A stretch of DNA of 64,000 nt. Source: Obelidium mucronatum (lineage: Eukaryota; Chytridiomycota; Chytridiomycetes; Chytridiales; Chytriomycetaceae). The stretch is from the NCBI GenBank assembly GCA_025765595.1, contig JAIVFH010000016.1, positions 1 through 64,000 of the forward strand. Direction: 5' to 3'. The notes below the pieces were generated by a model. It ran no database searches. It was not told the origin of the DNA and was given only the letters and a program-made list of their open reading frames with translations. Below are positions 1 through 64,000 of this stretch, in pieces (within the stretch, counting starts at the first letter, position 1; each line of letters starts with the position of its first letter). Position numbers and translations under genes: made by a program.

Positions 1-29
1 TCATGACATTACAGAAAGCCTTGATTGTT

Positions 30-1496
30 TCAACTGTACAAAGCTTTAGAACAAACAACATTTTCTAAAAAAAACATACTGAAGTTATTTGAAACAGCCA
101 CAGCAACTTGGGGACAAGTTGCAACATGATAGAAAAGAGAAGCCAAGCCATAGACAAGGACAAGTAAATGGGTCAAGGTTCTTCCAAAAGCTGGTAAACT
201 AACTTTCCCGTTACGCAAGTGGTGTGCATTTCTTTCCTTTTGGGCTTCAATGGTTTCATCCTCATCCAATTCATCACCAACCAGTCCTATCATCTCATTA
301 TTGTCATCAACTTCTGTTAAAATGGAATTGTCCATGAAGATCAGATGATCTTGATCTTTGATGGCTTCTTCAAACGGCCTCCAGAGGGGAAATAGACAAT
401 TCAATAGAACATCTGGTGGAAGATCGGCTTTTAATTGAGATGCTTTGAACTCTCCCTTGTGGTTTCCATTAGGCCACATCCCAGTAAAGTACTGAACAAC
501 AGATCTAGGAAAATCCTTGAAGTATGCACAATGAAATGCAGACTTTGAGTTTTTGCTGCTTTCTCCAGTGATCCAGGCAACACGTTCGATATCTTCAGAA
601 AAGACACTATTATTTCCCATTTCAGTTGGACCAACTTTGCCCTCGACATGGGTGCCCTTTTGGTCAATAGCAACACCCAGGGCAAAGTGCATGGCCTTGA
701 CTGCATCATGATGGGCACTTGAGCTAATTGGGTTTACCAATGAGCTGGCTGTAAAGAGCTTGATATTTTTAAACAGATCATAACCCTCCATCAGAGTTTC
801 TGACTTGTCCGAGCGTTTTTGTATGTGTTGTTCAACAAACTCCATAAAGGCAATTGTAAATGCCAAGTCCTGCAGTGGGTCAAGATGTGGAGCAACGATA
901 ACGTACCGGTTGTCGTTTTTCCCCTTTTTGGCCATTAGTGACTGAGTGAATCAAATTAGAAAAACTTGAACCTGGAACCAAATGAACAAAAACCAAACAG
1001 TACCGCAAGCTTTGTGCCATCCACAAGAATTTTGAGGGCAGTAATCTGTTTGGGAGCATATGTGTCAGCATTGGTAGTGCAGATGTTGTAGGACTTTGCA
1101 ATCAGGCGAATCATGTTCAACCCCCAAAGCTATGATCCACAACCACAAGGAACAACATCAAAACATTGCCAAGTCTCAGGCAGCACCGGAGGGTGTGTTA
1201 TTTTTTTGCTGCAGTACTTGTCTGAGAAAATAGCAGCGAGCCGAGCGTTTGAACTCCAAGCTTGTGTGTTTCAGGATTTGTCTCTCAAACTTATCGTGAA
1301 TATCTTTGTCAGTTCTACAATAGGCTTTAGTGCAAGTTGTAGCTGGTACATACTGAGCTTTCTTCCAGACAGAGTCAGTTGTTGCATTTTGCATGAGCGC
1401 AACATGTCGAGCATGTTCCGTGTCATCCCTGCATCTGATGGCCTTACTATCATCATTGGAGATGAAGCACAAACTCAGGTGGGATAGAACTTCCAA
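30..1496 (-). CDS. Crypton/Ndc10-like tyrosine recombinase, multi-exon, 3' end possibly outside window
   Basis: Probable tyrosine recombinase of the fungal Crypton / Ndc10_II family, a DNA-binding and DNA-rearranging protein. Three exons can be joined. One ends near 1226 at CYFLRQ before a GTACTG donor. The next, about 1138 to 1004, reads LWGLNMIRLIAKSYN. An intron at 1003-942 (62 nt, GTACTG..CTCAG) leads to SLMAKKGKNDNRYVIVAPHL and the long last exon. Family-like landmarks are the DPLQDLAF segment, the THVEGKVG stretch at the usual H-x-x-R place, a W..AYFKDFPRSV segment holding the candidate nucleophile Tyr, and a LPPDVLLNCLFPLW tail. The second Arg of H-x-x-R is not seen (HVEG), so catalysis may be lost, as in Ndc10. 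The first exon is unclear. The stop at 30-32 may be bypassed by a further intron, since GTACAG lies just before it. The family call rests on remembered patterns. Confidence 0.5.
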
Positions 1497-1540
1497 GTTT
1501 AAATGTAGGCTTTTAACAAGTTTAAATGCAGGCTTTTAAC
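1493..1540. repeat. Two tandem copies of a ~23-bp AT-rich unit
   Basis: Two adjacent copies differ at one base (aagtttaaatgtaggctttt versus aagtttaaatgcaggctttt, each followed by aac). They lie between the 5' side of the minus-strand recombinase and the plus-strand gene that starts near 1707, so they sit in the shared upstream region. No function is evident. Confidence 0.7.
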
Positions 1541-1706
1541 AGAGCCCTGTCAAATTTGTCTCAGAGAGAGCGAACAAAAATAAACAGTGAAACTTACCCA
1601 TTTTTCACCAAGAGAACCATCGGCTACAGCTTCGCCTTTGGGATTCCGTTTGGTTGTCTCTGTTACTTACCATGCCCCCATCAGCTGCTGACAAGAAGTC
1701 TCGCTT

Positions 1707-2466
1707 ATGGCACAGAATCACATTCTTGAAGACAATAATGGAGGAGCTATTACTTATGGATCTGATGGTATTGTATTGCCTGAATACAGAGACTTTTTCC
1801 ATTTTTGGCGCTCTTGGGCCTTTTGCACAAGAAGCCTGAAGAAATTCAAGGATCCTTGTTTGGTATGGAGTTCACTGTGAGTGCCAGAAGTAATCAGCTT
1901 TCTATTCAGAAAACCAGCCCTTAGGTGTGGATCTCATTACTCTGTTTTTGGGGAGTCACGTCCATGGCGGACGAGGAGTTCCTCTGGAATGGACATCTGT
2001 TCCAAAGCCTGAACACATGAAATTGCCCGCAGGTCAAAATAGTGCTGAATTGACCAATGCTACGGACGTTGAAGTTGCCAAGATTGTAGTTAAACTCTTT
2101 ATTCAAGTGGCTCCTGTTTCAAAGTTGCATAAGCTGGATTCCGAAGACCAAGTGTGCAACATTCATGTGGCTCAACTCCTGTTTGGTTTTCACAGTCCTC
2201 TGTACTTGTACTGTCATGCATTTTTATTCTGCCACAAAGATTCACCACGAAATATGCATCACTTGAGCACTGACGTGATGGAGAAAGCGGTGTTTAAGTT
2301 TTTTGATGAGGCCAAGAAGCGAGGTCTCGAGGTTCCATCTGCTGCTGCATACGAGTTTCTGGCTGGTCAATTTGTTGAAATAGTTGGAAATCTCGAAGAG
2401 TGGAAGAAAGCTGTTTGTGAAGAGTTGGAGACACACTTCTTTGGCAGTGGAGGCAAAGCCAAATGA
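1707..2466 (+). CDS. Unknown protein of the accessory island
   Basis: Not recognised. A start at 1707 gives MAQNHILEDNNGGAITYGSD followed by a segment rich in aromatic residues (LPEYRDFFHFWRSWAFC). After an intron ending at TTAG near 1924 the frame continues as VDLITLFLGSHVHGG and stays open to the stop at 2466. The C-terminal part is predicted helical, ending in EEWKKAVCEELETHFFGSGG. The exact donor is uncertain: GTATGG near 1862 or a GTTTGG a few bases before it, the latter fitting the phase better. It lies between the recombinase and the long unknown gene, is divergent from the former, and may belong to the same mobile unit. That link is inference. Confidence 0.4.
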
Positions 2467-2638
2467 GCTAGCTGATTTTTTTTTGCCAAAAGACTTCCAC
2501 ACAGCATTGAAGCCTTCTTTTTGACAGGAAGGGAGTGCTGATTTGACAAATTTTTTTCACTATAAAGATAAGGTCAGAGATTTAAATGCCCTTTTCGCAA
2601 TTCTTTTTTTTATTTTTTCAAAAACACCAAAAGTAAAA

Positions 2639-5600
2639 ATGAGCCACCAGTCACACATAACTGTTGTCAGAGAAAACGGCCAGCCCACTGCAATCACTCT
2701 GGAAACAAATGGGCGCAAAACCAAGTACTCCTTCTATCCAGTGAGTTTTGCTGATCGATAGATGTAGCACACACTGACGATGCGAAGGGCATCTGACAGT
2801 GGCTCAGTTATGGGATTTAAGCCGTAGCAACTGGAGCGCAGGCATGTCGGAGCTTGAGGATTATAAGGATCAGTTGTTGCCAGATATTGGTCATCTCCAT
2901 TTTGGGATCTCAAAAACATCCAGAATGAAATGTTGCTCAACAGCTTGCAAGAACAAAAAATTACATCTTCAAAGTTTGTTTGCCTGTTTTGTATAAGTTC
3001 ATCTGACTGTCGGTTAAGAAAAGCAAGGAAAAAGTGATGAAACTGCCGTTGTTGCTTCAACTCCCTCAAATGAACCTCCACCAGAAACAGCCCATGCTCA
3101 ACAAAGTGCAGAAATAGTGAATGATATGCAACAGAGAGTAGGAGCTGTGAATGGTATGCTGCCACCAACTGTATTTTCAACAAATCCAACATTTATAACT
3201 GACAATTGAAATCTCTCAAATGCACCACCACAAGAAACAGCACATTCTCAACAGATTCTAGAAGCAGTTAATGGTACTGTAGTCAATGTACTTTACACAC
3301 TGACCAACGAACCGCCAACTGCAATTGTCTAGCGCAGCCATCACCCTCCATACAGCAGCCCCCACAGTACCACAACCACCTCCTTTTGCAAACGACAGTA
3401 CTAGCCATACTATAAAATCTCCTCAGCAAAATACATCATATCTGGAGTCCCAAACACAACAGCTCGTCCATGTTCCAGAAGCATCCATTGATTCGGCCCT
3501 TCAAGCTCCTGAAACAGCCGCGTCTACCTCAGATCAGTCACTCAAAAAAAAACGAGATAATTATGGCAACAGAGCCTCTATTGACAGCGACGCCACCTGA
3601 TCAGAGTTCTGCTGCACCACACAAATCTGCTGGGCCACACAAATTCAGTGAAATTAAAAGCATTATCCTGGACCGCTCCAAAAGACAAGATCTGGCCATG
3701 GAAGACTTGAAACAAGAAGTCCACACTTTGAAATGGGCACTGAATAGTGCAAATTCAGAAGTTGCACATTTGAATGAAGAACTGGCAAAGGTTCAAAGTG
3801 AACTATTGGAAAGTCACTGGGACACTGATTCTGAGTTCATACAATTTGCTAGTAGTGTTGAAAGCAGGTTGGCGGAAGTGGAAAAGACTTACAAAGGTTT
3901 GACTCCAAGAATTTATTTACTGTGAATATAATTGCATAACAGGAAAGCAAAAGATGGACTATGACTCGGGTAAGATGTCAACCCATACCCCTCCAACACC
4001 AGGGCCAAGCCTTCAAATTCTGAAGGATTCTCCTCAAATGCACCTTTGCAGCAGCATGTGGGTCATTTCTTTTGGAATTGAAGACAACTGAATCTTTTCA
4101 TATTAGCCTGACTTGTCAATCTCACAGTCAATAACAGAGGTACGCCATACGTTGACACTGAAGAAGACTAAATCATAGCCAATTGAGGGTGGCCACTAAA
4201 AAAATGACGAGGCCTATTCTTCGGCTACAAGAAAGGGAAGTAATCCCCTTCAGAAAATGGTATTGGTGTCCTTCTGTGATGTGCTTTGGTTTTTATCTAA
4301 CATTGTCGATATAGATGACAAATAGACCATTGGATAGTTCAGTCACTGGAAAACCACTTACACGCAAAGCAGATTCAAAGGGAGCAGATGGTGCAAAGCG
4401 ACGTCGTGGAACCCAAGAACCCCCCATGGTTCTTCAATTGAATAAAGTCCGTCAACATCCTCGGCAACCCCGCCAAAGGTCAACTGATCTTATTCCTGGT
4501 CCTTGCTATCTTTGCAGTGTGGAAACTGTAGGTGTTTGCGGGAGATTTATGCATACATTTTGTGGACAAGGGGAAGAAGAAAAAAACGGTGTAGCACTTG
4601 TGTTTTTAGTAGAGCAAAGGGGTGGTGTGTAGGTCTGCAGAGCTCTGATTAAGATTCAAGAATTGTCAGCGGGGTTTGAAATAAATTAAAACTGATGAAA
4701 CAAATATAGCAAATAAAAACAAGAAAAGCTGCGCATCTAAAGCCAACTACTAGCAAAGCTAAACAGCAACCCCTAACTAGAAAACCCCAAAAAGTTCAAA
4801 CAAGATGAATGGCAGTATCCTCAACAATCTTAGAGATTTGGACGGTGAGCCAAAATTCAGGGTTAGAAATACTATACTGACTAGGAATCAGACTTTAACA
4901 GTGACATGGATTTTGAGTCAGAGTCAAATGGCGGTACCCTTGACTCTCACAGAGCATTGGACGGTGAGCCGAAAGTTAGGGTTAGATTTACTAACTAGGA
5001 ATCAGGTTTTGACAGATACATGGATTTTGATCTAGAGTTGAATGGTGGTACCATCAACCCTCATACAGGTGAGCCAAAAGGCATGTCTATGAAATACTAA
5101 CAAGTAATCAGATTTTGGCAGTCACATGGATATTGATTCAGACCATGGTGAGTCAAACTTGTGTGACTTCAAATAAATGCTGAATAACTACAGATTCCAA
5201 CAGCGATGCTGGACAGTCTCGTGGTAAGTACCTAAAATCAGTTGCAAGCAGCCAACCAACAACAAAACAATGCAGCTGAGAGTGATGTTGCAAACTCAGG
5301 CAGCTATTCCCCAAACAGAAACAGACATACAGCGTCGCCCACTCCATCAATTGAAGAAGGATACACTTACAACGCTGGAGATGACATGACAGGTATGCAC
5401 CATCGCATCTTTCCAACATCCTAAGACATTGTTTCCAGACTATACGTTAGACTCGACTTCTGGGCCTACAAGTGCCTTGTTCATAGATCATCAGTATTAT
5501 CAAAGTCAAAGTGACAGATTTGAACACTTGCGTGAGTCATTGCCTGATGAGATTCAAGAAGAGTGGGACCATTTAAAAACCACAACTGTTGGAACACTGT

Positions 5601-8153
5601 TGGCAGAACTCCATGATTCCGATTGGAGAGATCAAGAAATTAGTAAATTAGTGGATGCAGCATCAACCGTTAATCCCACACAATCCTTTGAAACCAGTGT
5701 TGAGATTTATGCAGACAAGTATCAAAATGCTGGAATTGTACCTACTGCCAACGATAAATACTTATTAAATTTGTCCATGGAGCACCCTCAACATAAGTTG
5801 AAAACATTCTTTGCTATCCTCATCAAGAAAGTACCATGTTTGGTCAAGTTTACAACTGCAGAGAGCATAAGAATGGATATGGAACATCAGGCTGATATTG
5901 ATTCCTGTTTTTCTTACCACAAAGATTTTGAAAAGGTGATTGGCAAGGGTACAATCAATATTCTACCAAAATCAGACTTCAAGTTTCAAATGCAAAAGCA
6001 GGTGTGGATCTCATTTATTTATACATGGACCCCTAAATAGTTTATTTTAGTTGGATGTCCCTGTTTCTGCAGTACAAAATGGATTGCCTACCACACGGGA
6101 TCTAGGATCATTTGGTAACATTCAAATTGCTCAATCTGAGAGATCCAGGACGTATCTATGTTTCTCCAACCACATGACTGAATATGCTGCTGATCAAGAG
6201 TACATATACAACAACTTTGTATATGAGTCTCTCAAACATGTGATGCCTGCGGCCAATTTGCAAAGAGTAACCCATGATGCAAGGGGTTACCAAGCCCAAC
6301 ATATGGTTGGACGGCCTCTTGGGGGATTGGTGTTTCCCTCATTTCCAGTTGACACCTCACTTTTGGAGGGGTTTAGCGAAAAGTTCAGAGAACTTGTTGC
6401 CAATGACCCGACAGGGACGTGGACTCTTGGGCGAGGAGTTTTTTTTTGCAACCATCTATCAAGGTGTCAAGGACAGCTATTCAAGCAATATTGGGGGCTC
6501 AGATTTGAATTACCTTCATGGAAATCCCATGTATAAGAGAAAACACTCTGAACTTGGTATTTCCACTACACCACAGATTGGTTTCAACATTGTAGATGGG
6601 GGGTTCACTTTTGTTTGTGAAAATGCAGGTCAATGGAAAGGGATTGGTACTATTTGCCAACTTAAACAACCTTGCCAGGGTCCTAGGACCATTCTTCACA
6701 TGTACAAAGAATGTCATGCTAGGATCCAATAACATTGGTGGATTGACAGCCCGTCCCAAAGCGTCTTGTCCATGGTCATGCACAAAGGTCCTTGCTTATT
6801 GTCAATTCAAAAATCTGAGCATTATCCATACCAATGCCAAAACTGGAATATCTAGTTTGACACCTGATGATTTTAGAGACTGCACCACAAAAATGGATAA
6901 TGTTCTGGCGGCATTCATGAAGTACATTGACACTGCTAGGTGACAAGTCTTATGGATACAGGCTAGAAGTGAGGGCACCTGCTGAAGCCATTGGCCAGAT
7001 ACTTGAAGACTTCAAAAATAACATTGACAGATTGGACAGGACTGCGAGGAGACACCTATTTTTTGTTGCAGAAACAGAAACTGTCATCCGGTATATTATC
7101 ACCCATATGAGGGCTCTCAGAACTGCCGCCAAACTGATAAGAGAGGCAGTGAAAAAGAACCCTCAACTTGAAAAGTTCCACCATGAAGTTGCATGTTGGC
7201 TTCATTCAGAAGTCATTAGCTTGGTGTCCCAGCCTCCAGGAACATATTATGGAGGGAATATGGACAAAGCAACTTTGGGGTTCTATTACAGAAAAGTCCA
7301 GGAATTTGGTGCCCTCCACCGCAGGTCGTTTCCAATCATTGAATATTTAATGAATCCTGGGGGTGTTACACTTGGGAGATTAAGGGTGCCTTTTGGGGCG
7401 ATGCTATTGTCATTTATGCCAAAGTACAATACCCAAGTCACAAGAAAAGCCAGGTTGCCCAGAACCACAGGCTTTCAGGCAGCACTGGCCCATGTAGCAC
7501 CTGATATTGTGGACCATGCTTTTGATGTGGCTAATGGAACATATGACCCTTCAGCAGATGATGATGACAACACGTCAGTATCTTTGAACCACAGAAGTGA
7601 GAAGGAAGTAATACAAGAGCTGGTGAAACTGCTGGCGAGAAGATTCCCTGAACATCATCCCCGCATGCTCAGAACATTGGACCTTTCTAAAGTGGCTATA
7701 TCTAGACTGGTAGACCCAAAGAATAATCCACCATTCCAAATTGTCAAGTATACTTCAGGTAGTGTAGTGAATGACTATAATTCCAAACTGGAAGAGTTCA
7801 TTACAATGGATGAGAGTCGTATTGCTAGGATATTGGCTACCAAAGGAGGAAACAAGCTTGGATTACTAGCACCGTACTTTTCCTACCTCTTGACATATCT
7901 GGGTACCTTCAAATCTAGAAGGCTTCAGGGAGACAACACAGCTGTAACAGACTTGGAAAAATTCAAAAGAAGGCTCAAAGAGGCTCTCAGAAACAAGTTT
8001 GAATTTTTGCCAACACGCGCATTGATTCCTTCAAATACCATACGGGATACTCTCACTATAAAGCATGAAGCTAAACAAATGAAATTTCTGAGGGTCTATG
8101 TGGAGACTGAGAATAACGTCATCAAATATAGGTTTCTTAATTGGGCTGGTTGA
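2639..8153 (+). CDS. Very long multi-exon gene of unknown function
   Basis: Not recognised. A plausible start at 2639 reads MSHQSHITVVRENGQPTAIT and ends at a GTGAGT donor near 2742. A coiled-coil segment (DLKQEVHTLKWALNSANSEV) lies near 3700-3880. From 5429 coding is nearly continuous, and apparent frame breaks can be resolved by short introns: about 6002-6050 (GTGTGG..TTTTAG), about 6349-6415 (GTTGAC..CGACAG), about 6630-6691 (GTCAAT..CCTAG) and about 6921-6960 (GTACAT..ATACAG, only 40 nt). The last exon encodes about 400 residues with no intron, including LEKFHHEVACWLHSEVISLV and many basic residues, and stops at 8153. The stretch at 2.8-5.4 kb is much less certain, so this may be two genes or a partly decayed one. 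No catalytic motif of a known transposase or polymerase was found. Confidence 0.4.
3055..3330 (+). repeat. Imperfect peptide-coding repeats with internal stop
   Basis: Two to three diverged units are visible in one frame: PSNEPPPETAHAQQ (near 3063), LSNAPPQETAHSQQ (near 3210) and a shorter LTNEPPTAI (near 3300), the first two about 150 bp apart. An in-frame stop (FITDN then TGA) lies between them near 3207, so the series is either spliced around or decayed. It belongs to the long unknown gene or to a separate degenerate one. Confidence 0.5.
4838..5225 (+). repeat. Tandem ~110-bp units, each an exon plus intron
   Basis: Three to four diverged copies start with a GTGAGC/GTGAGT donor (near 4843, 4962, 5067 and 5147) and contain an acceptor of type TTTAACAG, TTTTGACAG, TTTTGGCAG or TCCAACAG. 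Each is followed by a short exon-like stretch resembling 'acatggattttga...aatgg(c/t)ggtacc'. Copies one and two are clearly alike over about 110 bp, copies three and four more weakly. The pattern is what tandem duplication of one intron plus its flanking mini-exon would leave. Exon phases do not join cleanly in every copy, so some may be dead. Confidence 0.6.
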
Positions 8154-8536
8154 CTTTGTTGTGCTAGGCTTCTTCGTGTTTTTGGATGCTGACATGATCT
8201 TGGGTGGTGGTGTTTTTTGATTTGCCACGTCCAGACACAATTCTTTTATTAGATTTCAAATAAATTCCATTTAAACAATTCATCAGAATATTCAATTTCC
8301 ATATTTCAGTTAGACGTGTAAGTAATCAGAAGAATAAAAACTGTCATGGAACTTTGTTGTTGGGTGCTTACGTGCATCAACTGGATTGGATCAAGAGACG
8401 TTAGAGGAGTTAAACCTAATCAAGACCCGCAAGTGCTTGTTTGACTGTTTCCAGAGCCTCAAAACAGACACAACAAAAAGAGCATCTGCAGAGTATAAGT
8501 CTTGAAAATCATTGTCTCTTCCTTGACCCATTTCCG

Positions 8537-8966
8537 GTAAATAGTATATTTTAATTATTTCTTTATTTTATCAATCTGTGTTTGCTATTCACATAAGTTT
8601 TCTTAGGTTTATATCCAAGGGCCACCCCATCAAAAACATAAACCCGCCACATGTCTATTGAATGAACCAGATCCAGCCTTGGATGATGAGGAGCAAATAG
8701 ATCCACTCTATGCATCTGAATTGGCAAGAGAAAAGGGCCAAGAAGAAAGCAGAAGGCAAGGAATCAATTGTTAGTGCAACTTGGATTGCAAGATTCCAGC
8801 AACTGCAAAGAATACTGTCCAGAAATTTCTCAATCTCCATACACAGGAGCAATTGAGGTTGGAATCTCCACCATCTTCTTTGATTGAGGCATCTCGTTCA
8901 TTTGGAACGGAACATATGGAGACTACCATATTGTTTGTGCAGCAACAATTGAAAAACTCTGAATAA
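8537..8966 (+). other. Exon-like remnant of unknown gene
   Basis: A candidate intron (GTAAAT near 8537 to TTCTTAG near 8606) leads into VYIQGPPHQKHKPATCLLNE and an acidic tail ending at TGC-TAG near 8772. A second open piece (IPATAKNTVQKFLNLHTQEQ) ends at TAA 8966. The two are protein-like but do not join by an obvious intron, so this looks like the 3' end of a small or broken gene. From 8154 to 8536 nothing else is seen beyond AT-rich sequence. Confidence 0.3.
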
Positions 8967-9056
8967 CAAATGATCGGCCACAGTACTTTTTGAAATAGAA
9001 CCAAAATTCATTTGGTCTGAATGCAATGTAATGGTAGGGAAGGAAGTGAAAAATGC

Positions 9057-9127
9057 TCCCAGACGGGGAATTGAACCCCGGTCTCGCCCGTGACAGGGGC
9101 GGATACTGGCCACTATACTATCTGGGA
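9057..9127 (-). tRNA. tRNA-Asp (GTC)
   Basis: Read on the minus strand, a 71-nt cloverleaf forms without an intron. The acceptor stem is TCCCAGA paired with TCTGGGA (7 bp). The anticodon stem CGCCC/GGGCG encloses CTGTCAC with anticodon GTC. The T arm is CGGGG-TTCAATT-CCCCG. CCA is not encoded, as expected for a nuclear gene. It lies between the accessory island and the first conserved gene. Confidence 0.95.
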
Positions 9128-9256
9128 CTGATGGCTATAGATCAACTTACAACTATATTCAATCAGACCATTGTAGACTTTTAAACACGATAGCAAAATA
9201 AAAAAGATGATAACAGCTATGTAAATTTGACAATACTGAAATAGATTTTATTAGCT

Positions 9257-10138
9257 ACCGAGTTGGACTCAGGTTACGATTAAATCCTCCACGACGATTC
9301 ATATATTGCCTATAAGTTCGCTTTTTCTCGATATTCACAGCACTCACATCAGTGCCTGCAACTTTTTTGTTCTTTTACATAAAGCATTTGGAATTTTAGA
9401 TGACATCCTGTTCCACCAAAAAAAACTCACCTTTGTAGTCTCAAATCCGCCAAAGCCCAACATTTTCTGCATAATCTGCTCCTCAGTTAATTCTCCAGAT
9501 GCTGTCTCATCATCCTTTGAAACATTCGCGTCCACAGGAACATTATCCGGCCTAAAACAATTCCAAAGATTAAGAGAAGTTAACAAACAATCATACAATA
9601 CGTACGATACACTCCTGCTGTGTTCTCGCCCACGCCTGCTGTCCCTATCGCCCTGTCTGTCAGTCCTTTCATGCTCGCCTCGCCTTCGGTCCCGGTCACC
9701 TCGCCCAGACCCCGAATCTCTATCGCGGGCGCGCTCATCGTCATAACGATTTCTTTCATCTTCATAGCGCCCTCTGTCATTTCTTTCGTCTTCGTAACGC
9801 CCGCGACCGTAGCTCTCGCGACCGCCCCCGTATCCATCTCTCCCACCCCTCCCGCCGCGATCTGGTTCGCGTCGCGATTCTCGGTTATAATAGTCATCTG
9901 TAAAGTCGGTTTGTTGAGGCGGGGGTAGGAGCCAGGTTGGACGGTTATTTAGCAATGGACAAGCAAGAACTGCGCAAATCCAAATTCAACCTCGTCGCTC
10001 CCCACGCCCAACGTCTCGATATTCTCGGTCTCGATTGTAGTCTCTAACTCCTCGCGGCGGCGACCTCGAGCGTGTGCGCTCATAGCCTCTGCTCGAGCGG
10101 CCGTTCCGCGGGTCGTCCAAATCGTGGTATGAGCTCAT
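9257..10138 (-). CDS. SNRNP27: U4/U6.U5 tri-snRNP 27 kDa-like splicing factor
   Basis: Component of the U4/U6.U5 tri-snRNP acting in nuclear pre-mRNA splicing. The start at 10138 gives [20 protein letters not shown], followed by a long Arg/Asp/Gly/Ser-rich region typical of the family's N-terminus. An intron of about 95 nt (GTTGAA..TTTACAG) precedes [16 protein letters not shown]. Later exons carry the diagnostic C-terminal domain: [18 protein letters not shown], then a last exon with [17 protein letters not shown] and the stop near 9257. The MGF-x-x-F-x-TTK and [13 protein letters not shown] signatures are those of SNRNP27/RY1. The start lies only about 37 bp from the stop of the PP2C gene on the same strand. 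Confidence 0.85.
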
Positions 10139-10175
10139 TTTTTTGGGGGGTGTTTCTTGGTTTTTATTTATTTTA

Positions 10176-11531
10176 TCAAGGAAGGACATTTGAAAACCTC
10201 ACAACCATCACACTCAAATTATCGGTTGAAAACTTCTCCAGTGCGTATTCCAAAAGGTCGTCACTAGCTGTTTGCACGTCCGAACGACTACTGTCATTGA
10301 CAAAGGTGATGGCATCTTGATCGGTACAAACATCCCATACCTAACAGTGACAAAATGAAACAAAAGGTCAATTTCATATCATATGATGACGACATTGAGG
10401 AAACAAACCCCATCACAGGCCAAAATTAATAAATCATCAGTTTCAGACAGAACAGTTTCTGTGGTATATGGATTCCCCAATATGTAATCCTTCATTGTAA
10501 CGTCACCCAAAGCACGAGTTACAGCCAAAACCCCTACACAGACGAATTGAGCTTGATAATACGATGGAAGCTTGTGTTACCATTGACACGTCCGTTAACA
10601 ACAAATCCACCCGACTCCATAATACGCTGTGTTTCATGCGGGTCTGTTCCTTTATGATCGTATGAAAGTCGAAGAGCTTTTCCATTTCGACTGTGGTGAT
10701 GTGTCAATATGTGCAAGTTGACAAAAAAACCTTTTGCACAAAGATCGCACCTCAAAACAGCTCGAGCGTCGCCAACATTTGCGGTATATAAAACTCGCTG
10801 AGATGTAAAAGGCCCGGGTTTTGAATATCGGATCAACGAAAATGTGTGGATTTGAATCACCTTCCTTTCGCCCCCACGCGTCTCTATCCTCGTAAATGCA
10901 ACTATTGCTGTGCACCCAGATGACAGCTTTCGAGAAGCCAATTGCGCATCAGTTCGAACAAAGGCCTCATTTAAAAGCTCTGGAATCGGGGTAGTTGGTT
11001 TTTCCACAATCAGGTCGTTCAGCGTCTAGAAGGGGATCATGAGTTGTTGTTGTTGCGTACTCCGCCCATCAATCGATATACTTTGTGCAGATTGACGCCG
11101 CACCACTCGGCGGCGGTCTTTCCGGCGTGGCCGTCGAAGATGGCAAAGAAGCCTGCGCGGGTAGATGTTTAATCACGACGCGCGCACGCACGCACAGCAC
11201 ACGCACCCTGGCCGTCGACGGCGCCGAAGCGGTACACGTACGTGTGGGCGTCCTCCATGGTGCGGCGGTGGCGCTTGTTGCGGTCCTCCGCGAAGCCGAT
11301 CGCGAAGCCGGCGCGCGCGCGGTCGGCGGCGTCCTGCGCCGCGCGGCGCCGCTTCTCGGCGGCCGCGGCGTCGGCGGCTGCGGCCGCGGCTGCGTCGGCG
11401 TCGGCGTCGCCGTCAAAGTCGTCCGAGTTGTCGCTGCGCCGCAGCGGCGACTTGGCGTCGTCGCCGTCGTCCTGGCTCAGCAGCGTCTGCGAGACGGCCG
11501 GCGACTCAAACACCGTCTTGTCGTTGCTCAT
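10176..11531 (-). CDS. PP2C-type Ser/Thr protein phosphatase
   Basis: Metal-dependent protein phosphatase (PPM family). The start at 11531 gives [16 protein letters not shown] and an acidic, Ala-rich N-terminal region encoded by very GC-rich sequence. The PP2C motifs follow in order: [14 protein letters not shown] (second exon, after a GTGCGT..CGCAG intron near 11160-11200), [36 protein letters not shown] and DNLSVMVV. The metal-binding Asp residues of ED, DG, DG and DN are all visible. At least five introns are present. The protein ends VRFSNVLP at 10176. Substrate and subfamily cannot be told. Signalling genes (cyclic-nucleotide-binding proteins, phosphorylase kinase) lie nearby, but a link is only suggestive. 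Confidence 0.85.
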
Positions 11532-11591
11532 TTCCGTCTGCGTATTTAATATTATTGAAATGAAGAAATGAGTTTATTTCGAGTATTCTTA

Positions 11592-13132
11592 TTATTTAGC
11601 CCAGTTGGCGCCCTGCATCTCAACAAGACGCGACACAGCTCGCTGGAATGCAAATGACTCCTCAGCCCCAGTAAAGATGGAGCTCGTTAACTGAAAATAG
11701 CAAAGCAAACACTTATCAGCCCACGTCACGCAATCACAACAACGATACACTTACTTGGTCGGCTGTTATCTTCAAATCATCCATCAACAATCTTTCGGCT
11801 GGAGTGAGCTCGCGTTCCTTTTTCTTGTCCAAGTTGGTGGCATCGGAATCGCCCACAAGCAAGAGACTTGCTTCAACTTCGCTGGACATGTAGAACTTGA
11901 CTTTGCTCTCATATAGAGCGTCAATTAAAGTAATAAAACGGCGAGCTTCATTGCGCTGAGTCAGGGACATTTTCGGCACGTCAGTTAACACAAGTGTTGT
12001 GAAGTGAGATGCAACTTCAAGAAAATCTGCGGCAGAGTGGGATGCACCACACAAAAGCTTGAAAGATGCCTTTGCACTTTTTTCGCAAGTTTCTGGAATA
12101 GTGATGGACCTCCCCAAAAACGACAACGTCTTTGGTTCAACTTGTTTGAAAAAAACCACATATAAGTTATACAAGTATCATTTCGAAATAGCCACACCTG
12201 TCTTTCCTTTCGTTATTGAAGCCCATATAGAGTTGATTGAGGCAGTTGTGTCAGGGCCCAATGGATGGAAAAACACCCTCTCATCTCCTTTCGCCTGTTG
12301 TCTGTAGTCGATCCCAGAGTCTAGAGGATGGACAATGTTTTGAGACTTGAGCAATTCAATTGTCGGAAGGAAACTCTTGCGTTGGATTCCATTCTTGTAT
12401 AGCTCTGATTTCAAATTTAGCATTGATGACGCAATACCGCATCCTACCATCAGGAGGTCTGTTTGATGTTACAACCGTTACAACGCCTCTTTCATAAAGC
12501 TCTTGAAATAGTCGTCGTAATAGCATAGCATCCGCAATATCTGTCACTTGCAGCTCATCAAAGCATAAAACCCATGCCTCATTCGCCAACTCTTGCGCAA
12601 TTAATGGCGTGGGATCATAGGACACGCCCTTGTCTTTTCGCAACTGGTGAACTCGTCTGTGCACATCTTGCATAAAGGCGTGGAAGTGCACTCTTTTTTT
12701 TCGAGGAACGTCCAAAGTATGATAAAAGAGGTCCATTGTCATTGTCTTTCCCGTTCCAACATCTCCGTGGAGATAAAGTCCTTTTGGCCCGAATGCAGGT
12801 GCTCTGGCGACAGCAGGTTTCTTCTTTTTGGCTCCGCCGCCGCCGGAAAACAAGTCCATGAAGGATTTAAAGATATTTGCTTCGGCATCAAGCTGCTCTA
12901 ATCCAACGAGATGAGGTCCTCGGGGGTCTGCATCGGCATAGTCGACTTTGACGGGTGCTGGGCCCACGTGAGAGCTCAGAGTGTCGTGAAGATTCTGAAG
13001 ATGTCCAACTGTTTTAAGCTGGTGCTTGTCCTCTCTCAAGATTCCCTTTTCAACTTTCGAGGCATAGACATGATGGGGGCCCTTGCGGCCATGTGAATAC
13101 ATTCGAGCCCCAAGAAGCCGGGCTCTCAACAT
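11592..13132 (-). CDS. AFG1: AFG1/LACE1-type mitochondrial AAA ATPase
   Basis: Mitochondrial P-loop ATPase of the AFG1 (LACE1/AFG1L) family, which assists turnover of mitochondrially encoded respiratory subunits. The start at 13132 gives MLRARLLGARMYSHGRKGPH, a basic, Ser/Arg-rich leader suited to mitochondrial import. Walker A is GDVGTGKTM, Walker B is VLCFDELQVTDIADA, and VTVVTSNRPP marks sensor 1. RVHFHAFMQDVHRRVH is the characteristic HxFM segment. The C-terminal part reads RSITIPE, the ALYES segment and LTPAERLLMDDL, with the final exon ending RLVEMQGANWAK at 11592. Several introns interrupt the gene. The long helical TAERL-type tail matches the family. Confidence 0.9.
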
Positions 13133-13175
13133 GTTGTTGGAAAAGTGCGAAAAAAAAACTCCAATTTTATTCAAA

Positions 13176-15435
13176 TCAAGCTAAAACATTTCTCATCAAG
13201 TACTGAAAATAGTTGAGCGTTTTTAGCACAATCGATAAATGGTCCATAACATCGCAAACCTTTTGCATTCGATGATCTGCAGTCGCCTTAATCTGAAGGG
13301 CTATTTCTGGGTACTTGTCCATAACTGCCTTTACTTCATCCTTTCTCAATTCATATGTACTGCATTCTGATGTACATCGGATTGTTGCAGTTCGTGGAAC
13401 CTGCGAAAGTGGTAAGCAAAAAGACTTCACAACTAACGTATATCAGTTTACATCTTCAATAATAGCAACTTCTCCGAAATATGCAGAAGGACCTTTTTTA
13501 CATGTGGGTTCAGCGATCGATAATATCTAAATAACACCACCAACCGGAAACGTCATCAATAACTTCTCCGAACTCGGTAATTACATTTGCAGTTCCGGCA
13601 GCTAAGGAACAATTGCCGTTAAATTGCAGGTTTTTAGTCACATTTTTTTGAACCTAGGAAAAACATGCTGTCTCCGTTTTCACCACACTTGATAATAGTT
13701 TCGTCTGTATTCCAGGTTTTTCTCAGCATAGTTATCGCCAATTCTTGAATAACAGATAAGTCAACTCCATGAAAGATGCTCAGCTGAAAGTACAAAAATT
13801 AAGAAAATAAAATTTTGCGGATTTTGCGAGGTAGTTGGTGATACCTTTGCCAGAGCATTTTCTCCAACCTCAACGTCAAATTGATCAGGCACAGATGAAC
13901 AGCTTCCTTCCTTCTTCTGAGTGCGCGCTTTGAACAGGGCGAACCTTTCTGTGGCTTCTTCTTGAAGCCTCTCTTTCATCAGCGGGTAGTTCAAGACGAC
14001 GGCATCCAGATTTTCTTTGGTGAGTTTGAAAACATAACTTTCCCCCTTGGATCGAATTGACGCTCTAATCAGGGGTTAACTACTTTCAGCATAAAAGAAA
14101 AAAAGCAGTCCTACGTTCGCTTCATGTTCAGTAACACTCCAACTTCTCCAAAGAAGGAACCTTGTTGAATTTCAGCATGGACGACGCCTGTATCTCCCAC
14201 CACTTGTACAGTTCCAGCCAGTAAGAAATACATCGCATCGGATTCGTCACCAATGCTGACTATATTCTGATTCTCTTGAAACACCAAGCATTTGATTGTC
14301 ATCGCCAACGAATCAACAAAAGAGTCAGGTGCGTCATGAAATAGATCGAGCTAAATTTAACAGGACCATATTTCGTTAGACAACCAAAAAAAAAGTTCGT
14401 AACGGGGGGTTGTGGTCTCTCACTTTTCTGATATTCTTTCGTGCAATGTCGTTTGCAAATTCTGAACCAAACTTTTCCTGACCACTCGTGTATTGTTGCT
14501 TTAACCACCAAACTTCTTTGTTTGCGGAAAACTCATCGACTTTTTGTTGAACTTCGGGATTTGTGCCAATGATTTCATCCAGCTTTTGTTTCGTGACAAC
14601 AATAAGGACAGTATCAGTTTTTGCAACAACAGTCGCAGTTCTTCGAAATTTAAACACTAGAGAAAGTCGATATTTGGAGTTTTTAGAAATATAAAAAATC
14701 TTGTTGGGAGAAATTTGGGCACTCACGGACTCCCAATTCTCCAAAGAATACTGGTTGTTGTAGATGTGAGAGTTCTCGTTCTTCAACAAAAATAGACACT
14801 GCGCCACTCCAAATAAAGAAAATCTCAGCTCCTTCCTCTCCCTTTGTGACTATCGGTTGTCCCTTTTTACGAGTCATCTCATAGGCTGACAAGGAGACCT
14901 TTTCCATAACATCTCGAGGAAAGGTGGCAAATAGAGGAAAACGTTGCAATACACTGATGTATGGATGATAATGCGCATTTTCCTGTTGTAAAGTTTGAAG
15001 TGTATCGTTCACTTCGTTTTCTTTCAGAACAGTGACATGACCATGAGTTCCACGACGGATAAGAGTGTCAGACATAAACCGACTGCCCACGATTGCAGAT
15101 CCATTTGTTTGCTGCGAAATGAATTCTTTTGGATCTCTTAATGTTGATTGTATCTGACCGAGCTGACTGGTGGACTGCAAATGCTTCTCTGTTGCCTCTT
15201 TTAAAACGCGTTCTGTGTTTCCAACTTCAGCGATTAGCCGTACGACCATCTGGTTTGTGGCTCGAATATATTCCATCATGTCATCTCGCTCCTTGGTTAA
15301 CGTCATGACTTGGTCCTTCAGGTATGTGATGGTTTCTTCATCGCGTTGAAGGCGATCGGTTAAGATCGACACTGACTTGCTATCAATATTGGCCGCTACA
15401 TAGTCGAGAGACTCTGTTGTTCGAATATCACACAT
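13176..15435 (-). CDS. Protein with coiled coil and three cyclic-nucleotide-binding domains (copy A)
   Basis: Cytosolic-type protein without membrane segments. The start at 15435 gives MCDIRTTESLDYVAANIDSK, followed by a coiled coil (about residues 25-120). Three cyclic-nucleotide-binding (cNMP) folds come next. The first has KGEEGAEIFFIWSGAVSIF and VFFGELG. The second has IGDESDAMYFLLAGTVQVVG and GSFFGEVGVLLNMKRTAS. The third has CGENGDSMFF and ends RTATIRCTSECSTYELRK. The second domain keeps the FGE-(L/V) and R-T-A phosphate-cassette pattern best. The protein ends LMRNVLA. There is no kinase or GEF domain, so it resembles a stand-alone cAMP/cGMP sensor or PKA-R-like scaffold. It is a tandem paralogue of the next gene. 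Confidence 0.75.
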
Positions 15436-15535
15436 TGTGGTCTGACGATTGTGTGTCAAAGAAGGAAAATTCCCTTTGTTCTTTCTGTCAACCCCCCAAA
15501 GAACAAAGATTCCTGGAAAATTTTATTTTAAAAAA

Positions 15536-17587
15536 TCAAGCCAAAATGTTTCTCATCAGATATTGCTGCATTCGATTAAATGCAGTTTCTTTGATGTGTC
15601 GCGCGATTTCTGGGTATTTGATTATTACCGCCTTGAAGTCATCTTTCCGAAGTTCATATGTGCTGCATATTGAAGCACACTTGACTGACGCTATTCGCGG
15701 GACATGTTCAAGGAGAGATACTTCACCAAAATATGCGGAAGGCCCTGAAAGAACAGAATTATGTGAGCGTATTATCAGTGTATTCCTTACCCTTCACAGA
15801 CTCTAAAAGCTCCCCAAATTCTGAAATGACATCAGCATTTCCTGCTGCCAGAAAAAACATACTAGTTCCAGTTTCCCCACATCTAATTATAAGTTCGCCT
15901 TTGTTCCACGTTTTCCTTATCATTAGCGCTGCCAGTTCAGAAATGACTGACGGATCAACTCCAGAAAATATACCTAACTGCAAATTTTATCGTTAAACTT
16001 GATGAAGTCATTTAAATTGCTGAAACCTTAGCAAGTGACTGTTCTCCCACTTCGATATCGAATTGATCTGGTTGCTGCACAATACTGCTGGTATTGGTTC
16101 TTAGTTTGAACAACGCAAATCTTTCATCAGCGGCGGACTTCAGTTTTTCTTTCATTGCTGGGTAAATAACCACTACCTTCTCAAGGTTTTGAGTCGTTAA
16201 TTGAAACACGTGGCATTCTTGCTTGGCTTTTATACTGGCGGTTCGTTTCATTTTCAAAAGGATACCCACTTCGCCAAACGAAGTTCCAGATTGCATTTCT
16301 GCATGAACAGTTCCAGTTGCGCCAATCACTTGAACCGAACCTTCAATAATGAAGTACATGCAATCTGCTGGATCATTGATGGATATTATATTCTCATTCG
16401 CTTGAAATCGTAACATTTTCATCGTGGCTGCAAGCTTATCGACGAATTCTTCAGGGGCTTCAGAAAAGACATCCAGCTTGACATCAAAGAAGAAGAAGAA
16501 AAATGCAGATATTACTATATCGTTGGGGAAGAAGGAAGGTTTTCGAACCTTTTTAATTCCCTGTCGCGCTACATCGTTGACAAACTCTTCTCCAAATTTC
16601 TCCTGTGTGACAACGTATCGCTGTTGCGTCCACCACAGTTCTTCATTAATTGCAAAATCCTCCATGAGTTTTCGAACGGCTGGAAGCTTATTTGCAAGTT
16701 CGTGCAAAAACTGTTTTGTGACGACTGTTATCACGACATCGGATTTTGCTAGCACGGTAGCGGTGCGCTGCTGTGACTTTGATACTTCCGCATGACCAAA
16801 AATAAAACGTTTAGATAAACTTAATTGTCTACTAATTTCACTCACAGACTCCCAACTCTCCAAAAAACACTGGACTGTGTATTGCGTGAAGATTCCCCTC
16901 CGATACCACAATATCAATGGAACCTTGAGTCAGAAAATAAATTTCCATCCCCTCTTCTCCTTTGCTAATGATAGTTTGACCGGCTTGAGTCCTCATTTCG
17001 AAACAGTTGGCAGCAATTTGCTCCAAAGCATCCCAAGGAAAACTAGCGAACAATGGGAATAACAGAAGATGCTGTATCATTGGGTTATCTGATGTTTGTA
17101 ATACGTGATTCGGCCTTAACACGAATGAGGCTCTTCGGCCACTTCCCCTTCGTTCTACCACAGGAAAGCTGACTTCGGACGGTCTGCTTCCATCCACACT
17201 CAACCTTGACGAACTATTCCATCCCTGAAAAGTAGACATCAAAATTCCGCAATGCTCTACTTGTGAAAGAACGCGCTCTTCCTCAGCTGACCGGATTTGT
17301 TTTGACTTTAAGATGTGTACTACACCCTTCAGTGTTTCATGAAGAGGGCCTTCAAGTTTTACGAGATCCATTACTCTTTGCTTCATTGTTTGATGTGAGT
17401 TTGTCAGTTTTGTAATGGCAGCTTCGCGTTTGCTGACTTCGTGCGTCAGAGATGACACTTGATCCTGAAGCTGTGAAATAGTTTCATCCTGTGACATTAT
17501 ACGCTGACATAGGGCTGCGAATGATAGCTGTTCCAGTTGATTCTTTAGTGTATTCGGCGAGATGGTGATTTCGGTAGGTTTCGACAT
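15536..17587 (-). CDS. Protein with coiled coil and three cyclic-nucleotide-binding domains (copy B)
   Basis: Paralogue of the downstream neighbour with the same architecture. The start at 17587 gives MSKPTEITISPNTLKNQLEQ. A coiled coil runs to about residue 120. Three cNMP domains follow: KGEEGMEIYFLTQGSID with VFFGELG; INDPADCMYFIIEGSVQVIG with GTSFGEVGILLKMKRTAS; and CGETGTSMFFLAAGNADVI. A linker RYVVTQEKFGEEFVNDVARQ matches QQYTSGQEKFGSEFANDIAR in copy A. The protein ends MRNILA. Its start codon lies only about 62 bp from the divergent phosphorylase kinase subunit gene, which suggests co-regulation. Ligand specificity is unknown. Confidence 0.75.
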
Positions 17588-17649
17588 GATGATGATAAGG
17601 AAAAGAACAAACAAGGGTTTTCTGGAAGTTTTTCCATAAACAAGAGAAA
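17588..17649. promoter_or_regulatory. Shared divergent promoter region (62 bp)
   Basis: Only 62 bp separate the start codon of the cyclic-nucleotide-binding protein (minus) and that of the phosphorylase kinase subunit (plus). Any core promoter must be shared or lie inside the neighbouring coding sequence. No clear TATA box is seen. Confidence 0.4.
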
Positions 17650-20600
17650 ATGCCATCATCCAAACGATTCGTCAAGGATCGCCTGGACACGTACTACAAC
17701 GAAGTATCTTCGATTATATTATCGAGGCAAAACCATGCTACTGGATTGGTACGTTTTTCTTTTGAAATATAGATGCCTGTTGCGACTCATTATGGTGTTT
17801 GGGTGATAAGATTCCTGCCTCCGTAGCAGTAACAACTCACGGGGATTATCGCGATGCCTGGATTCGGTAGGATTGAATGCATTCCGATTGTTGGACTGAA
17901 GCATTTGTGTCAGTGACAATGTTTACTCTATCTACGCTGCCTGGGGTTTGGCTCTGGCGTATCGACGCATTGATGATGACGAAGGACGCGCATGTAGGAA
18001 GACACGTACGATATAATGTACTGCATGTTTACATCACTTTGCACCACCAGACGAGCTTGAACATGCCACCATAAAATGTATGCGGGGGATTTTATTCGCC
18101 TACATGCGTCAGGCCCACAAAGTCGAGTTATTTAAGAACTCCCAGTCTACCGATCACGCCCTACACGCAAAGTATGACTGCGTCATTTATTTGGTCTTTA
18201 TTGACTTGGGCTATTTTTTTTTAGATTCAACACAGGTACTGGAGACACTGTTGTTGGCGACCGAGAATGGGGCCATTTGCAAATTGATGCAACAAGTTTA
18301 TTTTTACTTACACTGGCTCAAATGACTGCGGCTGGAACTCTCGTGATTTATACGATGGATGAAGTCCACTTTATCCAAAATCTTGTTTTTTACATTGAAC
18401 GTATGTGGCTTTTACTGTAAATTCTGAATTCAGCTGATTTGATTCTATGACAGGTGCATATCGCACACCTGACTACGGTATATGGGAGCGTGGTAACAAA
18501 ATGAATCATGGAACACCAGAATTGAATTCGTCTTCGATCGGTATGGTTGTTGCTGCGCTTCAAGCCATTAATGGGGTGAATTTATTCGGCGCTCGCGGTG
18601 GTCCTTCATCTGTAAGTCTCATTCCAGATGAAGTTAGATTTGTGCTCACTTCTACTTTCTAGGTTATTCACGTTCTTCCTGACGAAATTACTCGCAACTA
18701 CACAACTCTTCATTCTGCACTTCCACGAGAATCGCATTCGAAAGAAGTTGATGCTGCAGTTTTGTCTGTGATTTCTTTTCCAGCTTTTGCCGTCAGCGAC
18801 AGCAAACTAATCACAAGAACGCGGAATGAGATTGTTAAAAAGCTCGGTGGTCGACATGGTTTCAAACGTTTCCTTCGAGATGGTCACCAAACCCTGCTGG
18901 AAGATACAAGCCGGTATAGGTTCCTTGAAGATTGTCCTCAAATCCACTCACATTGATCGAAACAGGTTGCACTATGATCCTCATGAACTCAAAATATTTG
19001 AAGGCATCGAATGCGAATGGCCATTGTTTTATACATATATGATCCTGGATGGACTGTTTCGGGAAGATGGCCGTCAAGTTCAAGACTATCGCGACCTCTT
19101 AGAACCTCTTCTTGTCGATTCTTCAACAGTTTCAAAATATAAGCATGAAGATTACAGCCACGGGCACTCAAAAGGAGGAAGCGCATACGGTAATCGAGCT
19201 TCTGCCAGCGGAAGATGTTCTTCGGTCGTAAGACGCCCTCATTTTCGACCACCATCAGGAACCAAACTAGTTCCTGGTATGTTGATTTAGCTTTTTTTGG
19301 CAATTTATTCAACTGATGATTTTGTTTTAGAACTTTACATTGTCCCAAAGGAGAAAATTGGGGAGGAAAAGGCGAACAGAGGAAGTGTCAAGAGAATTCC
19401 TAATGAAAATATTCCTCTTGTATGGGCTCAGTCGCTGTACATTTTGGGTTGTTTGATTCAAGACGATCTGTTGAGTACTGCTGAATTGGATCCTCTTGGT
19501 CGTCGGCTTCTCCCTTTTAGACCTAAACAGGGCAATGAAATCGTTGTTCAAATTGTATTACTCTCAGAAAGTGCCGAGCTGCAAGCCAAATTGGCAACGT
19601 TCGGTCTTGAAACTCAAACGTTAGACACATGCGCTCCAATCACTATCTCTCCCCCATCTGCATTGAGAGACGCATATCTCTCGTTGGGTGAAAATGCCAA
19701 ACTTGTGAGTCCATTGTTTTAACTTAATCCATGCTTTTATTAAACAAGTATTGTCTCAGGGTCTTTCTGGCCGTCCTAAACGTCCAATCGGAACTTTGAG
19801 TACTTCAAAGTTGTACCGTTGTCAAGGTCGCATGTACGCGTTTCTTCCACATTTTATGGACAAAGAGGAGTTTTATCTCGTCAGCGATAACAACTACCGT
19901 AAGTATCCTTGAATCCACGATTTCATTTTTCTAACACTGGTAATGTAGTTGTCAGTGTTCTGGAACAAGAACTAGCGTTTGTCAAAAACCATTGGTGGTA
20001 TCCAGGTCGACCAACTATGTGTGTCATGCTTACTCGGGAAATGTTGGGTGGCTTAAAATCATCAAAGGACCCATCCGAAACTCAAAGATGGAGATACAAT
20101 CATCGTGACAGCAAACGAAACTTGCTGAACTTTATGATGTCACTACGTTCTGGAATGTGTGGTGGCGTTCGTGTGCGTGTTGGCCGACTGAGTGAGATGA
20201 TCAATACGTCATGTATCGAGTCTTTGGACTTTTTGGTCAACTCTGAGACTGTTGGAGAAACAGAGGACTGGCATTCGGTTCTAAAGGGCGAATGGCACCA
20301 ACCTGAAATCCGCAAATTGCAAACGGAGCTTCCATCAACAACTGATGCTCCTACTCCCACGTATGATAAACCTCCAAGAGGGCGTAGTTTACGCCGCAAG
20401 TCTTCTGGCGATATGAGCAGTTTCCTCGCCCAATCTGTCACAAAGAGCCCATTGAAGAGTCCATACTACACGGAAGACCCTATTGCATATGATGAGACTT
20501 TCAAGCTGAAAGAACATATCGAAGCGGATATGGATAAACTCGAGCTTGGACCTCCAGCTGCTGGAAAAATTGGTCGTGATGAGAGATCCCCAATGCGTGG

Positions 20601-23109
20601 AGTCTCTTCAAACAGAGCTGCCGCCCGTGGTGGACTCGGTGTTTTGTCCGGTAGCAGCGAAACTTTAGAAAGCGCTAGCGATGGCCGCCGAAGTAGCTAT
20701 ACTTTTGACATCAACGATATGGCCAACTTAAAATCTGCCGTGAAGAAAGCTTCGAGCCAATCTTTGAATGAAAACCAACATGTGGGAAGCACAAACCAAT
20801 CACCGTTGGCCAAAATTGCTGGATCGGGAAGCATTGGGTCGAGCTCGAGCAAGATTGAAAATCCACAGAATGGTGCTCCACATGAAGTTCTCACTCTGAC
20901 GTTGAACGATCCAACTCACATTGATGCTGCTACTGAACTACTCGAGGCTTCAACGAATATTTATGATCAAATTGATCTTTTGCATTGTGAGTACGTCGGG
21001 TTTTTATTTTTGGTGTGCGCTAATTGGAAAATCAGACTTGTTTTCTTGTTGCGGATTGGATTACCGAGTTGGTCATTTAGGAACAATCAAGTCTTTGCTT
21101 GAAGAAGTTTATGTGAAAGCTATGCAACTTAAGGAATGGTCGATTGTTCGTCAAGTAGCGGGGCTATTGAAGAAAATGGTAAATTCTTTGACAATCAATG
21201 TCGCGGACTTGTTGATTCGTGGAAAACCGGTTGCTGTTGGTTTTGGAAGCAATGAATTTTTCATTACCAATCCTTTAAGCCCAGAAGCCCTTTCTGAGCT
21301 GATTTACAGACATTGGTAAGTCGAATCCGCCCTGTCCTCACTTGTTGTTTACTGATCCGAATTCTATTCAGTGCAAGTGACGTTCGTGAAGCCCCATTAG
21401 TTCAGGAGGTGTTAACATACTTGGGATCTATTATTCGATCCACTCCTGCTATGTTTGACGGTATCCAAAGAGTCCGTACCTATTTCTTCATCATTGCCAT
21501 GAGAGAAGAAATTTCTCGCCTCAAGGGGTGCGATGAAGAAGAAGCCGTTGAATATATGATGCAGGTGTGGCGAATTTGGCTGCTTTGATCTATGGTCTAA
21601 ACTAACCTTTCTCTTGCTGTCAGCTGAGCCCGTATGAAACCAAAATGCTTTTAAATACCGTCCTTTCGGCCAGGGATCAAACCAATACATCAGCTGATGC
21701 GTCTCTTGGATTATCTACTTCGTACAGATGGAGAAACATTCAAGTCCAGAACAATGAGGCGGACGCTAAAAACGTTCTAAAAATGTCCACTTCGGGAGTC
21801 GCCCTTCCATCGAATCTTATTATTTCGGTCCAATCGGGTGGATTCAGTGCTGGAAACTTTGCCAAAATCGAGTTGTCTAGAGATAGCAACTCCACACCTC
21901 TACCGGCTATATTTGGACGCGGTTTGAATGTAGCTGTGATTGACCCGCTCGACGGCGCAATCATCGAATCTGCATCCTTTGACACACATATTTCGACAGA
22001 AGAGTCTTACGAATTCACCAAAATGATTGAGTGGGTGGATCCTGGCTCAATTGTGATTGTTGTTGCGAAGGTTTGTATCGTTTGTGTCAGTCTTTTTTTT
22101 TCTAACGTGCAGTACAGGACGATTGTACTGAGAACTTGACCCCTGCTGCCAGAATTGCATGTGAATCATTGGGTTCTGCCAAAATTCGAGATGTCGGATA
22201 CAGAGATTCGTGGTGTTTGATTGGTGAAAAGGGGGCAGAACCTGGATCCATGCCAGAAGTACATCGTTCTGCGCAACATGGGCCAACTGCAGTGATAACT
22301 CGTGCCATCGATTTAGTTTCTCGTCGCAAAAGGGTATTGGCGTCGTTCCCTGCCAACAGTCAGATGAAAATGCTTTCATCAGGCGCTGCGGCGAACATGA
22401 TGATGCCTTCAAATGGAAGATGGCTTCGCCGTCGCAAAAACGACGGTGCCTTGAATCGAGTTCCACCAGAATTCTATCCTAAAGTCTGGAAAGTGTTGAG
22501 CAAATGTCACGGAATTGTGATTGGACGGGAGTTTCTTCCTCGTGATCCAACCATCAGCGAGAAGACGCCAGAAGAGCTTAACTTTGGTACTGACAAATTC
22601 TAACTTGGGTCAACGTTGTTAACTAATTCAATGTCTTCCCCAATTTGTCAATAGCCTTGCAAGTGGAGTCATATTTGGATGTCATCAGAGACCCTGCCGA
22701 GCGTCAAATCGCGGTGGAATGCCTTATGGTCGTGTCTCGTATTGCTGATCGGAACCCAGAAATCCAGATTAATGCAGGTCCGCTTGACTTGATGAAGATC
22801 ATTCGTGATGCTGTTTCTCAGTTTTGGCTTCGTTGGGTGGGAGATCAAAGTGCTGCCGCAGTTGCTGCCTTTGTATCTAGCTTGGAATCCAAAGCTCAAA
22901 CTCTTTCCCCAAGACCAGGGCCGGAAAACCGCGATAGCACTCCGGACTTGTCGTTTGAAAAGAATGAGCGATTTGCTCGCCGATTGTTCTTTGATTTGGC
23001 GCAAGAAGGAAAGGATGGAACTATGGCGTATTTGGCAAAGAGCAGTGTTCGGATCTCTTTTGATGTGAGCTGGTTGGGAGAGAGTGCCGAGAAACCACTC
23101 TTGATTTGA
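17650..23109 (+). CDS. Phosphorylase b kinase regulatory subunit alpha/beta-like
   Basis: Large regulatory subunit of phosphorylase kinase (GH15-like fold), which controls glycogen breakdown. The start at 17650 reads [20 protein letters not shown]. Spliced exons give [16 protein letters not shown] and [18 protein letters not shown], the conserved glucoamylase-like start. Later come [59 protein letters not shown] and the [20 protein letters not shown] segment, all family hallmarks. A low-complexity Ser-rich insert (around 20,340-20,870) sits where the mammalian subunits carry their multiphosphorylation region. The C-terminal part ([38 protein letters not shown]) also fits. About a dozen short introns are present. 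No C-terminal farnesylation motif is seen (ends EKPLLI). Confidence 0.88.
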
Positions 23110-23176
23110 TTTTTCGAATAGCATGATGTTTTCGTTTTCAAAACCTTTGTTTGTTTATTAAATACAATGTCGGAAC

Positions 23177-26100
23177 TCAGAAGAACCCAAAGTTTGGCAT
23201 AACAGCCCTAACTTTTTCCTCTTCCAAACCAGCGATGGAGTTTCTAACCCGCCGCACCTCATCTGGTGAAAGTTCCAGAACTTTTGCAATTACAGGCAAT
23301 AACTGCTCCTTTGCGTCCGTCTCCAAGAATGACAGGACGATGTTTTTGAGATATTCAACATTCTGCTGCTTGACAAGCTAATTTTGGTTCAATTAGAAAG
23401 AAAAATGACTGCCGTGAAGATAACCAACCAGCTCGTTTCTCTTCTCGGCTCGTTCGTTTTTGCGAATTTCCTCTTTGAGCACCTGTTTGACATGCACGGT
23501 TTAAACAAGAGATACGCCACAAAAAAAATGCATTACCTTTTCTTGTTCCAAAAGCATTCGAATCTCTTCCTCTGCTTCAGCCAATAACTCAGAGACTTTT
23601 TCAAAGTTGATCAACAACTCTCTCTCCTTTGCTGAAGTCGCGCCAGGAGTTCCAAACCCACTATCAACCCCACCTACAGCAGTTTTTCCAAGGAGATCTG
23701 CAAACGATTCTCGAGCATGGCTCAACGATACAGACGGTTTTCTGGACGAAGTCGGGGACAGAACAGTGGCGTTTTGTAGGACTGGACTTCCTGCAGAAAA
23801 GAAGCCACCACCAAGAACACCACCAGGGCTAGTTACTCCAAAAGACCCATTCGTGGGTGTGTGGCCCCCGGCTGCCGCCAACACGGACGCGAAATTTCCA
23901 GAGGCTGCTGCCGCGGAAGCTTGTGCTGCAACTGCTTTTGCTCGGTCTGATTCAATAACAGCTTTGGCTGCTTCGGCGCGCGCATTGGCTAATTCGACAT
24001 TGGCAGTGGCGATATTTTCTTGCAAAGATTTCACTTGCAACTCTTTTTGGTTGACGATCGCTTGGAGATTATTGCTGTTCAGTTGTGCTTCAAGCTTCAA
24101 GCTTTCGAGGGCTGCTTTTGCCTGCGCGTCTTTAGACTGCAAAGCTTCAATGTGCAGTTCCTTTTCCAACTCAATGCGACGGTTGCATGCCTCCACCTCG
24201 TGACGCAATAGCGCGAGCTCCTTTGAAGATGCTTCATATCGTTTGATTTGGGTTTCAAATGCAACAAGTTGGTCTAAAGCAGTATTGAGTTCAGAAATCG
24301 TTATTTGCACACGTTCACTCAATACTGAGACTTCTTGTTTGGCTTCCCTAATTAAAAAACATCTTAAACCGCAAAATAATACGAAAAGTGCCGACATACA
24401 TTTTCTCACGCATGAGTCTGGCATTCAATTCTTCAAGCTCTACAACTTTCGCTTCGAAAGCGGTCGTGCTTGATTGCTGGAGAGCAGTGTGGGCTTTGAT
24501 CTTATAGGTCTGAAACTCGGCACGGACACGGGTCAATTCCGATTGCATCTCATTGTATTGTCGGCTCTGGTGCAGTTTAGCATTATTGAGACAGCACTAC
24601 AAGTGCTCACCAAATCGTGAAATTTCATCTCTTCAATTTCCTTGTTATCTTGAATCTCCATGAGCAATCTGTCAATCGAAGCTAGAAAGAAGATAAATTA
24701 AAAACGAAGGTTCTATAAAAAGCTCATATGTTTACCTTTATGCTCTGAATCCATAGCCTTCAGTTCACCGCAAGATTTCTCTGAAGAATCCAATTGAGAA
24801 CGCAATTGTTCGATTTCTTCATCCTTTTCTGCAACTGCCCTTTTGGAGTCTTGTAGAGTTTTACTGGCTTGGCCAAGAAGTCCCTTCAATTTCCTAATTT
24901 TTTCGTCGTTATCCTTTGCAGCACGGTCAAACTCGGCTAAGATAAACGACTTAGGAAAAAAGCACAAATATTTAATGTTTTTCTCACTCACCCTTTGATC
25001 TTTGGAGGGCTTCCGAAAGAGTGGCGACTTCTTTTTGCCTGTTGGCAATTTGGATCTTTAAATCCATAATTTGTTCGTCCATCAAAAATGTTTTCTCTCC
25101 TTGAGATTCCTTCGCTTCTTTTGAGACGACCTCAAAATTCATCCTAAGCTTGACTAAATCTTCATCCTTTTTCACCAAGACCTCCTTCAACGTGACCAAT
25201 TCATCGTTCAATTTGGTGATCTGAGTCTCGGCCTCCTCCAGACGTTTGAGTTCTTTGCCATTGGACATTGCTTCCTCGAGCTTTTCCGTCAATGTATCTA
25301 CACGACCTTTCAACTCGATAATTTGGTTTTCCTTCTCCGTAACCTTCTTTGCAAATTCCGAAACGTCATGTTGACGCGATACTTCAATAACCTTGTCTCT
25401 CGCCTCCTTGAGTTCCAACTCCAGAGCCTCGATTGCTATTTCGTGGCCCTTCTCAGCTGCTGCCCAATCACTCTTCAACACCCGAATTTCCGCCTCCAGA
25501 TCTCCAACTTTGACTTTTTCTGCATACAATAAGTTGTGTAGGTTCTCGGCACGTGCTTCTGCCTTCGCGACATCGGCCGGCAAGACTTCCTCTTTAATAG
25601 ACGAGGGCAAAGAGCACTTGTCAGTTTCGCCAGTTTCCTGATGATTCAACTTGCTGTCAGCGGTGGAACCAGCTGCAGTTGCTACAGCATCGATGGCCGT
25701 CGCACTGGTGCTAGCCGCGCTGGCTCGTCTTTCTCTCCTAGAGTTCTGACTCATTTCCACCACCTTGCTTTCCGCATCTGTCACTTCCTCTTTTAATGCG
25801 TCCACCAAACGACGATGCTCATTCCCAACTTCTTCTGCGCGATTCTTCAACTCCGCCACTTCTTGTTCAAGTTCTCCGACGCGCCTCTTTTCTGTGTACA
25901 GCAACGTCTTTGATGTGGAAAGATTGTTTTCTGTCTCTGTTTTGAGGAGATTCATGGATTCTAGTTGAAGTTTGTGCGCGCTCAGAGACTTGGCCGACTC
26001 TTGGGTGAGAGTTGTGACCTGCTGTGTCAGCTCCAAGACTTGTGCTTCTAGTGCTTCAGATTGTAATTTCGATTGAGACAATTGGGAGAGAAGGGAGTGT

Positions 26101-27713
26101 TTTTCTGCGAGGGCCGCCTGAAGTTGGTCAAATGCATTGCCATCGGCTCCAGCAGAAAAATCAGTGGCTGGTGAAGGATCCGATGATTTCGCCGAAGAAG
26201 ACGAGGCTGATTTTAAAACCGACACAAGCTCTTCCAGTTCATGAACGCGACCTTCAAGTTTCAATGCTTCGGCCTTGAGATTAAGGAGCGCTGCCTCAGA
26301 ATCTTGTTTGTATGTGTCGGCAGTGGCTGTTAATTCCCGGAATCGATCGGAGAGAAGTGTTTTCGTTTCCAAGACAGATTCAAACTCAGCAACTGAATCC
26401 TTCAATTTGATGGATTCTTTTTGGAGCAACGTCTCTGTTTCGTGAACTTTTTCCTCCAGACTCTTGCATCTGGCTTCCAAAAAGTCATTCTTGATGCGGT
26501 CCAACGTGATTTTATCATTGGTGGCATGCAAATCCGACTGAAGTTGAAGTATTTTCTCTTCTCGCTCTTTAATTCGAGATTCCAAGGTGGCACATTTCGT
26601 TTCGAGGGCAGTCTTTTCCAGCCTAACGGAGGCCAACAACAAATCGTTCTTTTGCAAATTCCCTTCCAGTGTCGCCAAGTTGGCTGTTAAAGCAACCTTC
26701 ACCTCTTCAATTTCTTTTGTTGAAGTTGCTGGAGCAATACCAGATTCAGAGGTAATATCTCGGTTCTTCGCCACCAAATTCTCAATTAATGAATCCTTTT
26801 CTCGTAGCACATTTTGAACTGAGTTGAGTTGGCTTTGAAGGGATTCTGTTTCAGAGGTGAGGGATGCTATTTTTGATTGCAAAGACTGCAGCTGTTCATC
26901 CGTTGGTCGAGAAACGGATTCAGATTGATCGGTTGAGGAAATATTGGCGAACGATTGGTATACAGAGGCAGCGGGCGTTGATTTGACAGAGTCTAGTTCC
27001 TGATTGAGTGATTCCACTTTCTTTTGGAGTGAATCGATCATTTCAACGTCAGCTGGATTTCTTGAGGAAACTGGACGAGCCGGGGAGGCTGGGGCAGTGC
27101 TTGACGGCGTCGCAGTTGCGGTAGTAACAGCGGAGTCGTCTGCAGTGGAAGTTCCTTTTGCCTGGTCGAGTTCGCGCTGCAGTTGGGTGATTTTGAGCTT
27201 CGCCTTGAGTCTCAGGTCTTTCAGCTGGGCCTCCAGGGTTTGATTCGTCTTTTTGAGCGACGAGTTTTCCGCGATTGCCTGTCGCAGCAAACAAACAAAC
27301 AAAACAATCAGCAGCCGCAAAGCACAGCAAGCAAAGCAAAGCACCTGCAGCGTGGCGGCGCGCGCCTTTTCCAGCGCCACGGCGAGCGCGACGATGCGCT
27401 CGGCGTCCGTCAGATGCGCGGCGGCGGCTGCGTCGGGCGGCGCGGCCTCGGCCGGCGGCGGCGGCGGGTCGGCGGCGGCGGCGTCGGCGTCGGGCGGTGG
27501 CGGCGGCGCCTGCGCCTGCGGGCCGCCCAGCCGCACGGACGCCTGCGACAGCGCGCTCTGCGCCGCCGACGCCTGGTTCATCACCTGCTGCGCCAGGTCC
27601 GCCGGTATCGTTTCGTTGACCTGGACAGCAGCCAAGAATACGTCTCGTCAGCATGCACGAGTGCACCGTGCATTCATTCATTCACTTGCCTTCTTCATCA
27701 ACGACTGGAACAT
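23177..27713 (-). CDS. GRIP-domain golgin (long coiled-coil Golgi tether)
   Basis: Golgi tethering protein. The start at 27713 is in a tiny first exon (MFQSLMKKA), followed by a GTGAAT..TCCAG intron and a giant exon (about 24,990-27,350) of almost pure heptad coiled coil. An Ala/Pro-rich segment coded by very GC-rich DNA lies near 27,400-27,550. Smaller exons continue the coiled coil to about 23,500. The last exon encodes NVEYLKNIVLSFLETDAKEQ, LLPVIAKVLELSPDEV and ends VMPNFGFF. This is a GRIP domain with the conserved Tyr needed for Arl1-GTP binding at the trans-Golgi. The length (about 1,250-1,300 residues) suits golgin-97/245 or Imh1-type proteins. It is head to head with the RBR ligase gene, 43 bp between starts. 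Confidence 0.85.
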
Positions 27714-27756
27714 TTTCCCCCTCTTTTTTCTACAGCATAAACAATAATAAAAATAA
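27714..27756. promoter_or_regulatory. Divergent promoter region (43 bp)
   Basis: This is the 43-bp gap between the golgin start (minus) and the RBR ligase start (plus). It is A-rich (aataataaaaataaa), and the two genes must share or overlap their promoters. Confidence 0.4.
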
Positions 27757-29897
27757 ATGCAAGGATCCACTCCATACACAAGACAGTCTCTTGCTGATAC
27801 CGCATTATCGCTCAACGAAGTCTTTGACAAACAAATTACACACCCACTCGCGAGTGACGTGGCACCCACCACCACCGCTTTACAAAACCAATGTCTGCTG
27901 CAGACAAGCATCCGCTTTCCAGATGCCAGTATCCCTTACCTCAGAGATCTTATTATAAGCGCGACAGATATCTTGGAGTCTTGCGGGCTAATATCTTCAG
28001 CGACTGTTTGTGTTACACTGGAAGGTCTAATCTTAGAAATGGTCCTTGCCACCAAAGATGCCTACCCAAAACGAATTAGCAGAGATCCCCCAACCGCACG
28101 AGAGTATTTTCAAACATCCGAATATATTCAAGCCGCTAAATACATGCTATACAATCAGTTTCCAATGGTTATTCCTTTCTTACTTCATCAAAACAAAAAA
28201 AAAAACTTCACTAAATGATTGATTTTTAGCATTACAAACAAACCATCAAACAGACCCTCCAAAATAACAACAACTCCTATTTGGATTCTCACGCCCAACT
28301 CGAAAATATTACACCTCCCAAAATCTGGTCCCTCCTCCCTTTCACCGCAAGAACCCCTGTTCCCATCGCGCGACACTTACGGAATCATCCGCAGATTCTG
28401 GAGGACATTGAATCCATGACTAAAGCCCAAATGTCGGTTCTTTGTCTGAACGACAATGTATTAGCGAAAGAGATGAATGAGCAAGAGTACCGACGATATG
28501 GGGAGCTTATTGAGTGCCCCGTTTGTATCGATGAGCTTGCTTTTGATGAGTTTGTCTCTTGTTTGCGGGGATGCCTTGTTTGTAAATCCTGTTTGGGAAG
28601 ATACATTCGGGTTGGTGTTTATGAAAGCGGGGACTTGCGGGGCAAGTCTATAGAGTGCTTTTTGGAAGTGGACGGACAAGAAAATCGAGAATCTGTTGCA
28701 GATGGTGTGCTTTCGGGTGAAAAGCAAAAGTGTGGTTGTAGATATAGTGATGATGTATTGGCACAAACTGTTGGAAAGGATGTTTGGAAAGTTGTGCAGA
28801 GTTTAATCAACGAGCGAATTGTGAGAGAAGCATTCGGAGAAAATGGTGCCATTTGTTGTGGTGTCTGTGGTTACGCTGGTGAGAAGTCGCTGAGGCATTT
28901 ATTTTGTAGAGTTGAAACGTGTAACCAGACATTTATTGTAGAAGCAAAAGACCTAGTACCAATCCCAAAGCCAACAATAATTCATATAACATGTGCAAAA
29001 TCACTTTCTATGCTTCTTTGGACCGAACGAAATCTAGAGTCTTTGAGGATCCAGCAATACACGGATCACGTTCTTCTTGTGATAATGCTGTTCACCTTTG
29101 AATTGATTCTGGCCTCTTTCCTGATATCTCCTTTGTTTGGCTGCTGCTTCGTATTTTTGGTCCGCATATTTTTTGAAGTCACTGGATTATGGAAACAGCC
29201 TTTTGAGCTAATAGCACACATGACACGAATGGATCCGAACTTCATTGTTCAAATTCGAAATGTTCCAATGTCGCCGATAACTGTGTTTTTGATCAATCAG
29301 TACAACTGGATAAGGAGGAAGTTGGAGCATCATGCGGGCCAGTTCAGCGAAATAGCCATACCTGCACGACCGATTCCGTTTAATTGCAAAAATTGCCTGT
29401 TGGCAACATGCCGTGATTGTGGAAGGGAGTGGAGTGCGTGTCACGTATGTCATGAGGTTGAAAAGGATTCTTTGCGGTTGTATGTGGAGCAAGCCATGAG
29501 TGAGGCATTTATTCGAACAGTTGAGTCCGTTATTTTTCTGTGACCTGTTGCATCAGTCAAGTAACGTCATGCCCAGTGTCCCAAATGTATGACACGGTTC
29601 ACGAAGCAGAGTGGGTGTAACAAAATGACATGCCCCATGTGTGCATTCATTATGTGCTACGTTTGCCGAAAAGATATCGGAGAGATTGGATATCAGCACT
29701 TTTGTCAGCATTTCCGAGTTATTCCTGGGACTGTTTGTGGAGAGTGCAGCAAGTGCGATTTGTATGTGACAAAGGAAGATGAGTCGATGCTTGAAAAAGT
29801 TGCCAAAAAAGCAGAAAGAGAGTGGATAGAGCAGCACCCTCAGGCCGCTGGGAAACTTCTGGTTGGAAGTGGTCCAAGCAAGGCAAAACGCGAATAA
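27757..29897 (+). CDS. RNF216/TRIAD3-like RBR E3 ubiquitin ligase
   Basis: RING-between-RING ubiquitin ligase. The start at 27757 gives MQGSTPYTRQSLADTALSLN. An intron after YNQFPM joins HYKQTIKQTLQNNNN. RING1 is CPVCIDELAFDEFVSCLRGC with later Cys pairs. An IBR-like region has CCGVCGYAGE. A hydrophobic stretch near 29,070-29,200 (VLLVIMLFTFELILASFLIS) could be one or two membrane helices. A 48-nt intron (GTTATT..GCCCAG, about 29,524-29,571) joins RING2: CPKCMTRFTKQSGCNKMTCP, then CYVCRKDIGEIGYQHFCQH and CGECSKCDLY, the arrangement of RNF216. The catalytic Cys of RING2 is likely the one in SGCNKMTCP. It ends 16 bp before the next start. Confidence 0.8.
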
Positions 29898-29913
29898 AAC
29901 AAACAAATCCAAT

Positions 29914-32040
29914 ATGGATGCCTCGCCTGACACCCCAGCAGCCGCGACCAGCACTCCCAAAGGCAATGCGACAGCAAACAGTGGCGGGTTAAGTTCATCC
30001 AGTGCTTCCGGAAGCGCCGCTGCGGCGCCCGTGTGGATGCCGTACAACCAGCACCAGAACGCGGCGCCGTTCTTTGCGCCTTCTGTGCAGATGGCGCCGT
30101 TTATGGCGCCGGGATACTTTGCGCCGCCGCCTTTCTTTGCGAACAACGGCGGGGCCTTTAACAACAACTCCAACAACACCAACACTAACAACAACATGGG
30201 CAACAAACGCGCCTCTTACAACCCACAAAGTCAGCAGCAACAACAACAAAGTCAATTCAAATCTAATAATAGCAACAACCGATACTCGATGCCGTTACCG
30301 CAAACAGACAATGTGTTTGAATACCAACAATACCAACACCACCAACAACAACAACAGCCGACCGCAGCCCCCCAACAGCAGCATCAGCAACAGCATTCAT
30401 CCATTCAACCAGCTGCCACTCTTCTTCCTGGTTTGCCTGTTCCCCCTCATTTTGCTCCAGACCTGGCGTCTACGTCTGTACCTGGCGTGTCCCTTTTGAC
30501 ACCAGATATGACATGGTCTCGCGTTGACTTGCCTTCATTTGTGTGGTTTGAACTCTTTGTTCGCGCAGGTGCTGTTTTGAGTGCTGCTGCTGTAGCAACC
30601 AACTCAAACGGTGGTGATGGGAGTTCATCTTTCTTTGGGTGGCAGGGTCCTGTGGGTGTAGTTGCGCCAGACTTAATGTGGGATGCATTAAGGGTATCTC
30701 TTGAGCGCTGTGTTCCTTTTCAACAACCTTCTGCTGCTACTGCTGTGAGTTCTGTTTTCCCAAACCTTTGTGGACGAACCGTCTCCTAACTTTGTCAATT
30801 CAGACCCAACCGCAAACTCAGACCCAAGAAGCTACTGTAAATGCGCATAAAACACCTGCCTCCCAATCAGCTGAAGGAGGGCAGTCCCCGATTTCTGCGA
30901 AGCCAGCAACGGCAGCTTCTGTGAACTGGGGGAATCCTGTAAAGGAGAACAGCGTACCCGCTCCCATTTCTAAACCACAGCAGGCTAATACGAACGCTTC
31001 AACAATCAGCCAATCTCACATACAGCAGCAACGTCGCGGGTCGAATTTAAGTGCTCAAAGCGATCAAACCAGTCTTTCCCGAAAGTCTTCAAACAACCAA
31101 ATTGCCAATACATCCACTACTGCTGCTGCTGCCAAGGCTGGACTTTCTTCATCTTCGGCGGCGCGTGCTACGAGTCCCTCAAAACAACCGCCTGCGCCTG
31201 CCGCAGCTCCAAGTGGAACAGCTCCCAACGCTCCTCGCTCGGCAGTATCAACAGCATACCCTTCCACCGGAGCCTTGCAGGCTTTAGATGCTCTAGATAA
31301 TCCAATACAGGCTCTCTCGCATCTTCCGCAAGAATTCCTGAAGGAAATGGAGGAAACTCTTGGGCCGCGTATGTTCTGCTATCACATAACCAAGCCATAT
31401 AACGGGAAGCTGTTTGTTGCGCCTCGTTCGGATGGAAACAGCAAGAAACTGACATATACGTGAGTAGTCGCATTTCCCCTCCACTTCCCCCCTTTCCTTG
31501 GTCTTACTTTATTTCTCATTTTTTAGAAACGTGAAGGAAGTGTGTGAAAGGCATTCAATTGAATTAGGGCAAATTGTCAAGTTTGATGAAGCTGTGCGAA
31601 GCGCGGCTGGAAGGAGTCGAGAGCAAATGTCTCAGAACCAGCATCAACACCACCATCAACAACACATCAATCACCATCACGGCAGTGGCGGGGGCGGGGG
31701 CGGAGGTGGTGGTGGTGGTGGTGGTGCTTTTTCCGGCAATGGAGGGAATCACTCTGATGGTGGGGCGCGCGATGGGCCTGTTCGTGGAAATAGGGATCGG
31801 GAAGATGGGTTTTCTTATCGAGGAAGCGGTGAATCCGATCGCGGAACCCGAGGAGGTCGAGGTGGGCGCGGAGGTGGATCGTTTGGAGGAAGTGGGTTTA
31901 AACGTCGTGGTGGTGGGGCTGGTAGTGGGGCTGGTGGTGGTGGGGCTGGGGGTGCGGGTGGTGGCGGCAGTGGTGGCTCTGCAGCAACGCCTTCGGCACC
32001 ACCACCACCACCACAATCAGCATCACCTGCATCTGGCTGA
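29914..32040 (+). CDS. Low-complexity RGG-box protein, probable RNA-binding
   Basis: Not assigned to a named family. It begins MDASPDTPAAATSTPKGNAT and continues with Pro/Asn/Gln/His-rich tracts (polyQ near 30,230 and 30,350). A more ordered central segment (WFELFVRAGAVLSAAAVATN; APDLMWDALRVSLERCVPFQ) follows. An intron lies near 30,745-30,804. A second ordered segment (RMFCYHITKPYNGKLFVAPR, VKEVCERHSIELGQIVKFDE) is split by an intron at about 31,460-31,527. The end is Gly-rich with RGG boxes (RGTRGGRGGRGG) and polyGly. RGG boxes plus prion-like tracts suggest an mRNA-binding, granule-forming protein; that is inference. Confidence 0.6.
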
Positions 32041-32233
32041 GTGTTGCATAATTATAAATGTTCTTCTTGTTTGGTGCGTTTGTTTGGGAAAGATATGGGA
32101 GGGTCTGTCTTTCAACAGTATAAGGACCCTAATAATCTTCCTATTAAAGTATTATTGTTGGCTGAATAGATCCAATTGCGGACGAGTTTTATTTTGATTG
32201 TTCTGTCTCTTCAAAATTGTCTGAGAATCCGAC

Positions 32234-33021
32234 ATGGATCAAGCCAGCTGCGACTTACCACCCGAAGAAAAAGAAATTGACGCAGCTTTCGATAAAGTAT
32301 GGGGCGTGAATGGACACGCGCGGATGGCTCGGGAATCGGCTGAACCCGACCAGCAGCCAGTGGACGATAGAGAGAAAAAGACCAATAATACACAGCCGGC
32401 GCAATCTCCATCTCAAAAGGCTAGTACGGATTTCTCTCACGCCAGCCGAACGGAACCATCGGCCGATCGTCATCGTCATCACCATAACCCGCACCACCAC
32501 CACCACCCAGCACCGCCATCAGCAGCAAGATCTCAATCCTCCATTATAACTGGAGGCGTCGATTCTACTTCTGGTTCCCTTCCTACGACAGTCCCTGCAA
32601 CACGACCGCAAACTGGTTATTCCACAATGGATTTTGAAGACCCAACACAATATTTGGAGGAGCGAGTGTTTCCGATCCTTCTTCCTGGTATTGAAAAAAT
32701 GCTCAAGACTGTCAAGAGAAAAGACGGAGTCGAAGAGTTGAGCGATCCATTGAGTTGGTTGGGTCACGTGAGTGCACTTCCATTTGTTTTTCCTTTGAAC
32801 ACTTTTGACATAACGGCAACCGAACACACATACAGTATCTTCAACGACATAACGTTGTTAAGCAATGTGCTGAAGTAGCTGAAAAGGGACCAGCTGGTGC
32901 TGAGCACTCTAAAGATCTGTTAGCTCGGAAGGCATCTGCTGGAACTCAAGCCATTCTTGCCTCCGTCAAAATTCAAAGGAGAACTAGTCGGAATAATTCA
33001 GTGGGGAGCGTATTGAAGTGA
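32234..33021 (+). CDS. Dpy-30-motif-like protein
   Basis: Small protein with a His-rich, disordered first half (HRHHHNPHHHHHPAPP) and a short folded segment: DPTQYLEERVFPILLPGIEK followed by DPLSWLGH, an intron (GTGAGT..ATACAG, about 32,767-32,834), then YLQRHN. The pattern YL-x(2-3)-V-x-P-x-L-x-x-G...DPLxWLxxYLxRxN is that of Dpy-30-like helical dimerisation motifs found in histone methyltransferase subunits and axonemal or adenylate kinase-associated proteins. It ends RRTSRNNSVGSVLK. A flagellar role would fit a zoosporic fungus but is not shown. Confidence 0.55.
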
Positions 33022-33456
33022 AAATAAAGCGTGTTCAAAAAATATGTGACTTATAGCCGACTGACGCTTCCGGGAGCAATAGCGGCATTCAAGGAATAAT
33101 TGACGCCGGTACTCAAAACCTCCTAAATTTCTTCAAATTCCTCAAATAATTCTTGAGTATTCCTTTGAAGCGGGGGCGCTGGTGTCGGAGTTCCGTCACG
33201 GACTGTCGGATCAGCTCCGTGCTTCGCCCAGCGCCATATCAACCAGCTTTATTTCCCATACAGCTTCTTAGGAATTTTTGGCATGCTTTGTTTCGAACGA
33301 TTCTTTAGTGTTAAACACTGTAATTGTAAAAGTGGAAAATTTTCACGCTCGTCGCATTCTGATTGGTCCATCCCGAAATGAAAGTTTTTATCAAAAAGTA
33401 AATATTTACTGGTACTCAAATTAATAAACAATGTTTTTATTTTAAGAAGTTCAAAA
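33022..33456. other. Intergenic, no gene seen
   Basis: These 435 bp lie between the convergent Dpy-30-like and secreted-protein genes. An AATAAA lies at about 33,023, just after the Dpy-30-like stop, and an AT-rich tract near 33,400-33,450 probably belongs to the 3' UTR of the minus gene. A GC-richer patch at 33,170-33,240 has no reading frame or RNA fold I can name. Confidence 0.5.
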
Positions 33457-34578
33457 TCAAAGAATCAAAGAAGCAACAAAGCAAAGCAAAAGAGGCAAAG
33501 AACCGCGAAGAGCTCCACTGGACTTGGTAGACACTTGAGCACCGTTTGTACCAGTTGCCGCCGCAGTGGATGTGGAAGTAGTCAATGGAGGAATAAACAC
33601 CGACAAAGTAGTCGACACACCGGTAGAAAGGTCAGTGGAGGTGAAACCGTCGCGGAACTGAACCTTCATGAACTTTTCACATCCTTCGGTATCGTGGGTC
33701 AAGTCGCAAGGGCCACCAACAACCTCGGATCCCTTCTCACAAATTCTCATGCAGAAAAGTCCGTTTCCAGCCATTTCAAGGTAGTGGGGGAAACCTGGGT
33801 GCTGGGAGGCGTCCGTTCCAGAGTAAGGTTCCTTTCCACAAGACACATATGGACCATCGTCATATTGACCACCGTCATCATAAGCACCAGGGAATGACTG
33901 GGTGCAATTAACCTTAAGCAAGTCGCAATCCATTTTTCCGTGAATTTGAATGTATCTTGAGCCGGCAACAGTGTAGTTCTTGATAACATGCGCGGAACGG
34001 ATACCGTATTGGGGCATCGCAAGCGCTCCAGGAGGCTTGTAGTCTCCAACGCAATAGGATTGAACGAATCCTTCAGCTTGAACAATGGTTGGAAGCTTTC
34101 CCCAGCTGTAGTAGTTGTTTTGCTACAAGAGAATTAGTAATGTGTCATTTACGACTCCGAGTTGCAAACGACTGCTCGAATGCTCACCAAGAAAATACTG
34201 TTGGGGTTTGGCAGCATAATGCAAAAGTTTTGGGGATCTTTCAGGTACACCTGATCAAAGAAGAGGATTCATCAAATCACAAGCACTATCTCGAAATCCA
34301 ACTCATTCCACCTGCTCTCCTGGGCGAGGGATTCCATCAAGTGGAACACAAGGATCGGGAGTAGTGATGTGCCAGCCAAGCTGTTCACACCTAGTAGTGT
34401 TTGGGAAACTACCAACACAACCTTTGGGAAGACCTGTACCAAAGAGGTTAGACACGGAGTAGAGCGAGACATCAATCAATTCCTATAAAACAGGGATTAA
34501 CCTACCTGGCTGAGTTGGACCATTGATGTCGAACTGTGCCGACACTGTTGACGCCACAATGAGGAGAATTGGGATCAT
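33457..34578 (-). CDS. Secreted, probably GPI-anchored Cys-rich protein
   Basis: The start at 34578 gives the signal peptide MIPILLIVASTVSAQ with likely cleavage after SAQ. Three to four exons follow with Cys-rich segments (KTYKP-like surroundings, DCDLLKVNCTQSFPGAYDDG, NGLFCMRICEKGSEVVGGPC, DLTHDTEGCEKFMKVQFRDG). The end is Ser/Thr-rich followed by a hydrophobic tail (LPLLLCFVASLIL), as in GPI-anchored cell-surface proteins. The arrangement resembles the fungal family annotated as macrophage-activating-glycoprotein-like, which has an MCLRMC-type motif. That label is from memory and says little about function. A cell-wall or extracellular role is likely. Confidence 0.7.
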
Positions 34579-34674
34579 TATTTTTGGAACTTTGTGGTGT
34601 GACTGAAACAAGGACACACGGAAAAAATTCAATTCCAACCATTTACAAACAAATCTCCTTTCCTTTATTGCCAA

Positions 34675-37600
34675 TCACATAAGGTCATTCAATATTTCAT
34701 CGTACCATTCACCATAAACCTCTCCATTGTAACGGACCCAAATTGCAACACGGTAACTGAAAGCTTCAAGTTCCGTGCGGACGACATCTAATCCCGCCTT
34801 ATCAAGACCCTCGCGTTTAAACGATCCACTGACAACATGCGTCTTGATACAAGCCTGCACACGACGTTTCAATAACCCAAACACAGGATCCTTTGTTGAC
34901 AAGGTCTTGTCAACCATGGTTCGAATAAGATCTTTGCGGGATTCCTCCAGTCCTTCCACAGTATCAACAGCTTCATGCTTCGCTACTGATCTCAACTTGG
35001 CCATTCTTTTCTCCACAACCAACCCGTCACAGCTTGCAATAATTTCCAAAGCTAAATTATCCACAGATAAGCCTTCTGGAGCCTTCAACATTGCCACAAG
35101 GCGATCCTTCAAATTAGCCAAGAACGCTTTATCTCCTCTGCCTTCAGTCACAATATTTTGAACAAGCATCAACAGAGCTGATATGATCACAATCATTTGT
35201 CCTTCGTTTTGGAAACTAAACACACGCGCACCATCCATTACCAACGTTTCAGCAATAGTATCTGGCGTGACAGCTGAATTGGAAAAGACAAGACCCAAAA
35301 GGGCATCATGCAAGATATCAGTGTATCGAACACGGTTCTCTGGTAAATCAATGTTTTCTGGATTACGGTCTTTGGCAGTCTGGACTTTTTGAGTTGTTGT
35401 GTGGGCAAGCCAAGTTTTGGTGCGAGGTAGCAATTCCGAGACTTTGCTCTTGTTGTTGTTGCTGTTGCTGGGCTTGATTTGGGCAAGAGACTGGCGGAAT
35501 TTTGACTTTTCGTATTCAACTGCTTGCGTTTTGAGATGTGGGCGCAACGTTTGCAACTTGTAGTTGGCCAAATCCAGCTTCATGTCATCGAGAACAATGA
35601 GAATCTGATCAAAGATGGGCACAAATGCCGCCGCTTCTGTTGCGGTGGACAACTCAGTCGTAATCTTCCGAATAGCCGCGTCTCGTAATGGAGCACATAA
35701 TTGAGACATTTTCGAGACAATGAATTGGAGAACTAACGGAAGGTTGAGAGTCTTGTTTTTGATTTGATGAGAGATGTAGGCAATGTCCAATGCTTCGTGA
35801 ATTTCGGCTGCAATTTTACCCTTTTCTGAAACCATGGCAATAAGTTGCTGTGTCGGGAATAATAGAGTCAGGCCTTTTGTACGAAACTTTGAAAAAGAAA
35901 TAAAAATGTGTGGGAACTCACATCTTTGATGTCATTCAAAAATTCGGGCACATGAGTTCCAAAATTGCCCTTGATAAAATCCTGTCTGACTTGATCGAAA
36001 AATGCCTTTCTTGCCATTTCACGCACACTTGCCTCCAAGTCACTCAAAGCAGGTTTCTTTAAGCTGAATTCAGGATCCAAGGTGAGTTCATGGGCCAACT
36101 TTTCATTTGTGAGCATGTCGCCAAAACCTGGCATATTGGACAAGGAATTCAATCGTTCCGTCGAAGGAGCAGTCGACAGACGAGGAGTTTCGACTTCTGG
36201 CTTCTGGGGCAAAATAACGTTCGCAGCTGCTGGCGAGGCTGATCGGGAACCTGCCCGTTGCGTTGGAGTCAAAGAGCGACGCCCTGTGGGTTGTGGCACA
36301 ATCACATTTGGTTTGGAGACTGAATCAGTTGCCGTCATGAGTTGCTGGACTCTTCCGGGGAAACGTTGTGGGCTCGTTGCCAGCAAGCTCGTCGACGGCG
36401 AAGGTGAAGGGGATGGTGAGCTTGATCTGTCGATTCTGCGTAAACCAGGAATAGTGACTCCTCCTCTTTCGTCCCCACTGCTTGCGCTTACTTCATCCAG
36501 AGACATTTGACCTACACCGCCAGTCAAATCTTCATCGTTATCAAGAAGGCCGAACTGAGCATGCAAGTCTTGACGGGCTTTTGAGAAGCGCTCCATAGCC
36601 TTATCGCCAAACTTTTGCAATCTTGCAAATATTTGTTGCTGTTGTTCTTCGACTCTTGGCTTCCATTGCACGTCTGCGTCGATTTGGTCCTTGACGGAGA
36701 GCCAAAGGTTTTCAAGTTCAAGATAATGACTAATGAGGCCATCTACAATCTTCATAGTATCACGTTCTTTCCACGTTTCAAACTTGTTATAGTATAAAAT
36801 CCATGCAGAAACCAGTTCAGTAGTTGCTGCTACTGAAAACGCCTTGGCAGGCGATGAGGTCGTGTTAATCCATAGTTCAAATTTGGTCAAGAGGTCTGAA
36901 GCAACACTTTTAACAGCCTGGCGAGTTTGTTTTAATATGGACGTTCCAAATTTTTGGTTGGTTTCATCTATACCTCTTCATCTTCACCCATAGTTGGCAT
37001 TATTTGTGCCGTGTGTGCAACAATCATGTACAAGCTCAAAAATACCCTTGCAGGGTTCTTCCAAGCTACAGAGGTAGTGCCAACTAACTGTAATAATCGG
37101 GTCAGCTTGAACAAACACACACAAACAAACAACAAAGAAAAGTCAGAATCGTTACTTGAGATGTGAAAGACTTAAAGTAAGAAATCATAATTGTAGCACT
37201 CCTGATAACTTGCTTGGATTGAACTACTTTGATAAGTTTCTCAAAGGGCAGCTGTTTGGCACGCTCAAGGGATAAATCAGCTTGTTTCCACTCCTTGATA
37301 ACTTTATCAGCAGCTTTGAGTCTCCACCAGTTTTGAATAGCGGTTGCTGAAGCAACATGAAGGCGCTCCGTTTCTTTTGGATCTATATTCTTGTGCAAAG
37401 ACCCTGTTTCAGTAGGGTCGAGAAGACGGGAACGTGGAATTGATTGGAGGTGACGTCTGCGAGCTTCCGAGGCACGGAGTCTGGACAAGTTTTATTTTAT
37501 TTTTTAGGTTACCTACATTAGGAAACAAAAAAAACATTTGTGGCAAAGATTATATACCTGTCTTCCAACTCTTTACGCAGGTTTGTTGTTTTCTCTGACG

Positions 37601-38135
37601 TTTTGTGTTTTTGCTGTGCCGCAATTTGCTTTGCGCGGGCAACTTTGGACGCATTGTTCTTGACCTGTGTGTGTTTCCAGACGTTGCAATCAGAATTACA
37701 TATTTTGTTTTTCGAACAAGAGATGGGGCGGGTTGGGGATAGATATGGCACCTGGTTGTCCAATAGAGTGGCACGGTTCTTTTCAGCCTTGTCAAGCGTT
37801 TCCATAATTTTGCGCCTCCCGTCAACATCACCGTCGGAATCCAAGACAGACTTTTTCGACAAATTCGCCGACATGACATTCTTGACATGCTTGTGACGCT
37901 TGGCAAGTTTTGAGCGTCTTGCTTCCATGAAGGAAGTGTTGGAACGAGTGCTGTGGAGGACATCATCATGTTGGGGATTCAAGGATGGCGCTGTTGCTCC
38001 AGAAGGTGAAGTGGACGACGTCAAACGAGAGGTTCTTCTCGCCTTGATTCGCTCGTCCAAGTGGAACGGCTTCTTTGACTTGTGCTTCAAGCTCAGAGCA
38101 TCAATTACGTAGAAACCAGACGACTGTTGTTCCAT
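34675..38135 (-). CDS. TCP11 (T-complex 11) family protein
   Basis: Multi-exon gene starting MEQQSSGFYVIDALSLKHKS at 38135. Basic and disordered N-terminal exons (to about 37,520) are followed by IQ-like helical segments (VASATAIQNWWRLKAADKVI near 37,330). A central exon (35,930-36,890) has a Ser/Pro-rich insert. The last exon starts near 35,860 and holds the TCP11 domain: KIAAEIHEALDIAYISHQIK, LCAPLRDAAIRKI, FEQ-type helix repeats and RYTDILHDALLGLVFSNS. The product ends GEWYDEILNDLM. TCP11 proteins modulate cAMP/PKA signalling in mammalian sperm (Sok1 in yeast); a similar role here is inference. Confidence 0.8.
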
Positions 38136-38532
38136 TTTTAGCTTTCTTCAAAGAGCTCTATTGAGATTTTGGGTGGCTGTTTTTTTATTAGTATCTGAAA
38201 CCTAGAAGCGTGTGTGTGTTTCGTGATTGGGGGTTCCACCCACCCTTTTTTTGGAACACCAATGTTGTAACCGAAGATTTAATCTATGCTGCTGAGTCTT
38301 TTCTTTCACCTTAAGTTTCGACAGAACGGATATAAAGCATTGGTCGTCAATGCCAAGTATTTATATAATGTGTCCATAATAAATGCACTGAAAAGAGATC
38401 TAAATTGAATGAGTAATGAAAGCAAGCAGTCGCTAGTTTTAATTCTTTTGCATCACTGAATATCGTTGTTGTTCAGCTGTGTTTATTGTTTATTTTCAGG
38501 AAAACCTTTTTGGGGTACGAAAGTCAGTCGAA
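38136..38532. promoter_or_regulatory. Divergent intergenic region upstream of TCP11 and uL15 genes
   Basis: This 397-bp region lies between the TCP11 start (minus) and the uL15 start codon (plus). It contains a TATA-like GATATAAAG near 38,329 and a GTGTGTGTTT run near 38,212. No open frame or RNA gene is evident. Confidence 0.4.
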
Positions 38533-39481
38533 ATGGTTAGCACATGTCCACCAACCCCCCATCCCAATCACCACAAACGACTGCCATCGACACCAAACAA
38601 CACCGTCTCATGCCTTGGATGTTTAAGATCGGATCATCAAGCTGGAGAACGGTTGCGATGGATGGACGGATGATACCTTCTCGAAGATGTCTCACCTCAT
38701 GACAGAAGGGCAGTAGATCTAACCAGCCTTTTCTTCTTTCCAAAGCCAACCAGATTGCACAAGAACAGAAAGGCCCGTGGTCGTGAGTATTTGGTTTCTA
38801 TTTCGTCGGACATACGGTCGTTAATCCTTGATGTGACTGCGATGGAACGAGGCTTGAGTACTCCAGGAAAATGAATGGAATTGGAGGCCGTCTAGTTGTA
38901 CAAGAGAAGCGGAAGAAGAAGAGCAGAAGTAGAAGACGGAAACAATTCTGGAACTTGGACTCGAAAATCATAAAAAACCGCACGAAAGACTAAATGCCCG
39001 ATCCAATAATCTAGACGTCTCTGCCGGACACGGTCGTGTTGGAAAGCACAGAAAGCATCCGGGAGGTCGTGGTCTTGCTGGTGGTCAACACCACCACAGA
39101 ATCAACATGGACAAGTACCACCCTGGTTACTTCGGTAAAGTCGGTATGCGTCACTTCCACTACACCAAGAACCAGTACCACTGCCCAACCTTGAACGTTG
39201 ACAAGTTGTGGACCTTGGTGCCCGCCGCTGACAGAGTTGCTGCCAAGAAGGCCCCAACTGGTGCCGTTCCAGTCATTGACTTGACCCGCAACGTATGGTT
39301 TTTTCAAATGGTTGTTTCTGGAAAAGGGATTCTTACTGTTTTATGTATCTAGAACGTGACCAAGCTCTTGGGTAAGGGACGTCTCCCATCAATTCCATTC
39401 ATTGTCAAGACCCGTTTGATCTCGCGCAGAGCCGAACTCAAGATTGTTGCCGCTGGTGGAAAGGTTGAGCTCGTGGCTTAA
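38533..39481 (+). CDS. RPL28: 60S ribosomal protein L28 (uL15; L27a)
   Basis: Large-subunit ribosomal protein. Four exons: 38533-38535 (the ATG alone), 38746-38782 ([12 protein letters not shown]), 39015-39292 and 39353-39481. The ATG is followed at once by GTTAGC, and CTTTCCAAAG precedes CCAACC. The donor GTGAGT at 38783 and acceptor CTAG at 39014 join C+AC into His, restoring [17 protein letters not shown]. The joined length is 148 residues, the usual size. Conserved blocks [20 protein letters not shown] and [20 protein letters not shown] are intact. The ending is GGKVELVA. An intron directly after the start codon is common for ribosomal protein genes. Confidence 0.93.
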
Positions 39482-39642
39482 ATATTACAAGCAATCTTTT
39501 TTAACTCGGAGACTGTGTAATTTTTGGCTGTGCTGCTGTTTTGTCGTCGGTTCCCTCTTTGGGCCATGCTTTTACGAAATAAAAGTCACTCAATGGTAAT
39601 AGCATGTAGTGTGTAATGTGTCAATAGTAGTTTTATTTGTCA

Positions 39643-40494
39643 TCATTCGTACGCCGGCAGCGAGTCCCCGGCAGCGCCCCGACGCGCCGCCTTCGCCTGC
39701 TCGCGGGTTGCGCGTGCGGCCAGCTTGGACTCCTCGAAGGCGCGACGCGCGGCGTTGTTGGCCTCGACGGCGGCCTTGTAGGCGGCCTCGCGCGCGACGG
39801 AGTTGATCTTCGAGGCGGCGGCGGCGGCGTCCGAGTCCGCGCGCGGCCGGTCGGCGGGCGGCGCGCCGTAGTCGACGCTGCCCTGCGACGCGTACTCGGC
39901 GGCCTGCGACAGCGGCCGCTGCCCGTGGCTGTGGCTGAGGCTGTGGCTGTGGCTGTGGCTCGCGCGCCAGCTGTCCGCCGCCGCGCCGTCGGGCGCCGGG
40001 ATCACGCCCGAGAACGAGTCCTGCGTGCGGAACGACGCCATGCTGTTGGTCGAGTTGTACGGGTCCGCAGGCATCGCTGGGTACGCCGGCGTCACCGTCA
40101 TGCGGACCACGGATGCCTTGGTCTGCTGCACCCACTTGAGGAGGGTGACCAATTCCTGGGGGTGATGGGTTGGTTGGTTGGTTACTTGTTGATGACGAGC
40201 AAGCAGCTAAGAGCAGCCAAGGTTACCGCATCCGAATCAATCAGAATCTGATCGCCATCTTCATCGAGGTAGTTCACAGAAACGGGTCCATTGATTCCAT
40301 GTAGACTTTTGATCTTGACACAATCAATCCATTAGGTAAAGTTCCAAATTGAATCTTGTCGCCCACAAATAGTCTCTAACCTCCGTTTCCAGTGCCTGCC
40401 ATGACTTTTGGTGCTCTTCAGTCAATGCACACTTGCGGATTGTTCCTGTGGGCCCAGTGATCTTGAATTGCACTCCTTCAACTCCAGCTAACAT
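39643..40494 (-). CDS. PB1-domain protein with disordered C-terminus
   Basis: The start at 40494 gives MLAGVEGVQFKITGPTGTIR. Spliced exons read LTEEHQKSWQALETE, IKSLHGINGPVSVNYLDEDG, DQILIDSDA and ELVTLLKWVQQTKASVVRMT. This is a PB1 ubiquitin-like fold with the acidic OPCA-type stretch YLDEDGDQILIDSDAEL, so it should pair with a basic PB1 partner. The rest is low complexity, with SHSHSHSLSHSHG coded by a CTGTGG-repeat tract at about 39,925-39,962 and an Ala/Lys/Arg helix near the end. The last exon is very GC-rich. Family beyond PB1 is unknown. Confidence 0.7.
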
Positions 40495-40841
40495 GAAACG
40501 ATTTTTTTTAAGCGGAACACTTCAAGAAAGGAGGCACAACATAGTTGGTAGTAATCCTCTTTTGGTCTTTCGATCTTTTCGTTCATGTGTGTGCGTGTAT
40601 ATTAGTGTGCGAGTGTGTGTGGTGAGTGCGTTCAAAGGGGCGCTCGTCAATAACGGTCGCTCTAATTACGATGCGGTGATCGTTTCTATTCAATTAAGAT
40701 CCATGAAATTTAACCAATTGATGATTGGAGTCGTGATATGGTTTGTTATTCAAAGAAATTTTGTTGATGTTTTCATTACAGTCAGTGGATTGAAATAAAA
40801 GGAACGAAGCTTCCATCTTTCCTCCCATAATTACCCTGAAA
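40495..40841. promoter_or_regulatory. Divergent intergenic region with GT-rich tract
   Basis: These 347 bp lie between the PB1 gene start (minus) and the secreted-type gene start (plus). A GT-rich tract (about 40,585-40,625) is present, and no gene was found. A signal-peptide exon for the plus gene was looked for here and not found. Confidence 0.35.
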
Positions 40842-42279
40842 ATGGCTTGCATTGTTACTCTTCCCTCAAACGCTCTATCTGCTACGGGCCTGTCAACACC
40901 TTGGACTGTCACTGGTTGTGACCAAACCAAAACACCAACGTAAGTGGCCAAACCACCTTTTTTTCTTGGGAATATTGCATATTTACTTTCTTCTATCTTG
41001 TAGATTCGCAGAATGTGTTGCAGTCAATAAACAAGGAATGATTGGTGTTTATTCACCGCTCATCGTGAATGAAGGAGCCAAGCCGAATGTGGACTTCCTA
41101 CCGCCAACACCTCTCACTCTACCCACTGACGCCGTAGTCGGTTGCTGGTTTGGCACCAACGGTGACATTACCCAGCTTGCAGATAAATCCAAGGGTGCAG
41201 ACCTCAAAGCCGCCAACTGCGTCAATGGAAAGCCAAATGCTCCACAGGACCTCTTTGGCCAGTTTGCAGCTTGTAACGCGGTTGCATTTTTTGCGTTAGC
41301 GAACAAGAAAGTTACTCCGCCACCCTTGGGCACGGGGAAAAACAATTTACCTTGCTACACTACGCGATCATTTCAAATCATTGACATGGATCCATCAGAC
41401 AATGTCGTAACCGCGTACCTGCAGGCCGGGAATATCATGGCGCAAAAAAACAAGGACAACATTGCGAAACTTGCTGCCAAGAACAATGGAAATCCACCAG
41501 ACGAGGTTTTGAATGGATCAGACAACTTGCTACTGAACGCCTTGTACCGTCCTGCCCTGGGTTGTGTCCCGTACACTGCCAAAAATCTCGCCGCTCCCAA
41601 AGACAATACGGAAATCGGAGCGCTTGCGTTAAACGAAATACAAGCGAGACTTCAAAGTGAGCCACAAGCATTAGTTCCACCAAACGATCCCATGGTTGTT
41701 CTGACTGCCAATGGCACATTTGATGTGACAAAACAAAACGCATATCGCGCGTCAGTAAACCAGCCCCCCTCCGTCAACGTTGAAGCCGAAAAGACTGCAT
41801 TTTGTCAAAACATGTTGGACATCCAAGCCTCTGGCTTCATCACGGACCTCAAATTCTTGATTGGACAACCGACACCTGACGCAGGCAACGGAAAAGATTT
41901 GTTCACATTCCTCGGGGCTCGATTTCAGTCTTCTTGGATGGGCCTTGGGTGCAACAATCTAGTGAAACTGGGAACCGATGCGACTGGAAAACCAATCTTG
42001 GAACCCATCACTGCCAATCGTGATGCTAACGGGGTCACTCAAAGTTTGACTTTCAACACGCCCAAGTTGCAAGCGTTGCTTGCTGCGAATGGCGGGAACG
42101 TTTCGGAAGCGCAAGGAGGAGGCGGCCTTACTCCTTCAACTCCCACCCCGACAGCAACGGATGGGGGTGCTGCCGCAGCTACAACCACCCCCAATGCAGG
42201 AACACCGACGCAAAACTCAATTACGACAGTTACCATCACAGTTGCACCCACCATCTCTGTGGTTGTGGTTACAGTTTGA
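40842..42279 (+). CDS. Secreted-type fungal protein, Cys-containing, Thr-rich tail
   Basis: The first exon from 40842 reads MACIVTLPSNALSATGLSTP and TPWTVTGCDQTKTPT. After a GTAAGT..CTTGTAG intron comes a single long exon: FAECVAVNKQGMIGVYSPLI, VVGCWFGTNGDITQL, CYTTRSFQIIDMDPSDNVV, GSDNLLLNALYRPALGCVPY and a Thr/Ala/Pro-rich tail ending APTISVVVVTV. The regular Cys spacing and the tail match a family of secreted or wall-bound fungal proteins of unknown function. No signal peptide is visible at this start; the true start may lie in an unseen upstream exon. The short hydrophobic end could be a GPI signal but is atypically short. Confidence 0.6.
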
Positions 42280-42341
42280 TAAAGTATGATTTCATTTGTT
42301 ATTCCAAAATAAAGTTGAAAAAAAAAGATCAAAAAATCAAT

Positions 42342-43948
<1,607 letters not shown>

Positions 43949-44177
43949 AAAAAAAACTCTCCCCTGCGCCTCATGAACTGGAGGCATAGTTTGAAATAAA
44001 ATTCTCTGTTCTTATTCTTAGAAGCATAAGAAGCCTTTTTTCGTTGACTTCTTTCAGCGTGTTGTTTTTTTATTTTTATCTCATGGGGGTCGCAAAAAAA
44101 AGCACGTGACGAGATAAGATGACAGCAAAGGGGGAAAACGTTTCAATTTCGTTGTGAATCACAAATTTACCTCAAAA

Positions 44178-45548
<1,371 letters not shown>

Positions 45549-45618
45549 ATATTTTGGGAACGGTCACGACTACTATTTAGCTCTTTTTTTTTTGAAAAAC
45601 CTTTGCTGTATGAAATAT

Positions 45619-45627
45619 ACTTTATGC
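45619..45627. repeat. Left target-site duplication ACTTTATGC
   Basis: This 9-bp sequence directly abuts the left TIR terminus and is identical to 50635-50643, which abuts the right TIR. Confidence 0.85.
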
Positions 45628-46029
45628 TAGGCTCAGTGTCAGCCTTGCTCTCGGAACTCTCAAAAAGAAAAAATAAAAAAAATTTCCATTTTCGAGCCCC
45701 AGCGAGAAGGCTGATCGACAATCTTCAAAACCCGCCAACTCCATTTTTTGTAGCGGAAGAACCAGCGGATGGATCTTCCTCAAATTCGGCACAGGTGTAG
45801 TTCAACTTATTTTATTAGTTTTGGCGGCCTTTTGGCCACGTGTTTCTGACAGTTTCCGTTTGAATAGTGGGGCCGCGTTTCAGACGTCTCCAGTGGACTC
45901 AAAACACGCTATATGCTCCTATGTCTTGTTTTTTTTTCAGTATATCCAATATATCAACATATTCTATTACCGTTCGACACGTTGATTTGACCTGGAAATC
46001 ATTTTTTGTTCTGTCCGGAAACACATCAA
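45628..46029 (+). repeat. Left terminal inverted repeat (402 bp)
   Basis: The exact reverse complement lies at 50233-50634. Homology ends sharply at AACACATCAA, where the two genes diverge. The repeat contains a possible donor (CACAG/GTGTAG near 45,797), a T-rich tract and a CAG acceptor at 45,940, plus an in-frame ATG at 45,921. It could thus act as promoter, 5' UTR and leader for the gene on its side. Confidence 0.9.
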
Positions 46030-46055
46030 CTCAACTGAAATCAACAGTTGCATTT

Positions 46056-48554
46056 ATGATACGCGACAGCCGCGGGATGTTTCGGGGCAAGGCCGACCCA
46101 CTGACTCAAGATCCAAGCGACGTCGGTACTGAGTCCGAAACTTCACCTGAACGTAGCCACAGCCGCAAAAAGGCATCAGTTGGACTGGAAACTCCTCTTT
46201 CCAATCAACGCCCAACAAGAAACACATCAAATCCATTTTCGACCCATCAAATGGGTTGCCCAATCCCGTCCATGAGTTTGGAAGAGAGATTGAACGATTC
46301 TCGGGATGCCAATTTAGGATCATCCTTCACAACTCATTTACGTGCAACTGGACAATCAGAGCATTCTGCAAAATTCCGTGCAGCAATGGCAGCGGTAAAA
46401 TCGGCGGCTGCACAAAAAGCAAGCTTCAAATTTCCGGAAATTGAGGCTCGAGTGGCCATGTTGTCCATTGATGACCAGCTGCAACTGTTGCAGAATCTCT
46501 TCAACGCTTTGCCTCTTCCAAAGCAACGCGATTTTCTTTTGAATAATGCATCTGCTCTCTCGAAAATCGAAATCAAAGAATGCCTGAAGGTTGATATTGC
46601 TGCTCCAACCGTTGTTAACCGCTTGAATGTCAGTGTGCTTCTCGAATCTTGGGAGGCCAGTGCGCCCTTTATCTCGTCTCTCATCGGAATGCTTGTTGGA
46701 CATGAAAAACCAAAGCTTATTCTCATCCTTGGAATCATTCTTTTTTCTGCATCTCAGAAGTACAATCTTCTGCAGTCGGAGATTGGTTTGATCTTGTACT
46801 CTAATGGCGCTTCGCAGAATCTCGTAAAACTAATGAATAGTATGGGTGTATCAGTTGGAAATGATACAATTCTTGACCGGCTTGTTGACATGAAACAGCA
46901 AGCTCTCGATCTGATTCCAAAAACATTCCGTTCAAATAGTATTCTCTTGATCCACGACAATGTGGAGCGATACAACAAGACATACCAAAAGACTCAAGGA
47001 AACCAAAACCAGCTTGTGTCCCAAACGCTGCGTGGATTCATTCTTATCACACATGATCCAGCAATGCTACAACCCGCTGTGCCAATTAAGCCGCCATCAC
47101 CATCCAATATTGTTGCCGACGCTTGCGAGTTGGCCTGGTATCATTCTCAGACTTTTAATGAATTGTACAATCTCATCATCAAAGAATGCGCGGAGTTCAA
47201 AGACCTATCTTCAAGGCACAACCATCCTAACCGCCCCCATAGACCAACTGGTATCCTGCCTTTGCCCATTATGGACGAACAAGAAATGACTACCAATGGA
47301 TCCATTCGGATTGGGGAGCAATACACTAAAGACTTCAATATTCCGCACAACAAATGTATAAAAGTCCCTTTATTTGGAGATTTGGGGACAGTCACATCTG
47401 TTCGCTCTGCAATCAATGAGCGCAAACATGAGTGGGGTAGCTCTGATGTTGAGAAGCTGCAACACCTGATGCCCATCTATGGAGATTTTCATCTTGGAAT
47501 GGCCGTTGATAAAGCCCAAGTCTCCGCCATGGGCTGGGAGCCATCCTTTCCAGGAACTATTGCTTGGTTTGCTCGAATTCAAAACAAGAATATCAATGCC
47601 AAGAAAGCGACATTCTACGAGATGCAAGATGTGCTAAACGGCTCCCTTAGCGCCTATGTTGTTGCACTTGCGGACTCTATTACAGTGGATTACGCCAATG
47701 ACCTGTCGGAACTGCAGTCAGGTAGTCAAGAAAAGCTGGACTACATTGTGAATACTCTCCTGCTTCATGTTAACAGAGCAGTCTATCAATTGAAGCCGAT
47801 TGTAAACAAAGGAAAGCGTGCTACGGAGTATTCTCCTTTGGAAACCCACCCTTTCCGCAACTACATGCTGCAATTTATACGCTTGCGACTTCAATCATTG
47901 GTCTTCTACGATTGCATTCGCTATGGTGACGGAGAAGGCGTGAATATTATGCATAAGCTGTTCTTGCCATTGCTCAAGAGACACTCCAAAAAATACGCAC
48001 AGGGAACTGTGCGTCAGTTGTGGGATTTATCAATGATGACTCCTCGGGAACGAGGAATATGCGTACAAAACGCGTTTTTAAACTCAAAAGGACTTGTGAA
48101 CTCCTTTTTTCCCAATGACTTGGGAATGGAGCATGAAGTCCTTGCCATGAAGTCAGTTCAATCCAAAGCAGGAAGTAACCGCAACTGGAATCATACCCAA
48201 ACAATTTCTATGACTGCATCTCATGTCTGTAGCTTGACTAGCTCTCTTTTTGACCACTTGGACATTCCAAGAAGACGAGCATATCATCACGACGTGGATA
48301 CAAAAAAAGACAAGGAGACCATGATGTTTGATGTCAAATCTCAGATGAATCGAGTACAAGGCTACTTCAAAGTGGGTGAATATGCCTTTAAACCTGTGCT
48401 GGAAGTGGGTTACAAGGAGTTAGTCAAGGATGGATATATTGCTCGGCAACTGAAGAACTTTTTTTGTGGATCTGGGGATGAGGATGATATTGAGGAGTTA
48501 GATGAACGGGTGTTTGACGAGGATGGTGTTGAAATTTTTGATTTAACGAAATAA
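46056..48554 (+). CDS. DUF6589 protein, candidate transposase of the TIR element
   Basis: One uninterrupted frame of 832 residues from the first ATG outside the TIR (46056). The same frame is open back to an ATG at 45921 inside the TIR (877 residues). Resemblance to fungal DUF6589 proteins is recalled from the order LLIHDNVERYNKTYQKTQGN, the IMDEQEMTTNGSI segment, LMPIYGDFHLGMAVDKAQ and a following W..FPGTIAWF. Asp residues in HDN (about 46,955) and GDFH (about 47,484) could be two members of an RNase-H-type acidic triad; that is inference. The end is acidic (EDDIEELDERVFDEDGVEIF). No zinc finger is seen. DUF6589 has no established activity to my knowledge. Confidence 0.75.
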   Translation: MIRDSRGMFRGKADPLTQDPSDVGTESETSPERSHSRKKASVGLETPLSNQRPTRNTSNPFSTHQMGCPIPSMSLEERLNDSRDANLGSSFTTHLRATGQSEHSAKFRAAMAAVKSAAAQKASFKFPEIEARVAMLSIDDQLQLLQNLFNALPLPKQRDFLLNNASALSKIEIKECLKVDIAAPTVVNRLNVSVLLESWEASAPFISSLIGMLVGHEKPKLILILGIILFSASQKYNLLQSEIGLILYSNGASQNLVKLMNSMGVSVGNDTILDRLVDMKQQALDLIPKTFRSNSILLIHDNVERYNKTYQKTQGNQNQLVSQTLRGFILITHDPAMLQPAVPIKPPSPSNIVADACELAWYHSQTFNELYNLIIKECAEFKDLSSRHNHPNRPHRPTGILPLPIMDEQEMTTNGSIRIGEQYTKDFNIPHNKCIKVPLFGDLGTVTSVRSAINERKHEWGSSDVEKLQHLMPIYGDFHLGMAVDKAQVSAMGWEPSFPGTIAWFARIQNKNINAKKATFYEMQDVLNGSLSAYVVALADSITVDYANDLSELQSGSQEKLDYIVNTLLLHVNRAVYQLKPIVNKGKRATEYSPLETHPFRNYMLQFIRLRLQSLVFYDCIRYGDGEGVNIMHKLFLPLLKRHSKKYAQGTVRQLWDLSMMTPRERGICVQNAFLNSKGLVNSFFPNDLGMEHEVLAMKSVQSKAGSNRNWNHTQTISMTASHVCSLTSSLFDHLDIPRRRAYHHDVDTKKDKETMMFDVKSQMNRVQGYFKVGEYAFKPVLEVGYKELVKDGYIARQLKNFFCGSGDEDDIEELDERVFDEDGVEIFDLTK

Positions 48555-48577
48555 TAATTGCGTTACTTTTTATTTGG

Positions 48578-50233
48578 TCAATTCGGCATTTTCTTTAACT
48601 CCTTCAAATATGCAACAACAAGTGTTTTTGCTTCAATTTTCCATTTGTCTTCGAAACTATCAATCCAATCAACAAATGAGTCGAGAACCACACCCTTCAG
48701 ATCTCTGCAAATATCATCGATGACTTCCTGTGGGAATCTGCAAAGTCCCAACTCCCATGGTACTCCAATCAAACAGCTTTCCCGCCATTCTGACAGCTCC
48801 GAAAACAGTTTGATAGATTCTTCAACTGTCAATCCACATTGCGAGCGAATGTGCCTTTTTTGTTTGAGCAATGGAGTGTTGGAAACATATGGAATCAAGC
48901 CAGACTGTGCTATAGTTGGTTTACGAGACTCACAAGCATCACAGCACCGGTCATTTGGTACCGGATCAAGCCCCTTAAAGTACCCCAAAAGAACCTTCCT
49001 TCGGCAAACTGGATTTGAAGTTGAAGGTGTTGATGCAAAGAGAGAGTACACCTCTCTGTTGGTGGCCTTACTCTCCTTCAACGCCACAGAATCGCTTTTC
49101 TTGTCTGATAAATCCTGGAGGGAGTGGAAGAAGAGACAACGACTGGGCAATCCATCCCTTCCAGCCCTCCCAAATTCCTGGGCAGCATTGCAAAATGATA
49201 CTGGAGTCTTGTAATGAACAACAGTTCTAATTGAAGGATGGTCCAAGCCCTGGCCCAGCATTTGAGTGGTGCAAATAACCTTCAATTGATTAGGGTTTTC
49301 TCGAATCAGGCCTAGTACTGCGTTTTTGTGGGATTCCGAAGACAAGGCAGTTAAGTGAGTGAGCACGGGGGGGTAATTGGAGATGCCAGCTGAAAGGTAC
49401 GTGTAAATCTTGTTCAGTGTGGTCTTTGAATCGCAGAAGAGGACCAGAACAAATACACTCGGATCAAAAGTTTTTGTTTCGAGAGCTATTTTGATGAATC
49501 CAAGATCCTTTTGCATCTCCTTCCGCTCCTGGACATCGTAAAACAAGTTTGGCCGATCCACACACCCAATAATTTCGACAAATCCTGGTCTCAATCTCAG
49601 TCGATTGCACATCTTGTTGTACATTGACTTTGGAACCGTTGCTGAAGCTGCAATGAAAGGAATATCCTTGAAATGAACACGAATGTTCTCCAGATTCAAA
49701 TAGTCTTGTCTCCAAACATCTCCAGCGTTGGTCATTTCGTGCCATTCGTCTACTGCAATCGCGAACGCAAATTTTTGAATGACTTTGAGTATCTTCATGT
49801 CCTTTCCTCCAAGAATACTTGTTAAAAATTCCGGAGTCATCCACACAACATCAACATTTCCACTCTCAAGCAATTCCAGTGTTGAAGAATTCCCAATCTT
49901 GTTCATATCCAATGATCCAAAGGCTGCCGGTCGAAGGGGTATGTCTGATTTCTCCAAATTTGCCATTTGGTCAATCATGATTGCCAAGAGTGGAGATATA
50001 ATGAACAAAACCGATTTTCGATCACCAGAATCCACCATTCTTTGCATGTGAGCCAGCAGAGACAGGTAAAAAGTGTACGTCTTGCCTCCGCCGGTCCTTT
50101 GAATCAATACGCAGTCTTTCCCATTCAACACAGCCTTGACGCAAGCAATTTGATAGTCACGAGGAGCACTCTCGTAGTACTTGGCGGTTAGCAGGATGCA
50201 GACTTCCAAGATGGGATCATGTTCTAGTGACAT
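48578..50233 (-). CDS. RecQ-family DNA helicase of the TIR element
   Basis: The start at 50233 (MSLEHDPILEVCILLTAKYY, 551 residues) uses an ATG whose first base is the last base of the right TIR. The frame also extends to an ATG at 50341 in the TIR (587 residues). All superfamily 2 motifs are present: Q-motif region PRDYQIACVKAVLNGKD, Walker A QRTGGGKT, Ia ISPLLAIMIDQM, Ib WMTPEF, II as DEWH, III SATV, V TTQMLGQGLDHPSI and VI QEFGRAGRDG. A RecQ-type zinc module follows (CRRKVLLGYF...CCDAC). DEWH instead of DEAH/DECH is unusual. No HRDC domain is visible. It probably works with the DUF6589 protein in excision or replication of the element (inference). Confidence 0.88.
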   Translation of the reverse strand: MSLEHDPILEVCILLTAKYYESAPRDYQIACVKAVLNGKDCVLIQRTGGGKTYTFYLSLLAHMQRMVDSGDRKSVLFIISPLLAIMIDQMANLEKSDIPLRPAAFGSLDMNKIGNSSTLELLESGNVDVVWMTPEFLTSILGGKDMKILKVIQKFAFAIAVDEWHEMTNAGDVWRQDYLNLENIRVHFKDIPFIAASATVPKSMYNKMCNRLRLRPGFVEIIGCVDRPNLFYDVQERKEMQKDLGFIKIALETKTFDPSVFVLVLFCDSKTTLNKIYTYLSAGISNYPPVLTHLTALSSESHKNAVLGLIRENPNQLKVICTTQMLGQGLDHPSIRTVVHYKTPVSFCNAAQEFGRAGRDGLPSRCLFFHSLQDLSDKKSDSVALKESKATNREVYSLFASTPSTSNPVCRRKVLLGYFKGLDPVPNDRCCDACESRKPTIAQSGLIPYVSNTPLLKQKRHIRSQCGLTVEESIKLFSELSEWRESCLIGVPWELGLCRFPQEVIDDICRDLKGVVLDSFVDWIDSFEDKWKIEAKTLVVAYLKELKKMPN

Positions 50234-50634
50234 TGATGTGTTTCCGGACAGAACAAAAAATGATTTCCAGGTCAAATCAACGTGTCGAACGGTAATAGAA
50301 TATGTTGATATATTGGATATACTGAAAAAAAAACAAGACATAGGAGCATATAGCGTGTTTTGAGTCCACTGGAGACGTCTGAAACGCGGCCCCACTATTC
50401 AAACGGAAACTGTCAGAAACACGTGGCCAAAAGGCCGCCAAAACTAATAAAATAAGTTGAACTACACCTGTGCCGAATTTGAGGAAGATCCATCCGCTGG
50501 TTCTTCCGCTACAAAAAATGGAGTTGGCGGGTTTTGAAGATTGTCGATCAGCCTTCTCGCTGGGGCTCGAAAATGGAAATTTTTTTTATTTTTTCTTTTT
50601 GAGAGTTCCGAGAGCAAGGCTGACACTGAGCCTA
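50233..50634 (-). repeat. Right terminal inverted repeat (402 bp)
   Basis: Reverse complement of the left TIR with no difference noticed. It encodes the same in-phase leader on the helicase side, with its ATG at 50341. Confidence 0.9.
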
Positions 50635-50643
50635 ACTTTATGC
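50635..50643. repeat. Right target-site duplication ACTTTATGC
   Basis: Identical to 45619-45627 and directly adjacent to the right TIR terminus. Confidence 0.85.
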
Positions 50644-50656
50644 CAAATTATTTTCT

Positions 50657-52339
50657 TCACATTGACATCCTTGCTTCATGCTCCTCCCCAATCGCCTTCC
50701 CCAAAGCATCGAGAAACTCTGTCAATGTTACAGATTTATGACTTTTGACAAACAGTGCGTGTGCGATAAATGGCAACTGTGTCCATCCAATAATTAGACC
50801 GAATTTCCAATAACAAAAACAACAAAACCTTGCGAATAGCCCTCCCACTTAATCCTTCACACTGTCGCGCTACTGAATAAAGCTTCTGGTTTGCATCTCC
50901 CATATCGATTCCACGTGAAGCATACGTCTCAATATCTCTCCAAGACAAAATGTCTTCCATTGGATGAATCAAATGACACCGCATCAATTCAGACAACGTA
51001 GATGACAAAATAGAGTAAATAACGACCGGTGAAGGTAAACCGACAAACAGTTTCAGATCAGCACGATCCACAAATGCCAAATCGATTGCCTACATAGTTG
51101 ACTTTTGAGTGCCATCAACAAAGGGTTGAAGTATCTGTTACCTCAGTTATATTTGATGTGGTGAGAATAAGCACGTTTCTCTTCCGTTTCAAAGAGTCTA
51201 TTTACTTTTTTGTTTAGGTATCTTTAATCAATGTTGTGATATGATTTCTCACCAATTTGAGTGAGCAAAGCGTTCACCACCCGAATCGCGTCTGATGGTT
51301 CCATTCCGGAGCAGGCAGCTTTTCTATGTCATTTCTTAGTTAACTAGCACATTCTTGTTTTTGTTTTTTCAATTGGCAAACCTGGCAGCAGTCAGACTTT
51401 CAACTTCGTCAATTAATACGCAAACAAATGCATCAGGATTTTCACACAGATCCTTGATACTGGGGTTACGGTGTTCAACAAGTTTATAAAAAAATAAATA
51501 AATAAAAAAATGAAATGAGAAAATAAAAAAATAAAAAGAGGAGAAGAAAACACGAAACTTACTTTTGGAACATTTTCATCACAAGCTTGCCAGACTGTGA
51601 AGAAGAAAAATGAACGAAAGATCAAAAGAGGATACATACGAATTGTGTTTCCGTACTTCTGAAAAGAACTTTGAAAACAACGAGTGCGAATTAATTTCGA
51701 CAAGTTGAACTTCTGAATAGCGCTCCGATAATCTGATTGACAGCTTTTGCGAGAGTGCGCGGCAAAGACTAGTTTTGCCTGGGTTTGGTGAATTACCAAT
51801 GTCAGTTCAAGATTTTTACCCATCAAGAAAAGTCAATACCAGTTCCAGGCGGTCCTAAGAAATTGTCAAGACAAAGCAGTTATAAAACACAGAGCAAAAA
51901 CTAGGGCGCAATGAAGTACCATGCAGTAACACGACTTTGTTGAAAGAGATAATGTGGGGATTCACAAGCTTGTCGGCAAACAACACTGATGTCGAAACAT
52001 AGTTCAAAAGCTTGCTGAGAATATCTCCGTCAAAGACCAGGGATTCCCACAGGCCTTCGAGCAGCGGCGACGGCAGCTTTGTTGCCGTGGAGGTAACGGA
52101 GGAGTTGTCGCAGTCGTCCTCGTTGTCCATGACGCACACTTCCTCGAGGTCGCCGGCCAGGTGGTAGACGTGGATAACCAGGGATTCTAGCCGGTGTCGG
52201 TGTTGGTTGGTGTTGGATTGGATGGGTTGAAGGAATAGACGCCAACGCACCGCACTTCTCGCACACCGTCACGGCCTCGCAGTGCTCGCGCAGCCACTCG
52301 CGCCCGGCGTGCGTCAGGTCGACGGCCGTGTGCTCGGCC

Positions 52340-52372
<33 letters not shown>

Positions 52373-52524
52373 AGCAGCGCCGCAACGTGTTTGCGCACCG
52401 CGTCGGACCGCGCGCTGCTGGCGGCCTTCTGCCGCACCTCCACGTGGAACCCTAATGCGTGTGTCTCCAAGGTTAGTGTCTGGCGGCAGCGCCGGGGGTG
52501 CGGCGCACCAGTGTGCGCGAGCAT
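50657..52524 (-). CDS. TRIP13/Pch2 AAA+ HORMA remodeller
   Basis: Hexameric AAA+ ATPase that unfolds HORMA proteins in the meiotic and spindle checkpoints. The start at 52524 gives [20 protein letters not shown], then [16 protein letters not shown]. After a 64-nt intron (52,187-52,250) comes [20 protein letters not shown], then [30 protein letters not shown] and a tiny exon giving PPGTG, then [20 protein letters not shown] (Walker A split by introns). Walker B is [29 protein letters not shown] and [20 protein letters not shown] follow, and the tail [20 protein letters not shown] ends EARMSM. A run of Gly codons sits in the N-terminal domain. Its start is 70 bp from the PWP2 stop on the same strand. 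The TIR transposon lies 13 bp past its stop. Confidence 0.92.
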
Positions 52525-52593
52525 TGCTTTTGCTTTTGCTGTTGGGGGTTGTCCGACTCGAGTCTTTATTCAAAATCTGGACATCAAAACTCT

Positions 52594-55500
52594 TCAAAAG
52601 AGCGTGTCCATCCGCACATCGTCAAGCTTCTTCTTGCCCTCCTTCTGCTCGCGCGCACTCACTGTCATCTGCGACGCCAAGTACTGGATCGCGTCGATAT
52701 TGCCATTCGTTCTAAACAATAAGTAACAAACAAGAGATATTAATGCTTACAGCTTCGTGGCACTCTCCAACTTACACTTTGGACAAAACATCTTGTAGCT
52801 TGCTTATGGCTTTCACAAGCCCACGAAGAGGCCCTCCGTACTCTTGGGATCGATCTTTCAGGAATTGCCCGTGAAATCTCAAAATAGCCAAACTCCACAT
52901 CAAATTGAGCTGCACAGTCTGCGTTGAGTCGATCCGAGCGACAACAAATTTCATCAGTCTTTCAAGGTACTTGTGTGGTAGCCCTTTGACTACAATGTTG
53001 ACAGATTCGACAGGAATTCGCTCAAATACGGCTTTGACGACATCTTGTTCACCCAATCGAAATGCCATTACAAGCGCCCTGAGATATTCCTTGTTTTCTT
53101 GAACAACTTCCATGATTGTTTCCGGCGTTATGTCAATTTCCAAATCAAAGGGGTCAAACATGATGCCATCATCAAGAGAGTAGAGCAGTAGACCCTCTGT
53201 CGAAGCTGCAGCCCAGGTACGCCCAGATGGTGCGAAACGAACGCACTTGGTACGAGCTTCGGCTTTGGATTTAGCCCGCAAACTCAAATCTCCTTTCTTT
53301 GCTCCGGGCATAGTGCTGTCGATTCGGTCTTCCAAGTCACTCATTTCGCCTGTATCATCAATCAATTCTCGGGGTCCAGCTTCAGTCATGTTTCTACGAT
53401 CCAGTTCTTGGTGCATTCCGTCCAATGACAAGTTATGCGTGATTTGAAACTTCTTGAGCAAGATGGATGACTTGACGTCATAGATGCAAACAAACTTTGC
53501 GTTTCCACCAGCAATCAAACAAGATCCATCGACGGTATACGCCAAAGACGTAAAATATTTCCCATTGGAGCTATTTTCGGCCGTCACAAACGATCCTTCC
53601 TTTCGCCCAGCACCCAAATCCTTTTTGCCTTCAATTGTACCCAGTTGCTTCTTCAAATCTACATCCCAAATAGAAATTTGTCCATCCAATGTAGCCACAG
53701 CAACCTGCTTCCCATCTGGACTGTACGCCAGAGCCAATGCTTCGGCTCCATGCTCAAAAGGTTCACTCACGTTGTCCCTGTTGAATACACTCCAAGTTCT
53801 CAATGTTCTGTCCCATGATCCACTAACAAGAACACCTTCAACAGGGCTGAAAGACAGACAACTGACAGGACCTGTGTGCCCACTCAACACATCCAACAAG
53901 TTTCCAGTCTGGACACTCCACATGTAAATCTCAAACGTGTCAATGCTTCCAGCACATACAATTTCCCCGCTGGGGTCCACAGCAATGCAACCGAATTGAA
54001 CGTGAGTGGGACTTGTGAATGTTCGAAAATTCCTATACCGCACCAAATCAAAGGCGCGCACAGTTCCATCGAGAGAGGAACTGAAAACAACATTTGCCTT
54101 TTTTTTGCTGAATTCGACGGCTTGTACTGCAGCAGTGTGTTCCGTAAAAGTAACAAAACAGAACCCAGTTTGAGTGTTCCACAGTTTGATTTTTCCATCA
54201 TCTCCTCCTGTTACAATATATTGACCGTCGGGACTATAGGAGAGCGAATTCATTTCGTGGTTGTGGCCTTGTTGTTTAAGAACATATGATTCGGATTTCC
54301 ACTCCCATACAAGAAGCTGCCCGAGTTTTGAAGATCCAAAGGCGAGCCAATCTCCACTAGGGCTGATTGTCACCGCGTCTACTTTCTTTTGTGTGATACT
54401 GTGCAAAATATGATCAGAAACAACATGGCGAACAGCAAACGTGTGTAAAAATACCTTAAAGTGTGAATGTTGATAAAGTCAGGCAGTTCCCAAATCCCAA
54501 AGACTCCAGAAGTGAATCCAACAACCATCAAGTTGGATGGGGCATGGAAATCACATGACGTTACTTTTGCGTGGTTTTGATTAAAGTAGTGACGGCCAGT
54601 AAGCGTCCATTTCTTGCGAGCTCCCTCAGTTCTCCTCTTCTTGACTTCCTGTTCCGTGAGTCCTTCATCATCTTCATCAACTCCTCCATTGACAAATCGC
54701 TTTACAGCTTCCAAGGTCATAAACTTCCATGTGAACAATGAGCCGTCTTTGCTGACTGAGTATATCGTTTGTCCGTCAATAGAGAACCAAGCTCCAACAA
54801 TCGCACTGCGGTGTCCTGTGAGAATAGATGGCTCAAATCCTTCGATTGGATCTGTAGAAAACAGTCGCAACGTCAAGTCCTTGCAACTATTCCAAGAAAA
54901 ATAAATAAAAAAAAGGAAATTAAATTGTAGTCCTGTTTTCTTTTTTTTTTTTTTTTTTTTTGGCGAGACCCTTACCCACAAATCACGAATTTCGAATCAA
55001 AGCTCCATTTTACAGACGTGATATCATCAAAAGGTCCAGCAAGAGTTCGGTGCAACACAAGTGGAGCAAATTCCATTTCTGTGAATCCAGGAGTTCTCCA
55101 GAACTGAATATGCTTTCCATGTGTAATTGCAATAAATTTTCCATCGGGACTGAATTGAGCATCGAGAATTCGTTCTTTGAAAGATTGACGGTGAAGAATA
55201 GTTTGGAGTTGAAAGTTGACAAGAAGCGCACGTCCCTCTGTTTGCAAACAACATTGCACCGAACATAGAAGAAGAAGAAAGAAAAAAAACCGAACATCGA
55301 ATATACTGTGAGTAACTCTCCCGCAAACTGAGATATGGAAAAGGTTTTGGGCCTCACCTTCGTCGATCGACAGAAGTAGTTTTCCTGAGGGCGATATAGC
55401 AATGCGTTCAATATTCTTTCGGTTTTCGAACGCCATCGTATAGCTCTTGTCGCTAAATGGGAGACTCCAATGAGTAGAGTAGCAGAGGACAATCAAACGC

Positions 55501-55654
55501 CCTATTTTTACCCTGGGATATCAAACACGGAAATACGATTGCCAACAGCACTCAGAACACAGTCAGTATTCGACGACGCAGGTGGTGTGAATAGAATATT
55601 GCCGCCCTTGTACACGGTTCCGCACAGGTTGCTGAACTTGAAGTTGAGCTTCAT
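52594..55654 (-). CDS. PWP2: PWP2 WD40 protein of the U3 snoRNP / SSU processome
   Basis: Nucleolar WD40-repeat protein needed for 18S rRNA processing. The start at 55654 gives MKLNFKFSNLCGTVYKGGNI, the conserved N-terminus. Exons then encode FENRKNIERIAISPSGKLLL, SFKERILDAQFSPDGKFIAI and many WD repeats in two propellers (SYSPDGQYIVTGGDDGKIKL; SFSPVEGVLVSGSWDRTLRT). The Pwp2 C-terminal region DPFDLEIDITPETIMEVVQE and IPVESVNIVVKGLPHKYLER follows. The last exon reads TNGNIDAIQYLASQM and ends DVRMDTLF at 52,594. Introns lie near 52,724-52,773, 54,396-54,455, 54,890-54,975 and 55,230-55,455. The start is 69 bp from the divergent VPS20 gene. Confidence 0.92.
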
Positions 55655-55723
55655 CTTTTTGTCTTTTCGAAAAAAAAAAAGAAAGAAACAAGAGAGGTTT
55701 AATAATAATAAAGAAACAAACAA

Positions 55724-56598
55724 ATGGGCAACACTAATTCAAAGCGACCACCAGCAATAACGGCACAGGATCGCGCGATCCTCGATCTCAAAGTACAGCG
55801 CGACAAACTAAAAAAGTACCAAAAGAAGCTGGCTCTGGTCGCGGAGCAGGAGACTACCGTGGCCAAGCACCACCTAAAGAACGGCGATAAGAAGCGTGCG
55901 TTGATTGCTCTCAAAAAGAAAAAGTACCAAGAGTCGCTGCTGGAAAAGACAGATATGCAACTGCTGAACTTGGAGCAGATGGTTGGTTTTGCGCTGGCCA
56001 CCCAATGTTCCGTATAATCCAACAAACCAAATCAGTGCGAAACTATCGAATTCACCTTAATTGAACGGGATATGCTCGAAGGGCTCAAACAGGGAAATGC
56101 TGTTTTGGCTGAGATTCATAAAGAGATGAGTGTCGAGGCTGTTCAACAGCTGATGGACGATACAGCAGATGCTGTGGCTTACCAGAACGTATGCGCGTTC
56201 TCATTTTTTTCTCATGCGTTTCTCATGTGTCTGCTTATAAGGAAATTGATGAACTGATGGGATCAAAATTAAACGATGCCGATATGGAGGACATTGAAGA
56301 GGAATTGGATGCGCTAGTCGCACAAGAGGTATTCTGGATACTTAGTGCTGGAGTTTGTTTGCTTACTTTGAGATCAAGTTTGCTACTATGCCGCAAATAC
56401 CTGTGAACACGCTACCTGAAGCCACAATAGATTTGAGTCTTCCCGATGTTCCCACATCAGAGCCTACAGGTAAAAGAATGAAAATAATATATACTTTATG
56501 GCCTTTGCAGATTGGCTGGGGCTAATATTTTGTGTATAGAAGCGCCAGGAAAGGAGAAAGGGAAGGCAAAAGCCCAAGTGGCATTATTGGCATCATAA
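55724..56598 (+). CDS. VPS20: ESCRT-III subunit VPS20/CHMP6
   Basis: Nucleates ESCRT-III filaments on endosomal membranes. The start at 55724 gives MGNTNSKRPPAITAQDRAIL, where Gly2 fits N-myristoylation. The basic first helices (VQRDKLKKYQKKLALVAEQE, KRALIALKKKKYQESLLEKT) are followed by introns and CETIEFTLIERDMLEGLKQG, then VQQLMDDTADAVAYQN, EIDELMGSKLNDADMEDIEE and LDALVAQE. The acidic C-terminal half ends PGKEKGKAKAQVALLAS. Length is about 215 residues, normal for the family. Four short introns are present. Divergent from PWP2. Confidence 0.9.
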
Positions 56599-56645
56599 TT
56601 GTGCGATAAAAAGAATAAACTGTATTGTAATGAAAAAATACGAAC

Positions 56646-58342
56646 TTAATCGGAAAAGTATTCCTCATCAGAATCAGCAGACATTCCTTGAAAGTCGACT
56701 TTGTAACGCAACAGCCCACCAATACCACCAAAACCCTTCACGAATTGAGAACCTTCCTGAGATCTGTTGGTAACAAACTCCAGAGTAGCTCCAAAATCCT
56801 TGTACTTTTCAGCAAACTGTAAAAAAATCTTTAGCACTGATAGAACGTTCATAAACCTACATACCCATTCAACCAAAGGGGTCTTCTCGACAGTTTCCAT
56901 TTCAAGACCGGTATCTTCATCCTTGAGCAATTCTTTGTTCTTTTCTTGATCCTTGTTCAAATGTTTCACGACTTCTTCACCATTGCTGGTCTTCAAGACA
57001 TAGCGTTGGACTTCCAAACCTTCAAACACAATTAAAGTCTCCACAGCTCCCAAGTCCAATGCCTTCAGAGTGTCTTCAATACCGAAACAGTAACGACCTA
57101 CAGAGAAGAGCTAAGAAAAATGGAAAATTCACAAGGGAACAAACGTTACTAACCAGTATCCTGGGAGATTTCGTCGAAGTACTTGGTGATCAGCTTCTTT
57201 TCCTGAATAAACTTGACGTTCGACAGAACTTCCTGTGACAGCTCAATAGCCTGATTGAACCCGTTCTCGCCACCGTAACTAACATCCACAACCTTGATGA
57301 TCTTAGCCTGCAGCCTCATATCAAACATGTCGGATTGAGACAGTTCGGTCTTGAAATCAGCACTACCAGCCAAAACCAAACCGGTGCAATTGACTTTGTC
57401 ATCCGTGATGAAGAATTGAACGGCGTGTTCAGCAACCTTTCTGACATAGTTGTGTCTCTTTTCAACACGCAAACGAGCGAAACGAAGGGCAGATTGACCA
57501 CCACGTCCGTGCTTCTTTGGTAAGTCAACAGTAAACTTGTGGATGATTTCACGAGTGTTTCCAGTCAAGTATCCAAACAGAGTTCCGTTACCATCCATCA
57601 CAATGAAACCAAAACGTGAGTCGGATTCAAGAAGGTCACTTAATACTTCAACGTGGAATCTGTTGTCACACAGGTACAGGGATGTGTTGATGGGCTTAAA
57701 AGGTTCGATATCAATGGTAACTTGCTTCTCCTTTCCATCGTCTGTCATGATTGTTCCACTGTTATACCCATTTTAGTTTTTTTGACAACCCAACAAAAAA
57801 ATGTTTCCCACCAGTAGACAACCAGCCCATTTGTCGGCACCTTGGTGTACAGCTTAAGACGTGCTTGAGTGGAAGTGATGGCAGACAAGACAGAGAGACG
57901 AGTAACTCGAGACTTGATGTTGGATGCTGTTCCGTATTCATCAGCAAGCATCTTAGCAGCCTGAGAGATTTGAGATCCAGGCTGTATTTACATCAATTAG
58001 ACTTGAAGAATGAGTTGAGCCATCGTCAGAAATACCGGAAGGACAAGCGAAATCATTGATGTTCCATTTCCTCTGGCAGCCTCCAATCCCTTGACTACGC
58101 AGCAAGGACATTGCATTAGGAATCACAATCACATCTCAACTTCGAAAGTCTTAAAAATCAACGCTATAGCGTCGTAATTGTTTCACTCACTGAGCTTCTT
58201 CATCTTCCTAACATTTCAGAGGCAAAAAGTTAGCAACACTGAACCTTTCTGGAACCCTCTAGAACGCCAGTGCGAAACTGCGGTTTCGAAGACATGCAAC
58301 ATACCATAGCTCGATTTGGGCATCATCCTCCGTTTGTGCCAT
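56646..58342 (-). CDS. SUP45: Eukaryotic peptide chain release factor 1 (eRF1)
   Basis: Decodes all three stop codons and triggers peptide release. The start at 58342 ([13 protein letters not shown]) is followed by an intron and the N-domain with NIKS in [14 protein letters not shown] and the YxCxxxF motif as YLCDNRF. The M-domain has GGQ in [20 protein letters not shown]. The C-domain reads [20 protein letters not shown] and [20 protein letters not shown], and it ends [10 protein letters not shown]. All functional motifs are standard, consistent with the normal code. At least five introns are present. A second copy of the start region lies 72 nt upstream (58414), in frame. Confidence 0.95.
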
Positions 58343-58425
58343 CTTGCAACTTGAAAAAAAAAAGAGAAATTTTTTACGGACAGTAACATGGGCATCATCC
58401 TCTGTTTGTGCCATCTTACAACAAT
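58320..58425 (-). repeat. Duplicated eRF1 start region
   Basis: Two near-identical ~36-bp segments (about 58,318-58,353 and 58,390-58,425) each contain ATGGCACAAAC(G/A)GAGGATGATG. They are 72 nt apart, so the upstream ATG is in frame with the downstream one and would add 24 residues (VTVRKKFLFFFSSCK between the copies). The stretch between them ends in a 10-T run plus CAAG, which could also serve as a 3' splice site. Confidence 0.75.
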
Positions 58426-58530
58426 GCAAAAGGAAATGCTCGAGACTCTTAATAGTTGTTCTGCTTTTCGCGTATAAACTTGAAAAGTACTTGGCGTCAT
58501 GATCGTGCGGAATAAAAACTCAAAACTTAA

Positions 58531-61500
58531 ATGAAGAGAATCAAACAAATACATAAACACATTGCCAGCGAGTCGGACACAGAAGATGATCAGAATGGGA
58601 TATCGAATAAGAACGTTCAAGGCGGTATTCATTTGACGATTGGAGGAGTGACGCTTCTATTGGAGAAACCAAACCGTTTGGATTTGGTGCCGACACCCAA
58701 AGATTCCTTCCTCACAGAGGCTCAAGTAAAAGACTTCAAACCTTCTGCTACATTTATTAACAAAGACTTAAAGGAGCTCATTCTTCACTTTCGATGGATG
58801 ATGCAAAAGGACATTTTGGGCCAGGTGTTATAACTTCCTCATTGTTTTGAACGTATTCCACCAAACACTAACCACCCTATTCCAAGGACATGTTTCTGAT
58901 TGGGTAATTATAAAGCGTTTGAATTAGAGTATTCTGAATGGAAACTGGTTAGACCTCCTGGTCCATTGAAACGCTCTTTGGTTCTCAAGTACGCGCAACT
59001 GGCACAAAGAGAAGTTGAATATTTTGTACTCAGTAAAGACGTCACAGATGGAGATCTGAAACAAAGGCGAGAGATTCGTGGATCAACTGCGTTTTACACA
59101 GATCAGGCTTGTGTTCGAGCAGCAATTCATGGCAGAATACTGATATTGGATGGAATCGAGAAAGCAGAAAGAAACGTATTGCCTATAATCAATAATCTGC
59201 TGGAGAATAGGGAGATGGCCTTGGATGATGGGAGATTCCTTGTTCATCCAAAACGATATGACTTGTTATTGAAATCAAAAAGTAAGGAAGAAATTGAAAA
59301 ATGGAAGCTGGTTCGGACTTCCGAGCGCTTTGTTGTAATTGGATTGGGGCTTCCTGTGCCAGTATGTGTTTCAATCATATCCAAAGCCTTCACTGACAGG
59401 AAACTGACAGAAATACGAAGGACACCCGCTAGACCCACCATTACGATCGAGATTCCAGGCACGAAATATTAATGTTCCCACGTTTTTGACTCAACTCTCC
59501 CGACTCGTGAAACTCGCACCAAATGTTCCTCAAACTACCCTTGAGCGACTTGTTTCGGTTGCAATGGTTCTTCGAGCGGAATTGAGTCGCTCTGAAACCC
59601 CTTTCATAGCAATCCCCGAGTTTCCGAATTCACTGGACTCAATTGCCAGGATTCTGAATGCTGTTCGTGGAGTGAATCCTCGAGCAATCTTGGATGGAAT
59701 TTATCCCTACGCCCTCATGGGAGTTTTAGAGACGGAACAGAAAGATTTAATTGAATCGGTGTATCAGAGATTTGAATTTGGCAGTGAAGGCGGTTTGTCA
59801 AAACGGTGGTTCGATTCTTACTTTAGACTTGGTGGAGTTCGAAGCACTGGAGATATTCAAAAGTTTTTAGTACAACTGGTACCGTCAACAGAAGGTGCTT
59901 TGAAAGGTGTTGAACAAGCACAGCTGATTGTGAAGTCGGGTGGTAACGTCTCGAAGGACTCTGGGTTTTACGTTCAGACAGATTACCACAAGAGTCTGCT
60001 GACTTCATTAGTTTTGGCACATTTTGTCGGTGATGTTTGTGTCATTGGTGAAAAGGGCGTTGGCAAGTCCGCCTTGGTTCGCGCTTTTGTGAAGCTGCTT
60101 GGTTACAGAACAGAATATGTTCCATTGTACAAAGATATGAGCGCGCGTGATTTGTTGCAGCGCCGGAGCACAAATATCAAAGGCGATACCATTTGGGAAA
60201 ATAGCGCTCTTGTAAAAGCTGCGATTGACGGATCTGTTGCCATTTTGGATCAAATTGAAGCCGCTTCTGAAGGAGTTATTGCTTCAATTCAAAGTTTGAT
60301 TTGTGAAAGGGAGATTCCCTTACCTGATGGCACTTTGCTCGTGAATTCTCAACGCTATCGCCATATGAAGAGATATCTTTCAGACTCTGAAATGAAATCC
60401 CGGCAGATAATTCAAATACATGATGCTTTTCGCATTGTTGCTTTGGCCAGGCCTGCTTCGCAATCAAGCGCGAAGGGCAAGTGGCTGACTCCCGAGCTTT
60501 TGAATCTCTTCAGTTTTGTCCCAATGAGATCTCTTACTTTTGAAGAGGAACAAGAAGTTGTTCTATCAATTTGTCCTGTAGCGGATGATTCTTTGCTGAC
60601 GCAGCTTCTATCGTTTGCCAAAAAATTACGAAATCAGCCTGATGAATCCATTCGATCTTTGGCAGCTGGTCTCTCCACAAGGCAGTTGATCAGATGTACA
60701 CGCAGAATGAAGTTGTTTCCCTCTGATTCGCTCTTTGAAATCATCACGAAAGCCCAGCTATCACAATTTCTGCCTTCACTCATGAAAGAAGCCCTTGAGA
60801 GACTGCTGAACGAAAGTAAAATTTACAAGCCAGTTTCTTCAGAAGAAAATATAACGTATGAAATCGTTAACGAGAGTGGCTGTGAAGTTCTTCGCATTGG
60901 GAACGGTAACACTTAAACACTCGAAATCGCAAGAACTAACTAATTCTTCAAAATCAGTGAGCCATCCAATTAGTACCAGCACCAACGCACTACTCATCCC
61001 CGACGTGTTGTTCTATGATAATCCAAAGCAAACCATTATTCTTCGTGAAATGCTGAAGGACTACATACTCGGAGAACATTTGCTGCTTATTGGAAATCAA
61101 GGGGTTGGGAAAAATAAGCTTGTCGATAAACTGCTACAACTGTTGAGGCTGCCACGCGAATACATGCAGCTTCATCGTGATACGACAATTCACAGTTTGA
61201 CTTCAACCCCATCAATAGTAGATGGAGTTTTAGTCTATGAGGACTCTCCTTTAGTCCGAGCTGCACGTGAAGGGTATATCTTGGTAGTAGATGAAGCCGA
61301 CAAAGCGCCAACCCATGTCACATACATTTTAAAAAGCTTGGTTGAAGATGGAGAAATGGTTTTAAGCGATGGAAGAAGGCTTGTTTACACTGACTCCCAA
61401 CATGGTTCGTTTGATAATCAAAGCATACCTGAAATATTAACTTACATAATTCATAGATGGCGTTATCCCGATTCATAAAAACTTCAGGATGTTTGTGTTG

Positions 61501-64000
61501 GCCAATAGACCAGGTTTTCCATTCTTAGGAAATGACTTTTTTGGCGAAATTGGTATGTTAATCCATGCCTTTTATTTTTGAAGTAAATTAAGTGTGTATT
61601 TCCTGATGCAGGTGATGTTTTTGCTGCCCATTGTATTGGAAATCCTGGTAAACAGTCTGAACTTGAATTACTCAAAAAGTATGGCCCCTCTGTCCCTGAA
61701 GATATTCTGGAAAAGCTGGTCGCTTCCTTCTGTGATCTTCGCCTGCTAGTTGATGAAGGAATGATAAATTACCCATACTCAACTCGTGAACTTGTATCAA
61801 TTGTGAAGCATCTAGAGCGTTACCCAGAAGAAGGCCTCTCGAGAGCACTTGGAAATGTCTTTGATTTCGATTCCTACGAAACCGACATGAAAGAGCTGGT
61901 CATCACAACTTTGTCAAAGAACGGTGTACTCATTGGGATGCAATCTGATTTCAAGATTGAGCTAGGATCAGTTCGACCCCTTCCAATTCCAATAGAGTTG
62001 GAATCTTGGAGAAAACAATCGTCAAAAAATAGCAGACCTGTTGTTTGTATTGCAGAGAATGTTGGATTTCAGTTGCTGGTAATATTCCATATTTCAGGAC
62101 TTGAGAAATCAGCCAACTTAAACAAATTTTATTGATTCAGGGTGGATGGCCACTGATATTTCGAGCGCCGTCTTCCGATCGACCCATACAGAGGATTGAT
62201 GGTTGGTATATATGGAGCAGAGAAAAAGTAAACTAACAGCGGCATAACAGTTCGGTCTGTCTCTTTTACGGAGCAAGTTTACGCGTTCAAAATTCCATGC
62301 GAAGGAGAAGTTTTGGATGCCTGTGGCCATACAGCTTCCGGTTCATTTTATGTTCTCGCTAGTAATCCCATCGCCTTGTTTCTTATTGACTCAACGCATC
62401 GCAAGCTTCAAATGCTTGATTTGTATGAGTTCTTTCCGTTACAAAAGAGTTGAGCGCAGTCTTTTTGCAAACCCCAAATTCCTCTACTTACGATTAACTT
62501 CCTCGCTCAGATATTCCCCAGCTGAATATAGTTGAATTTTCTGCTGGAATGTTATGTTTGCACAACCCTGACGAGAACTCATTACTCATTCTGAACACTA
62601 ATGAGAGAAAAGTCTATTCACAGCAGGTAAACTGATCATATTCACTGATGAAAGTATACCTTATCGTTTTCAATTCAAAAAGATCAATTTCATGGATCAA
62701 AAATCCCCGTCAAAAATGTTACCATTCGCCGCTCTTTCAGGAGTTTTGTGTATGCTTTGTATTCGTTGTCATTACTTTACACTAGGACTCACCCATCCAT
62801 ATAGTATTCTACCAAACAAATAGCTACCAAATAATCTTTATTGATTTCTCAAAGTCGATAAAAGTATCGATTTTGCTACCAGTTAAACGTAAGTTTGTCT
62901 CCCTTGTGAGAAAAACAAAAGTCAATAACCATAGGCACAAAACACAGCGTTGTCAATTCATGTTGCAGATCCTCTTAAATTCATTTGGATAGTTCAAGCA
63001 ACTTCCCTCGAATCAAAACTAGAGAACTTTGTGTTGACTCGAAATGAAAACAACAGGTGAATTACTTCACCTCCACATCCAAACACACACACACAAAAAA
63101 AACAAAAACAAGAAACAAAAACACCACTGCACACTAAAAAGCACTTTCTCACAAAAAAAAAATCAGATGGGTGCTTGAAAGCCTAGATTGTGGGCCACAA
63201 AGCGCCGTCATGATGGACGGAATTTGCCCAACCCGATTTGATCACTTTGATTACCCAAACACATCTCGCTCAATTATTCCTTCCACCGAATCCTTAAAAA
63301 CCTCTTTTGGAATGTTTATCAAAGGTCTACCTGAGGCAATGATGGAGCACCGGGAACCTGGCACCACGGTTTATTGTTGGCCCCGCGAAGCAACAACAGG
63401 TGGCGGCGGCGGCGGTAGCAGCGCAAACGAGAAGAAGCAATTTGGAAGTTTACGGAATGGCCATATGTACCTGGAAAAGACTAAACAAATCGTCAATGTT
63501 ATTCCCATGGACGAAGGGATTCAAGAAGGGGTTATGGAAATATTAGATCCTCATACAAATAACATCAGGACTTTGAAGATACCAGTGGCGATTCCTGTGT
63601 CGGCAGTAGTTCAAGCAACAGGGGCATCTTCTTTAGCACAACAACAAGAACAGCAACAGCAACAGCGACAACCACTACAAAGGTCTCGCAAACTGGTATC
63701 CATGATTGAGCTTCCAAATGGGCATTTGTTGACTGTTGATTTGACCGGAATGGCCCGTGTTTGGCAGACTGATAGTACAGAAATTGCAGTTGAAGTCAAT
63801 GAATGGAAACGATTAGTCGGTTCGCTAGAAACTTCGACATTGACTATTCTTTATTCCGGTGGCGGCGACGGGTCCAAGGATGGCGACATGATATTGTATC
63901 CCGAGATATCTGAGGACGAAAAGAAAGGGAAAAAGGAGTCCTCAGGTCAAGGAGAGGGAAATTCAGGAAGCGGAGGAGGAGGAACAGGTGGTCAAGGTGC
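58531..64000 (+). CDS. VWA8: VWA8-type AAA ATPase, 3' end outside window
   Basis: Dynein-like multi-AAA ATPase of the VWA8 family, mitochondrial or peroxisomal in animals. The start at 58531 reads MKRIKQIHKHIASESDTEDD. The first AAA module is spliced as DMFLIG plus PPGPLKRSLVLKYAQLAQ, then REVEYFVLSKDVTDGDLKQR and VLPIINNLLENREMALDDGR, which match VWA8 closely. A second module has GEKGVGKSALVRAFVKLLGY and SRFQARN-type links, and a third has GNQGVGKNKLVDKLLQLL with ILVVDEADKAPTHVTYILKS. Downstream (61.5-63.1 kb) coding is cut into many short exons whose borders I could not all place. From 63,150 a long exon (RFDHFDYPNTSRSIIPSTES) is open to the window edge. The VWA domain itself must lie beyond 64,000. 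An N-terminal mitochondrial signal is not obvious. Confidence 0.88.

Follow-up and report, generated by a model that had tools for sequence, protein, structure and literature searches.

We analyzed a window of 64,000 nt from Obelidium mucronatum (contig JAIVFH010000016.1, here contig 16, positions 1 to 64,000 of the forward strand), in which an element of 5,007 bp occupies positions 45628 to 50634. The element is bounded by terminal inverted repeats (TIRs) of 402 bp, at 45628 to 46029 on the plus strand and at 50233 to 50634 on the minus strand, whose arms are 100% complementary. Exact copies of the 9-bp target duplication ACTTTATGC flank the left end (45619 to 45627) and the right end (50635 to 50643). 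The terminal 17 bp of the left arm, TAGGCTCAGTGTCAGCC, contain the dyad GGCT-N7-AGCC (45628 to 45644, plus strand), and motif search located the right copy at 50618 to 50634 on the minus strand.

The element carries two convergent genes whose stop codons are separated by 23 bp (48555 to 48577). The first, at 46056 to 48554 on the plus strand, encodes a protein of 832 amino acids that matches the Pfam family DUF6589 (PF20231, E = 1.8e-36; score of 126 bits, cut-off of 27). The second, at 48578 to 50233 on the minus strand, has a start codon that begins at the inner edge of the right TIR and encodes a RecQ-type superfamily 2 helicase of 551 amino acids, with Pfam matches to DEAD (1e-19), Helicase_C (1.8e-8) and ResIII. 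A first-pass annotation of the window had recorded TIRs without mismatch, a perfect duplication and two intact genes, one of them a helicase and the other labeled DUF6589 from family motifs; all of these observations held up, the two protein assignments now by profile search.

Near-identical copies in the genome

We searched the genome assembly (48.3 Mb, 694 contigs) for relatives of the window element. Each of its proteins, used as the query, identified 13 full-length loci of the same family (family A), and the 402-bp TIR arm matched 34 places. The expectation that a sequence search would recover further copies with matching TIRs and other 9-bp duplications was thus borne out by 12 additional full-length copies. 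Nine of these match the window element at every position of its 5,007 bp, two have one base difference and one is older; with the window copy included, 12 of the 13 lie within one base of the window sequence. The older copy (L020, contig 15, 5,005 bp) differs from the window element in 21 alignment columns, and its differing codons comprise four synonymous and three replacement changes in the DUF6589 gene and six synonymous and two replacement changes in the helicase gene. The counts of 19 elements given below exclude decayed or partial pieces on contigs 182, 128, 33, 137 and 412, a piece on contig 179, and short derivatives. Two decayed family A copies (L022 and L023) occupy contig 182 at 36344 to 41393 in head-to-head orientation, with about 1.1 kb between them. 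An in-frame TAG stop occurs in the same stretch of both copies, and the arrangement represents either an inverted duplication of large size or an artifact of assembly.

Target duplications and empty sites

An exact 9-bp duplication, of varying sequence, was present at 16 of the 19 elements: 11 of 13 in family A, both of those in family B, the single elements of families D, E and F, and not the single element of family C (0/1). Element ends were set from repeat comparison in families A and E, from the terminal motif in families B, C and D, and by eye with the duplication in view in family F, so the family F duplication is not independent. At L030 and L032, shifting the element end would give a 10-bp duplication. 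The duplication begins with a purine (A or G) in 15 of 16 cases and ends with a pyrimidine (C or T) in 11. The 13 full-length loci recovered with both proteins, together with exact duplications of differing sequence in family A and across all families, indicate that the window structure is no chance product.

The three elements at which no 9-bp duplication was found lie on contigs 283, 25 and 66. The left flank of the contig 283 copy matches contigs 406 and 55, and its right flank matches contigs 119 and 522; this copy therefore appears to join two places, by recombination or misassembly. In the contig 66 element (family C), the terminal 17 bp occur twice in tandem at the left end (L031:1883-1916).

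Searches with the flanks of four insertion sites found a second contig for three (contig 107, 98%; contig 46, 97%; contig 106, 95%) and none for the window insertion site; the contig 606 flank had a further match to contig 254 (96%). In all three second contigs the element was absent and the target was present once, with one base difference inside the target at one site and small gaps beside it at two. These contigs may represent the other haplotype or duplicated regions. Near-identical contig pairs (606/107, 368/46, 277/106, 219/558 and 20/470) likewise look as if they were assembled haplotypes or duplicated regions.

Could these loci be a dead or non-transposon repeat, in which recombination has spread a duplicated pair of genes along with its inverted flanks? 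The three elements lacking a duplication and the differently matching flanks of the contig 283 copy would fit such an origin, but precise ends, 16 different 9-bp duplications and clean empty sites contradict it, and we consider it highly improbable. The initial view of an intact, recently inserted transposon is upheld by the zero or one differences in 11 of the 12 other family A copies and by the three empty sites. The window element is a real, complete and recently active DNA transposon. Near-identical, apparently intact copies with empty sites are a new point, and they make testable both the role of a RecQ helicase in a transposon and the means by which long TIR arms remain identical.

The duplications also bear on an assignment to KolobokH, a Kolobok lineage with a RecQ helicase in fungi. 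Kolobok elements insert at TTAA, whereas the 9-bp targets in the group of the window element are varied, which contradicts this assignment. The likeness lies in the RecQ helicase within a fungal DNA transposon: passages of PMC9587614 describe KolobokH as encoding a RecQ helicase and as found only in fungi, with RecQ on the complementary strand in Kolobok-1_CCri. In KolobokH, however, RecQ lies downstream of the transposase domain, whereas it forms a separate convergent gene in the window element, and a KolobokH identity can practically be set aside.

Divergent families and pairing of the two genes

Five further families, comprising six elements, share the layout of family A: family B on contig 5 (L029 and L030, one base apart), family C on contig 66 (L031), family D on contig 93 (L032), family E on contig 180 (L033) and family F on contig 5 near 190 kb (L034). 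Their DUF6589 proteins are 21 to 33% identical to that of the window, those of families C, E and F being compared as partial frames, and their helicases are 26 to 37% identical. The DUF6589 frames of families C, E and F are each split once. A PF20231 profile search of the genome gave 22 matches, 21 of them above the cut-off; 19 are element loci, and the remaining three are fragments, of which two lie on contig 182 and one, under the cut-off, on contig 179. A convergent helicase gene was present at all 19 DUF6589 element loci, with no unlinked element locus, so the pairing first noticed in the window is fixed.

Trees of the DUF6589 proteins and of the helicases both group families E and F (supports of 95 and 72) and families D, E and F (62 and 88). 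They differ elsewhere, the DUF6589 tree joining B and C (support of 90) and the helicase tree joining A and C (support of 40). Between family pairs, dS was saturated and gave no estimate in 11 of 12 comparisons and was 5.7 in one, against dN of 0.70 to 0.84. Selection has thus maintained both proteins.

Six acidic residues of the DUF6589 protein (D301, D442, D625, D688, E692 and E783) are invariant in all six families. A hydrophobic run ends at each of D301 and D442, and E692 follows D442 by 250 residues; this layout would suit a DDE core that carries an insertion domain. The protein is probably a DDE transposase, with D301, D442 and either E692 or D688 as candidate catalytic residues; the choice is not unique, since D625, D688 and E783 are invariant besides the triad D301, D442 and E692. 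A single-sequence AlphaFold2 model of the 832-residue window protein was uninformative about the fold (mean pLDDT of 36, pTM of 0.23). Searches of solved structures returned 9 and 3 weak matches (E of 0.45 or worse), which we did not believe. With the single protein and a six-sequence alignment as queries, no homolog at E <= 0.001 was found among 8000 candidates scored from a large protein collection, and viral contigs contained no relatives. Profile scans of six DUF6589 proteins revealed no other transposase family at E values up to 10, and DUF6589 alone was common to all six. A weak PHD-finger match (E of 0.015) in one of the six probably belongs to the family F protein (L034:4474-6081), whose C terminus is rich in cysteine. 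We did not find DUF6589 named in the literature searched, and the tie between this unnamed protein family and a helicase-carrying kind of transposon is a new point.

In the helicase, a RecQ zinc-binding match fell below the Pfam cut-off, and there was no RQC or HRDC match in Pfam. Its best relatives of solved structure are BLM, bacterial RecQ and WRN. The best match in the large protein collection was 29% identical, and the named matches among the 120 listed were mostly RecQ. The helicase may serve as a strand-handling helper in transposition.

Terminal motif and start codons

Between families A, B and C, only the first 17 to 24 bp of the TIRs are alignable, the terminal 17 bp being common to all three; comparisons of the TIRs of families D, E and F with those of other families gave nothing alignable. 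The genome contains the 17-mer TAGGCTCAGTGTCAGCC at 47 places without mismatch and at 3 with a single mismatch, and a reversed control at none. One end of family D has GGCT/AGCC and the other has AGCT in place of AGCC, while family E and the better end of family F have GTCT/AGAC, changed on both sides of the dyad. The terminal 17 bp are a probable transposase site. The single-strand stability of the palindrome is modest (-1.6 to -2.7 kcal/mol, with 5 to 26 of 200 shuffles folding as well), and a protein-binding dyad is therefore as likely as a hairpin role. Short gene-less derivatives with the 17-bp ends of the element were also observed: one of 144 bp on contig 376 (L038), without a 9-bp duplication, and two of 79 bp, on contig 219 (L041) and contig 558 (L043), each flanked by 9-mers that match at 7 of 9 positions.

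In family A, with its 402-bp TIR, one gene starts after 401 bp and the other after 428 bp; the corresponding values in family C, whose TIR is 354 bp long, are 350 and 355 bp. Within the 456-bp TIR of family B, the DUF6589 gene starts after 447 bp and helicase ATGs lie after 337, 394 and 415 bp; start codon positions in families D and E are less clear. Since start codons lie at or near its inner edge, the TIR probably holds promoters for both genes, and the left TIR is probably the promoter and leader of the DUF6589 gene too. We also considered a TIR-encoded leader common to both proteins. In family A both frames continue without a stop as far as an ATG lying 293 bp in from the ends; no such leader was seen for both genes in families B and C, and we do not claim one.

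This arrangement recalls maize MuDR, in which TIRs of about 200 bp provide the promoters for a pair of genes and integration requires the second gene (in passages of PMC8224964). Mu elements generate 9-bp duplications (PMC2774946). The window element shares the 9-bp duplication, the two genes and long TIRs, with promoters that we infer from the start codons, and might on these grounds be a Mutator-like element with a helicase as its second gene. However, that second gene differs from the one in MuDR, and the transposase candidate is DUF6589, for which the scan of six proteins gave no MULE profile. We consider a Mutator-like identity very unlikely.

Concerted change of the TIR arms

Arm-to-arm identity is 100% in the window copy, L020 and L029, 99.8% in L030, 99.7% in L031, 99.5% in L033 and 95.4%, with 12 gap positions, in L032; in family F it is 87% over 87 bp. 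Three differences per arm separate the window copy from L020, namely substitutions at mirrored positions 267 and 300 and the loss of one A from the run at 48 to 55. As the arms of L020 are identical to each other, these changes are present in both arms. Unshared single changes were found in L030 and L031 (one each) and in the right arm of L013, which indicates that arm copying is not immediate. The arms may be kept identical by copying during transposition or by later gene conversion; the three shared changes are a small sample. Concerted change of the two TIR arms is itself a new point.

It is also conceivable, though unlikely, that transposition itself rewrites one arm from the other: the RecQ helicase would expose or unwind the arms and one would template the other, by way of an intermediate that is either a hairpin or a strand-copying form, and DUF6589 would make up a transposase class of its own. 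If true, this would hold about 400 bp identical inside every element although everything beyond the outer 17 to 24 bp diverges between families, and a eukaryotic TIR transposon would have a self-templated or replicative route.

Classification and proposed mechanism

Kojima reportedly distinguished, in 2020, an AcademH lineage of the Academ superfamily. AcademH is an already described, little-studied transposon group: passages of PMC10045372 credit it with a helicase and 9- or 10-bp duplications, as against a nuclease and 3- or 4-bp duplications in AcademX, and passages of PMC3627910 report a RecQ helicase in Academ. In view of these descriptions, the initial statement that no characterized class fits the gene pair is not supported. 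The elements described here are likewise helicase-encoding TIR transposons of a fungus, with 9-bp duplications at 16 of 19 elements and a RecQ-type helicase at 19 of 19 loci; they differ in their chytrid host, which lies outside the Basidiomycota, Ascomycota and Mucoromycota named for AcademH in passages of PMC10799480. AcademX was rejected on the length of the duplication and because no nuclease profile (Pfam) was found in either window protein. We therefore favor, with a probability of about 80%, the reading that the window element is a DNA transposon of the AcademH kind, autonomous and mobile until recently, AcademH being known here by description in citing papers. Excerpts of PMC10045372, PMC10799480, PMC9587614 and PMC3627910 mention no experimental test of AcademH transposition.

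Alternatively, the elements could form a separate superfamily, neither Academ nor Mutator, whose DUF6589 transposase and RecQ helicase have converged on the duplication length and accessory enzyme of AcademH. This would accord with the absence of the DUF6589 name from the literature searched, with the lack of a Pfam match to another transposase family and with an Academ link drawn from descriptions in citing papers. On the other hand, two independent features, the RecQ helicase and the 9-bp duplication, coincide with AcademH, and we judge a separate superfamily to be quite unlikely.

For a transposon of the AcademH kind, we propose that the DUF6589 protein, as a DDE-type transposase, would bind the palindromic 17-bp terminus (TA-GGCT-N7-AGCC), cut the ends and join them with a stagger of 9 bp. 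Promoter and leader would be common to both genes and lie in the long TIR. During transposition or its repair, the RecQ-type helicase would separate strands, either at the element ends or in the gapped product, and inter-arm copying during this helicase step, or later gene conversion, would keep the arms identical.

Genomic neighborhood

Two tandem DAHP synthase gene regions lie in the window at 43215 to 43905 and at 45028 to 45627, with matched pieces 77 to 85% alike, and the transposon lies about 80 bp downstream of the stop codon of the second gene. Split genes point to a eukaryotic host. The best solved-structure match of the neighboring DAHP synthase exon was 1hfb, a tyrosine-regulated enzyme that we take to be from yeast. 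The sole tRNA found in the window is a tRNA-Asp with the anticodon GTC, at 9055 to 9127.
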